From NCBI GenBank assembly GCA_023252155.1, contig JAHEXJ010000009.1, positions 1-51,129 on the forward strand: DNA of 51,129 nt, in the 5' to 3' direction. This stretch comes from Actinomycetes bacterium. Its GTDB lineage: Bacteria; Actinomycetota; Actinomycetes; Nanopelagicales; Nanopelagicaceae. Numbering within the stretch: position 1 is the first letter of the stretch; each line of letters starts with the position of its first letter. The notes under the pieces are model-generated. The model did no database searches. It saw only the letters and a program-made list of their open reading frames with translations, and was not told where the DNA came from. Below are positions 1 through 51,129 of this stretch, piece after piece. A program made the translations under genes and the position numbers.

Positions 1-3000
1 AGCGGTCCACTGCGCGTAGAGGACTACGTCGACCGAAGCGGTGAAAGTGTTAGTCGCTGAATAATTAGTACCCGAACCATTTGCCGCGGTGTTCCAACGG
101 GCGAATATGAAACCTGTCTTAACCAGCGAGCCGGTGTTGCCGAGGACCGTGACGGTTGCCCCATCAAGATACGGGCTTGATGCATCGACCGGAACAGTTC
201 CACCCGTATTGCCATTGCCGTTGTAAGTTACGCTCGCCCGCCATTGGGCATAGAGCACCGTATCTGCGGCAGCTGCAAATGTATTGCCCGACGAATACGG
301 GGTTCCAGAACCGTTAGCCGCGGTGTTCCAATTGGAGAACGTATTGCCAGTCTTTACTAACGACCCGGTGTTTCCCAAGACCGTAACAGTCGCGCCGTTT
401 AAATATGGACTTGATCCATCAACGGGGACGCTTCCACCTGTATTTCCGTTACCGTTGTAAGTGACACTAGCCCGCCATTGAGCGTACAAAATGGTGTTGG
501 CGCCGATCGCGAACACTGCAGCAGGCGCGTACTGAGTGCCAGAGCCATTGGCCGCTGTGTTCCAGTTCGAGAAGGTATTGCCAGTTCTTAATAACGATCC
601 GGTATTGCCGAGGACTGTGACGTTGGAGCCTGAGATATAGGGGCTGGAGCCATCGACTGGAACGGATCCGCTTGTCGCCCCGTTCGGGTAATAGGTGACC
701 GTGTATGTGGCGGTCCATTGCGCGTAGAGAACTGTGTTGGCCAAGATGGTGAAGGTGTTAGTTGCTGAATAGTTAGTGCCAGAACCATTGGCTGCGGTGT
801 TCCAACGTGCGAAGACGAAACCCGTTTTTACCAAGGAGCCAGTGTTACCTAGAACAGTAACGGTGGCGTTATCCGCATAGGGACTTGATACGTCGACCGG
901 AACAGTCCCTCCCGTTGCTCCATTTGCGTCATATGTCACTGTCACTGTCCACTGTGCGTATAGCACTGTGTCAGCCTCGATTGTGAAAGTATTACCGGCA
1001 GAATATGTAATTCCCGTCCCATTGGCCGCTGTGTTCCAATTAGCGAATGTGTGTCCCGTCAGTACAAGTGAGCCGGTATTCCCAAGGACCGTGACAGTCG
1101 CGCCGTCAAGAAATGGACTAGAGCCATCGACCGGTACAGTTCCACCGGTTGCACCGTTGGCATCGTAGACAAGACTCGCCCTCCACTGTGCGTACAAAAT
1201 CGTGTCTGCGCCGATAGCGAATATCGCGGCGGGTGCGTACGAAGTTCCAGAACCATTAGCTGCCGTATTCCAATTGGCAAAAGTATTACCTGTTTTAACA
1301 AGTGAGCCGGTGTTACCTAATACCGTGACGTTGGAACCGGACGAGTAAGGGCTAGAACCATCGACTGGAACACTTCCGCCTGTCGCACCGTTTGGGTAAT
1401 AGGCGACTGTATAAGTGGCGGTCCACTGCGCGTAGAGAACTGTGTCGGCAGCGATGCTGAAGGTATTTGTCGGTGAGTAGTTGGTACCCGACCCATTCGC
1501 CGCAGTGTTCCAACGTGCGAATACATAGCCGATACGTGCCAACGATCCCGTATTTCCCAGGACTGTGACCGTTGCCCCATTCAAGTACGGGCTTGTTCCA
1601 TCAACCGGAACGGTTCCGCTCGTACTGCCGTTTCCGTTATACGTGACGCTCGCCCGCCATTGAGCATACAAGACGGTGTCAGCCGCGATGGAAAATGTAT
1701 TTCCCGCCTCGTATGCAGTGCCGGACCCGTTGGCCGCGGTGTTCCAATTGGAGAAGGTATTGCCGGTCCTCACCAACGATCCCGTATTCCCAAGGACCGT
1801 AACCGTCGCTCCATCCAAATACGGACTCGAGGCGTCCACGGGAACGGTGCCGCCGGTGTTGCCATTGCCGACGTAGGTGACACTTGCCCTCCACTGGGCA
1901 TACAAAACTGTGTCGGCTGCGATCGTGAACACAGCGGCGGGTGCATAAGCAGTGCCAGTGCCATTGGCGGCAGTGTTCCAATTGGAGAAGGTGCTGCCCG
2001 TTTTGACCAGAGAGCCGGTATTTCCCAGAACCGTGACGCTCGAGCCTGTCGCATAGGGACTTGAACCGTCGACGGGGACCGATCCGCTGGTCGCCCCGTT
2101 GGGGGAATACGTAACGGTATACGTCAGCGTCCACTGGGCGTACAAAGTAGTGTTAGCACCGATACTAAATGTCGCAGAAGGTGTATAAGACGTCCCCAAA
2201 CCATTGGCAAGCGTGTTCCAATGATCAAAAATGTAACCTGTCTTAACAAGTGCTCCGGTGTTACCCAGAACCGTAACGGTTGCGTTTGCTATGTAAGGAC
2301 TAGCGGCATCGACCGGAGCGGTTCCCCCAGTGTTGCCGTTACCGTTATAGATTACCGTGTAAGTGATCGGAGTCCACTGCGCATAGAGAATGGTGTCTGC
2401 GGCGATAGCAAAAGTATTTCCTGCTTCATAAGTAGTTCCAGAACCATTCGCCGCCGTGTTCCAATTAGCAAAGGTGTTCCCCGTCTTGACTAGCGATCCT
2501 GTATTACCAAGGACGGTGACAGTGGCACCATCAAGGTAAGGACTCGATCCATCAACGGGGACGCTTCCACCTGTTGCACCGTTGGCATCGTAGGTGACAC
2601 TGGCTCTCCACTGCGCATACAAGATCGTGTCCGAACTAATCGTGAATACATTTCCCGTTGAGTAGGAAGTTCCCGAACCGTTCGCAGCGGTATTCCAATT
2701 TGCAAAAGTATTTCCTGTTTTGACGAGTGATCCGGTATTTCCTAGAACCGTGACGCTAGAACCTGTCGCATAGGGGCTTGATGTATCGACAGGAACACTT
2801 CCACCAGTGGCGCCATTGGGATAATAGGTGACACTGTAAGTCACTGTCCATTGCGCGTAGAGAACTATATCCGCTGAAATCGTGAAGGGGTTGGTCGGTG
2901 AATAACTGTTACCAGAATTATTCGCCGCAGTATTCCAATGAGAAAAAACATAACCGGTTTTGACGAGTGATCCCGTATTTCCAAGAACAGTGACCGTGGC

Positions 3001-5080
3001 GCCGTCCAAATATGGACTGGATGCATCAACCGGAACGCTACCTCCGGTGTTGCCATTGCCGTTATAAGTGACACTCGCCCTCCATTGGGCATACAACACC
3101 GTGTCGATCGAAATAGAGAATGTATTTCCCGCTTCATATGTTGTTCCCGAACCATTTGCGGCCGTGTTCCAGTTGGAGAATGTGTTGCCAGTTTTAACCA
3201 ACGAACCCGTATTGCCCAATACGGTAACAGTGGCTCCATGATCATACGGGCTGGAGCCGTCCACGGGCACAGTTCCGCCTGTGGCTCCATTTGCATTATA
3301 AGTGAGCGTACTACTCCACTGGGGATAGAGAATTACGTTAGAGGAAATATTGAATGTAGCACCTGGCAAATAGTTGGTTCCCAAGCCATTGAGCTGCGTA
3401 TTCCACTTAACGAACGTGCTCCCAGTTCTAACCAAAGATCCTGTATTTCCTAAGACGGTCACAAGGGCACCCGAAAGATACGGGCTTGACGCATCTACTG
3501 GAACGGTGCCGCCCGTTGCGCCATCTTCGTCGTAAATGACAGTGTAAGTAATTGCCCACTGCGCATACAGAATGGTATTGGCATTGATGTTGAAGGTCGC
3601 AGAAGGCGCATATGAAGCACCAGTTCCGTTTGCTACCGTATTCCACGTTGAAAATAAATAACCCGTCTTAACTAGAGACCCGGTATTTCCCAAAACCGTA
3701 ACCAAAGCGCCCGTTGCATATGGACTCGATGCATCAGTAGGAGCAGATCCTCCCGTGTTGCCATTCCCATTGTAAGTGAGGGTGTATGTAATCCCTGCCC
3801 ACTTCGCGTACAAGATCGTATTGGCCGTGAGAGCGAAAGTGTTTCCAGCGGCATACGTCGTGCCAGATCCATTCGCCGCCGTATTCCATCCAGCAAAAGT
3901 GTAATCGGTTTTCACCAGTGAACCGCTGTTGCTCAAAACCGTGATTGTCGTTCCGCTCAAGTAGGGGCTAGAGGGGTCCGTAGGTGCGGAGCCACCAGTC
4001 GCGCCATTTGCGTCGTAAGTGATGGTGGCGGTCCATTGTGCATACAAAATTGTGTTTGCGGCGATGTTGAAGGTTGCGGAGGGCGCGTAAGGCGTACCCG
4101 TGCCATTGGCCGCGGTGTTCCACCCTGCAAAAGTATTACCCGTCTTGACTAAGGAACCGGTGTTGCCAAGAACGGTTACCTGCGCGCCACTGACATACGG
4201 GCTGGAACCGTCAACAGGTACCGTCCCGCCAGTATTGGTATTGCCGTTGTAAATGACCGTGAATGTACTGGTCCATTGGGCATAGAGAGTGGTATCGGCT
4301 CCGATATTGAATGTTGCCGAAGGTGAATAATTCGTGCCTGACCCGTTGGCTGCCGTGTTCCAATGTGAGAATGAAGTACCGGTCTTAACGAGCGAGCCGG
4401 TGTTTCCTAAAACTGTTACCGAAGCGCCACTTGCATAGGGGCTAGATGCATCAGTAGGTGGACTTCCGCCAGTGTTTCCATTGCCGTTATACGTGACGGA
4501 ATAGGTCACCCCAGACCACTGGGCATACAGGACGGTATCGGCGGATAGCGCAAATGAGTTTCCAGCCGCGTAGGTCGTTCCCGAACCATTGGCGGCCGTA
4601 TTCCAACTACTGAAGTTGTACCCGGTTTTTGTTAGCGAGCCGGTATTGCCAATAACTGTAACAGTCGCACCCGTCAAATAAGGGCTGGAGGGATCGACAG
4701 GGACCGTGCCCCCCGTTGCACCATTTGCGTTGTACGTGATCGATGCTCTCCATTGCGCATAGAGAACTGTGTTGCCAGCGATGGGGAACGTATTGGTCGG
4801 TGCATAAGTAGTTCCGGAACCATTAGCCGCAGTATTCCAATTTGCGAATGTACTTCCTGTCTTAACCAACGATCCAGTATTTCCTAAGACAGTTACCGTC
4901 CCACCGCTTATGTAAGGACTCGAACCGTCTAACGCAACCGTTCCCCCCGTATTGCCATTCCCGTTGTAGATGACTGTATACGTTGGCGTCCATTGCGCAT
5001 ATAAAGTGGTGTGCCCAGCGATCGCGAATGTATTTCCCGAGGAGTAACTCGTACCCGTTCCATTCGCCGCAGTATTTCAA
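1..5080 (-). repeat. Tandem B-repeat array: 22 repeat boundaries, three-domain superrepeat
   Basis: The conserved L-Y-A-Q-W element ends each repeat. Its Trp codon lies at 7, 241, 475, 715, 949, 1183, 1423, 1657, 1891, 2131, 2374, 2608, 2848, 3082, 3316, 3556, 3799, 4033, 4273, 4516, 4750 and 4990. Going from the N-terminus, spacings cycle as 240, 234, then 243 or 234 bases, giving seven blocks of 717 or 708 bases. Each unit carries V-T-Y-N-x-N-G, G-G-T-V-P-V, V-T-V-L-G-N-T-G-S-L and W-N-T-A-A-N-G-x-G-T. All units stay in one frame and continue past the left edge. Confidence 0.93.
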
Positions 5081-5580
5081 TTTGCGAAGACAAAATTCGT
5101 GCGCGCCAATGTTCCCGTGTTGCCTAAGACTGTGACAGTTTGTGACGCGTTATAAATTGTTGAATCAACTGGGACGGTTCCACTTGTTGCACTATTCGCG
5201 TCGTATGTAACTGAGTACCCATATGTAAAGAGTCCCGTGCCTGTCCCCGATTTATTATCGCTCGTCCGGGTGAGAACGACGTTCTGCGCTCCTGCTGTTC
5301 CTGCAGGTGTTGTCGCCGTGGCGGTCGTAGTATTTACTACGAGAGGATTCGTTGCGGATGCACCGCCAACTGTGACTGTTATAGTTCCAGAGAATCCAGT
5401 TCCTGTAATGGTGATCGAAGTTCCACCTAACGTGGATCCTCGATTGGGACTGACGTTAGAGACCGTCGGGTTGGCGGCCGCAAACGCGCTCTGGATAGGT
5501 GAGAGCAAAGTTGCAAATAAACTCAAGACTGCGACAACGGGAAAAAGGAAACCGCGACGGAGATTTTCGTTCCGCTTCAC
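5077..5580 (-). CDS. Truncated secreted IPT/TIG-domain protein (N-terminal product before the TGA)
   Basis: If the TGA at 5077-5079 is a true stop, the translated product is 167 residues. It would comprise a signal peptide (about 1-35), one IPT/TIG immunoglobulin-like domain (about 36-122, with the typical P-x-x-G-x-x-x-G-G-T and V-T-V-G-G strands) and most of the first B-repeat, ending at F-V-F-A-N. Such a product would be a small secreted fragment without an evident anchor. The start is GTG with a good ribosome binding site. I regard it as the N-terminal part of the larger gene rather than an independent gene. Confidence 0.6.
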   Translation of the reverse strand: MKRNENLRRGFLFPVVAVLSLFATLLSPIQSAFAAANPTVSNVSPNRGSTLGGTSITITGTGFSGTITVTVGGASATNPLVVNTTTATATTPAGTAGAQNVVLTRTSDNKSGTGTGLFTYGYSVTYDANSATSGTVPVDSTIYNASQTVTVLGNTGTLARTNFVFAN

Positions 5581-5586
5581 GTCGAG

Positions 5587-5621
5587 CCCCTTTAGATATG
5601 GGAGCCGTGACTCCTTAGGGG
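5587..5621 (-). promoter_or_regulatory. Candidate leader hairpin covering the ribosome binding site of the giant repeat gene
   Basis: On the minus strand, CCCCT (5617-5621) can pair with AGGGG (5587-5591), which is part of the AAAGGGG ribosome site. A nested hairpin GGAG/CTCC (5601-5604 with 5611-5614) lies inside. This could limit translation of the secreted protein. It matches no riboswitch class that I recognise. Confidence 0.3.
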
Positions 5622-5655
5622 TCTGCGAGGATCTAGGGAGTTACCACTCACCTCT

Positions 5656-5683
5656 AAGTTACGCTTACTCTCCAGTAAAGCAA
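5656..5683 (-). promoter_or_regulatory. Candidate promoter of the giant repeat gene
   Basis: On the minus strand TTGCTT (5678-5683) and TAACTT (5656-5661) are separated by 16 bases, a plausible housekeeping -35/-10 pair. It lies about 76 bases upstream of the GTG start. A perfect 10-base palindrome, GTGCTAGCAC (5703-5712), lies just upstream and could be an operator. The 155-base gap between ung and this gene holds nothing else recognisable. Confidence 0.35.
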
Positions 5684-5735
5684 TCCATTTCTGACCCAGT
5701 AGGTGCTAGCACTCGGTTGCATCCGCCACAGATTT

Positions 5736-6374
5736 TTACCAATCAATCTCTTTCAATCCGTGCTCGCGCAAGATTGCATTTGTTTTTGAAAAAGGTTTTG
5801 AACCAAAAAAACCACGATGTCCGGACAATGGACTTGGATGCACGCTTGAAATGACCCAATCATCACGAAAGAAATGAGAAAGTTCTCGTGCATTATTTCC
5901 CCAAAGGATTGCAACAACATCTCTCTCACCCAAAATGCGGGCGATCTCCTCCGTTACCTTCTCCCAGCCAAGTCTTCGATGACCATTGCTAACGCCAGTC
6001 GGGACAGTCAGCACGCGATTGATCAAGGCAACTCCCTGCTCCGACCATCTCGTCAGATCGCCATCTTTTGGAATTGCACAATCAAGATCACTGGCCATCT
6101 CGATATAAATATTCCGCAATGTTTGCGGGAGTACTTTCACGTGTGAAGAAACCGAAAATGCCAATCCCATTGCATGACCAGGTGTTGGATATGGATCTTG
6201 CCCAAAGATAACCACGCGAACTTCCGATAATGGATATTCCAATGCACGAAGAACTTGAGATGATTCCGGCTGGAAGTCTTGATCTACTAGAGAGTCTTCG
6301 ATCTGTTCAATCACAAGCAATACTTCACCGAGAGCATCGAGCCATTCGGGATGAACACGATCTAGAAATGTCAT
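5736..6374 (-). CDS. ung: Uracil-DNA glycosylase (family 1)
   Basis: Removes uracil from DNA arising by cytosine deamination or dUTP incorporation, the first step of base excision repair. The 212-residue protein has the usual length. The water-activating loop G-Q-D-P-Y is at 58-62 (catalytic Asp60), followed by the actinobacterial P-T-P-G-H-A-M-G-L form. A-L-I-N is at 116-119 and the minor-groove loop H-P-S-P-L-S is at 179-184 (catalytic His179). The ATG overlaps the stop of the upstream ABC ATPase gene by 4 bases (ATGA), so the two are probably translationally coupled. A functional link between them is not obvious. Confidence 0.96.
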   Translation of the reverse strand: MTFLDRVHPEWLDALGEVLLVIEQIEDSLVDQDFQPESSQVLRALEYPLSEVRVVIFGQDPYPTPGHAMGLAFSVSSHVKVLPQTLRNIYIEMASDLDCAIPKDGDLTRWSEQGVALINRVLTVPTGVSNGHRRLGWEKVTEEIARILGERDVVAILWGNNARELSHFFRDDWVISSVHPSPLSGHRGFFGSKPFSKTNAILREHGLKEIDW

Positions 6375-7159
6375 AGCGCCTTAGCGAAAAATCGGGAGCC
6401 TTCCTTCTGCACCGAAATGGGAAGTCCAAAAACCGCGCTAATGTGTTCAGAAGTGATTACTGAATCAATTGGTCCCGACACGGCGATGAGGCCGTCCTTC
6501 ATCAGCAACGCATGAGTTGTGCCTTCGGGAATCTCTTCAATGTGATGGGTCACCAAAATCGTCGCGGGAGCTGCTGGGTCTCGTGAGAAATTTGAGAATC
6601 GAGTCAGCAAATCTTCTCGCCCTCCAAGATCCAGACCCGCCGCTGGTTCGTCAAGCAGCAATATTTCAGGGTCTGCCATCAACGCGCGGCATATCTGAAC
6701 TCGCTTGCGTTCGCCTTCGCTAAGTGTTCCAAATTCCCGATCGCCGAGATTGCGCACGCCAAAAGTAGTCAACAAAGCGATGGCGCGGGATTCATCCCAG
6801 AGGTCGTATGCCTCGTTCCAGCGACCCAAGATTGCGTATGCCGCAGTAAGAACGACATCGCGAACGAGTTCATCTTCGGGAATGTTTTCGGCCATAACCG
6901 AACTGCAAAATCCGATACGCGGGCGGAGCTCGAAAACATCGACGCGACCCAATGAGCTTCCTAGAATTTCAACGTGGCCCACCGTCGGGTGGCTCATAGC
7001 TGCCAACAATTTGATGAGAGTGGACTTGCCTGCTCCGTTGGGACCAAGAATTACCCAGCGCTCCCCTTCGGTGACGGAGAAGTTGACCGGTCCCAAGATG
7101 ATGCGCTCCCCTTTTCGGACGCTGACATCAGAAAGGGCGAGAATTGTTCGTGGATTCAT
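6371..7159 (-). CDS. ABC transporter-type ATP-binding protein (stand-alone ATPase)
   Basis: A single nucleotide-binding domain of about 262 residues with Walker A G-P-N-G-A-G-K-S-T, signature L-S-E-G-E-R-K-R-V-Q, Walker B I-L-L-L-D-E-P and the H-loop V-T-H-H. No permease gene is adjacent, so substrate and partner are unknown. The domain resembles the ModF/YlmA-like group of solitary ABC ATPases. I prefer the ATG at 7157-7159 because the protein then begins M-N-P-R-T directly before the first ABC strand and a -10-like TATCTT lies 9 bases upstream. An ATG at 7187-7189 would add 10 residues. The gene is divergent from serB and overlaps ung by 4 bases. Confidence 0.9.
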   Translation of the reverse strand: MNPRTILALSDVSVRKGERIILGPVNFSVTEGERWVILGPNGAGKSTLIKLLAAMSHPTVGHVEILGSSLGRVDVFELRPRIGFCSSVMAENIPEDELVRDVVLTAAYAILGRWNEAYDLWDESRAIALLTTFGVRNLGDREFGTLSEGERKRVQICRALMADPEILLLDEPAAGLDLGGREDLLTRFSNFSRDPAAPATILVTHHIEEIPEGTTHALLMKDGLIAVSGPIDSVITSEHISAVFGLPISVQKEGSRFFAKAL

Positions 7160-7168
7160 AGAGATAGA

Positions 7169-7174
7169 AAGATA
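7169..7174 (-). promoter_or_regulatory. Candidate -10 box for a leaderless ABC ATPase-ung transcript
   Basis: TATCTT on the minus strand fits the actinobacterial TANNNT -10 pattern and ends 9 bases before the preferred ATG. No ribosome binding site precedes this ATG at a usual distance, which is consistent with a leaderless mRNA. Confidence 0.35.
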
Positions 7175-7209
7175 GCGCCTTCCTGGCATGAGTCAGGCCG
7201 CAGACGCGA

Positions 7210-7215
7210 TAACCT
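7210..7215 (+). promoter_or_regulatory. Candidate -10 box for a leaderless serB transcript
   Basis: TAACCT lies six bases before the serB ATG, and no purine-rich ribosome site lies between. This is the geometry expected of an actinobacterial leaderless transcript starting at or next to the start codon. No clear -35 is visible. Confidence 0.45.
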
Positions 7216-7221
7216 CACCCC

Positions 7222-8442
7222 ATGTCCGTCACACACGAACCCACAACGCATCCCTATACGGGTTTGATCTTGCTCTCAGGGCAAGATTCCCCAGGAATAA
7301 CTGAAGCGCTATTTAGTGCCCTCTCCCCTTTTGCCGTGACGATCTTGGATATTGAACAGGTTGTCATCCGAGAACGGCTCATACTCACCGTACTAATCTA
7401 TTTAAACCCCGCACACGCCCAAGCGGTCGAAGCCGACTTGGCTGAATGCGCCGAGAGCCTTGATGTAGACATTGCGATCTCCTTCTCACATTCCAACCCT
7501 GAATCCATCGCCGCCAAATCGGGTCTGCTTCACGTAACGGCTCTGGGCAATCCGCTGAAGCCTTCGGCTATTGCCGCCATCGCCGGCGAACTAGCCGAAC
7601 GCGGAGCGAACATCGAGCGGATCTACCGCACGGCCTCTTACCCAATATCTGCCTTCGAATTCGTGGTTTCAGGGTCAACTCAGCAAGAGATCCAAGCCGC
7701 TCTGGCGATAGTTTCTGCCGATCAGGGAGTCGATATTGCGGTGCAAACCGGCGGACTCATGAGGTGGGCAAAGAAATTGATATTGATGGACGTGGATTCC
7801 ACCCTTATTCAACAGGAAGTAATCGAATTACTTGCTGCTAAAGCCGGCGTTGAGCCACAGGTTCGCGAAATCACTCAAGCAGCTATGCTCGGAGAACTGG
7901 ATTTCGCCCAGTCCTTGCAGGCAAGGGTTGCCCTCCTTGAAGGACTTCCAGAATCTGTAACAGAAGAGGTAAGGAATCAAATCACCCTCACTCCCGGAGC
8001 TCGGACACTAATCCGGACTCTCCAACGCCTCGGGCATACCGTTGCAGTCGTTACTGGTGGATTCATTGAGGTGATCGAGCCCTTGTTAAAGGATTTGGGG
8101 ATCGAACTATACCGAGCCAATAGTTTAGAGATCTCGAACGGCGTTCTTACGGGCAAGACGACTGGACCAGTCATCGACCGGAAAGCAAAAGCCGTGGCCC
8201 TACACGATTTTGCTTTGCAAGCAGGTGTGGAAATCGAACAGACCATCGCGATTGGTGATGGTGCCAACGATTTGGACATGATCACCGCTGCAGGTTTAGG
8301 AATTGCGTTTAACGCAAAGCCTGCCGTCCGCGCCGCTGCCGATAGTGCGGTGAACCAGCCCTATCTCGACAGCGTTCTGTACTTGATGGGAATTGCTAGA
8401 GAAGATGTCGAAGAAGCCGACGATCAGAGTCGGCAGGCGTGA
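7222..8442 (+). CDS. serB: Phosphoserine phosphatase with N-terminal ACT region
   Basis: Hydrolyses phosphoserine to serine in the last step of the phosphorylated serine pathway; cytosolic. The 406-residue protein has an ACT-type regulatory region (about 13-175) and a C-terminal HAD phosphatase domain. The nucleophile motif D-V-D-S-T is at 190-194 (Asp190 nucleophile, Asp192 acid/base). The magnesium-binding G-D-G-A-N-D is at 345-350. The long two-part form is typical of actinobacteria, where the ACT region may sense serine or other amino acids. It stands alone on the plus strand, and its 3' end overlaps the convergent hisG by 19 bases. Confidence 0.95.
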
Positions 8443-9269
8443 ATATCTGTGACCAAAATTCCTCTAGCACCTAATGCCCAGAGAGCATCCATCACCTGAT
8501 TAGTTTCTTTTTTCGGAACCATCGCACGAACCGCCATCCACTCTTTGTTTTGAAGTGGAGAAATTGTGGGCGATTCAAGACCCGGTGTAATTGCGCAAGC
8601 CTTCTCAACCAAGGCCGTCGGTACGTCGTAATCAAGCAGAACGTAACGTCTTGCAATGATGACGCCTTGCAAGCGGCGAACAAGTATTTCAACTTCAGGG
8701 GCGATGGCCGCATCCTTGCGTTGAATAAGCACGGCCTCGCTGGTCAAAATCGGCTCACCAAAAGTCGCCAGCCCTGCTTGTCGAAGCGTGTTTCCAGTGC
8801 TCACAACGTCGGCGATGACGTCGGCAACCCCAAGTCGCACACTGCTCTCGACTGCGCCATCTAGTCGGACAACTGTTGCTTTCACGCCAGCCTTTGCGAG
8901 GTAATCTTCAACAAGCCCTGGATATGCGGTCGCAACACGTTTTCCGTTGACATCAGCCAACGACCATTCGCGTCCTGAATTTCCTGCAAAGCGAAATGTC
9001 GAGCCGCCAAAGCCGAGCTCAAGAATTTCCTCGGCCGCCGCACCAGAATCAATGAGTAGGTCGCGACCAGTAATACCGGCCTCGAGTTCACCAGAACCCA
9101 CGTAGACCGCAATGTCGCGCGGGCGAAGGTAATAAAACTCGACACCGTTTTCAGGATCAGCAAGTACGAGGTCACGACTATCAGTTCGTTGTCGGTAGCC
9201 CGCTTCTCTCAATACTTCGGCTGCAGCTTCCGAGAGTGAGCCTTTATTGGGAACGGCGATTCTTAGCAC
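8424..9269 (-). CDS. hisG: ATP phosphoribosyltransferase, long form
   Basis: Condenses ATP with PRPP, the first and feedback-controlled step of histidine synthesis. The 281-residue length includes the C-terminal regulatory domain (about 205-281) of the hexameric long form, so no HisZ partner is needed. Conserved signs are the start [18 protein letters not shown] and [10 protein letters not shown] choose GTG 9267-9269 because GAGAGGA lies five bases upstream and the protein then starts like known HisG proteins. An ATG at 9297-9299 would add ten residues and overlap hisE by 20 bases. It is the last gene of the rib-his run and converges on serB. Confidence 0.95.
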
Positions 9270-9279
9270 GGGCGTCCTC

Positions 9280-9543
9280 TCATAAGTATCGGTAGACATC
9301 TTCGAGGGAAATCCCGCGAGCCAACATCATTGTCTGCAGGTGATAGAGCAGTTGGCTAATTTCCTCTGCCAACTGCTCATCTCCTTCATGCTCGGCAGCA
9401 AGCCAAACTTCGCCTGCTTCCTCAAGAATCTTTTTTCCAATGGAATGAACCCCTGCATCGATTGCAGCAAGTGTCCCCGAACCTTCGGGACGCTCGATTT
9501 GGATCAATTGCAGCTCGGCCCAGAGCTCATCGAAAGATTTCAT
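9280..9543 (-). CDS. hisE: Phosphoribosyl-ATP pyrophosphatase
   Basis: Hydrolyses phosphoribosyl-ATP to phosphoribosyl-AMP and pyrophosphate, the second histidine step, directly after HisG. The 87-residue helical MazG-like protein shows the [10 protein letters not shown] and E-E-I-S-Q-L-L-Y-H metal-binding helices. The gene follows the PnuC-family gene after 12 bases and precedes hisG by about 10 bases, so it is probably carried on the riboflavin operon transcript. No HisI domain is fused and no other his genes are in the window. Confidence 0.95.
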
Positions 9544-9555
9544 GCCCGTAGATTA

Positions 9556-10233
9556 CTAGTGTGGAGCCGCCACAAGCTCCACCTTTTCGACACGCTCCTT
9601 GCGAGCGATCTTTATCCATGAAATGAAACCCCAGATAACGAAGGCTCCGTATATGAGATAAAGAACTGCTGAAGGGTAATAACCAGCCTTTACGAGAAGA
9701 GGAACCCCAACTGCATCCACGGCAACCCAAACCAACCAGAACTCTACGTAGCCTCGTGCCAGACCATAGGTGGCAAGGGCTGAGCCGGTGAAGATCCATG
9801 CATCAGCCATAGGACCCCAAGAGCCGAGGGATTTCAAAACGACGTAGGAGGCGATGAAGAAAACCATCGTTACGGGCATTATCTGCATTTTCTCTTGCCG
9901 CGTGGTCCAGCGAGGCACGATGACCTTTGAGGAACCCGATGCGTCCTTCTTCATCCATCGATACCAACCATAAATTGCCAAGGTCATAAAGAGAACCTGA
10001 CGTCCGGCCTGTCCGTACAAATCCTTGTTTTGGGGTGCATGGAATACCGCACCGAGGAATACCGTGAAGAGCAAGACATTGCCAACGATTCCAACTGGCC
10101 AAGTCCACACTTTCCGGCGCATACCGAGAACCGCGCTACCCAAACCAAATACATTTCCAATGACCTCGCGCCACAATATTGCTTTGGAACCGAAATGAAT
10201 CTGCGCTTGAAAAAGCCAGTTGAGAATTGTCAT
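9556..10233 (-). CDS. pnuX: PnuC-family vitamin transporter, probably PnuX (riboflavin)
   Basis: A 225-residue membrane protein of the PnuC family with about seven hydrophobic segments. The family carries vitamins by facilitated diffusion: nicotinamide riboside (PnuC), riboflavin (PnuX) or thiamine (PnuT). The W-x-x-W ligand motif is visible as F-W-L-V-W (Trp166, Trp169). Context points to riboflavin: the gene overlaps ribH by 4 bases (ATGA) and lies in an FMN-riboswitch operon, as described for PnuX of Corynebacterium. The charged C-terminus (about 208-225) is cytosolic by inference. The name is based on context; nicotinamide riboside transport cannot be excluded from sequence alone. Confidence 0.8.
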   Translation of the reverse strand: MTILNWLFQAQIHFGSKAILWREVIGNVFGLGSAVLGMRRKVWTWPVGIVGNVLLFTVFLGAVFHAPQNKDLYGQAGRQVLFMTLAIYGWYRWMKKDASGSSKVIVPRWTTRQEKMQIMPVTMVFFIASYVVLKSLGSWGPMADAWIFTGSALATYGLARGYVEFWLVWVAVDAVGVPLLVKAGYYPSAVLYLIYGAFVIWGFISWIKIARKERVEKVELVAAPH

Positions 10234-10703
10234 TGAACCCTTCCGCCAAGTTCAAGCATTTGTAGGGCCGCATTGGCGGCTTCATAGCCCTTATCCTCGG
10301 TACTTCCCGGAAGTCCTGCTCTGGCAATTGCCTGTTCGAGGGTATTACACATCAAAACACCGAATCCGACAGGTTTTTTCGATGACAACATCACTTGCAT
10401 GAGGCCGTTCGTTACTCCATCGCAGACAAAATCGAAATGCGGAGTCTCGCCCTTCAGTACTAGTCCCACGGCCACAACTGCGTCATAACCACTTTCAAGC
10501 AGGTAAGTCGAAGCGAGTGGAATCTCAAAGGAACCTGGCACCCACTCGATTCGAATTTCCGCTACTTCGGCTTCTTCACAGGCTCTCTTGGCCCCCTCAA
10601 CCAAGGCATTGCAAATCTCGATGTGCCATTGTGAACTCACAATGGCGATTTTTGCGTTCCTCATTTTCGGAACTCCCAGAATTGGGGCGCCCTCACCGCT
10701 CAT
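10230..10703 (-). CDS. ribH: 6,7-dimethyl-8-ribityllumazine synthase
   Basis: Condenses the ribityl-uracil intermediate with dihydroxybutanone phosphate to lumazine, the penultimate riboflavin step. The 157 residues include V-S-S-Q-W-H near the N-terminus, the V-P-G-S-F-E-I-P substrate loop and G-L-V-L-K-G-E-T-P-H-F-D-F with the catalytic His. Family members form pentamers or 60-mers. The ATG overlaps the end of ribBA by 4 bases, and the stop overlaps the start of the transporter by 4 bases, indicating tight translational coupling in the rib operon. Confidence 0.97.
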   Translation of the reverse strand: MSGEGAPILGVPKMRNAKIAIVSSQWHIEICNALVEGAKRACEEAEVAEIRIEWVPGSFEIPLASTYLLESGYDAVVAVGLVLKGETPHFDFVCDGVTNGLMQVMLSSKKPVGFGVLMCNTLEQAIARAGLPGSTEDKGYEAANAALQMLELGGRVQ

Positions 10704-11935
10704 TTGGATTCTTCCTTTCCGAAGAGTTCTTGGTCACTTGGGATGATGTGTCCTAGTCGATCCCGCTTACTTGCAAGGTAACGAGCGTTGAGAATTCCCT
10801 GTCCGACCACCAACGGGACAATTTCCACTGCAATTCCGGATTCTTCAAGAGCTGCGACCTTAGCTGGATTGTTCGTAAGAAGTCTGATCTTTTTCAGTCG
10901 GAGCATCTGCAATAACTCAACGGCATCGTGCCATTTGCGTTCATCGATTTCGTGCCCCAAGGCCAGGTTGGCATCTACTGTGTCGAGACCGTCATCCTGC
11001 AAAGCGTAAGCGCGAATTTTTTCAATTAAACCGATACCACGACCCTCGTGTCCGCGAAGATAAATAAGCACACCGCGGCCTTCCTCCTCGATCCTCGACA
11101 GGGCCGCGTGCAACTGTGGACCACATTCGCATCTCGTGGACCCAAGAACATCGCCCGTAAAACATTCCGAATGGATGCGTACGAGAGGCGCACGGTCCGA
11201 GTTGCCTGAATCTTCTTCGCCGAGGTTGAGAACCACATTCTCATCGCCCTCTATTCCCGTGACCACTTTTATCGTCCACGTCGATTGCATGCGGGGAAGA
11301 ATTGCTTGTGCGGCCACTTCCGTGTAATCCGTATGCGCTTGGTCTGGGTATTCGATTTCTGCCAATTCAGCGATTGAAATCATCGGTATTCCGTGAACTT
11401 CCGCGAAATGTCTTAACTGCCCACCGCGCATCATTGATCCGTCGTCATTGACCAGTTCAGAAAGAACGGCGGCAGTTGGCAACCCGGCTAATTGGCAAAG
11501 GGCGACGCCGGCTTCAGTATGACCACGACGCACGGCCAATCCGCCCTTTTCAGCAATCAACGGGAAAATGTGGCCGGGCCTCACGAAGTCTGATGCAACC
11601 GATTCATCAAGGGCGAGGAACTGCGCGGTTCTAGCCCGCTCACTTGCTGGGATTCCGGTGGTGATTCCCTTTTTGAAATCAACGCTAACTGTGAAGGCGG
11701 TGCCTTTGGAATCCTCGTTTCGAGCCACCATAGGTGGCAAAGCAAGTCGTCGTGCCCGATCGGCGTCGATCGCAACGCATACGACTCCTGACGTGTATCG
11801 AACCATGAAGCCCATTCGCTTTTCATTCATGAAGATTGCCGGCGCAATCAGATCACCCTCGTTTTCGCGATCCAAATCATCGGTGACGATGATGAACTCG
11901 CCCCGTTTAAACGCATCTAGTGCTCGATTAATCAT
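10700..11935 (-). CDS. ribBA: Bifunctional 3,4-dihydroxybutanone-4-phosphate synthase / GTP cyclohydrolase II
   Basis: Supplies both riboflavin precursors. The N-terminal half (about 1-200) is DHBP synthase with D-D-L-D-R-E-N-E-G-D-L, where the acidic residues bind magnesium, and R-R-G-H-T-E-A-G. The C-terminal half (about 205-400) is GTP cyclohydrolase II with zinc cysteines in S-E-C-F-T-G-D and C-E-C-G, and the R-G-H-E-G-R-G-I-G-L motif. The 411-residue length is typical of the fused enzyme. It overlaps ribE by 4 bases at its start and ribH by 4 bases at its end. Confidence 0.97.
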   Translation of the reverse strand: MINRALDAFKRGEFIIVTDDLDRENEGDLIAPAIFMNEKRMGFMVRYTSGVVCVAIDADRARRLALPPMVARNEDSKGTAFTVSVDFKKGITTGIPASERARTAQFLALDESVASDFVRPGHIFPLIAEKGGLAVRRGHTEAGVALCQLAGLPTAAVLSELVNDDGSMMRGGQLRHFAEVHGIPMISIAELAEIEYPDQAHTDYTEVAAQAILPRMQSTWTIKVVTGIEGDENVVLNLGEEDSGNSDRAPLVRIHSECFTGDVLGSTRCECGPQLHAALSRIEEEGRGVLIYLRGHEGRGIGLIEKIRAYALQDDGLDTVDANLALGHEIDERKWHDAVELLQMLRLKKIRLLTNNPAKVAALEESGIAVEIVPLVVGQGILNARYLASKRDRLGHIIPSDQELFGKEESK

Positions 11936-12537
11936 GGAGTAATGCCTTTGGATAGGAGGCGTTCGACGTATTTACCGAGCACATCCACTTCGATATTGAC
12001 GAGATCTCCAAGCTTGGCCAGACCCAAGATCGTCTTCGCGGAAGTCTCGGGAATAATCCAGAGTTCGACTTCAGAGACGTCGTCGTGGACACTTCCCACG
12101 GTCAAAGAAACCCCGTTAATGGTTATTGATCCTTGTGCTACCACGTATTTCATCAGGTGGATTGGAATGGAAATTCGAAAGCGTTCCCATCGTTCTCCTG
12201 GCTCACGGACACGAATGGTTCCGACGCCGTCAACGTGACCCTGGACCAAATGTCCTCCGAGGCGCTGGGTTGGAAGCACGGCTAACTCCAGGTTTACCCG
12301 ATCTCCAACACGGAGAGCTCCAAGATTGGTAAGCAACAAGGTTTGCTTCATGACGTCCAGAGAGACCGTGTCAGCCTGAATGTCGGTGACCGTTAGACAG
12401 CACCCATTGATGCTTATGGATTCGCCGACGGATACTTCTTTCGTGAGGTCACCTGTCGATAGGCGTATCTCCTTCGAAGTATCGAATTCAGCGATCTGAG
12501 TGACCGTTCCGATGCCCTGTACTAGTCCTGTGAACAT
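11932..12537 (-). CDS. ribE: Riboflavin synthase, alpha chain
   Basis: Dismutates two lumazines into riboflavin and the ribityl-uracil intermediate. The 201-residue protein has the duplicated lumazine-binding fold. It begins with the diagnostic M-F-T-G-L-V-Q-G-I-G; the second half begins near G-H-L-V-Q-G-H-V-D-G-V-G. I chose ATG 12535-12537 because this is the family N-terminus and it forms TAATG with the ribD stop. An upstream ATG at 12582 would add 15 unrelated residues inside ribD. The gene is called ribC or ribE depending on the species. Confidence 0.96.
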   Translation of the reverse strand: MFTGLVQGIGTVTQIAEFDTSKEIRLSTGDLTKEVSVGESISINGCCLTVTDIQADTVSLDVMKQTLLLTNLGALRVGDRVNLELAVLPTQRLGGHLVQGHVDGVGTIRVREPGERWERFRISIPIHLMKYVVAQGSITINGVSLTVGSVHDDVSEVELWIIPETSAKTILGLAKLGDLVNIEVDVLGKYVERLLSKGITP

Positions 12538-13550
12538 TAGAAGCTTGCCTCTGCTTTCTTCTTCGGTAAAAGTACTGTGCAAATATCGCTACCAACTCTC
12601 TTGACTTCCGCAATGGTGAAATCAAGCCTTTGTGAGAGTGTGGTGACGTCGAGATCACCCACTACTTTCTGTCCGGCGCCAAATAGCGTCGGCGCCTGAA
12701 ACCAAGTGATCTCATCGATACAGCCGGCCTTCAAAAGTGCCGTTCCTAACCTCGCTCCGGCCTCAACAAGAATGGAGTTGATGCCTAGAGCATTAACGTC
12801 GTTGATAAATGCGTCGATGTCCCGAGATGAAAAGAGAATGGTTTTAGATTCGCTATTCAATAGATTCGAAGTTGGTGGCAAGGCTCTTTGGCCCATAACT
12901 ATCCGCAGTGGGCGACGATGGTCTCCACTAGGAATAAGCGAAGGATTATCGGCCAATGCCGTACCCGTTCCCACGAGGATCGCATCGGCTTCAGCGCGCA
13001 AATTCTGCACTGAGTCTCGAGATGCGTCCGAGGTGATCCACTTGGACGTTCCATCTTCTGCCGCTGAATATCCATCAAAAGTTGAAGCGATTTTCCAATT
13101 GAAATATGGGCGTTTGTTTGCAATTTTGTGGAGCCATGCCCGGTTGGAGAATGCGGCTTCAGCTTCCAAAAGATGCGGAATTACTTCTACGCCTTGCTCA
13201 TGCAGATATTGCCCGCCGCCCTGGGCGATTGGATTGGGGTCCGCAACAGCGTAAAACACGCGAGCAATCCCAGCCTCGACAATTGCCTTGGAGCATGGAG
13301 GAGTCTTTCCGATGTGATTGCAGGGCTCAAGACTCACATAGATTGTGGAACCTTGGGTTGGCCTACCATTCCGAATGCAATCTTCAATCGCAATAGTCTC
13401 TGCGTGCGCTCCACCCGAGTGAAATCCCTCGCCGATAATCTCTCCGGACGCAGATACGACCACGGCGCCAACAATCGGATTAGGGAATGTGAGGCCGAGT
13501 CCGTTTTTGGACAACTCAATGGCCCGAGTCATAATCGAATCGTGATCCAT
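12537..13550 (-). CDS. ribD: Bifunctional diaminohydroxyphosphoribosylaminopyrimidine deaminase / uracil reductase
   Basis: Carries out the deamination and NADPH-dependent ribose reduction steps after GTP cyclohydrolase II. The deaminase domain (about 1-145) has the zinc motif H-A-E (49-51) and P-C-N-H-I-G-K-T-P-P-C with Cys77 and Cys86. The reductase domain (about 150-337) starts near F-N-W-K-I-A-S-T-F-D-G. ATG 13548-13550 is preferred because GAGGGGG lies just upstream and the protein then starts like known RibD. An in-frame start at 13607 would place extra residues in the riboswitch expression platform. It is the first gene of the FMN-controlled operon. Confidence 0.96.
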   Translation of the reverse strand: MDHDSIMTRAIELSKNGLGLTFPNPIVGAVVVSASGEIIGEGFHSGGAHAETIAIEDCIRNGRPTQGSTIYVSLEPCNHIGKTPPCSKAIVEAGIARVFYAVADPNPIAQGGGQYLHEQGVEVIPHLLEAEAAFSNRAWLHKIANKRPYFNWKIASTFDGYSAAEDGTSKWITSDASRDSVQNLRAEADAILVGTGTALADNPSLIPSGDHRRPLRIVMGQRALPPTSNLLNSESKTILFSSRDIDAFINDVNALGINSILVEAGARLGTALLKAGCIDEITWFQAPTLFGAGQKVVGDLDVTTLSQRLDFTIAEVKRVGSDICTVLLPKKKAEASF

Positions 13551-13554
13551 GATG

Positions 13555-13576
13555 CCCCCTCTATAGAAACCGGGGG
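13555..13576 (-). promoter_or_regulatory. Ribosome-binding-site sequestering hairpin of ribD (riboswitch expression platform)
   Basis: On the minus strand CCCCC (13572-13576) can pair with GGGGG (13555-13559), the core of the ribD ribosome site AGAGGGGG that ends five bases before the ATG. The loop is 12 bases. There is no U-tract, so FMN control is probably at translation initiation rather than by termination. Confidence 0.6.
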
Positions 13577-13623
13577 TCTTAATGAATGCAAACGCAAACC
13601 ACCGCACATGCAGCGGCGTTCAG

Positions 13624-13752
13624 CACGTATCCCTTTATCCAGACTTTAACTGTCGGTCTTGGAATTTCGCCAAGTCAACCGACCACTGGATGTGGCCGGG
13701 TCGCGGACTCTCACCGCCGGTTCGGATTTACACCGACCCCCGGAACAACGTG
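13624..13752 (-). ncRNA. FMN riboswitch (RFN element)
   Basis: The minus strand carries the RFN core in order: a closing stem CACGT/ACGTG (13748-13752 with 13624-13628), the GGGTCGGTGTAAATCCGAAC arm, ACCGGCGGTGAGAGTCCGCG, a variable stem-loop, CTTGGCGAAATTCCAAGACCG, and the 3' strand ACAGTTAAAGTCTGGAT. This is the conserved FMN aptamer. It begins 3 bases after the rpe stop and precedes ribD by about 75 bases. FMN binding should lower expression of ribD, ribE, ribBA, ribH and the transporter. Confidence 0.97.
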
Positions 13753-13755
13753 GAC

Positions 13756-14421
13756 TTATTCTGGCACAGACCCCGCTAATTCGCGCAATTTGGTGACCAT
13801 CGCGGCGGGATCTGGCGACTTAAAGACTGCGCTGCCCGCCACGAAGGTGTCAGCGCCGGCGGCTGTTGCGATCTCTATCGTCTCCTCGGAAATGCCACCA
13901 TCGACCTGGAGCCAAATGGGCCGCGAACCGATGATCCTTCGAGCCCTCTGAATCTTCTCGATCATGTCGAACATAAATTTTTGGCCGCCAAATCCTGGCT
14001 CCACCGTCATAATTAAATACATATCTACTAAATCCGAAAACTCGGCATATTCATCTATCTGCGTATTCGGTTTTACCGCCAGACCCGATCTGGCACCTTG
14101 ACTTCGAATTGCGCGAAGAGTCTGTGCGATGTCATTTGTTGCTTCAACGTGGAGCGTGACGCTTGCGCATCCAATTTCTGCATACTGGGGGGCGATTCGA
14201 TCGGCATCCACAACCATTAGATGAGCGTCAACAGGTAAAACGCTTTCCCGGACAATTTTGCTCGCGGCTTCGAAATCGAAGGTGAAGTTTGGGACAAACA
14301 CATTGTCCATAATGTCGAGGTGAACTAAATCAGAAACGTCAGCGATGCGTCGGATCTCCCCCGCCAGGTCATCAAAATTCGCGTTGAGAATACTTGGGGT
14401 AATTCGCACCTCACGTAACAT
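13756..14421 (-). CDS. rpe: Ribulose-phosphate 3-epimerase
   Basis: Interconverts ribulose 5-phosphate and xylulose 5-phosphate in the pentose phosphate pathway. The 221-residue TIM barrel shows I-T-P-S-I-L-N-A-N-F, H-L-D-I-M-D-N-V-F-V-P-N with metal-binding His and Asp, D-A-H-L-M-V, M-T-V-E-P-G-F-G-G-Q and the phosphate-binding V-D-G-G-I. It lies 19 bases after rsmB. Its product pool includes ribulose 5-phosphate, a riboflavin precursor, which fits its place before the rib operon, although the riboswitch separates them. Confidence 0.97.
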   Translation of the reverse strand: MLREVRITPSILNANFDDLAGEIRRIADVSDLVHLDIMDNVFVPNFTFDFEAASKIVRESVLPVDAHLMVVDADRIAPQYAEIGCASVTLHVEATNDIAQTLRAIRSQGARSGLAVKPNTQIDEYAEFSDLVDMYLIMTVEPGFGGQKFMFDMIEKIQRARRIIGSRPIWLQVDGGISEETIEIATAAGADTFVAGSAVFKSPDPAAMVTKLRELAGSVPE

Positions 14422-14440
14422 GTGCGAATGCTACCTGACC

Positions 14441-15826
14441 TTAAGAGACTCTCTCGAAAAGGGCGAGAAACATGGCATCCGTGCCGTGCCGATGAGTCCA
14501 TAGTTGCATAGCGCCGTTAACCACTGCACCCTCAAGATTTTTCGGCAAATACGGCTCGACCGATATTTGCCGAATATTAGGATGGCGTTTCAGCGCACTA
14601 CTGACTTGTACCTTGGTTTCAGCCAAATGCGGCGAGCATGTCGCGTAGCCGACGATTCCACCGATTTCCACTAATCCCAAAGCGCTATCCAGCAATTCAC
14701 CCTGCAATTTTGTCAGCCCAGGCAGATCCGAAGGTTTGCGTCGCCATCGAACTTCCGGCCTTCGCCTTAAAGCGCCGATACCAGTACAAGGAACGTCGGC
14801 GATGATCGCGCCGAAACTTCGATTTCGTTCGGATAGATCTCGTCCGTCCTCGATCCATACTTCGCCCTGTGCTATGACTTGTTCGACTAGTTTTGCCCTC
14901 ACAGGGGAAACCTCATTTGCGACGAACTCCTTGCCATTAAGTTGTGCGATGCTTGAAATAAGCGCGGCTTTCCCACCAGGCCCCGCGCAAAGATCTAGCC
15001 AACTAGATCTTCCCATCGCAGCTTGTGAAAACACGTGCGCAACTATTTGTGAACCTTCATCTTGGATGCCTGCACGCCGCTGTCGAATTGCATCGATTTC
15101 GGTTGGAATTTGCAAAGAACTTGCACCGTAAGGCGAAAACTCAGTAGCAACTCCGCCAAGTGCGATGAGTTCCTCTTGAGTTGAGCGGCCTGGCCATGAA
15201 ACGAGAGTTGGAGAGGCAGGGACATTATTTGCGCGAAGAGCGCGTTGGACTTCCTCGCTCTCGCGCAACAAGTCAAAGTAGGCGGAAACGATCCATTCGG
15301 GATGTGAGTACTTGACTGCAAGCCGCTCGATTGGATCAGCTATCTCATCTATCAGAGAGTCCCACTCCTCTGAAGACTTGGCGCTAATTTTGCGGAGCAG
15401 GGCATTTACGTAAGTCGCCTTAGATTCACCGATCACCTTTCGCGCGAGTTCGACAGTGGCCGAGACCGCCGCATGCACTGGCACGCGCATTTCGAAAATC
15501 TGATGAGCACCAAGACGGGCTACGTCTACGATTCCGGCATCCACGCTCTCCCAAGGCCGCTCACTTACCTGGCTGAGAATCCAATCGTGTCGACCTTGCA
15601 TGCGAATTGTTCCGTAAACAAGTTCAGTGATAAATCCCTTGTCCCGTTGATCCAAATCACTCTGCCCAAGTACTTTCGGCAAAAGCAAATTGGCGTATGC
15701 GTCATGTCGGTTGACCTGAGTTAACACCTCAAGGGCGAGGACACGAGGCGCATCCGGTCGAGGCTTGCGGAACTGCGGCTTCGGCGAACTAGGCAAAACT
15801 TTCACCTTGCACGATCCGTGCGCCAT
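14441..15826 (-). CDS. rsmB: 16S rRNA (cytosine-967-C5) methyltransferase
   Basis: Methylates C967 of 16S rRNA with SAM. The protein of up to 461 residues has an N-terminal NusB-like RNA-binding domain (about 25-165) and a C-terminal Rossmann methyltransferase. The SAM loop D-L-C-A-G-P-G-G-K-A-A is visible. The two catalytic cysteines are in D-V-P-C-T-G-I-G and Y-A-T-C-S-P-H. The start is uncertain: ATG 15826 overlaps fmt by 38 bases, while GTG 15805 and TTG 15796 are alternatives. The TTG has AAGGTGA five bases upstream and overlaps fmt by only 8 bases. It follows the def-fmt pair, as is common in bacteria. Confidence 0.94.
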   Translation of the reverse strand: MAHGSCKVKVLPSSPKPQFRKPRPDAPRVLALEVLTQVNRHDAYANLLLPKVLGQSDLDQRDKGFITELVYGTIRMQGRHDWILSQVSERPWESVDAGIVDVARLGAHQIFEMRVPVHAAVSATVELARKVIGESKATYVNALLRKISAKSSEEWDSLIDEIADPIERLAVKYSHPEWIVSAYFDLLRESEEVQRALRANNVPASPTLVSWPGRSTQEELIALGGVATEFSPYGASSLQIPTEIDAIRQRRAGIQDEGSQIVAHVFSQAAMGRSSWLDLCAGPGGKAALISSIAQLNGKEFVANEVSPVRAKLVEQVIAQGEVWIEDGRDLSERNRSFGAIIADVPCTGIGALRRRPEVRWRRKPSDLPGLTKLQGELLDSALGLVEIGGIVGYATCSPHLAETKVQVSSALKRHPNIRQISVEPYLPKNLEGAVVNGAMQLWTHRHGTDAMFLALFERVS

Positions 15827-16703
15827 TCGCCCAGCTCTTGGCAGACATTGGCTTCTTGCCCGCTGGAGTCACTTCTTCAAGAACGAGAGAAGTGCCATCT
15901 CCGCACGCAACGATGACGTTCCCTCCTTGAGGGATGAGCGTCGCCGCTGCGAAATCTCCTTCGAAAGAAATCGGCCTGGCGCGATCTATTCGGAGAGAAG
16001 AGTTTCTCCACGTCGTCCAGGCACCGGGTTCGGGAGTAAAAGCTCGGATGTGCCTGTCGATATGCGTCGAATCCTGCGCCCACGAGATACGCGCCTCTTC
16101 CTTCGAAATCTTAGGAGCGTATGAAACTCCTTCGACGCTCTGTGGAGTTGGAGGCGTTCCAGTTTCAATCATTGCCAATGTTTTAGCTATCGCGTCAGGA
16201 CCAACTAAAGACATTCGCTCGAGAATCTCCCCCGCATTTTCGTAAGGTTGCGGCAGGATATCTTCTTGAACATAAATTGCTCCCGTATCCATACCTTGAT
16301 CGAGGGCGAAAACCGAGACGCCAAGAATGCGGTCGCCATTTAGTATCGCCCGCTGAACGGGTGCGGCACCACGCCAAGCAGGAAGGTGTGAAAAATGGAG
16401 ATTGATAAATCCGTAACGAGGCACCGAGAGAACATCGGCAGGCAATATGACTCCATATCCGATCGTTACTACCAAATCAATCTCATTCAAGGAGTCGATG
16501 AGGTCAAGGGATGCGACAGGCTTGACGCAATTAACTCCATGGGAAATTGCCCAACGCGAAACGATTGAGTCCGTCAACGTCCGACCTCGACCAGAGGGCC
16601 TGTCCGGCCTGGTAATTACTAGTGCGAGTTCGTTCTCGGATTCGAGAAGCCATTCCAATGTTGGAATAGCCACACTTGGCGTTGCCGCCACTGCAATTCG
16701 CAC
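15789..16703 (-). CDS. fmt: Methionyl-tRNA formyltransferase
   Basis: Formylates initiator Met-tRNA using 10-formyltetrahydrofolate. The 304-residue protein has the formyltransferase domain (about 1-190), with N-L-H-F-S-H-L-P-A-W-R-G-A-A-P-V-Q containing the catalytic Asn/His, and a C-terminal OB-like domain. The Asp of D-Q-G-M-D-T-G is also present. The GTG start overlaps the def stop by one base (TAGTG), so deformylase and formyltransferase are coupled as in most bacteria. Confidence 0.97.
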   Translation of the reverse strand: MRIAVAATPSVAIPTLEWLLESENELALVITRPDRPSGRGRTLTDSIVSRWAISHGVNCVKPVASLDLIDSLNEIDLVVTIGYGVILPADVLSVPRYGFINLHFSHLPAWRGAAPVQRAILNGDRILGVSVFALDQGMDTGAIYVQEDILPQPYENAGEILERMSLVGPDAIAKTLAMIETGTPPTPQSVEGVSYAPKISKEEARISWAQDSTHIDRHIRAFTPEPGAWTTWRNSSLRIDRARPISFEGDFAAATLIPQGGNVIVACGDGTSLVLEEVTPAGKKPMSAKSWANGARIVQGESFA

Positions 16704-17263
16704 TAAAGCCCTTTACCGAATGTGTAATGAGGAGAGACTTTTATTTCTGGATTGATCCCCGCGTCGGTTGCCAGACCGAACCACTCTGACTCTCGGATCT
16801 CCTTCATTGCTTCCTTACGATCGGCCTTGGAGAGTCGATCGATAAAAAGTATTCCATTCAAATGATCGGTCTCATGTTGAAGTGCCCTTGCCAGCATTTC
16901 ACTTCCCTCGACAATGATGGGTTCGCCATACATATTCCAACCCTTTGCGACCACTCGCATTGCTCGAGGAGTTTCGTATCGAAGCTCTGGAAAAGACAGG
17001 CAACCTTCTTCGCCTTCTTGAAGTTCCTCACTCAAATCAAGTGATGGATTTATCAAATGGCCGAGAGCTTCATCAATATCCCAGACGAATACCCGTAACG
17101 GAACTCCGATTTGAGGCGCCGCCAAGCCCGCTCCAGGAGCATCCAACATTGTCTCCGTAAGGTCGGCGACTAGCGTCCGAAGCTCTTTATCGAAATCCAC
17201 GACCGCAACGGAAGGGGTCACTAGCACTGGGTCTCCGAATAAACGGATGGGTTGGATAGGCAT
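16703..17263 (-). CDS. def: Peptide deformylase
   Basis: Removes the N-formyl group from nascent proteins. The 186-residue metalloenzyme has all three motifs: G-A-G-L-A-A-P-Q-I-G (44-53), E-G-C-L-S (86-90) and Q-H-E-T-D-H (129-134). The metal ligands are Cys88, His130 and His134, with Glu131 catalytic. Its length and the E-G-C-L-S form fit type I/III actinobacterial enzymes. It lies 16 bases after priA and overlaps fmt by one base. Confidence 0.97.
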   Translation of the reverse strand: MPIQPIRLFGDPVLVTPSVAVVDFDKELRTLVADLTETMLDAPGAGLAAPQIGVPLRVFVWDIDEALGHLINPSLDLSEELQEGEEGCLSFPELRYETPRAMRVVAKGWNMYGEPIIVEGSEMLARALQHETDHLNGILFIDRLSKADRKEAMKEIRESEWFGLATDAGINPEIKVSPHYTFGKGL

Positions 17264-17279
17264 GCTCGAAGCCTATCAA

Positions 17280-19205
17280 CTAGGTCAGAGAGTACGGATC
17301 AATCCTTATCGCGAACAAAGGCTTCCGTGAGATCGATCGGCGCCGTTGCAATTCGTGGACAAAGTCCACTAGGGAAGCAGCGGTCGCTACTGGCGCAGAG
17401 AGTGTGATTCTAGATATCCCCTGCTTTTTTTCGTGCGGACCAGCGATTCGAACTTCCAATCCGATCCTTCCTTCGTCTTTAGCTTGCAAAAGACCGGCAT
17501 GAATTCTCGTCGCTTCGCTGGTTTCGGTATCGATGCAGACGAAACGAAAATACGGTGGGAAATTCATCTCCTGCCGTTCAGCAAGTTCTTTACGTGCCAA
17601 CGGAGTTGAATCCCATCGAGTCAATGCATGGACTATCGGATGCATAGGCGTGAAGGCTACAAAAATCGGGGCAGTCTGCCTGGCCATTGCTGCACTTTGG
17701 AAAAATATCTCGCGCGAGCTTTCGGTCGAGCGTAATTCGCTGTGGCCAAAAAAACGAAGACCTTCAAGCAGAGCAACTGCCGCGTAGCCTTCCGGGTTCT
17801 TAGGTTGAGCGCCTGGGGTTGATATGACTAGCGATGGAATAGAGGCAACCTCGTCAACGATGTGTTCACCCGAGGAATTTATGACAGGAAGATTTGGAAA
17901 GGCCCTGCCGATCTCTTCGGCAAAACGATCAATCCCTCGAGCGACAAGATAGATCTCGCCGGACTGGCACCATGTGCATTTCCAATCTTTGAATTCTCGT
18001 CCGCACAGTACGCAACGCGGATTCTCTCCGGCGCCGGTTAACTCCAACCTTCCGCCGCAATCGCACAGTGCAACGTTCCTGCATTTATTGCATAAAACTG
18101 AGTTCCCATATCCTTTCCGGGGCACCAGAAATAGCACTGGCCCAATCTTCAATGCTTTTCGAATAATGGAAAATGCCCCAGATGGAATGAGCTCGTCCAT
18201 CGCTTGTGGTATCGCGACAACTTCCCTCATTACTTTAGAAGATATCGAGGAAAGCCATTTCGTCTCAATGAGTCGGGCTGCTTCGAGTGAGGGCGAGTAC
18301 CCCGTCAAGATAATGTTGGTTTTGAATTCACTAGCCCTAATCAGAGCCACATCGCGAGCATTCCAGCCAGGAGTTCTGGCTTCGTGAAGCAACTCCGAAG
18401 ACTCTCCACAGACGATGATGGTGGCATTTGCTCGCAAGGGAGTAAAAACTGCCCCTCGCAAACCCAGGGCAACGTCGACTTGGCCCGTCGCGACCTTGAG
18501 AAAATTTCGATATCGCTGGCTTCGAGTCAGGTGACCATCGAGACGGACCATGTTGGATTCTGGAACGAAGGAGCGCAATTCCTCTTCAATCGAGGTGAGC
18601 TCTCTGTCATCCGGGACAATCAGTAATACCTGACCCATTTTGGATCGCTGCGCGACAAGGGCCGCAAGTAATTTCTGTCGAGAGATGGATGCAGGCAGAG
18701 CCCAATACAGTCGCACATACTCTTGCGTGAGCGCTCTTGCATTCAATGGCGGCGCTTCGTCTAGTAATTGCGAATCTTCTCGCGCAGAGAAATCCTCCTT
18801 GTCTACTGAAACCAACCGAGGTGGTATGGCGCTGCGAATGATGTCGTACGGCGCACCCGCCCATCGCCGAGAAACGAGACGGATGAGCTCAATCGTTTCG
18901 CTCGTAGCTACGGAATGTGGAGAAAGTATTTGGAGAATCTGCTTGAGCTTGCCACTATTTGGCGAACCCGCAATTCGCTCGATGACGATTCCCTCTTGGC
19001 GCGAGCTGCCGAATTCGACTTCAACGCGAACACCGACTTGTGCGATTTCCGAAAATTCTTCGGGCACCCAGTAATCAAACGGAGTATCCAAATGAAAGAC
19101 ACCCGTATCAACCCACACTCGCGCTATCGGAAGTTCGCTGGCTACATTCTTCTTCTCCGGCGCCCCGATTTGCGTCTTAAGTTTTAATGGTCGTGGTGTG
19201 ACCAC
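17280..19205 (-). CDS. priA: Primosomal protein N' (PriA-like), without recognisable helicase motifs
   Basis: A 641-residue PriA homologue expected to act in replication restart. The N-terminal 3'-DNA-binding domain is visible (about 27-105). The central zinc-binding cysteines are present as C-N-K-C, C-D-C, C-V-L-C and C-T-W-C. The Walker A G-x-T-G-S-G-K-T and DEAH-type Walker B motifs of helicase-active PriA are absent, as in other actinobacterial PriA proteins, so it probably lacks helicase activity. It sits between metK (9 bases) and def (16 bases), the usual actinobacterial order. Confidence 0.9.
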   Translation of the reverse strand: MVTPRPLKLKTQIGAPEKKNVASELPIARVWVDTGVFHLDTPFDYWVPEEFSEIAQVGVRVEVEFGSSRQEGIVIERIAGSPNSGKLKQILQILSPHSVATSETIELIRLVSRRWAGAPYDIIRSAIPPRLVSVDKEDFSAREDSQLLDEAPPLNARALTQEYVRLYWALPASISRQKLLAALVAQRSKMGQVLLIVPDDRELTSIEEELRSFVPESNMVRLDGHLTRSQRYRNFLKVATGQVDVALGLRGAVFTPLRANATIIVCGESSELLHEARTPGWNARDVALIRASEFKTNIILTGYSPSLEAARLIETKWLSSISSKVMREVVAIPQAMDELIPSGAFSIIRKALKIGPVLFLVPRKGYGNSVLCNKCRNVALCDCGGRLELTGAGENPRCVLCGREFKDWKCTWCQSGEIYLVARGIDRFAEEIGRAFPNLPVINSSGEHIVDEVASIPSLVISTPGAQPKNPEGYAAVALLEGLRFFGHSELRSTESSREIFFQSAAMARQTAPIFVAFTPMHPIVHALTRWDSTPLARKELAERQEMNFPPYFRFVCIDTETSEATRIHAGLLQAKDEGRIGLEVRIAGPHEKKQGISRITLSAPVATAASLVDFVHELQRRRSISRKPLFAIRIDPYSLT

Positions 19206-19214
19206 CGAGTTTGA

Positions 19215-20405
19215 TTACTGAACAGCAGCGCGCAGTGCATCCACGCGATTAGTTTTTTCCCATGTGAACTCCGGCAACTCGCGACCAAAATGCCCGTAGG
19301 CACTCGTGAGCGCGTAGATCGGGCGAAGGAGATCTAAATCGCGGATGATCGCAGCCGGTCGCAGATCAAAGGTAGATTGCACAGCATTTTGAATTCTTTC
19401 CACCGGAACAGTCTCGGTGCCAAAAGTCTCGACGAATAGACCAACGGGTTGCGCCGTTCCGATTGCATAAGCGACCTGAACTTCACAGCGACGCGCCAAG
19501 CCAGCCGCGACAACGTTCTTGGCAACCCAACGCATCGCATATGCGCCCGAACGATCAACTTTTGAAGGATCTTTTCCGCTAAATGCTCCACCACCATGGC
19601 GGGCCATTCCGCCATACGTGTCAACAATGATCTTACGTCCTGTTAAGCCAGCATCTCCCATTGGACCGCCAATGACGAAGCGTCCGGTCGGATTAATTAG
19701 GACTCGAAGATCTTTGCGAGAGAGTTCAACCTCTTCAAGAATTGGGTCGATAACTTGGGAGATGATGTCTCTAGTTAACTTTCCTGCGACGTCAACGTCG
19801 GGCGAATGCTGACTGGAAATAACGACCGTGTTGAGCGCAACTGCTCGATCGCCTTGGTACTCAATGGTGACTTGGGTCTTTCCGTCAGGGCGTAAGAAAG
19901 ATAATTCACCGCTCTTCCGAACGAGGGAAAGCTGTTGAGCCAACTTGTGCGCCAGTGATATTGGCAAGGGCATGAGTTCCTTGGTGTCATCGCATGCATA
20001 GCCGAACATGAGGCCTTGGTCTCCAGCGCCTTGCAAATCCAAAGGATCAACTGATGATGAAACTCGGTTTTCGATTGCGTCGTCTACGCCCTGGGCAATA
20101 TCTTGGGATTGCTGTCCGATTGAAATCGAGACTCCACAAGTATTACCGTCGAAACCTTTTTCCGAGGAGTCGTAACCAATTCCTAAGACCGTATCGCGAA
20201 CAATGCCCATCACATCGGCATATCCATCGGTCGTAACTTCACCCGCGACGTGGACCTGGCCAGTCGTTATAAGCGTCTCTACTGCAACCCTGCTCTTCGG
20301 ATCTTGCTTGAGAAGCGAATCCAAAATTGCATCGGAAATTTGGTCGGCAATCTTGTCAGGGTGGCCCTCGGTCACTGACTCTGAAGTAAATAAGCGCTTA
20401 GACAT
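19215..20405 (-). CDS. metK: S-adenosylmethionine synthetase
   Basis: Makes SAM from methionine and ATP. The 396-residue protein shows the E-G-H-P-D-K metal/ATP motif near residue 14, [12 protein letters not shown], and the phosphate loop [16 protein letters not shown]. Full length with no missing motif. The ATG overlaps the end of coaBC by 8 bases. No SAM riboswitch precedes it, so control is probably through the shared transcript. Confidence 0.98.
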
Positions 20406-21597
20406 TGGGCAAACTTAGCCTAAAACTGACCTGATCGAGTAATACGTTTGCGAGCGTGTCCTTGCTGGCCTCAGAAACGATAATCTCCGTTCCATCCTTT
20501 GAGAGGATAGTCCCCCGAGTCTGGTCGCTACCGAATATCGCGCCTCCCGATACATCATTGACATAGAGCACATCCACATTCTTCGACTTCAACTTCTTGG
20601 CCGCGTTCTCGATATGAGCCTGGGTCTCGGCGGCAAATCCGACCAAGATTTGGGAATTCTTCTTCAGTGTAGAAAGCATTGCCAATAGGTCTGGATTGGA
20701 TACAAGCTCGATGCTTTCCAGATGATCCTTCTTAATCTTTTCAACACTTATCTGAACCGGTTTTGCATCTGCAACCGCCGCGCACATAATCAATGCATCG
20801 CACTCTGGAAATTTCTCCGCGAGCACATCACCCATCTCCGATGTCGTTTCGACCTTGGTGATCTCGACTCCCTCAATATCTGGCAGTTCACAATTTGCGG
20901 CGATCAGTTGAACCTGTGCGCCTCTGACCACCGCAGCCCGGGCAATTGCGTAGCCTTGTTTGCCCGAAGATCGATTGCCTATAAAACGAACTGGATCGAT
21001 CGGCTCTCTTGTTCCACCGGCGGTGACAAGGATCCTGCGACCGAGCAGATCGGCGTTCCAACCTGCGATCTCTTGAAATTGTTCAAGGATCTTTGATGTT
21101 TCTGGAAACCTTCCTTGACCAACATCGGCTCCTGTAAGGCGTCCGACTTCGGGTTCCATGACGATGAAACCACGGGACCTTAAAATCTCAACGTTCGCCA
21201 CAGTCGATGCGTTAAGCCACATCTGAGGGTGCATTGCAGGCACGACTAATTTTGGCGCACCGCTTGCTAATACGACGTTAGTAAGCAGATCATCCGCGCG
21301 ACCCTGAGCAATCCTTGCAATGAGGTCGGCCGTCGCAGGCGCGACGATGATGTAGTCAGCCTTTGATGCCAAATGGATATGCGCTACCGATGCCACGTCC
21401 TGCCAGACTTCGGTGAGCACTGGTCTTCCCGATAAGGCTTCCCATGTGGTCGATCCAACAAAGTTAAGCGAAGCAGGGGTTGGAACAACAGTTACGAGAT
21501 AGCCATGGTCCTTGAGTCGTCTCAGTAAGTCACACGACTTATACGCCGCGATTCCTCCGCCAATACCGAGAATGATTTCTCGGCCCGAGGCAGACAT
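20398..21597 (-). CDS. coaBC: Bifunctional phosphopantothenoylcysteine decarboxylase / phosphopantothenate-cysteine ligase
   Basis: Performs two consecutive CoA synthesis steps. The N-terminal FMN-dependent decarboxylase (about 1-185) has [10 protein letters not shown], the active-site His in V-A-H-I-H-L-A, and P-A-M-H-P-Q-M-W in the actinobacterial form of the PAMNxxMW clamp. The C-terminal ligase (about 190-399) has [22 protein letters not shown] and A-A-V-A-D. It lies 17 bases after rpoZ and overlaps metK by 8 bases. Confidence 0.97.
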
Positions 21598-21614
21598 TGC
21601 TGGCGATCTTTAAA

Positions 21615-21863
21615 TTAAGCGGTTGGTTCGAGATTCTCGATCGTCAAAAGACCCTCGTTGATTTCGCGCAGGGCAATCGACAATGGCTTCTCGTGAACAT
21701 GTGTCTCGACGAGTGGTCCTACGTATTCCAGGAGACCTTCGCCCAATTGAGAGTAATACGCATTGATCTGGCGGGCACGCTTGGCCGCATAAAGGACGAG
21801 GCTGTACTTGGAGCCGCTCTTGTCCAAAAGTTCGTCAATCGGTGGATTTGTAATGCCGTCCAT
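21615..21863 (-). CDS. rpoZ: RNA polymerase omega subunit
   Basis: Small (82-residue) subunit that helps assemble the beta' subunit. It shows [27 protein letters not shown] and the actinobacterial C-terminal part with [10 protein letters not shown]. An AAGGGG ribosome site lies 7 bases upstream. It is located between the mihF-gmk fusion and coaBC, the conserved gmk-rpoZ-coaBC-metK order. Confidence 0.96.
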
Positions 21864-21896
21864 TAAAGCCCCTTAGATGATTGTTAAACGCCCAGA

Positions 21897-22763
21897 TCAG
21901 GTGGCTAAGGATACCAGTGCCTTGACTACCTTCTCGACGCGGTCATTTACAAGGATTACGTCGAATTCCTTGGCCGCGGCTAGTTCATCGGCAGCCAATT
22001 CGAGCCTGTGGGCTCGACGTTCGGGAGTATCAGAGCCTCGTCCTTCCAATCTGGAAACCAGATCTTCCCAACTGGGGGGTTCGAGGAAGACAAGGATTGC
22101 TTCTTTACTGTGAGTGCGCACCTGACGCGCACCCTCTATGTCAATTTCTAGCAGAACATTCTTGCCTTCAGAGAGCGCTTTCTCCACACCTTCTCGAGGC
22201 GTTCCGTAACGAGCGCCGGCAAATTGAGCCCATTCCAGGAAATCATCTTTCGAAATTCTGTTTTCGAATTCTTCTTCGGTGAGAAAAAAGTAATCTTCGC
22301 CGTCTTTTTCATTGTTGCGCGGACGGCGGGTTGTCGCTGAAACACTCACCCAGAAATTATCACTTGCTGCACGCAATCTTGATGCAACTGTGCTTTTGCC
22401 AACTCCCCCAGGGCCCGAAAGGACCAATAATCTGCCGCGATGATTGATGGGCTTGAACTCGGAAATCAACTCGGCACGTTGATGAATTCCAAGTCCTTGG
22501 ATTCTTCGTGGGGAAGATATGGCAAGCCGTTCCATAATTGCCGCGGCACGAATCTTGCCGACACCAGGAAGGGATTCCAGGAGCTCGCTTACACGCATTT
22601 TTGCGATCGGGTCATCAGTCTTCGCGAGTATCAAAACATCGGAAATGCCCATCTGTCCGGTCTTCACCTTGGCCTTTATCTCTGCCCGAGCCCTACGAGA
22701 ATTCGCCGCCTTAATCAAAGCCTGCGCGCGTTGTTCGGGCGTCAAAGAGGGGGGAACGGGCAT
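21897..22763 (-). CDS. gmk: Fusion protein: mycobacterial-type integration host factor (mIHF) plus guanylate kinase
   Basis: One uninterrupted 288-residue frame joins two proteins usually encoded by adjacent genes. Residues 1-103 are an mIHF/sIHF DNA-binding protein, with L-T-P-E-Q-R-A-Q-A-L, the P-G-V-G-K-I-R-A DNA-contact motif at 66-73 and R-R-I-Q-G-L-G. Residues about 108-288 are guanylate kinase: P-loop G-P-G-G-V-G-K-S-T at 117-125, then S-A-T-T-R-R-P-R, D-Y-F-F-L, and L-L-E-I-D-I-E-G-A. The junction (22431-22457) has only a few linker residues and no ATG. mIHF compacts DNA; Gmk converts GMP to GDP. It lies between pyrF and rpoZ. Both halves look intact. Confidence 0.95.
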   Translation of the reverse strand: MPVPPSLTPEQRAQALIKAANSRRARAEIKAKVKTGQMGISDVLILAKTDDPIAKMRVSELLESLPGVGKIRAAAIMERLAISSPRRIQGLGIHQRAELISEFKPINHRGRLLVLSGPGGVGKSTVASRLRAASDNFWVSVSATTRRPRNNEKDGEDYFFLTEEEFENRISKDDFLEWAQFAGARYGTPREGVEKALSEGKNVLLEIDIEGARQVRTHSKEAILVFLEPPSWEDLVSRLEGRGSDTPERRAHRLELAADELAAAKEFDVILVNDRVEKVVKALVSLAT

Positions 22764-22790
22764 GGCGACAATCTACCTGTATCTTGGAAA

Positions 22791-23492
22791 TTAGATAAGT
22801 TCGGCCGCAATAGTGGCTGCGCGGGCTCGCAGTGCATCGAAACCGTCGGTCCATGCGCTCGTGATCGGTCGTCCTATCACTAGGTAATCCGCTCCTGCAG
22901 ATATTGCGCTTTTGGGGTCCATCGTTCGTTGCTGATCATCACTGCCCGAAGATGTGGGTCTCACACCGGGGGTAATGATTGAAATATCTGCCCCAACGGC
23001 GGTTCTAATGGAAGCTATCTCCAGCGGTGAGCAGACAATCGCCCTTGCTCCTGCCGATACTGCTAATTGAGCCAGCCGGACGGCTGAATCAAGCGGGCTG
23101 GATTCGAAGCCAATATCACTCAAATCCTTTGAGGTCAGTGAAGTAAGAATGGTCACGGCTGCAATGTTGATATCGGGTCCGGCGATAGCGGCGGCGGCGA
23201 CCATTGCCGAACCACCAGACGAATGGACCGTTAGAAAACGAGGCTTCAGAACAGCAACAGCGCGAGTCGCGCCAGCTACAGTGTTTGGAATATCGTGAAG
23301 TTTCAAATCCAGAAATAATTCGGCGTCAGTGAGATCGGCTATCTGTCGGACGCCTTCGCCGCCAAAGGCAGCGAAGAACTCAAGCCCCAATTTGAAACCA
23401 CAGACAGATTCTTGGGTGGCCTTAACCCACGACTTTGCTATGTCAAGGTCATCACAATCAATGGCAAGAAAAATTGGCGCTCTCCTGGTCAT
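22791..23492 (-). CDS. pyrF: Orotidine 5'-phosphate decarboxylase
   Basis: Converts OMP to UMP, the last step of the pathway encoded here. The 233-residue TIM barrel carries F-L-A-I-D-C-D near its start and the active-site motif D-L-K-L-H-D-I-P-N-T (Asp-Lys-Asp triad), which places it in the type 1 group. Many actinobacteria have a different, longer type 2 PyrF. C-terminal phosphate-binding V-I-G-R-P-I is present. It follows pyrD after 39 bases. Confidence 0.96.
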   Translation of the reverse strand: MTRRAPIFLAIDCDDLDIAKSWVKATQESVCGFKLGLEFFAAFGGEGVRQIADLTDAELFLDLKLHDIPNTVAGATRAVAVLKPRFLTVHSSGGSAMVAAAAIAGPDINIAAVTILTSLTSKDLSDIGFESSPLDSAVRLAQLAVSAGARAIVCSPLEIASIRTAVGADISIITPGVRPTSSGSDDQQRTMDPKSAISAGADYLVIGRPITSAWTDGFDALRARAATIAAELI

Positions 23493-23531
23493 TCCTGCCT
23501 TCTTTCCTAGTGGATTTCCTGGTTGGAGTGG

Positions 23532-24464
23532 TTATTCATTTCTGTGGGCAAATCCCACGGCATCGCGCAACGAGGCGAAGCCTTTGGCTGCAAGTAACTC
23601 TCGGAGTTCTTTCTGTACGTTAATAATGGTCACGGGATTGGAGAACGTTGCAGTCCCGACGCTGATTCCACTTGCGCCCGCGAGAATAAGTTCGAGGGCA
23701 TCTCGACCCGAGCGAACGCCCCCCATTCCCAGAATCGGAGTCTTCGGCAGGGATTGATGAACCTGATAAATATTGCGAACTGCGATTGGGCGGATTGCCG
23801 GACCTGACAATCCCCCAGTTTTGCCGGCAAGGTGCGGTCGCATTGTGTCCACGTTTATGACCATTCCAAGAACTGTGTTTATTAGCGAAAGCGCATCTGC
23901 ACCAGCATCTACAACCCCACGAGCAATTTCTGTAATGTCGGTGACGTCGGGAGAAAGTTTTACGATGATTGGTATATCTCCGCCAAGAGTCCGACGCACA
24001 CCGTCAACGACCGCACGAGAAGCGTTCGGATCGCATGCGAAAACGAGTCCACGATTCTCAACATTAGGACAAGAGATGTTGACTTCGATCGCCGAAATTC
24101 CGCCTACCGAGCGCAGACGACGAGCAAGAACTGAATACTCTTCGACATTCTCGCCCGCAATCGAAACAATCACTCTGGCGTTTTGCTCAAGCAACCACGG
24201 GATATCGTTTGCGAGAAAGGCATCGATGCCAGGTCCTTGAAGTCCAATGGAATTGAGCATCCCACTTGGCGTTTCGGCCATTCGCGGGGTTGGCCGACCC
24301 GGGCGAGCCTTGAGCATGATGGATTTAGTGACAACGGCCCCGATGGCATTTAGTGGAAAGAATTGAGAGAGCTCTTTGCCCGAGCTTGCACACCCACTGG
24401 CGGTGAACACTGGAGTAGGAAACCACGCCGGTCCTAAAGTAGTCGAAAAATCAAGTTCGCTCAT
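23532..24464 (-). CDS. pyrD: Dihydroorotate dehydrogenase, class 1B catalytic subunit
   Basis: Oxidises dihydroorotate to orotate with FMN and passes electrons to PyrK. The 310-residue barrel has N-I-S-C-P-N-V with the catalytic Cys that marks class 1 enzymes (class 2 uses Ser), plus V-K-L-S-P-D-V-T-D, A-L-S-L-I-N-T and G-M-G-G-V. ATG 24462-24464 is preferred: it begins at the family N-terminus 2 bases after the pyrK stop, with GGTGG upstream. A longer start at 24536 would overlap pyrK by about 70 bases. Confidence 0.95.
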   Translation of the reverse strand: MSELDFSTTLGPAWFPTPVFTASGCASSGKELSQFFPLNAIGAVVTKSIMLKARPGRPTPRMAETPSGMLNSIGLQGPGIDAFLANDIPWLLEQNARVIVSIAGENVEEYSVLARRLRSVGGISAIEVNISCPNVENRGLVFACDPNASRAVVDGVRRTLGGDIPIIVKLSPDVTDITEIARGVVDAGADALSLINTVLGMVINVDTMRPHLAGKTGGLSGPAIRPIAVRNIYQVHQSLPKTPILGMGGVRSGRDALELILAGASGISVGTATFSNPVTIINVQKELRELLAAKGFASLRDAVGFAHRNE

Positions 24465-24466
24465 CG

Positions 24467-25309
24467 CTACTTCGCCACCTTTCCGACCAATTCCCACTGA
24501 ACATTGGCCCCATCCATCACGGGGCCCTCGATGCATGATCGAAGCATCTTGGTCTCGCCCTCAGAATTCTCAACAGGCAGTACGCAGGTCATGCAAACCC
24601 CAATACCGCATGCCATTGATTCTTCAACCGCACATTGGTGGACCACCTCGGCCGCATTAGCAATCCTGGAAATCGCCGCGAGCATCGCCATTGGGCCGCA
24701 GGAGTAAATAACGTCAACAACGCCTTCCTGTATCAGTCCAGGAATTGGGTCGGTTACTTTCCCCGAGATTCCGGCGCTTCCATCTTCCGTATAGATCTTG
24801 AGCGAATTAACAGAACGTTTGCCTTCAATAGGTGCGTAAATCTTGGAAGCGGTACTTGCACCAAGAATCATGTCGACACGACATCCGCGCGACTTAAGCA
24901 CTTCGGCCAAGCCAAACAGCGGTGCCGATCCGTATCCCCCACCAACGAGAAGGGCCTGCGCGGGCGCAGTTGGAATTCCGAAAGCCGTACCGAGCGGGGC
25001 AATCACATCCAGGCTCGCACCTTCTGGTTGAGCGCATAACCAGCGGCTTCCCGATCCGTGCGGAGCAACAATCAACTCCATAGTTCCGTCGCCCTTGTCG
25101 CTGCGGTGAGAGATTCGGGAAATGGCGAAGGCTCTTCGCAAAATCATCGCCGAATTTTCTCCGCCAACGCTGATCGCTACGAAATTTCCAGGATGGGTGC
25201 TCTGAACAATATCGCCGACGCTTAAAAGAATTTGGTGGTACTGGCCGATTCGTTTATTCCCCACGACAGTGGCGGTGATGTGTTTCGCATGGCGATTTAT
25301 TGAACTCAT
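24467..25309 (-). CDS. pyrK: Dihydroorotate dehydrogenase electron transfer subunit
   Basis: Partner of class 1B PyrD; moves electrons through a 2Fe-2S cluster and FAD to NAD. The 280-residue protein has an FAD-binding barrel with R-R-A-F-A-I-S, an NAD-binding domain with [11 protein letters not shown], and the cluster cysteines C-G-I-G-V-C-M-T-C plus a later Cys in R-S-C-I-E-G-P. ATG 25307-25309 overlaps the carB stop (ATGA). A start 15 bases further upstream is also possible. Gene order carB-pyrK-pyrD supports the complex. Confidence 0.96.
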
Positions 25310-28300
25310 GCCTGCGCCAACCACTCCTGCAATGGCCTTACGCTAAATTCGCCTCGTTGCAGCGAGGCAATTCCTGCAACTGCCGCATTGAATCCAGCGG
25401 TTGTAGTTATACACGGAATGGATCGCTGAACGGCAGCGGTGCGAATCAACCAACCATCTTGACGCGTTCCGCGACCCACCGGCGTATTGATAACGAGGTC
25501 AATACTTCCTGAGGCAATGAGATCAACTGCGGTTCTTTCGCCAAAAAGACCTGGACCTTCAGAATTCTTGCGAACGGTGGTCGTTTTGATTCCGTGTTCA
25601 GCCAAATACGCGGCCGTGCCCGCCGTTGCGATCAGTCCAAAACCCATCTCTGACAGTGCGCGCGCAGGATCGACACCCGATGCCTTGTCCTTGCCGGCAA
25701 GAGAAATAAATACTTGACCAGATTTAGGCAAAGGGCCAAAAGCGGCAATCTGGCTCTTGGAGTAACTCTCACCAAAGGTATGGGCGATCCCCATAACTTC
25801 GCCAGTCGAACGCATCTCCGGTCCCAGAACAGCGTCGACTCCGCGACCATCCGTTCGTCGGAATCGATTCCAGGGAAGGACGGCTTCTTTTACGGAAACG
25901 CCTTTGGCTTTGCCATCTCCCTCGGCCGGGAGAAGGCCCTCTTCCCTAAGTTCAGCAATCGATGAACCCAATGCAATACGCGCTGCCGCCTTTGCAAGCG
26001 GAACTCCCGTTGCCTTGCTAACAAAGGGAACAGTACGAGAGGCACGTGGATTTGCTTCGAGAACATAGAGGACGCGATCTGCCATCGCGAATTGAATATT
26101 GATCAAACCACTGACTCCGACGCCTCTGGCAATCTTCTCTGTGGCTTCGCGAATATCGACATGTTGTTCAGCCGATAATGTCATTGAAGGGATAACGCAA
26201 GCGCTGTCGCCTGAATGAATTCCTGCTTCTTCGATGTGTTCCATGACCCCACCCAAGAAGAGCTCGTGCCCATCAAAAAGTGCATCCACATCGATTTCAA
26301 TCGCTGAATCCAGGAAGCGGTCAACGAGAACTGGATGGTCCGGGGTGATGTCTGTGGCCCGAGTAATAAAGCCGCCCAAAGATGCGTCATCGTAAACAAT
26401 TTCCATTCCGCGCCCGCCGAGAACAAAAGATGGGCGAACAAGTACGGGGTATCCGATGCGATGAGCGATCTCCAGCGCTTCCTGATGCGATGCGGCCATA
26501 CCGAAAGATGGCGCAACCAATCCCTGCTCTTTGAGCACTAATCCGAATGCACCGCGTTCTTCAGCAAGGTTGATCGCTTCAGGGCTCGTGCCCAAAATCG
26601 TCACACCCGCTGCCTTCAAGGCCGCCGCCAGACCAAGCGGAGTCTGACCACCCAGTTGGGTTATGACGCCCATAACAGGTCCTGCCTGCATCTCTGCATA
26701 AACAACCTCGAGCACATCTTCAAGAGTCAACGGCTCGAAATAGAGGCGATCGCTTGTGTCGTAGTCGGTTGAAACCGTTTCTGGGTTGCAGTTGACCATG
26801 ATCGTTTCATAATTGCGGTCGTGCAATTCAAATGATGCGTGGACGCACGAATAATCGAACTCAATTCCTTGGCCGATTCGATTTGGCCCGCTTCCCAAAA
26901 TAATGACCGCTGGCTTGATACGTGGGCGAACTTCAGTCTCTTCTTCGTAGCTTGAGTAGTGATATGGCGTAAAAGCTTCGAATTCCGCGGCGCAGGTATC
27001 TACGGTCTTATAGACAGGTCGGATATTGAGATGGTGGCGCTGCCTTCTAACATCTTCTTCAGAAACGCCACGCAAACTTGCAATCTGAATATCTGAAAAA
27101 CCCATCTGCTTTGCCGACTTGAGCAAATCTTCGGTAAGTTCACCTGGAGCGGCAATTTCGACCGCATGAGCATTTATTGCGCAAATTTGGTTGAGATACC
27201 AACGATCAATCTTTGTAGCCGCGTACACCTCTTCGATCGTCGCGCCGAGCCATAGCGCCTGTTGCACCTCTTTGAGTCGATACTCGGTCGGAATCTGCAT
27301 CGACGCGAGAAGGGCACGTTTCACACTTTCGGATTTGTCACTCGGCCACGTGAAAGGCGCCTCTTTCCGCTCGAGAGATCGGAGCGCCTTTTGAAGCGCC
27401 TCGGCAAATGAGCGTCCAATTGCCATCGCCTCTCCGACGCTCTTCATTGTCGTGGTCAAACGAGGATCCGCGTCCGGGAACTTCTCGAATGCGAAGCGCG
27501 GCACCTTTACGACTACATAATCCAATGTCGGTTCGAAGGATGCTGGGGTCACCTTTGTGATGTCATTTTGAATCTCGTTGAGCGTGTATCCAATTGCCAA
27601 CTTGGTGGCGATCTTCGCAATTGGAAAGCCCGTTGCTTTCGAAGCAAGGGCACTTGAACGCGAGACACGAGGGTTCATCTCAATCACAATGATTCGCCCC
27701 GTGTCCGGGTTGACGGCGAACTGGATATTGCATCCGCCCGTATCGACGCCGACTTCTCGGATGATCTTTAGCGAGAGATCTCGAAGCCTCTGATATTCAA
27801 CGTCTGTCAACGTCATCGCGGGCGCTACCGTTATCGAATCGCCAGTATGAACTCCCATCGGGTCGACGTTTTCGATACCGCATACGATCACAACGTTGTC
27901 GCTGTGGTCGCGCATGACTTCAAGTTCAAATTCCTTCCAACCCAAGATTGACTCTTCTAGCAATACTTCAGATGTCGGACTGTGACGCAAGCCCGCTCCA
28001 GCGATTTGCTGCAACTGCAATGAGTCAAATGCAATCCCCGAACCAAGACCGCCCATCGTGAAAGATGGACGCACGACAACTGGATATTTAAGGAGCTCAG
28101 CGGCTGTCAAACAATCTTCCAGCGTGTGGCAAATTATTGACTGGGCCGACTCTCCTCCAACCTTTTCGACGATGTCGCGGAAGAGCTCGCGATTTTCTCC
28201 GCGCTGAATAGCATCTACATCGGCACCAATAAGACGGACTCCAAATCTCTGTAAAGTGCCTCGCTCATACAAAGACATGGCGGCGTTCAGCGCCGTTTGA

Positions 28301-28575
28301 CCTCCAAGCGTTGCGAGGACTGCATCGGGTCTTTCCGTTTCGATGATCTTCTCCAAATACTCTGGAGTTATCGGCTCGATGTATGTTGCATCTGCGAATT
28401 CAGGGTCGGTCATAATCGTTGCAGGGTTGGAATTCACCAGCACAACCCGGATTCCTTCTGCGCGAAGTACGCGACAAGCCTGCGTGCCCGAGTAGTCGAA
28501 TTCGCATGCCTGGCCAATGACAATCGGACCGCTGCCGATCACCAACACACTTTTAATTGAGGTATCTAGCGGCAT
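25306..28575 (-). CDS. carB: Carbamoyl-phosphate synthase large subunit
   Basis: Makes carbamoyl phosphate from bicarbonate, ATP and ammonia delivered by CarA. The 1,089-residue length is usual. It contains two homologous ATP-grasp halves (about 1-550 and 551-940), each beginning with a G-S-G-P-x-x-I-G-Q motif, and a C-terminal MGS-like allosteric domain (about 945-1089) that in relatives binds UMP. The ATG overlaps the carA stop by one base (TAATG). Confidence 0.98.
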
Positions 28576-29696
28576 TAGGCGTCGACTCGTTTCGTAGACA
28601 TCATTTCTGTAAAGCGATCAAAAAGGTATGCTGCATCGTGGGGCCCTGCCGCTGCTTCTGGGTGATACTGAACGCTGAACGCAGGAATCTCCAACATTCG
28701 AATTCCTTCAACTACGCCGTCGTTCAAGCTGATATGGCTAACCTCTCCCGGTCCATAAACCGTCGTGAACGTGTCATCGGTTGGAGCCTGCAGTGCGAAC
28801 CCATGATTGTGCGCCGTAATTTCAACTTTCCCTGTCGTCTTATCCAAGACTGGTTGATTAATTCCTCGATGACCAAACTGAAGTTTGTAGGTGCTAAAAC
28901 CAAGGGCTCGACCAAGTATCTGGTGCCCAAAGCAAATTCCAAAGATCGGAATTTCTGCGGAGAGCAGGGAACGAACAAGGTCCACAACTTCGTTCATCGT
29001 TGCAGGATCTCCGGGGCCGTTGGAGAGGAAGACTCCATCAGGTGCGAGTTCTTGAATTTGCGCGAAGGTGGTGTCAAAAGGCATGACGTGAACTTCAACG
29101 CCACGTTCTGAGAGCAGTCGAGGCGTTGAATGTTTAATCCCCAAGTCGACCGCCGCCACAGTAAAACGCTTCTCACCAATCGCTGGAACGATATAGGTTT
29201 TCGAGGTCGACACGTCCTCCACTAAGTGCGCACCGGCCATCGAGGGGCTCTTCCTGACTTCAATAACCATCTCTTCTCGCGTCATATTCATATCGGAAAA
29301 GATCCCGACTCGCATCGCGCCTCGGTCGCGGAGGTGGCGTGTGAGTGCACGAGTATCAATTCCTTGAATGCACACGATCCCCTGGGAAACCAATTCATCT
29401 GCAAGGCTTCCAGAACTTCTCCAATTGCTCGTGAGTGTCGAGGGGTTTCTGACTGCGAAGCCAGCCACCCAAATCTTGTGTGATTCGTTATCTTCAAAAT
29501 TGACGCCGGTGTTGCCGATGTGCGGCGCGGTCATTGCAACAACTTGCTTGTGATACGAAGGATCTGTCAGGGTTTCTTGATAACCCGTCATCCCTGTGGC
29601 AAAGACGGCCTCACCAAAAGTCTTGCCAGTGGCTCCCCAACTTCTACCTTCGAAGATTCGCCCATCGTCGAGAACAAGGTATGCCTTAGTTGCCAT
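28575..29696 (-). CDS. carA: Carbamoyl-phosphate synthase small subunit (glutaminase)
   Basis: Hydrolyses glutamine and feeds ammonia to CarB. The 373-residue protein has the N-terminal CarA domain (about 1-150) and a class I amidotransferase domain with the nucleophile motif G-I-C-F-G-H-Q and the H-P-E of Y-H-P-E-A. It overlaps pyrC by 11 bases at its start and carB by one base at its end. Confidence 0.98.
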
Positions 29697-30999
29697 GTGT
29701 TGCGCTCTCTAACTTCGCATCAAGAACGGTTGGGATCCCTCTGTAGAACGTGGCGACTACGGATCCAGGGAATTCCATGCCGTGATACGGCGTATTTCTG
29801 CTGCGAGAGGCGACCAGATCTCGATCCACTTTCCATGCACGCGTCGGGTTAACGATGGTCAGGTGGGCAGTCGATCCGATTTTCAATCCTTGACCGTGGT
29901 CCGCGTAGCCGCCGATACGCGCAGGCGACGTTGACATGCGCATTGCTAAGTCACCCCAGGACATCATCGCCGTATCGATCATTGTTGCTTGCACGATCGA
30001 CAGTGCTGTCTCAAGTCCCAGCATTCCAAAGGATGCCGCCTGCCATTCGCATTCTTTGTTCTCGGCCGGATGCGGCGCGTGGTCAGTGGCGACAATATCG
30101 ATCGTTCCGTCTGCCAATCCCTCACGAAGTGCCATCACGTCTCTTTGGGTACGAAGCGGTGGATTCACCTTGTAGATCGGGTCGTAAGACTCTGCTAGGT
30201 CATCAGTAAGTAGCAAATGGTGCGGAGTAACTTCCGCGCTTACTTGAATCCCTCGAGCTTTGGCCCACCTAATAATGTCTACACCTCCGGCCGAGGTGAC
30301 GTGGCAAACATGCAACCGTGATTGGACGTGATCTGCCAAGAGGACATCGCGAGCAATGATCGATTCTTCGGCGACTGCGGGCCAACCTTTAAGTCCTAGT
30401 TTCGAAGAGATAAGTCCCTCATTCATCTGGGCATCTTTAGTTAAATGAGGATCCTGCGCATGCTGGGCAATCACTCCATCGAATTTTTTTACATATTCAA
30501 GAGCTCTGCGCATGACCATCGGATCAAAGACACAGTTTCCATCATCGCTAAATATTCGTACTCGTGCTTTGGAGTCCGCCATCGCTCCGAGCTCGGCTAA
30601 TGCAGTTCCACCAAGACCCTGTGTTACCGCACCGATTGGGAATACATCACACAACCCTGTGGCCTGTCCCAAGGCGTAGACCTGCTCCACAACCCCGGCT
30701 GTATCGGCAACGGGGAAAGTGTTGGCCATTGCAGACACTGCTGTAAAGCCACCCTTTGCGGCCGCGCGCGAACCTGATTCGACAGTCTCCGAATCCTCAC
30801 GTCCGGGTTCACGAAGATGAGTGTGCAGGTCCACAAACCCCGGCAAGATGATGCAGCCGTTAATGGAAATCTTTTGAAGGTTCGTCGCGCCTAATGTCGA
30901 AACGACTGATTCAATTTGATTGATCAACCCATCCTTGATGAGCACTTGAACCGCCTTGCCATCAGCGAGGACACCACCGTCGAGCAGATAGTCGGTCAT
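29686..30999 (-). CDS. pyrC: Dihydroorotase
   Basis: Cyclises carbamoyl aspartate to dihydroorotate. The 437-residue amidohydrolase has the zinc motif [10 protein letters not shown] near residue 57, a later metal His in [14 protein letters not shown], and the catalytic Asp in A-T-D-H-A-P-H. It is the class I (PyrC/allantoinase-like) type found in Gram-positive bacteria. It overlaps pyrB by 4 bases and carA by 11 bases. Confidence 0.97.
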
Positions 31000-31949
31000 T
31001 GGGTGATCTCTCCATCTTCGCTCGGCGCACCTGCTAAAAGTAAGTAAAGAACGGCCATTCTAACGCTCACGCCGTTGGTCACTTGTTCGAGAATGACCGA
31101 GCGCGCGCTATCTGCACATTCAGCCGTAATTTCCAATCCACGATTCATAGGACCTGGATGCATAATGATCGCGGTTGGTTTCATCTTCTTAAGTCGGTCG
31201 GCGTTTAGGCCGTAATAATGTGAATATTCACGGGCAGTCGGGAAGAAGAAATCACTCATTCGTTCTTGCTGAACTCGTAGCATCATGACCGCGTCAACTA
31301 GCGGAAGAACAGAGTCAAAATCGTAAGAGATTTGGACTGGCCATGTTGAAGCACCGATGGGAAGAAGAGTTGGTGGGGCAACCAAAATTACTTGCGCTCC
31401 AAGAAGTGAGAGCAAGTGAACATCTGATCTCGCAACCCGCGAATGAAGAATGTCGCCCACAATTGCGATCGTTAGACCTCGAAGGTCTCCAGTTCCGACC
31501 CTAAGATGCTGACGAATAGTAAATGCATCCAATAAGGCTTGAGTCGGATGCTCGTGTGTTCCATCGCCGGCGTTGATAACACTCCCCGAAGTCCAGTGAG
31601 AGTTCGCAAGGCGCTGCGCTGCACCGGATGCCGAGTGGCGGAGGATGACAGCGTCTGCGCCCATCGCTTGAAGAGTTTGCGCGGTGTCCTTCAAGGATTC
31701 GCCTTTGCTTGCGCTGGATCCCTTTGCAGAGAAATTAATAACGTCTGCTGACAATCTTTTTGCCGCGGCTTCGAAAGAGATTCGAGTACGGGTTGAATCT
31801 TCGAAAAACAGGTTGACTATGGTGCGCCCTCGAAGTGTCGGAAGCTTCTTGACCGGACCTTCAGAAATTCGCGCCATTTCCGCAGCAGTGTCGAGAATCC
31901 TTATCGCTTGCGTGTATGTGAGATCAGAAGTTGATAGAAGGTGTCGCAT
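30996..31949 (-). CDS. pyrB: Aspartate carbamoyltransferase catalytic chain
   Basis: Transfers the carbamoyl group to aspartate. The 317-residue protein contains the carbamoyl-phosphate motif S-T-R-T-R, the H-P-T-Q-A-L motif and M-H-P-G-P-M-N-R-G. No pyrI regulatory chain follows, as in other Gram-positive operons. The gene starts 5 bases after pyrR and ends in a 4-base overlap with pyrC. Confidence 0.97.
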
Positions 31950-31954
31950 ATTGC

Positions 31955-32572
<618 letters not shown>

Positions 32573-32614
32573 TCAAACCGTGGATAACTCGGAGGTGGGT
32601 ACGGCAGTTTTTTC

Positions 32615-32620
32615 TAGGCT
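32615..32620 (+). promoter_or_regulatory. Candidate -10 box for a leaderless bldD-like transcript
   Basis: TAGGCT lies exactly six bases before the ATG, the same geometry as at serB. No ribosome binding site lies between. No -35 is evident. Confidence 0.45.
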
Positions 32621-32626
32621 TGCGAC

Positions 32627-33133
32627 ATGAGTCCCGATTCAATCCAAGAGATCATCGCCCGCCAGATTCGAGCCCTACGTAAGGCTCGAGGCTGGTCACT
32701 TTCGCAGGTGGAATCCATGTCGAGAGGGTCAATATCGGCCGTGGCTCTGGGTTCCTACGAGAGATGCGATCGCGCCATAAGCGTGCGCAAGCTAGTCGAG
32801 ATCGCGCAATTCTTTGACGTTCCACTCACCCACCTATTGGGGCAAGCCAAAAGGGTTACAGGTCCTGATCAGATAACGCCACTCGTGATTGATCTGCGAC
32901 GGATGAAGGTGATTTCGAAGAATCTGAATGCACGGGGGGACGCCACATTGATCGCGCTGACCACATTGGTTACCTCCATCGCACATAGGCGAGGAGATTG
33001 GAACGCTGAAGTCATGAGCCTTCGGCAGAGCGATCTTTCGACTCTTTCACTGATGACCATGATCTCCGAAGAGGAGGTAAAACAATCCTTAAACACAATG
33101 AAACTTTTACTTACAGGGCCAAATCACCCTTAA
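32627..33133 (+). CDS. bldD: BldD-like transcriptional regulator with c-di-GMP signature
   Basis: A 168-residue protein with an N-terminal Xre-type helix-turn-helix (about 8-72) and a C-terminal domain like that of Streptomyces BldD. The C-terminal domain has R-G-D (122-124), eight residues, then R-Q-S-D (133-136). This matches the R-x-D-x8-R-x-x-D signature through which BldD binds c-di-GMP and dimerises on DNA. Its location between pyrR and nusB is the usual actinobacterial place. The transcript is probably leaderless. The 3' end overlaps convergent nusB by 23 bases. Targets are unknown in this organism. Confidence 0.92.
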   Translation: MSPDSIQEIIARQIRALRKARGWSLSQVESMSRGSISAVALGSYERCDRAISVRKLVEIAQFFDVPLTHLLGQAKRVTGPDQITPLVIDLRRMKVISKNLNARGDATLIALTTLVTSIAHRRGDWNAEVMSLRQSDLSTLSLMTMISEEEVKQSLNTMKLLLTGPNHP

Positions 33134-33533
33134 TCGAGGAAATGCGTCCAAGGACCCCATGCACGTAGCCAGCAGATTCTTCGGTGGAAAGCATTGCCGC
33201 CATCGTTAAGGCTTCATCGATTGCGACGGCATCAGGCAAATCATCTGCCCAAAGAATCTCGTATATGGCAATCCTGAGAATATTCCGATCGACGATTGGG
33301 AGGCGATCCATATCCCAGCCCTGGGCGTAGGTCGAAATGAGTTCGTCGATCTTCCGGCGGTGATCTACGACTCCAGTGACCAGTTCCTTCGCGTATTCGC
33401 GAATGGGGCGGGTGTCTGGGCCTTCGATAACTTCCAAGCGAGACTGCAAGAGTTCCGTCGGCGAGGACTGCCGGATATCGGATTCAAATAAAATATCCAG
33501 AGCCTGCTTGCGCGCTTTGCTCCGTGCCGACAC
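33111..33533 (-). CDS. nusB: Transcription antitermination factor NusB
   Basis: Binds boxA RNA with NusE (S10) during rRNA transcription. The all-helical 140-residue protein begins with S-K-A-R-K-Q-A-L-D-I-L-F-E-S-D and contains L-P-I-V-D-R-N-I-L-R-I-A-I-Y-E-I-L and the conserved A-I-D-E-A-L. The efp stop and the nusB start share one base, so they are coupled. Confidence 0.97.
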   Translation of the reverse strand: MSARSKARKQALDILFESDIRQSSPTELLQSRLEVIEGPDTRPIREYAKELVTGVVDHRRKIDELISTYAQGWDMDRLPIVDRNILRIAIYEILWADDLPDAVAIDEALTMAAMLSTEESAGYVHGVLGRISSIKGDLAL

Positions 33534-34093
33534 TAGTTCGCGCGACCCAAGTACGAACCATCTCGTGTGTCTACCAAAACTTTTTCGTCCTGCTTGATGA
33601 AAAGCGGTACTTGAATTTCAAGTCCAGTTTCCAAAGTCGCAGGCTTGGTGCCCCCAGAGGAGCGATCACCTTGAAGGCCCGGCTCGGTATAGGTGATGGT
33701 CAATGGAACGGAAGCGGCCAATTCGATGTAGAGCGGCGTGCCTTCATGCACTGCGACCACTGCATCGGTATTTTCGAGCATGTACTTTGCGGCATCGCCT
33801 ACGATATCGGCCGGAATTGAGACTTGATCGTAGGTCTTGGCGTCCATGAAAACGTAGTCAGAACCGTCGTGGTAGAGATACTGCATATCGCGCTTTTCAA
33901 GGATGGCGATATCAATTTTTACCCCCGCGTTGTATGTCCGGTCTACGACTTTGCCCGTCATGACTGACTTGAGCTTGGTACGCACGAAGGCAGGACCCTT
34001 ACCTGGCTTCACGTGCTGAAACTCGACGACATTCCAGAGCTGTCCATCGATATCCAGCGTCATGCCATTCTTAAGGTCGTTTGTTGATGCCAC
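33533..34093 (-). CDS. efp: Translation elongation factor P
   Basis: Rescues ribosomes stalled at proline runs. The 186-residue, three-domain protein carries the loop V-K-P-G-K-G-P-A-F with the tip lysine that inserts near the peptidyl-transferase centre. No modifying enzyme is encoded nearby. GTG 34091-34093 is preferred because the protein then starts A-S-T-N-D-L-K-N-G after the initiator, as in other actinobacteria. TTG 34097-34099, with AGGGA five bases upstream, is an alternative that adds two residues. It is followed at once by nusB. Confidence 0.97.
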
Positions 34094-34157
34094 AATCAAT
34101 CCAATCCCTGATCGCGTATTTCACGTCAAGAGGAGAAGGATACCCGCTAAATAAGAC

Positions 34158-34592
34158 CTACTTTTCCAGCAGATTGCGCATGGCCTCCAAGGCGAGGAGG
34201 TAGGAATTGGGTCCAAATCCGGCAATAGTCCCGTTGGCCACGCCAGAAATGACGGATGTGTGCCGGAATTCCTCGCGAGAAAGTGGATTGGATAGATGCA
34301 CCTCAATCAATGGGGTCTTAACTAATTCAGCCGCATCGCGAATTGCATAGGAGTAATGAGTAAAGGCTGCAGGGTTGATTATTACTGGCAACTTTTCATC
34401 GGCAGCTTCGTGCAACCACGCAATAATCTGAGCCTCATCATCGCTCTGACGGATATCTGCCGAGAACCCCAACTTCGATGCATGCGATGTAATCAATTCG
34501 ACCAACTGCGGATATGACAAGTCGCCATAAAGGGAGGAGTCTCGGATATCTAGGCGCGAAAGATTTGGTCCATTAATAATCAGTACCTTCAT
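34158..34592 (-). CDS. aroQ: 3-dehydroquinate dehydratase, type II
   Basis: Third step of the shikimate pathway. The 144-residue dodecameric-type enzyme has I-N-G-P-N-L-S-R-L with a catalytic tyrosine in S-L-Y-G, N-P-A-A-F-T-H-Y-S-Y and E-V-H-L-S-N-P with the catalytic His. The ATG overlaps the aroB stop by 4 bases. The 64-base gap to efp holds no recognised feature. Confidence 0.96.
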   Translation of the reverse strand: MKVLIINGPNLSRLDIRDSSLYGDLSYPQLVELITSHASKLGFSADIRQSDDEAQIIAWLHEAADEKLPVIINPAAFTHYSYAIRDAAELVKTPLIEVHLSNPLSREEFRHTSVISGVANGTIAGFGPNSYLLALEAMRNLLEK

Positions 34593-35644
34593 GAACTAAC
34601 CCTCTCATAGGCCCCGGCCAAGTCGCTCTCAGAAAGGTCTTCGAGTCGGACGGTTGTGCCGATCTTGGTTATGGCAACAAAGCGAACTGAATTTCCGCGT
34701 GCCTTCTTATCCAGAGAAAGTAGAGGCAAGAGTTCGGGCCAAGCCGAGGCTGGATAGGTAACGGGCAGACCCAATCGGACTAGAAGCGAACGATGCAATG
34801 ACACTAGTTCTTCAGTTATCAGACCCTTCATATGCGCGAGTTCGGCAACGTAGACCAAGCCAATGGCGACCGCTTCCCCGTGACGGAGGGCAAACTTGCT
34901 GTGAAGCTCAATCGCATGGCCCATAGTGTGACCGTAATTCAGAACTTCCCGTGCAAAACCCTCTTTGAAATCCTCTCCCACAACGCGCCCTTTGATTTCA
35001 ATGGATCGGGTAATCAATTCTTCCGTAAGACGTTTTGCAATACGGACCTCCGGCAAATCCTTGCCCGATAGAAGACTCAAGATCTCGCGATCGGCAATGA
35101 ATCCGCATTTAACAACTTCAGCCAAACCTGCTGAGAAATCTCGATCGCTAAGTGTTTCAAGCCAGTGAGTATCAACCAAGACTTCAATTGGCGAATGGAA
35201 AGCACCAACAAGATTTTTCCCAAAAGAGGTATTGAGGCCAGTCTTACCGCCGACTGCCGCATCAACCATTCCGGCCAAAGTTGTTGGAACCGCCACCCAA
35301 TCGATGCCACGCAACCACGTCGCGGCCGCGAATCCTGCGATATCGGTTGTTGCCCCGCCGCCGATGGCTACCACAAGGTCGCTGCGCGTGAATCCTGCAG
35401 CAGCAAGCCGAGTCCACAACGATTCTAAGGTAGAAGAATCCTTTCCTTCTTCTCCGTCAGGGATTTCAAGAATGACAATCCTAGAATCCCCACTTTGAAT
35501 CGACTCAATCCGCGGACGCATCGCCGTAGATACGACGATGGCGATTCGTGATCGACCCTCCATAATACGAATGAGTTCGTCTTGCCAGTTGCAGCCAATC
35601 GTGACTTCGTATCGCCGTTCTGCATTCACTTCGACTTTATGCAT
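34589..35644 (-). CDS. aroB: 3-dehydroquinate synthase
   Basis: Cyclises DAHP to 3-dehydroquinate with NAD and a divalent metal. The 351-residue protein shows the NAD-binding G-G-G-A-T-T-D-I-A-G-F-A-A-A-T-W and P-T-T-L-A-G-M-V-D-A-A-V-G-G-K-T, the metal ligand region with L-A-E-V-V-K-C-G, and G-H-T-M-G-H-A-I-E. Its start shares one base with the aroK stop, and it overlaps aroQ by 4 bases. Confidence 0.97.
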   Translation of the reverse strand: MHKVEVNAERRYEVTIGCNWQDELIRIMEGRSRIAIVVSTAMRPRIESIQSGDSRIVILEIPDGEEGKDSSTLESLWTRLAAAGFTRSDLVVAIGGGATTDIAGFAAATWLRGIDWVAVPTTLAGMVDAAVGGKTGLNTSFGKNLVGAFHSPIEVLVDTHWLETLSDRDFSAGLAEVVKCGFIADREILSLLSGKDLPEVRIAKRLTEELITRSIEIKGRVVGEDFKEGFAREVLNYGHTMGHAIELHSKFALRHGEAVAIGLVYVAELAHMKGLITEELVSLHRSLLVRLGLPVTYPASAWPELLPLLSLDKKARGNSVRFVAITKIGTTVRLEDLSESDLAGAYERVSS

Positions 35645-36153
35645 CAGATTCCTGCCTTCGACAAAATTTCGCCGACGATCTCATTGACACTTCGATCCTC
35701 AACTTCTATCTTCGTGGCTGCAAGAGATTCATAGATGGGCCTGCGAGCATCCATGAGAGTTTGCCACTTCTGTCTGGGATTGCTTAGCAAGAGCGGCCGA
35801 TCGCGATTAAAACCAATCCTTGGTGCAGCAACCGCCAATGAAACGTCTAGAAAAATAACTTTGGTATCTGCCATTCGTAATGCCTCGGCCACTCCAGAAG
35901 TCAGGACTGCTCCTCCACCCAAGGAAAGTACTCCGCCTACATTTTTCAACGCCTCGATGCAGATGCGTTCTTCGACCTTGCGAAAATGCGCCTCGCCTTC
36001 GTCGACGAAAATTTGCGAAACACTTTTGCCTTGATCGATTTCTATCAATGTATCGGTGTCAGCAAAGTCGACGTCCAGTGATTTCGCCAAAGCACGACCG
36101 ATACTCGTTTTCCCAGCCCCCGGGGGACCTATGAGCACTACACGTGGCGTCAT
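35644..36153 (-). CDS. aroK: Shikimate kinase
   Basis: Phosphorylates shikimate. The 169-residue P-loop kinase begins M-T-P-R-V-V-L-I and shows G-P-P-G-A-G-K-T-S-I-G (Walker A), D-T-D-T-L-I-E with the shikimate-binding Asp, S-L-G-G-G-A-V and the lid R-D-R-P-L-L. I chose ATG 36151-36153, four bases after the aroC stop. A longer frame from 36342 would lie inside aroC and add unrelated residues. Confidence 0.97.
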   Translation of the reverse strand: MTPRVVLIGPPGAGKTSIGRALAKSLDVDFADTDTLIEIDQGKSVSQIFVDEGEAHFRKVEERICIEALKNVGGVLSLGGGAVLTSGVAEALRMADTKVIFLDVSLAVAAPRIGFNRDRPLLLSNPRQKWQTLMDARRPIYESLAATKIEVEDRSVNEIVGEILSKAGI

Positions 36154-36157
36154 TGCG

Positions 36158-37345
36158 TTATTTGAATCGAAGGTTCTGAAGGTATGTCTGGTAGTTACGC
36201 CGGGTTTCCTCCACGCTGTCACCACCGAATTTTTCGAGAACCGCCTCAGCCAATACGAGGGCGACCATTGCTTCGGCAACAATCCCCGCAGCGGGTACGG
36301 CGCAGACATCCGAACGCTGGTTGATGGCCTTCGCGCTTTCACCAGAAGCCAGATCTACAGTATCGAGCGCCTTTGGAACCGTCGATATCGGTTTCATCGC
36401 AGCTCGAACCCGCAAAACTTCACCGTTTGTCATACCGCCTTCAGTCCCGCCGGCACGGTCTGTTCGACGATGGATCAAACCGTCGGAGCCAACCTCAATT
36501 TCGTCGTGCGCAACAGAGCCTCGCCTAGTAGCCGATGTAAATCCGTCTCCGATTTCGACACCTTTAATTGCCTGAATTCCCATCATCCCCGCTGCCAACC
36601 GCGCATCAAGTCGTCGATCCCAATGAACGTAGGAACCCAATCCGGGTGGAAGATCAAAGACCAATACTTCAACTACACCGCCGAGGGTGTCGCCATCAGT
36701 TCGTGCTGACTCAATCTCGGCAACCATCGCCAAACTTGTTTTCGGGTCCGCGCAACGAACCAGATCTTCATCTATGCGAGCCTGATCTTGAGATGTAGGA
36801 AGCGCGGATGTCTCTGGCACACGCACTGAGCCAATCGATAGGACGTGGCTGATAATTGTTGCCCCAATAGTTTGCTGGAGGAAGCGACGAGCAACCGCGC
36901 CAAGGGCTACTCGCGCAGCGGTTTCTCGTGCACTTGCTCGTTCTAGGACTGGTCTGGCATCAGCAAGATCGTATTTTTGCATTCCCGCCAGATCGGCATG
37001 GCCTGGTCTAGGTCGAGTAAGAGGCGCGTTCCGAGCCAAGCTTTCAATTTCACCTTCAGGTAATGGATCGGCCGACATTACCTTCTCCCATTTTGGCCAC
37101 TCTGAATTACCAATTTGGATGGCAATCGGCCCGCCCTGAGTCAAGCCCAGCCTTATACCGCCAAGGATTGTGACTTTATCGGCCTCAAAATTCTGTCTTG
37201 CTCCTCGCCCAAAACCCAATCGTCTACGGCGTAGTTCTGCATCGATATCAGCCGTGGTGATCTCAACCGATGCGGGCATGCCTTCCAAAATCGCGGTCAA
37301 TGCCTGCCCGTGGGATTCTCCTGCTGTCAGCCAACGCATGGGCAT
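36158..37345 (-). CDS. aroC: Chorismate synthase
   Basis: Converts EPSP to chorismate with reduced FMN. The 395-residue protein starts [13 protein letters not shown], and contains [27 protein letters not shown] and D-T-L-G-G. It has usual length and all signatures. The 51-base gap to aroE holds only three short tandem repeats. No good ribosome site is seen before the ATG. Confidence 0.97.
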
Positions 37346-37377
37346 ATTGTGGCAGAGATTGGTCTACCCCCGTTGCA

Positions 37378-37400
37378 AACTACCTAACTACCCTAACTAC
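37378..37400. repeat. Three tandem copies of an 8-9 base unit between aroE and aroC
   Basis: AACTACCT, AACTACCCT and AACTACATG follow one another; on the minus strand they read as (G)TAGTTAGG units. The last copy contains the aroE stop codon. Probably slippage-derived; no function is evident. Confidence 0.7.
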
Positions 37401-38197
37401 ATGGCGGCAAGACAGGCTGTTCGAAGAATCGGGGCAAGTTCGGCACGATCAACAGCTAATCCGGTCATCAAAGAAACTTGGTCAATCCCTTGATGGATCA
37501 ATAGATCGAGTCCATCAATTCCGTAACCCTTCAATGAACGCCATTTCGCCAAGAACTTAGTAGGCCACGGGTTATATAGGGCCTCGAAATAAACCCCTGC
37601 TAAGTCTTCGTCGAGACCTTCGCAGTAGGAATCCGCCACTCCCGCAGGTGTTGCATTTATCAGGAGATCGGTGGGAGTTAATTCGGCCCCCCAAGGAAGG
37701 AATATCAACTCCGATAGCGGCGCGGCCTTCCTCATTGAAGTTTCACGTTCTGCGCTTCGATGGATGACTCTTATCTTGAGCCCAGATCGATCGCAAGCAG
37801 CAGCGGCAGAGCGTGCCGTGGCGCCCGAGCCGATGATGGTCAGGCTATGGAAATCACTGGCATCGTGGGCAAGCAAGGCTTGTGTAAATCCATTTACATC
37901 CGTCGTTACGGCTTTCCAACCACTGACAGTGCGAAGAAGAGTGTTCGCTGAATTAATTCTGCGTGCAAGATCGTCGACTTCGGTTGCAATTGAGAGGATC
38001 TCCTCTTTCAAGGGCATAGTTAAGGAAAGCCCTGTCCAAGATTCATCCAATGAAGCCATGAAGTCGCGCAATCTTGCCACGTCCACGTCAATTGCCTCGT
38101 ACTGCCCATCGACACCAAGACACTTATAAGCAGTGCGGTGCAAAGTGGGCGACAAAGAATGCGAAATAGGTGAGCCAAGTACCGCTGCGCGAATCAT
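37397..38197 (-). CDS. aroE: Shikimate dehydrogenase
   Basis: Reduces 3-dehydroshikimate with NADPH. The 266-residue protein has the substrate motif G-S-P-I-S-H-S-L-S-P, the catalytic Lys in L-T-M-P-L-K, the nucleotide loop G-S-G-A-T-A-R-S and I-N-A-T-P-A-G. ATG 38195-38197 overlaps the mltG stop (ATGA) and gives the family N-terminus; a longer frame to 38320 is spurious. With aroC, aroK, aroB and aroQ it forms a nearly complete shikimate cluster lacking only aroA and the DAHP synthase gene in this window. Confidence 0.95.
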   Translation of the reverse strand: MIRAAVLGSPISHSLSPTLHRTAYKCLGVDGQYEAIDVDVARLRDFMASLDESWTGLSLTMPLKEEILSIATEVDDLARRINSANTLLRTVSGWKAVTTDVNGFTQALLAHDASDFHSLTIIGSGATARSAAAACDRSGLKIRVIHRSAERETSMRKAAPLSELIFLPWGAELTPTDLLINATPAGVADSYCEGLDEDLAGVYFEALYNPWPTKFLAKWRSLKGYGIDGLDLLIHQGIDQVSLMTGLAVDRAELAPILRTACLAAM

Positions 38198-39249
38198 GAT
38201 TTCTTTCCAAATGCACCAGAGGCGAGATTCTTCTCGTATTCGCTTTTCCAAATAAGGAATTGAGAATTCGAATCGGTAAATCTCGTATCTCCAGGCTTGA
38301 CCGTGATGAAGTAGGTCCAATTACCAGGTACTGGATTGACTGCCGCGTCCATTGCCGCACGTCCAGGATTGTCAATCGGCCCAGGTGGCAATCCGTAATA
38401 AAGATACGTGTTGTATGGAGAGGCAGTGCGCGTGGCATCAGTGCTCAAAAAAACTGAGCCACGGGTTCGAGTAATGTAATGGATCGTCGTATCTAGTTGA
38501 AGTTGCATTCCTACTTTAAGTCGATTGCGTATAACCTGAGAAATCTTGCCGAAGTCCTTCGGGTCTCCCTCGGCTTGCACCAAAGATGCAATCGTCAGGA
38601 GTTGTTTCGGCTTGAAATCCGCGGTCCCTGCCGAGATGCCTGATGCTTTTGCCTCTACCGCAAATCGATCCATCATGTTCTGCAAAATTGTCAGAGCACT
38701 TGTTCCTCGACCAAAACTATATTGCGCCGGGAAGAAAACCCCCTCTAGACCCGTATATCCCTCAGGATAAATTCCATCTATTCCGAACCCGGCAGGAAAT
38801 GTAAGTCTTCGTACGGCCTCATCGATCTCGACCTTTGTATGCCCCTGGGCAATTAACTGAGCGAAAATTTCATCGGTCCAGGATCCCTCGACTATTCGCA
38901 AGAGATTGGCAATACGCGACGTGTCTAGAAGTTGAGTCAACGCTTCCTTTGCGGGAATGTGTTGATTAATACGGTGAGCGCCAGGAGCGATGCTCGTGGA
39001 TCGAGGGTCAGCGACAGCAACTGCGAAGAACGAACCAGCTGATCTGACGATTCCTTTCTCAAATAGAGCCTTTGCAATCTCAGAACCCGTCGCTCCACCG
39101 GGAACATCCACGATAACTTCTGCCCCTGGACTTCCTGCCGCGAAATCAGGATTTGCCCCTCCTAGATTTCGGACTAGATAGATCCCCCCTGAAATCAAAA
39201 TGAGCACCACGACCGAAGCGATCAATCGCCAAAGAGATTTCTTACTCAC
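38194..39249 (-). CDS. mltG: Endolytic murein transglycosylase MltG
   Basis: Cleaves nascent peptidoglycan strands and limits their length, acting outside the membrane. The 351-residue protein has one N-terminal membrane segment (about 8-26), a LysM-like region and the YceG domain. The catalytic Glu lies in A-S-L-V-Q-A-E-G-D-P; L-Q-L-D-T-T, S-P-Y-N-T-Y and G-L-P-P-G-P-I are family signatures. GTG 39247-39249 is preferred; it overlaps ruvX by 8 bases. An upstream start at 39306 would lie deeper in ruvX. The order alaS-ruvX-mltG-aroE is conserved in Gram-positive bacteria. Confidence 0.95.
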   Translation of the reverse strand: MSKKSLWRLIASVVVLILISGGIYLVRNLGGANPDFAAGSPGAEVIVDVPGGATGSEIAKALFEKGIVRSAGSFFAVAVADPRSTSIAPGAHRINQHIPAKEALTQLLDTSRIANLLRIVEGSWTDEIFAQLIAQGHTKVEIDEAVRRLTFPAGFGIDGIYPEGYTGLEGVFFPAQYSFGRGTSALTILQNMMDRFAVEAKASGISAGTADFKPKQLLTIASLVQAEGDPKDFGKISQVIRNRLKVGMQLQLDTTIHYITRTRGSVFLSTDATRTASPYNTYLYYGLPPGPIDNPGRAAMDAAVNPVPGNWTYFITVKPGDTRFTDSNSQFLIWKSEYEKNLASGAFGKKS

Positions 39250-39691
39250 CGCGATCCCGCTTTGCTTGACCCTTTTCAAGATCCATGGCCAATTCCAATA
39301 TAGCAACGGCGGCCGCTTGATCGATCACGCCTTTGGACGCGCGCGATGAAAGACCGGCTTCATGAAGATTTCTTTGGGCCGAAATAGTTGAAAGTCGTTC
39401 ATCAATAAGAGTTACTTCAAGGTCAAAACGATCTCGGAGTTCGCCGGCAAAGAGCTCGGCCTTTGAAGTTGAATCACTTGATTGGCCAGCCAAATGAACT
39501 GGCCTGCCAACGTAAATGCGGACGGGTTCGTATTCAGAAAGAAGCTCAAAAACTCGATCCCACAAATCAGCTTTCTTTGTTTCAAGAGTTACAACCGGGG
39601 TGGCCATGATGCAATCTCGGTCGCTGACAGCTACTCCGATTCTCACGTCACCATAATCGAAAGCCAGTCGACGTCCTTTTTCCACAATCAT
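39242..39691 (-). CDS. ruvX: RuvX/YqgF-type nuclease (pre-16S rRNA 5'-end processing)
   Basis: A 149-residue RNase H-fold protein with [12 protein letters not shown] at the N-terminus, [14 protein letters not shown] and the C-terminal D-Q-A-A-A-V-A-I-L; the acidic residues form the active site. The family trims the 5' end of 16S rRNA in E. coli and was once called a putative Holliday-junction resolvase. The ATG overlaps the alaS stop by 4 bases. Confidence 0.96.
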
Positions 39692-42363
39692 TCACCTGCA
39701 ATGGCTTTGACGATGGCATCAAGGGCCGCTTGCGTATTGGCAACGTTGACGCCTCCGCCCTGCGCAAAATCATCCTTGCCGCCACCGCCACCGCCAAGGA
39801 CCACAGATCCGATCTTTACCAGGGCGCCTGCCTTTATCCCGGCGGTCCTGGACTCATCGCTCACCGCAACAACTAATACCGGTTTGCCGTCGTTGATGCT
39901 TATGAGTGCCACTACGGAATTAGGAACGCGATTACGAAGATCAAGGGCGATCTTCCTGAGATCCTCGCCCGTGATTCCATCACCCAGGATGTCCGCGACA
40001 ACAGAGGTCTCACCCACCTTCATTGATTGAGATGCAAGGGCGGCTACCTGACCCAACGCCTGTGCCGACCTGAGAGTGGCCAATTCCTTTTCGACTTCAC
40101 GCAATTTAGCGACAAGATCTGAAATGCGTTCAGGCAACTCCTCGGCTCGAGATCCCTTAATGATTTCAGTTAACGAGTCCAAAAGTAGGTGCTCGCGCGC
40201 TAAGAAGCGGTAAGCATCTGCGCCCACAAGTGCTTCAACTCTTCGAACGCCCGCGCCGATGGACGACTCGCTCAATAGTTTGACTACACCCAATTCGCCG
40301 GCACGATGGACATGCGTGCCTCCGCAAAGTTCGCGCGCCCAATCTCCAACGCTCACCACTCTTACGACATCGCCGTACTTCTCGCCGAACAGAGCCATCG
40401 CGCCAAGCTTTTTAGCCTCTACTTGCGACATGGATTGAGCCGTAACTTCCCAGTTTTCGAGCAATAGAGTGTTTACTCGCGATTCAACATCGTTTAGAAC
40501 CGATTGTGGCACCGCCCCTGTAGCAGGGAAATCAAAACGGAATCGACCAGGTGAGTTTTCAGAACCTGCTTGCGTCGCAGTCTCGCCCAGAATTTCTCGA
40601 AACGCTTTATGAACCATGTGCGTGGCAGTGTGTGCACGGGATATCGCATGTCGTCGCTCGATATCTATTTGTGCGTGAGCTGGCGATCCCACTTCAGCCG
40701 ACCCGATAACGATTCGCCCACGGTGAACCGAGACACCTGGAACTGGCGCTTGTACATCGTCAATCTCGATCTTTGTTCCATTTGCCAGAGTAATGAAGCC
40801 GCCATCAGATAGCTGACCGCCACCTTCTGCATAAAACGGAGTTCTGCTCAAAACAATTTCGACTTCTTCGCCTTCGGGAGCGGATTTCACTCCGACTCCG
40901 TCAACCAATATCGCCGATATGACCGAATCCGATTCTTCGTGCGTGTATCCGAGGAACTCGGTGCGGCCTACTGCATCGGCGATGCTTCGATACTCGGTTA
41001 GGTCCGTGTGCCCGCTCTTCTTGGCACGAGCGTCAGCCTTGGCGCGATCGCGTTGCTCCTTCATTAAGCGACGAAAGCCGCTCTCATCAACTTCAAGGCC
41101 CTGCTCCTGTGCCATTTCCAAAGTCAGATCAAAGGGAAAGCCGTAAGTATCGTGAAGTTTGAATGCGGCTTCGCCCGAAAGGGTTGTCCCATGGCTCTTC
41201 TTCAAGGCGGAACTGGCAACGTCGAAAATCTGCGTTCCGCTCTTGAGCGTCTGCAGGAAAGTCTCTTCTTCGGCGATCGACACACTGACGATTCGCCCGC
41301 TCTCTTGATTCAATTCTGGATACTGCGGGCTCATTGCACCGATAGAGGAGGCAATGAGTTCGGCCATTACTGGCTCATGTGAACCAAGAAGTCGCATGTT
41401 GCGGATCGTTCGACGCATCATTCGACGCAGAACGTAGCCCCGCCCCTCATTACCTGGGGTCACTCCGTCACCGATCAACATTGCCGATGTGCGTGCATGG
41501 TCTGCAACAACCCTCAAAAGCACATCATTGTGATGGTCTTTCCCGTAAACAACATTGGTAAGCGCTGTTGCTCTATCCAATATCTGTCGGGTGGTATCAA
41601 TTTCGTAAATGTTCTCAACACCTTGAAGAAGCGCGGCAGTTCGCTCTAAACCCAACCCAGTGTCGATGCTCTTCGCCGGAAGCTCGCCAAGGATTGGGAA
41701 ATCATCTTTACCGGAGCCAGCGCCTCTTTCGTTCTGCATGAAGACGAGGTTCCACACTTCCATGTAACGATCTTCGTCGGCGATTGGACCGCCTTCCTTG
41801 CCATATGCAGGTCCGCGATCGTAGTAAATCTCAGAACACGGCCCGCATGGTCCGGGTACTCCCATAGACCAGAAATTGTCGGCCATCCCACGACGTTGAA
41901 TTCGTTCCTTTGGAATCCCAATTTGCTTATGCCAAATATCGGCAGCTTCGTCATCATTTTGGAAGACAGTTACCCAGAGACGGTCTTCCGGAAATCCATA
42001 TCCACCATCGTTCGTCGCCCGCGTGAGTAACTCCCAAGCCAAGGCAATGGCACCTTCTTTGAAATAGTCCCCAAAAGAGAAGTTGCCGCACATCTGGAAA
42101 AAAGACGCATGACGGGTCGTCTTTCCAACTTCGTCAATATCTAATGTGCGAACACATTTTTGAACGGAAGTGGCGCGCTTGTAAGGGGGTTTTACTTCGC
42201 CAAGAAAAAATGGTTTGAACGGAACCATTCCAGCGTTTACCAGCAAGAGATTCGGGTCATCCGCGATCAGCGAAGCGGATGGCACCACCGTGTGAGTTAA
42301 CCCTTGGCGGTTATCAGATTCAAAAAAGCGCAACCATCGAGAACGTATTTCAGCGGATTCCAC
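39688..42363 (-). CDS. alaS: Alanyl-tRNA synthetase
   Basis: Charges tRNA-Ala and edits Ser/Gly. The 891-residue length is typical: class II catalytic core (about 1-240), tRNA-recognition region, editing domain with zinc motif H-T-A-T-H and C-G-G-T-H-V, and a C-terminal DHHA1-type domain with a glycine-rich [10 protein letters not shown]. The start [14 protein letters not shown] matches the family. It follows the DUF948 gene after 13 bases and overlaps ruvX by 4 bases. Confidence 0.98.
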
Positions 42364-42376
42364 TATCTAGTACCAC

Positions 42377-42733
42377 TTAGCTTTTCTTTTTGTCGTGAGA
42401 TTGCTTGTATTTTGCCGCGCTCATCAAAAGTCCGAGGACCTTGACCGCCGGACCGCCCTTGCCCACGAAGGTACTTGTCACTTCGGAAAGCTTGCTGCTG
42501 ACATTCTCGGCACTTTTCGTAATCTTGTTTAGGCTCTCTAAGGGACCGTTAACCAACTTAACAGTGGTCGTTACCTCGTCGATCAAAGGCTTGGTCTCAT
42601 CCGTAACCGTCTTGAGCGAGACTTTTGCCTCGTCAATCAGTCTGCCGATGCGTATGACGGCGTAACTAATGGCGATGGCGATGACAAGAAGCGAGCAAGA
42701 TGCAATGATCGTTGCGATTCCACCGGGGCCCAT
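42377..42733 (-). CDS. DUF948 membrane protein
   Basis: A 118-residue protein with one N-terminal membrane segment (about 6-27) and a long helical, coiled-coil-prone part rich in Thr, Val, Lys and Glu (about 30-95), ending in a lysine-rich tail. This is the form of DUF948 proteins, which often lie just before alaS in actinobacteria. The function is unknown; a role at the envelope is inferred. It has a 13-base gap to alaS and is probably co-transcribed. Confidence 0.88.
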   Translation of the reverse strand: MGPGGIATIIASCSLLVIAIAISYAVIRIGRLIDEAKVSLKTVTDETKPLIDEVTTTVKLVNGPLESLNKITKSAENVSSKLSEVTSTFVGKGGPAVKVLGLLMSAAKYKQSHDKKKS

Positions 42734-42782
42734 GATCCATCCCTTCCCACACTTAAATCTCTATGGGAACAGCCTACCCGAC

Positions 42783-42938
42783 CTACCAGTAATGACGACG
42801 CCCGCCGACGGATCGACCCATTCCACCAAGGAGGGCTAGAACTACGCCAACTACGATGAGAAGGACGCCCAAGGATTTAAGGACCGCCATACCGACAAAA
42901 AAGCTAAGGATCAAGAGAACAATTCCTAAAGTAATCAT
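42783..42938 (-). CDS. Small hydrophobic membrane protein (DUF6131-like), 51 residues
   Basis: The short frame from ATG 42936-42938 encodes two closely spaced hydrophobic stretches (about 2-18 and 23-38) and the C-terminal signature G-R-S-V-G-G-R-R-H-Y-W. This signature is typical of a family of tiny actinobacterial membrane proteins (DUF6131). The ribosome site is weak. The gene lies between two other small membrane protein genes in the same direction. The function is unknown; I infer insertion as a helical hairpin. Confidence 0.82.
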   Translation of the reverse strand: MITLGIVLLILSFFVGMAVLKSLGVLLIVVGVVLALLGGMGRSVGGRRHYW

Positions 42939-42965
42939 GAGTTTTTCTACTTTCTAAAGGTCGAA

Positions 42966-43358
42966 TTACGGGGCGGAGTTGTGATCGGTCGACGGACTCA
43001 CTGCTTCTGGGATGGGATGGCTCTTGGCCCGTTCAGATGCGAGTTCCTTTTGAACACGTTCGAAATCCGCACGCAAAGTTAGTGACTCAGCTTGAGATTT
43101 CTTCAATTCTTTTTTGAGATCTCTAGAAGCCAAACCACGGGCAAAAAAGCCCCTAAGGATGCTAAGGCCCAGAGCCGCGACTAGTCCGACAATGATTCCG
43201 AAAAGAAATAACTGTCCAGTGGAAAGGCCAGTAACGTGCTGACCGAATAGGGCGAAATCGCCATTGAGTAGGTGGGCAGAGCCCCCATTTGAGATAACTC
43301 CAAGGACGCCTACAAGCGCGGCGATTCCAAGGATGCAGATTCCGATTAACAAGATCAT
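42966..43358 (-). CDS. Small membrane protein with two membrane segments and a coiled coil
   Basis: I do not recognise a named family. The 130-residue protein has hydrophobic segments at about 2-22 and 49-69, an intervening loop with a Gly/Ser/His character, and a charged heptad-like region (about 78-112) ending in a Pro/Ser-rich tail. The layout resembles LapA-like or phage-shock-type accessory proteins, but no signature settles this. AAAGGGG lies 7 bases upstream of the ATG. It is the first gene of a probable unit with the 51-residue protein, DUF948 and alaS. Confidence 0.75.
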   Translation of the reverse strand: MILLIGICILGIAALVGVLGVISNGGSAHLLNGDFALFGQHVTGLSTGQLFLFGIIVGLVAALGLSILRGFFARGLASRDLKKELKKSQAESLTLRADFERVQKELASERAKSHPIPEAVSPSTDHNSAP

Positions 43359-43420
43359 GAATCGGCCCCTTTCTTGATTTGATAGAAGTAAGGACCACCT
43401 CGCGATGTCATGTAATGCTA

Positions 43421-43438
43421 GCCCTACATTCTGTGGGC
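43421..43438 (-). terminator. Candidate hairpin after the FtsH-like gene
   Basis: GCCC-ACA pairs with TGT-GGGC around a TTC loop with one bulged T, 11 bases after the stop of the FtsH-like gene. There is no U-tract, so this is at best an atypical terminator. The rest of the 91-base gap holds the ribosome site and presumably a promoter for the next gene. Confidence 0.35.
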
Positions 43439-43449
43439 GTTCTGTCAGC

Positions 43450-45711
43450 CTAATCTAGCCGTGGAATGGTGATTTCAGGCGTGCGATGGTCGCGGTGGGC
43501 TACCAACGCTGCCTTGTGGTACTTCTCGATCTTCGCCAAAAACGCCTTGTTTCGATATGGCCGACCATCAATAATCGAGCCCTGTACTCCTTCGATAACG
43601 GCAGAGACATCTTCACCGGAAAGTGTTTTGTGAGTCTCCAGTGCGTGAGCAAGAGCTAGAACATGATTGCGATTCTCTTTCAAGATCTTCTCGGCTTTTC
43701 GCAACATATCGGCTAGATGGTCCTCAATGCGATTGCCTAAGGCGCCTCGCAATTCCTTTGACGAGTCTCCCTTCGCGCCGCCTGGGGCCCCAATTTCAAA
43801 GCGGCGATTGGTGGCATGGGATGAGATTGTTGAGCCCATCCCCCAATGCCCTTCCATCAATGAAGCAATAGTTGTCGCACTCTCGAGATCTCCAGATACA
43901 CCAGACGAGTTATCGCCATCAAAGAACATCCGCTCACCGGCAAGGGATGCGAGTGAAACCAAAATATCGGATTCGTATTCAGTCTTCCAGCGAGTGAATT
44001 GGTCATCGGGTGGAATGCTGGCGACCATTCCCAAATAATCGGATCCCTTTTCGATAGTGGCCAAATCAATTGCCATATGTTGGCGAACCCGGTGGGCCAT
44101 CACCGCGTGGCAGGCTTCATGAACGGCGACGGCATGTCGTTCGCGTTCGATGTATTCCACATCCTCGGAAGGTCCCAGCTCTTTTAGTTGTTTTGCTTTC
44201 ACAACATCTGGCCAAGTGATTGATGTGCGACCATTTCGAATAGCAGTGATCAATGCTTCGTTGATCGTGTCCTTGATCGTTGCACCTGTTGCGTATGGCG
44301 TAATTGTCGCCAACTTGTCGATTTCCTCTGAAGTGAGCGAGTGTGAAACTTTGGCGAGGTAGCCCTCGTATGTGCGCACCCGCCCCGCCTTACTTGGATA
44401 CCCAACTCTGTACATGCGATCGATGCGGCCAGGACGTAGAAGTGCTTCATCCAACGCCTCTGGCATATTGGTCGCCATTACGACAAGGATTCGATATTTT
44501 GGAGGATTCTTGGGACGCATACCCAGAGTCCTGCGCAAAATTCGATTGAAGAATCCACGTGGTTTCTTAAGCCCGGACAGTTCAGTGAGCAATGCCTGGA
44601 GCGTGCCCATGCCACCACCACCCATGCCACCACCTGCAGCTCCTCCAACCACAAAACTTTCTCGCAAAAGAAGTGAAGCCGTGGTCGGCGAAAGGTAGGA
44701 ACCACCATGACAAGAAGTTCCGAAAATTGCAGGAGTCCTGTTCTGCTCAGCTCGCTGTTGCCCGCCAGCAGATGTCATACCTCTATTTCCAAGAGAGTCG
44801 GCTTCATCGAAGAAAACGACGACTCCACCGTAGCGGAGGGCAAGCTTGCGCAACTTCCTGAAAAGCGATTTAACTTTTAGAACTCCGACGCCAAAGAACA
44901 TATTTGTAAACGCACCCGGGTCAACGAATACGAATGGCTTTCCAGTTTCCCCAGCCATCGCCTCTGCCATAAGAGTTTTACCAGTTCCGGGTGGGCCCCA
45001 AAGGAGGATTCCTCCAGGCACGTATCCACCGTGCTTTTCAATTTCTTCAGGTTTTTCCAGAAAGAGAAGATTTTCCCTGATGCGGTTGAGGACGTGGTCT
45101 TGCCCCCAAACATCAGTAAAACGCGTGCGAATATCATCAGGAAAATAAGTATCTACGCCACCACGACTAAGGAACCAGAACATCGCTCCAAATTGGATAA
45201 TGACGAAGAAGACGCCGAATAGAAGTTGTCCCAGCATAGGAAGGGTTCGCCAGAGAGCGCTCGGCGCCAAGAAGAGAGCCCTAACTGGAGTCTCTTTATA
45301 AATCGCCCCAAGCACGACCGCCAGCAGACATACAAAGAGAATCATCTTGATCACTCGCGAGAGCCTGTATCTGGTCCAATCGCTGAAACGATGAAGAGCA
45401 AAGTCCACGGCTTGGAAGTACTTCTGCCAGATGCCGTGATAAGGCGCAGCGAGTTCTGAGACCAAGAAATGCATCTGTCGAAGGATTTCAATGATAACTA
45501 AGTACAGAAGCCAGGATCGTGTCCGAGTAATTTCATTGAAGGCATCGCCAATAGAGAGAAGCGGGTTGTCCGCCAATGCGGCCCAAACTAGTACGAGATA
45601 TACGATCGAGAAGAGGAGCAAGAACTTGATTCGATCGTAAAGTGACAGGTGAACTCGAGTCTTGCGATCGCTATCGCGCTTACGACTCCCCTGCGTATCG
45701 AGTGAACTCAC
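43450..45711 (-). CDS. Divergent FtsH-like membrane AAA metalloprotease
   Basis: A 753-residue membrane-bound AAA protease. It has about four membrane segments (28-47, 66-84, 121-137, 157-181) where canonical FtsH has two. The AAA domain has Walker A G-P-P-G-T-G-K-T (239-246), a pore loop M-F-F-G-V-G (271-276), Walker B V-V-F-F-D-E-A-D (298-305), sensor-1 A-T-N (413-415) and arginines R-P-G-R-I-D-R (426-432). The protease domain has the zinc motif H-E-A-C-H (531-535) and the third-ligand motif S-G-D-L-E-S-A-T (Asp608). It differs from FtsH by a Gly/Met-rich insert (about 312-368) and a basic insert (about 382-405). The gene overlaps a lipoprotein gene by 4 bases. It probably degrades membrane proteins; substrates are unknown. 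Confidence 0.88.
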   Translation of the reverse strand: MSSLDTQGSRKRDSDRKTRVHLSLYDRIKFLLLFSIVYLVLVWAALADNPLLSIGDAFNEITRTRSWLLYLVIIEILRQMHFLVSELAAPYHGIWQKYFQAVDFALHRFSDWTRYRLSRVIKMILFVCLLAVVLGAIYKETPVRALFLAPSALWRTLPMLGQLLFGVFFVIIQFGAMFWFLSRGGVDTYFPDDIRTRFTDVWGQDHVLNRIRENLLFLEKPEEIEKHGGYVPGGILLWGPPGTGKTLMAEAMAGETGKPFVFVDPGAFTNMFFGVGVLKVKSLFRKLRKLALRYGGVVVFFDEADSLGNRGMTSAGGQQRAEQNRTPAIFGTSCHGGSYLSPTTASLLLRESFVVGGAAGGGMGGGGMGTLQALLTELSGLKKPRGFFNRILRRTLGMRPKNPPKYRILVVMATNMPEALDEALLRPGRIDRMYRVGYPSKAGRVRTYEGYLAKVSHSLTSEEIDKLATITPYATGATIKDTINEALITAIRNGRTSITWPDVVKAKQLKELGPSEDVEYIERERHAVAVHEACHAVMAHRVRQHMAIDLATIEKGSDYLGMVASIPPDDQFTRWKTEYESDILVSLASLAGERMFFDGDNSSGVSGDLESATTIASLMEGHWGMGSTISSHATNRRFEIGAPGGAKGDSSKELRGALGNRIEDHLADMLRKAEKILKENRNHVLALAHALETHKTLSGEDVSAVIEGVQGSIIDGRPYRNKAFLAKIEKYHKAALVAHRDHRTPEITIPRLD

Positions 45712-46352
45712 TTGGCTCCCCTTACCGTGAATGAATCGGCAATGCGTGACATCACCTTAATATTTTTGTTGTAGCAAACGGTCGTGCATCGGACAAAGAG
45801 AACGTACAACTTCTGATGATCCGGCGACATCAAAGACGTTTGATCAATCGTTTGCGAAACGCCAGCCCGCACAACGCTGAATATTGTTCGCACACCACGA
45901 GCACCCTTTTGAACGACTTCGTGATCATCAACGATGTTATAAACGGGAGTTGTTGCGGTCGGATTGTTCACCCAGTCTGTAACCGGCCATACGACATCGC
46001 GTAGGAGGTTATACGACATCGCATTTGCTTCCTCGGGATAAAGTGCACGCACTCGAGCAAACACCAATGGAACATCCGGGGCTTTGAGACTGTAAACGTC
46101 TTTCGCAGCCAGACCCGAGCTCTGCGAATATGCTTCCTGCCATTTAACTAGCGCGAGCCTGTCCAACACCAATGCTGAAGTTGATTTCGCTTCCTCGGCA
46201 TTTAGCTGAGCCGATGTTATTTCGTGCCAGCTGTACGGAACAGTGAAGTAAACCCCTTCTGATTTTGACTCACCGTATTTTTGGGACGGCGCACCGCACG
46301 CAGAAAGCAAGAGTGCGAGTACACCAAGTAGAGCTATCGGGCGTAAACGCAC
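45708..46352 (-). CDS. Conserved secreted lipoprotein of unknown function
   Basis: A 214-residue protein with a lipoprotein signal: short basic start, hydrophobic core and lipobox L-L-S-A-C at residues 15-19 (lipidated Cys19). The mature part starts with a G-V-Y-F-T-V-P-Y-S-W-H-E-I segment, like many exported actinobacterial proteins of unknown function, and has two further cysteines (C-T-T-V-C) that could form a disulfide. The GTG start overlaps the aspS stop by one base and the stop overlaps the FtsH-like gene by 4 bases. Close coupling suggests a shared envelope role. Confidence 0.82.
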   Translation of the reverse strand: MRLRPIALLGVLALLLSACGAPSQKYGESKSEGVYFTVPYSWHEITSAQLNAEEAKSTSALVLDRLALVKWQEAYSQSSGLAAKDVYSLKAPDVPLVFARVRALYPEEANAMSYNLLRDVVWPVTDWVNNPTATTPVYNIVDDHEVVQKGARGVRTIFSVVRAGVSQTIDQTSLMSPDHQKLYVLFVRCTTVCYNKNIKVMSRIADSFTVRGAK

Positions 46353-48097
46353 TACTTGCCTAACTTGTCCGAGACGGCGTCAATCCCGCTCTCCTTGCGT
46401 TGGGCTGCGGTGATTGGCGTTGGTGCACCAGTTAATGGATCTCCACCACTTGCGGTCTTCGGAAAAGCGATTACTTCGCGGATTGAATCCGAACCTGTGA
46501 GAAGTGCGCATACGCGATCAATTCCGAGTGCGATTCCGCCGTGGGGAGGTGGTCCGTAATTGAAGGCCTCAAGTAGGAATCCAAACTTGCTCGCGGCTTC
46601 CTCCTCGCCCAGTCCAATAACTTCAAAGACACGCTTTTGCATCTCTCGATCATGGATACGTATCGAGCCTCCACCAAGTTCGGTGCCGTTAAGAACGATG
46701 TCGTAGGCATAAGCAAGGGCCTCGCTGGGATTATCGGCGAAAGTAGAGGCAAACTCTGGTTTTGGGCCGGTAAATGGATGATGAACCGCGGTCCAGCCGC
46801 CGTTATCGGTGGGCTCAAACATCGGGGCATCAACGACCCAGAGGAACTCCCATGTGCCATCTTGAATCAAATCGCATCGTTTGCCAATCTCAAGGCGCAC
46901 CGCACCCAGAAGGGATTGAGAGGCAACTTTCTCACCTGCGGCGAAGAAGATGGCATCTCCGGCGTTGGCTCCGGCAGCTGTGGCAATTCCGGCTAATTCA
47001 GTTTCTGAAAGATTCTTAGCAACCGGACCGCCGAGAGTTCCGTCGGCATTTACTAAAATGTAAGCCAACCCCTTGGCTCCACGGGTCTTAGCCCACTCCT
47101 GCCACGCATCGAGTTCGCGGCGCGGAGAACTTGCACCACCTGGCATGACAACGGACCCGACATAGGGAGCCTGGAAAACTCGGAATGGCGTCTGTGCAAA
47201 GAACGAAGTGAGTTCACGGATCTGGAGACCAAAACGAAGGTCAGGCTTATCAGATCCATAATCGCGCATGGCATCTGCATAGGTCATCCTGCGAATCGGA
47301 AGGGTGATGTCGTGGTCTACAACTTCTTTCCAGACACGCACCAATAATCTCTCAGTCACAGCCAAAATGTCCTCTTGGTCGATAAAGGACATTTCAATAT
47401 CGAGTTGAGTAAATTCTGGCTGGCGATCGGCCCTGAAGTCTTCATCTCGGAAGCACCGTGCGATTTGGTAATACTTCTCCATGCCCGCAACCATCAATAA
47501 CTGTTTGAAAAGTTGTGGCGACTGCGGAAGTGCATACCAACTTCCCGGCTGCAGACGTACTGGCACAAGAAAATCACGCGCACCTTCAGGCGTAGACCGA
47601 GTCAGGTACGGTGTTTCAATATCGAGGAACTCTTGTTCGTCCATGACATTGCGGATCACAGATGTCACTTTGGAACGAATACGTAGATTTTTGGCAGGCT
47701 TCTCTCTTCGCAAATCAAGGTATCTGTAATGAAGTCGAACTTCTTCATTGATGTCGGTGTCATCACCACTATCAATAGGGAAAGGAAGCGGAGCGGACTC
47801 GCTCAAGATCGTAATCTCATCGCCCATTACTTCGACATCGCCTGTGGCCAAGGAAGCGTTCTCATTTCCCGAAGGGCGCTCAAGAACCTCGCCTACAATC
47901 TTGATGCACCACTCGGCACGCAGTGCTCCGGCAATTTTCTCGTCGCGGATTACAACTTGAACCGACCCTGAAGCATCACGCAGGTCTATGAACGCGACTC
48001 CCCCGTGATCTCTGCGACGCGAAACCCATCCCGCCAATTCAACGGTCGTTCCAACGTCCGACTTTCGGAGCGTTCCGGCACCGTGAGTTCTTAACAT
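46352..48097 (-). CDS. aspS: Aspartyl-tRNA synthetase
   Basis: Charges tRNA-Asp. The 581-residue bacterial-type enzyme has an N-terminal OB domain (about 1-105), the class II core with [16 protein letters not shown] (motif 2), the bacterial GAD insertion (about 285-410) and motif 3 [11 protein letters not shown] 48095-48097 gives the usual start M-L-R-T-H; tandem GTG codons 9 and 12 bases upstream are alternatives. It may be discriminating or non-discriminating; this is not decided here. It follows hisS after about 37 bases. Confidence 0.97.
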
Positions 48098-48134
48098 TCT
48101 ATGCACCACATTTTCCGGCCAATTTTCATTCGCC

Positions 48135-49400
48135 TTACCAAGTTAGCAAATCAGTAGTCAGGGTCGTGACTAAGGAGGCAAGAGTAACCGAGGTCGTCTC
48201 TCCTGTGTTCATCTGCTTCAAATCAACACTTCCGGTTGAAAGTTCAGCGTCGCCAATAATGACGACATATCGTGTCCCACTCTTATCGGCGCTTTTCATC
48301 GCACTCTTCAAGGATCTGTCACCGAAGGCGATTTCCACGGTGAGGTCATGGGCACGCAATTCCTGCGAGATCGATAGAGCTACCGTCTTTGCCTGGTTGC
48401 CCAAGGGAATCAAATAGAGATCAGTTAGAAATGCCGCCGAATCGACAACGCCTTCAGCTTCGGCCGCGAGAAGTGCACGATCCACGCCTAAACCAAAGCC
48501 AATTCCCGATAATGGTTGACCACCTATCTGCTCCATGAGCCCGTCGTAGCGACCACCGCCACCTATCCCGGATTGTGCCCCCAGTAGATCATGAACGAAT
48601 TCAAAGGTCGTGCCCGTGTAGTAATCCAAACCACGAACCATCCTTGGATTGATTGTAAATTCAATCCCGAGATCCTTGAGATAAGACTGAACTGCTTCAA
48701 AGTGCGTACGCGATTCGTCGGTCAAGTAATCCAATAGCAATGGCGCCTTATCCATGAGGGCTCGGATTTCTTTTCGTTTATCGTCAAATAGTCGCAAGGG
48801 ATTGATTTCTGCTCGGGCCAAGGTGGCTTCATCAAGATCAAGGCTTTCGATGTAGCGAAGTAGATCCACTCGGTGCAATGCGCGGGTTTGCGCATCGCCT
48901 AAGGATGTGATCTCGAGTCTAAATTGCTTCAACCCCAGTGCACGGTAACCGGCATCGGCAATTGCTATCACTTCAGCATCAAGTGCAGGATCATCCGAAC
49001 CAACTGCTTCAATGCCGACTGAGTAAAACTGACGATAACGTCCTGCTTGCGGTCTCTCGGCGCGAAAGAAAGCTCCACTATAGAAAACTTTCGTGGGTAG
49101 CGCACCACGATCAAGCCCGTGCTCAATAATCGCTCGCAGTGCGCCGACGGTTCCTTCGGGCCTAAGAGTTAATGAGCGTCCTCCCCGATCTTCAAATGTA
49201 TACATCTCTTTTGTGACAACATCAGTAGAGGCCCCTACTCCCCTGGTAAAGAGTTCAGTGTCTTCAAACACTGGCAATTCGACGAGCTGGTATCCAGATC
49301 GCTTAATCGGTTGAAGCAACGTATCTCTGACCCATTCGAAGGCTCGCGATCGCGGTGGAAAATACTCACTGACGCCTTTAGGAGCTTGGTATTTCATCAT
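48135..49400 (-). CDS. hisS: Histidyl-tRNA synthetase
   Basis: Charges tRNA-His. The 421-residue class II enzyme has motif 2 [14 protein letters not shown], the histidine motif [20 protein letters not shown], and a C-terminal anticodon-binding domain (about 325-421). The start is M-M-K-Y-Q-A-P-K-G. The ATG overlaps the upstream hydrolase gene by 4 bases. Confidence 0.97.
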
Positions 49401-50053
49401 CGGGCCAGATTTTTTAGGTACGGGTTTATGCGACGCTCGCGTCCGATCGTGGTCTCTTCACCGTGTCCGGGCAGAACTCGCATCTCATCCGGAAGAGGCA
49501 ATATCTTCTTCTTCAAGGTGTTCTCCATATCCTTAGGTGACCCGGTCGGCTGATCGGTCCGGCCGATGGATCCGGCGAAAAGCACGTCACCGCTGATGAG
49601 GACTTCATCACTGATTGAATACATGATCGATCCACGAGTATGTCCGGGGGCGTGCACGGCAGAAATCTTCATACCAGCAAGATCGAGTATGTCCCCATTT
49701 CTCAATTCTCTAACATCGGCCGGTTCTGAGAAGGCCATTCCTTCGAGAGATTGCGCGAAAACCTGACTCAGGGCCTTTTCTGGATGCTTGAGTAAGACTC
49801 GGTCCTCGGTATGGATATACGCAGGAATCCCATATCCGTCACAGACGGGAAATACGGAGAAGGTGTGGTCGAGGTGCCCGTGGGTGACCAGAGTTGCGAT
49901 CGGTTTGAGGCGGTGTTCTTGGCAAATTTTGAGGATTTCAAAGGAAACGTCAGGCATTCCGGGGTCAATCACGACGCACTCGTGGCCCTCACCTGGGGCG
50001 ATAATCCAACAATTGGTCGCGAAAGCAGGGGCGGCGAAAGAGGTGATCAGCAA
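49397..50053 (-). CDS. Metallo-beta-lactamase-fold hydrolase (glyoxalase II-like)
   Basis: A 218-residue protein with the di-zinc motif T-H-G-H-L-D-H, later ligands H-A-P-G-H-T, S-G-D-V-L-F and P-G-H-G. The pattern is that of glyoxalase II-like thioester hydrolases, which in actinobacteria lie next to hisS. The natural substrate is unknown. TTG 50051-50053 is the preferred start because GGAGGA lies exactly five bases upstream. A GTG seven codons earlier has no ribosome site. It is divergent from the DUF349 gene and overlaps hisS by 4 bases. Confidence 0.9.
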
Positions 50054-50128
50054 CGTACTCCTCCATTTCCGCACTTCAGGGATACAGGGTACCTTTTACC
50101 CCGTACCAGATGACTGGTTCAACCTCAC

Positions 50129-50149
50129 GGCTAAGCCCAATGCTTAGCC
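50129..50149. repeat. Perfect 8-base inverted repeat between divergent genes
   Basis: GGCTAAGC, CCAAT, GCTTAGCC. It lies in the 153-base gap between the divergent hydrolase and DUF349 genes, where promoters for both must lie. It could be an operator or an RNA hairpin in the DUF349 leader. A second smaller repeat, GGGTA/TACCC, lies at 50087-50101. Confidence 0.6.
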
Positions 50150-50206
50150 AATGCACGCCGATAGCGACGGTCCACAAATGGCCAACCGCGCTGAAAGGAA
50201 TATGAC

Positions 50207-51129
50207 ATGTCCGAGATTACAACTACAACCGCAGCTTCAGCCCTTATTGGAGATCCCGCTCAGTTCGGAAGAGTCGGAGAAGACGGCACGGTCTATGTCA
50301 TAACACCCGAAGGCGAAAAGGCAGTCGGTTCCTATCCCGGCAAGAGCGCAGAAGAAGCCCTCGCATACTTTGTTCGCAAATTTGAAGCAGTTGCATCCGA
50401 GGTCGCGCTTTTGGCAGCTCGCGTAACAAGTGGCGCCATGGTTCCCTCTGACGCCAACTTGGCCGTCAATCGAATGCGCCAGCAGATAAAAGAATTAAAC
50501 GGCGTCGGAGACCTCGCTGCATTGGCCGCCTCTCTTGAGCACATTCCTTCTCTAATCGAGGGAAATCGCGAAGCCTATGAAGCTAAGAAGGCGGCTGAAA
50601 ACGCTGCCAAAGCCGCCCACCGTCAGGAAGTCTTAGAAGCCAAAACCAAGATCGTGGAGGAGGCCGAATCCTTGGCGCTTTCAGAAAGTTGGAAAGCAAC
50701 AGGTGATCGCCTGAAGGTTCTTCTCGAGGAATGGAAGGCCGCAGCACGTTTGGATAAGAAGTCCGATGCCGAATTGTGGAAGCGCTTTTCTACGTCGCGA
50801 AATAAATTTGATAAGCGTCGCCGCACGCACTTCGCCGCCTTGGACACAATCCAAGAAAAGGTCGCAAACGCCAAGATTGAACTCGTTACCGAGGCAGAGC
50901 AACTAGCCACATCCACCCAATGGGTTCCAACTGCCAAGCGCTTCAAGGTCCTTATGGATCAATGGAAGGCCACCGGTCGGGGCAAAAAGGGTGAAGATGC
51001 CAAACTCTGGAATCGGTTCAAAGCGGCTCAAGATCAATTTTTTGCCGCGAAGAACGCGGACTTAGCCAAGCGCGAAGAGCAAATGGGTGCGAATCTCGCA
51101 AAGCGAGAAGCGCTGATCGCCGAAATTGA
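50207..51129 (+). CDS. DUF349 repeat protein, 3' end outside window
   Basis: The frame from ATG 50207 runs open to the right edge (307 full codons). After an N-terminal region with G-R-V-G-E-D-G-T-V-Y-V and a long helical, Ala/Glu-rich part (about 130-160), it has DUF349 repeats marked by W-K-A-x-G, L-W-x-R-F and basic helices (about 155-225 and 230-300). AAAGGA lies upstream of the ATG at a usual distance. An overlapping ATG at 50202 is in another frame. DUF349 proteins are common beside relA/hisS in actinobacteria. Their function is unknown; nucleic-acid binding is sometimes suggested from charge. Confidence 0.88.
   Translation, partial: MSEITTTTAASALIGDPAQFGRVGEDGTVYVITPEGEKAVGSYPGKSAEEALAYFVRKFEAVASEVALLAARVTSGAMVPSDANLAVNRMRQQIKELNGVGDLAALAASLEHIPSLIEGNREAYEAKKAAENAAKAAHRQEVLEAKTKIVEEAESLALSESWKATGDRLKVLLEEWKAAARLDKKSDAELWKRFSTSRNKFDKRRRTHFAALDTIQEKVANAKIELVTEAEQLATSTQWVPTAKRFKVLMDQWKATGRGKKGEDAKLWNRFKAAQDQFFAAKNADLAKREEQMGANLAKREALIAEI

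Follow-up and report, generated by a model that had tools for sequence, protein, structure and literature searches.

A fusion of the genes for the nucleoid protein mIHF and guanylate kinase recurs among actinobacteria

The closest described systems include two known protein families, actinobacterial IHF (mIHF or sIHF) and bacterial guanylate kinase (Gmk). In Mycobacterium tuberculosis, an operon link among mihF, gmk, and rpoZ has been documented, and gmk and rpoZ had to be supplied when mihF was deleted because of polar effects (PMC6155035). The Streptomyces homolog, SCO1480, has been placed among the actinobacteria-specific proteins in an article that does not contain the word guanylate (PMC4255298). 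For Mycobacterium smegmatis, one account describes strains in which the essential native protein was replaced by msIHF-EGFP, msIHF-PAmCherry, or msIHF-HaloTag with growth equal to that of the wild type, or by msIHF-Dendra2 with slightly slower growth, and regards msIHF as presumably a monomer when binding DNA (PMC10028186). We read the construct names as denoting C-terminal tags. Since tagged strains in that account grew like the wild type, an attached domain on mIHF is tolerated.

Our analysis concerns a gene in which the two families are joined. It lies in the window, the whole 51,129-nucleotide stretch of actinobacterial DNA that was analyzed, at positions 21897..22763 on the minus strand. 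The ATG is at 22763 and the stop codon is at 21897-21899, so that a single open frame of 288 codons (288 amino acids) runs through both domains with no stop between them. We found no published account of such a fusion in the open-licence full-text literature, judged mostly by titles and the beginnings of abstracts, and the pairing of these two known families has apparently gone unremarked in print.

Both family models score above their cut-offs on this frame. The actinobacterial IHF domain (residues 1-104; 22452..22763, minus strand) is recognized by PF22525 and by NF041260, which aligns over residues 5-104 and profile positions 3-102 of 102 with 128.5 bits against a cut-off of 60. It contains the RRxxGLGxxQ motif at residues 86-95, here RRIQGLGIHQ, with glutamine at the third basic position. 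The guanylate kinase domain (residues 110-288; 21900..22436, minus strand), with the P-loop GPGGVGKS, is recognized by PF00625 and by TIGR03263, which covers residues 110-286 and profile positions 1-177 of 180 with 223.4 bits against an equivalog cut-off of 160.45. Searched against the whole protein, Pfam places H2TH_5 at 33-103 and Guanylate_kin at 110-284. Between the domains is a linker of about five residues (105-109; 22437..22451, minus strand), delimited by the gap between the family matches and by a structure model. Actinobacterial IHF is normally a free-standing protein of about 105 residues, which the fused gene does not encode, Gmk being joined in one frame. This does not bar membership at the level of the domain, because the NCBIfam kind of NF041260 is 'equivalog_domain'.

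The structure model of the fused protein, built from 36 fused proteins, had a mean pLDDT of 89.4 and was confident in both domains. The lowest-confidence block was residues 101-110 (mean pLDDT 70), and with a pTM of 0.59 the model leaves the mutual orientation of the two confident domains unfixed. The top Foldseek match was M. tuberculosis Gmk (1z8f; 47% identity, TM-score 0.88 by target length). The best 50 Foldseek matches listed were all kinases and none was to the mIHF half, so support for that half comes from sequence. By that measure, the mIHF half is nearest to the solved structures of SCO1480 (4itq) and M. tuberculosis mIHF (6tob), and the other half to guanylate kinases. Among the 36 aligned fused proteins, the P-loop and R86, G90, L91, G92, and Q95 were invariant and R87 was nearly so. 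Both predicted domains are complete and keep the signatures of their families, in agreement with the earlier note, which had described a real mIHF-gmk fusion whose two halves retain their motifs.

A fusion seen in one draft genome could reflect a frameshift or an assembly error at the junction, and the window's genome is a draft (1.81 Mb in 114 contigs, 83.8% complete) in which the whole protein has a single match. Yet in all 21 sampled genomes of the genus, the match was full length and the frame was unbroken, which excludes such an error as a general cause. Together with other independent assemblies, including complete genomes, in which the junction is likewise intact, this makes an artefact exceedingly improbable. 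Furthermore, each of the 21 genomes had exactly one NF041260 match and one TIGR03263 match, each in an open frame of at least 290 residues, and a search with the family models found no second stand-alone mihF or gmk in any of them. Of the refuting outcomes named in the earlier note, neither a frameshift at the junction nor a second stand-alone copy was encountered in this genus. The note had also held that mihF and gmk are usually separate neighbors, and this was borne out: none of 23 genomes from other families contained an unbroken full-length match. Eighteen had two or more matches, one had a stop inside the match, one had the kinase only, and three had no match.

Within the window's family of small-genome freshwater actinobacteria, 271 of 296 genomes gave a match. 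Among the matches listed, 16 of the 17 single-contig genomes had one full-length match without a stop, while the remaining one (G028) had two separate matches. On named contigs, irrespective of family, 88 loci were found and 80 kept, comprising 57 fused loci, 22 separate loci, and one without an mIHF part in the stretch examined. Fused genes occur in the complete genomes of Candidatus Planktophila lacus, Candidatus Planktophila versatilis, and strain IMCC19121. By genus, 11 of the 17 sampled are represented by fused genes and six by separate ones. As far as these genomes reveal, the fusion is a kept and recurrent architecture in the family, and it is dispensable for life there, because six genera keep the genes apart. 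One such genus (24 genomes, 19 with a match) contained no unbroken fusion among the matches listed, and its junctions range from ATGA-type overlaps to a stop with the in-frame kinase ATG immediately after it. At four loci (L133, L134, L136, and L137), the mIHF stop TAG is followed directly by the gmk ATG in frame, an arrangement that is either close to a fusion or a recent split. Some apparent fusions did not hold up. Actinomycetospora, Nocardioides, and others, counted as fused when a single match spanned both genes, proved to have a stop between them and are separate (22 of 112 loci), and G054, taken as fused from equal frame lengths, also has separate genes (L130).

The architecture is not confined to this family. 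In a second family (f36), fused genes were found in at least 127 of 150 genomes, a count made by hand from the 148 with a match by removing 11 in which a stop was flagged within the match and 10 whose matches were partial. It is a lower bound, since one of the stop-flagged genomes (G690, locus L270) has both domains in one frame. A Microbacterium protein of 298 amino acids annotated only as 'guanylate kinase' (WP_223172673.1) has the same architecture. Because its identity is 74 to 78% with nine f36 fusions and does not exceed 47% with those of the window's family, f36 is most probably Microbacteriaceae. In another family (f34; 85 genomes, 83 with a match), one genus was fused in four of four genomes and another in five of 11; the remaining genomes had two matches, kinase-only matches, or matches with a stop. 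Apart from one genome of another class (G1102, described below), searches of the class (394 genomes) and the phylum (296 genomes) revealed no further unbroken full-length match outside these groups among the matches listed. The idea of the fusion as a one-off thus has to be abandoned: most sampled members of two families, the window's own and a second one, carry it, and it seemingly arose repeatedly.

Several individual genomes deserve mention. A draft genome from another class of the phylum (G1102, 82% complete) carries mIHF and Gmk in one 287-codon frame (L259). Other sampled members of its family mostly had two matches, and this is possibly a further independent fusion. Two single-contig f36 genomes of approximately 1.4 to 1.5 Mb (G658 and G661; L264 and L265) have gmk alone, with no mIHF detectable within approximately 2 kb on either side; mIHF may have been lost there or may lie elsewhere. 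The collection, across groups, amounts to 148 distinct fused ORFs, of which a few are truncated by a contig end. Identical sequences were collapsed before we counted junctions, linkers, internal starts in the family fusions, motif residues, and charge.

The gene neighborhood corresponds to the operon setting of the separate genes. On the same strand in the window, the order is carB, a pyrK-like gene (whose model scores fall short of the cut-offs), pyrD, pyrF, the fused gene, rpoZ, coaBC, and metK. The next gene upstream, pyrF (22791..23492, minus strand; NF001273), ends 27 bases before the fused start, and the next downstream is rpoZ (21615..21863, minus strand; TIGR00690). In Microbacterium, pyrF lies upstream of the fused gmk, annotated in two pieces, and rpoZ lies downstream with two Fic-family genes between. 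In Microbacterium sp. NIBRBAC000506063 (NZ_CP072877.1; L253), pyrF in two pieces, the fused gmk, rpoZ, and metK are on a 465-kb record termed a plasmid. An 11.85-Mb Nonomuraea record (NZ_LT559118.1; L254) is labelled 'plasmid I' and is chromosome-like.

How many times the genes were joined was addressed with a quick tree of four neighboring proteins (coaBC, rpoZ, pyrF, and pyrD; 62 rows and 938 columns), in which four f36 rows were left out by the fill rule and the chosen outgroup did not correspond to one side of any branch. The tree required five switches between the fused and the separate state, at least four of them forced by starred branches. The fusions of f36, f34, and the window's family did not group together in this tree, in which the position of f36 was weakly supported. 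Linkers, which span 5 to 24 residues over all fused groups, also vary among them: the mode is nine in the window's family (82 of 131), 26 of 27 f36 linkers have 12 to 17 residues and one has 24, and the four f34 linkers have 9 to 24. Read parsimoniously rather than as a formal result, this suggests at least three separate fusions of neighboring mihF and gmk, with those outside the window's family apparently arising independently. Inside the family, the earliest-branching genera (g5, g14, g9, and g12) have separate genes, and the rest requires three changes, two of them forced by starred branches. These would fit one gain with two splits, or as many as three gains. The hypothesis that the family fusions form a single clade was not rejected (AU p 0.078), and the common nine-residue linker leans towards one gain. 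The ancestor would have had mihF and gmk side by side in an operon of the form pyrF-mihF-gmk-rpoZ, often abutting or overlapping, and an in-frame loss of the mihF stop would have produced the joined gene. The simplest route would be loss of one stop codon between abutting in-frame genes, in an arrangement such as that at L133.

Patterns of substitution revealed purifying selection on both halves. In the close pair L001/L002, dN/dS was 0.060 (mIHF half) and 0.070 (kinase half), and in L012/L015 it was 0.060 and 0.054, respectively. Among the 11 of 19 pairs in which both halves were computable, dN/dS ranged from 0.033 to 0.177 for mIHF and from 0.027 to 0.316 for the kinase, the value of 0.316 belonging to a pair with very few changes; in the other eight, synonymous sites were saturated in at least one half. 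In several pairs, L018/L020 and L029/L030 among them, dN of the mIHF half was more than twice that of the kinase half, and the mIHF half is held less tightly in some clades. Taken together, the single frame, the complete domains, the single copy, the purifying selection, and the recurrence in several lineages establish, at the level of sequence, a selected fusion.

DNA binding calls for more caution. The loose RR-GLG-Q pattern was present in every family fusion (129 of 129), in every separate mIHF (62 of 62), and in 26 of 27 f36 fusions. The third basic residue of RRxR-GLG is arginine or lysine in 38 of 39 separate mIHFs outside the window's family. That position is non-basic in 121 of 129 family fusions, in all pattern-matching f36 fusions (24 of 27 matched), and in two of four f34 fusions. 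The corresponding arginines of M. tuberculosis mIHF have reportedly been implicated in DNA binding by mutation. With this residue mostly non-basic in the large fused groups, DNA binding by the fusion could be weaker or changed. The residue names that we searched for did not occur in PMC3724605. The mean net charge of the mIHF domain was +8.2 in family fusions, +9.1 in f36 fusions, and +6.0 in the four f34 fusions, compared with +9.1 in separate members of the window's family and +6.9 in other separate mIHFs.

An argument can be made from these data that mIHF now serves the kinase as a structural or regulatory element and has given up the organization of DNA. Both large fused groups have lost the third basic residue, the mIHF half changes faster in several pairs, and the window's genome encodes a separate HU-family protein. 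Nevertheless, in the closest pairs, L001/L002 and L012/L015, constraint on the mIHF half resembles that on the kinase half, the RR and GLG-Q residues are kept, and the positive charge is kept in the two large groups. Moreover, 16 of the 22 separate mIHFs in the window's family already have a non-basic residue at the third basic position, so that in this family the change is not tied to fusion alone. We consider it unlikely that DNA organization has been abandoned.

The reading that we favor, and regard as probable, is that the locus is a true and selected mihF-gmk fusion encoding one protein of approximately 31 kDa with a DNA-binding H2TH domain and a kinase that converts GMP to GDP. In this single polypeptide, the N-terminal H2TH domain would bind DNA and the C-terminal domain would phosphorylate GMP, and the fused protein would be the only detected source of either function. 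We infer that both activities are retained and that most molecules are full length. The kinase would then be held in part on the nucleoid, and the ratio of the two activities would be fixed at 1:1.

The fixed ratio would not hold if the frame had two starts, with an internal one supplying free kinase in addition to the fusion. Candidate starts are common: an in-frame ATG lies 5 to 26 codons before the P-loop in 64 of the 148 fused ORFs, and an ATG, GTG, or TTG does so in 120. An ATG at position -15 occurs in 35 ORFs; apart from L008, from the window's genus, they belong to a clade that includes strain IMCC19121, and several of these ORFs have fair anti-SD pairing of -7 to -7.5 kcal/mol. Even so, the stretch 5 to 26 codons before the P-loop contains no ATG, GTG, or TTG in 14 of 130 family fusions and neither ATG nor GTG in 60 of 130, while Ca. 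Planktophila lacus and versatilis (L035 and L073) have no ATG at -15. In the examples examined, the family's separate kinases start nearer to the P-loop, approximately 6 to 11 codons before it, and the window itself has only a TTG at -17 with weak pairing (-1.7 kcal/mol). Among the 21 ORFs of the genus, seven have an ATG or GTG in the stretch and two have no start codon at all. Mean anti-SD pairing was -2.0 kcal/mol at mIHF starts, -2.6 at the junction, and -2.7 in controls, the mIHF starts being no better than the controls. Re-initiation cannot be a shared requirement, because internal start codons are not conserved, and as a general account a second start seems improbable; it may take place in the clade that includes IMCC19121, where the ATG at -15 recurs.

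Free mIHF and free Gmk could also be released by post-translational cutting at the linker. The linker falls within the least confident block of the model and, as noted, its length is variable, both of which speak for cleavage. The junctions examined by eye showed no conserved cleavage motif, however, and we judge processing of this kind very unlikely. A further proposal is that Gmk has been repeatedly recruited to the nucleoid through fusion, physically linking the supply of GDP and GTP with chromosome packing, possibly with mutual modulation. We regard this as rather doubtful. If true, occupancy of DNA by mIHF may alter kinase activity, or the guanine nucleotide state may alter nucleoid compaction.

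The anatomy of the gene is ordinary for gene fusions. What makes it noteworthy is that an architectural DNA protein is paired with a nucleotide kinase and that large groups retain the pair, such that in most sampled members of two families a metabolic enzyme would be carried by an architectural chromosome protein. Because related genera differ in whether the genes are joined, they provide a natural experiment on whether a nucleotide-making enzyme benefits from being located on DNA. In addition, with mIHF hidden under a kinase name, surveys of nucleoid proteins that are based on stand-alone proteins would miss fused mIHF.

The fusion was compared with known systems. With actinobacterial IHF (Rv1388 of M. 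tuberculosis and sIHF of Streptomyces), it shares the whole domain, the RR-GLG-Q residues, and the operon place beside gmk and rpoZ. It differs in that those proteins normally stand alone and end at their own stop, whereas the fusion continues into a C-terminal kinase and in most cases has a non-basic residue at the third basic position of the motif. With bacterial Gmk (Rv1389 of M. tuberculosis; PDB 1z8f and 1s4q), it shares the complete fold and the P-loop; the fused kinase has no start of its own and bears a predicted N-terminal DNA-binding domain in place of a short leader. A further known system is WP_223172673.1 of Microbacterium with its f36 relatives, which have the same two domains in the same order between pyrF and rpoZ. 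Compared with the window's family, the f36 group has longer linkers, a more divergent mIHF half, and names that refer to the kinase only, and its fusion probably arose independently.
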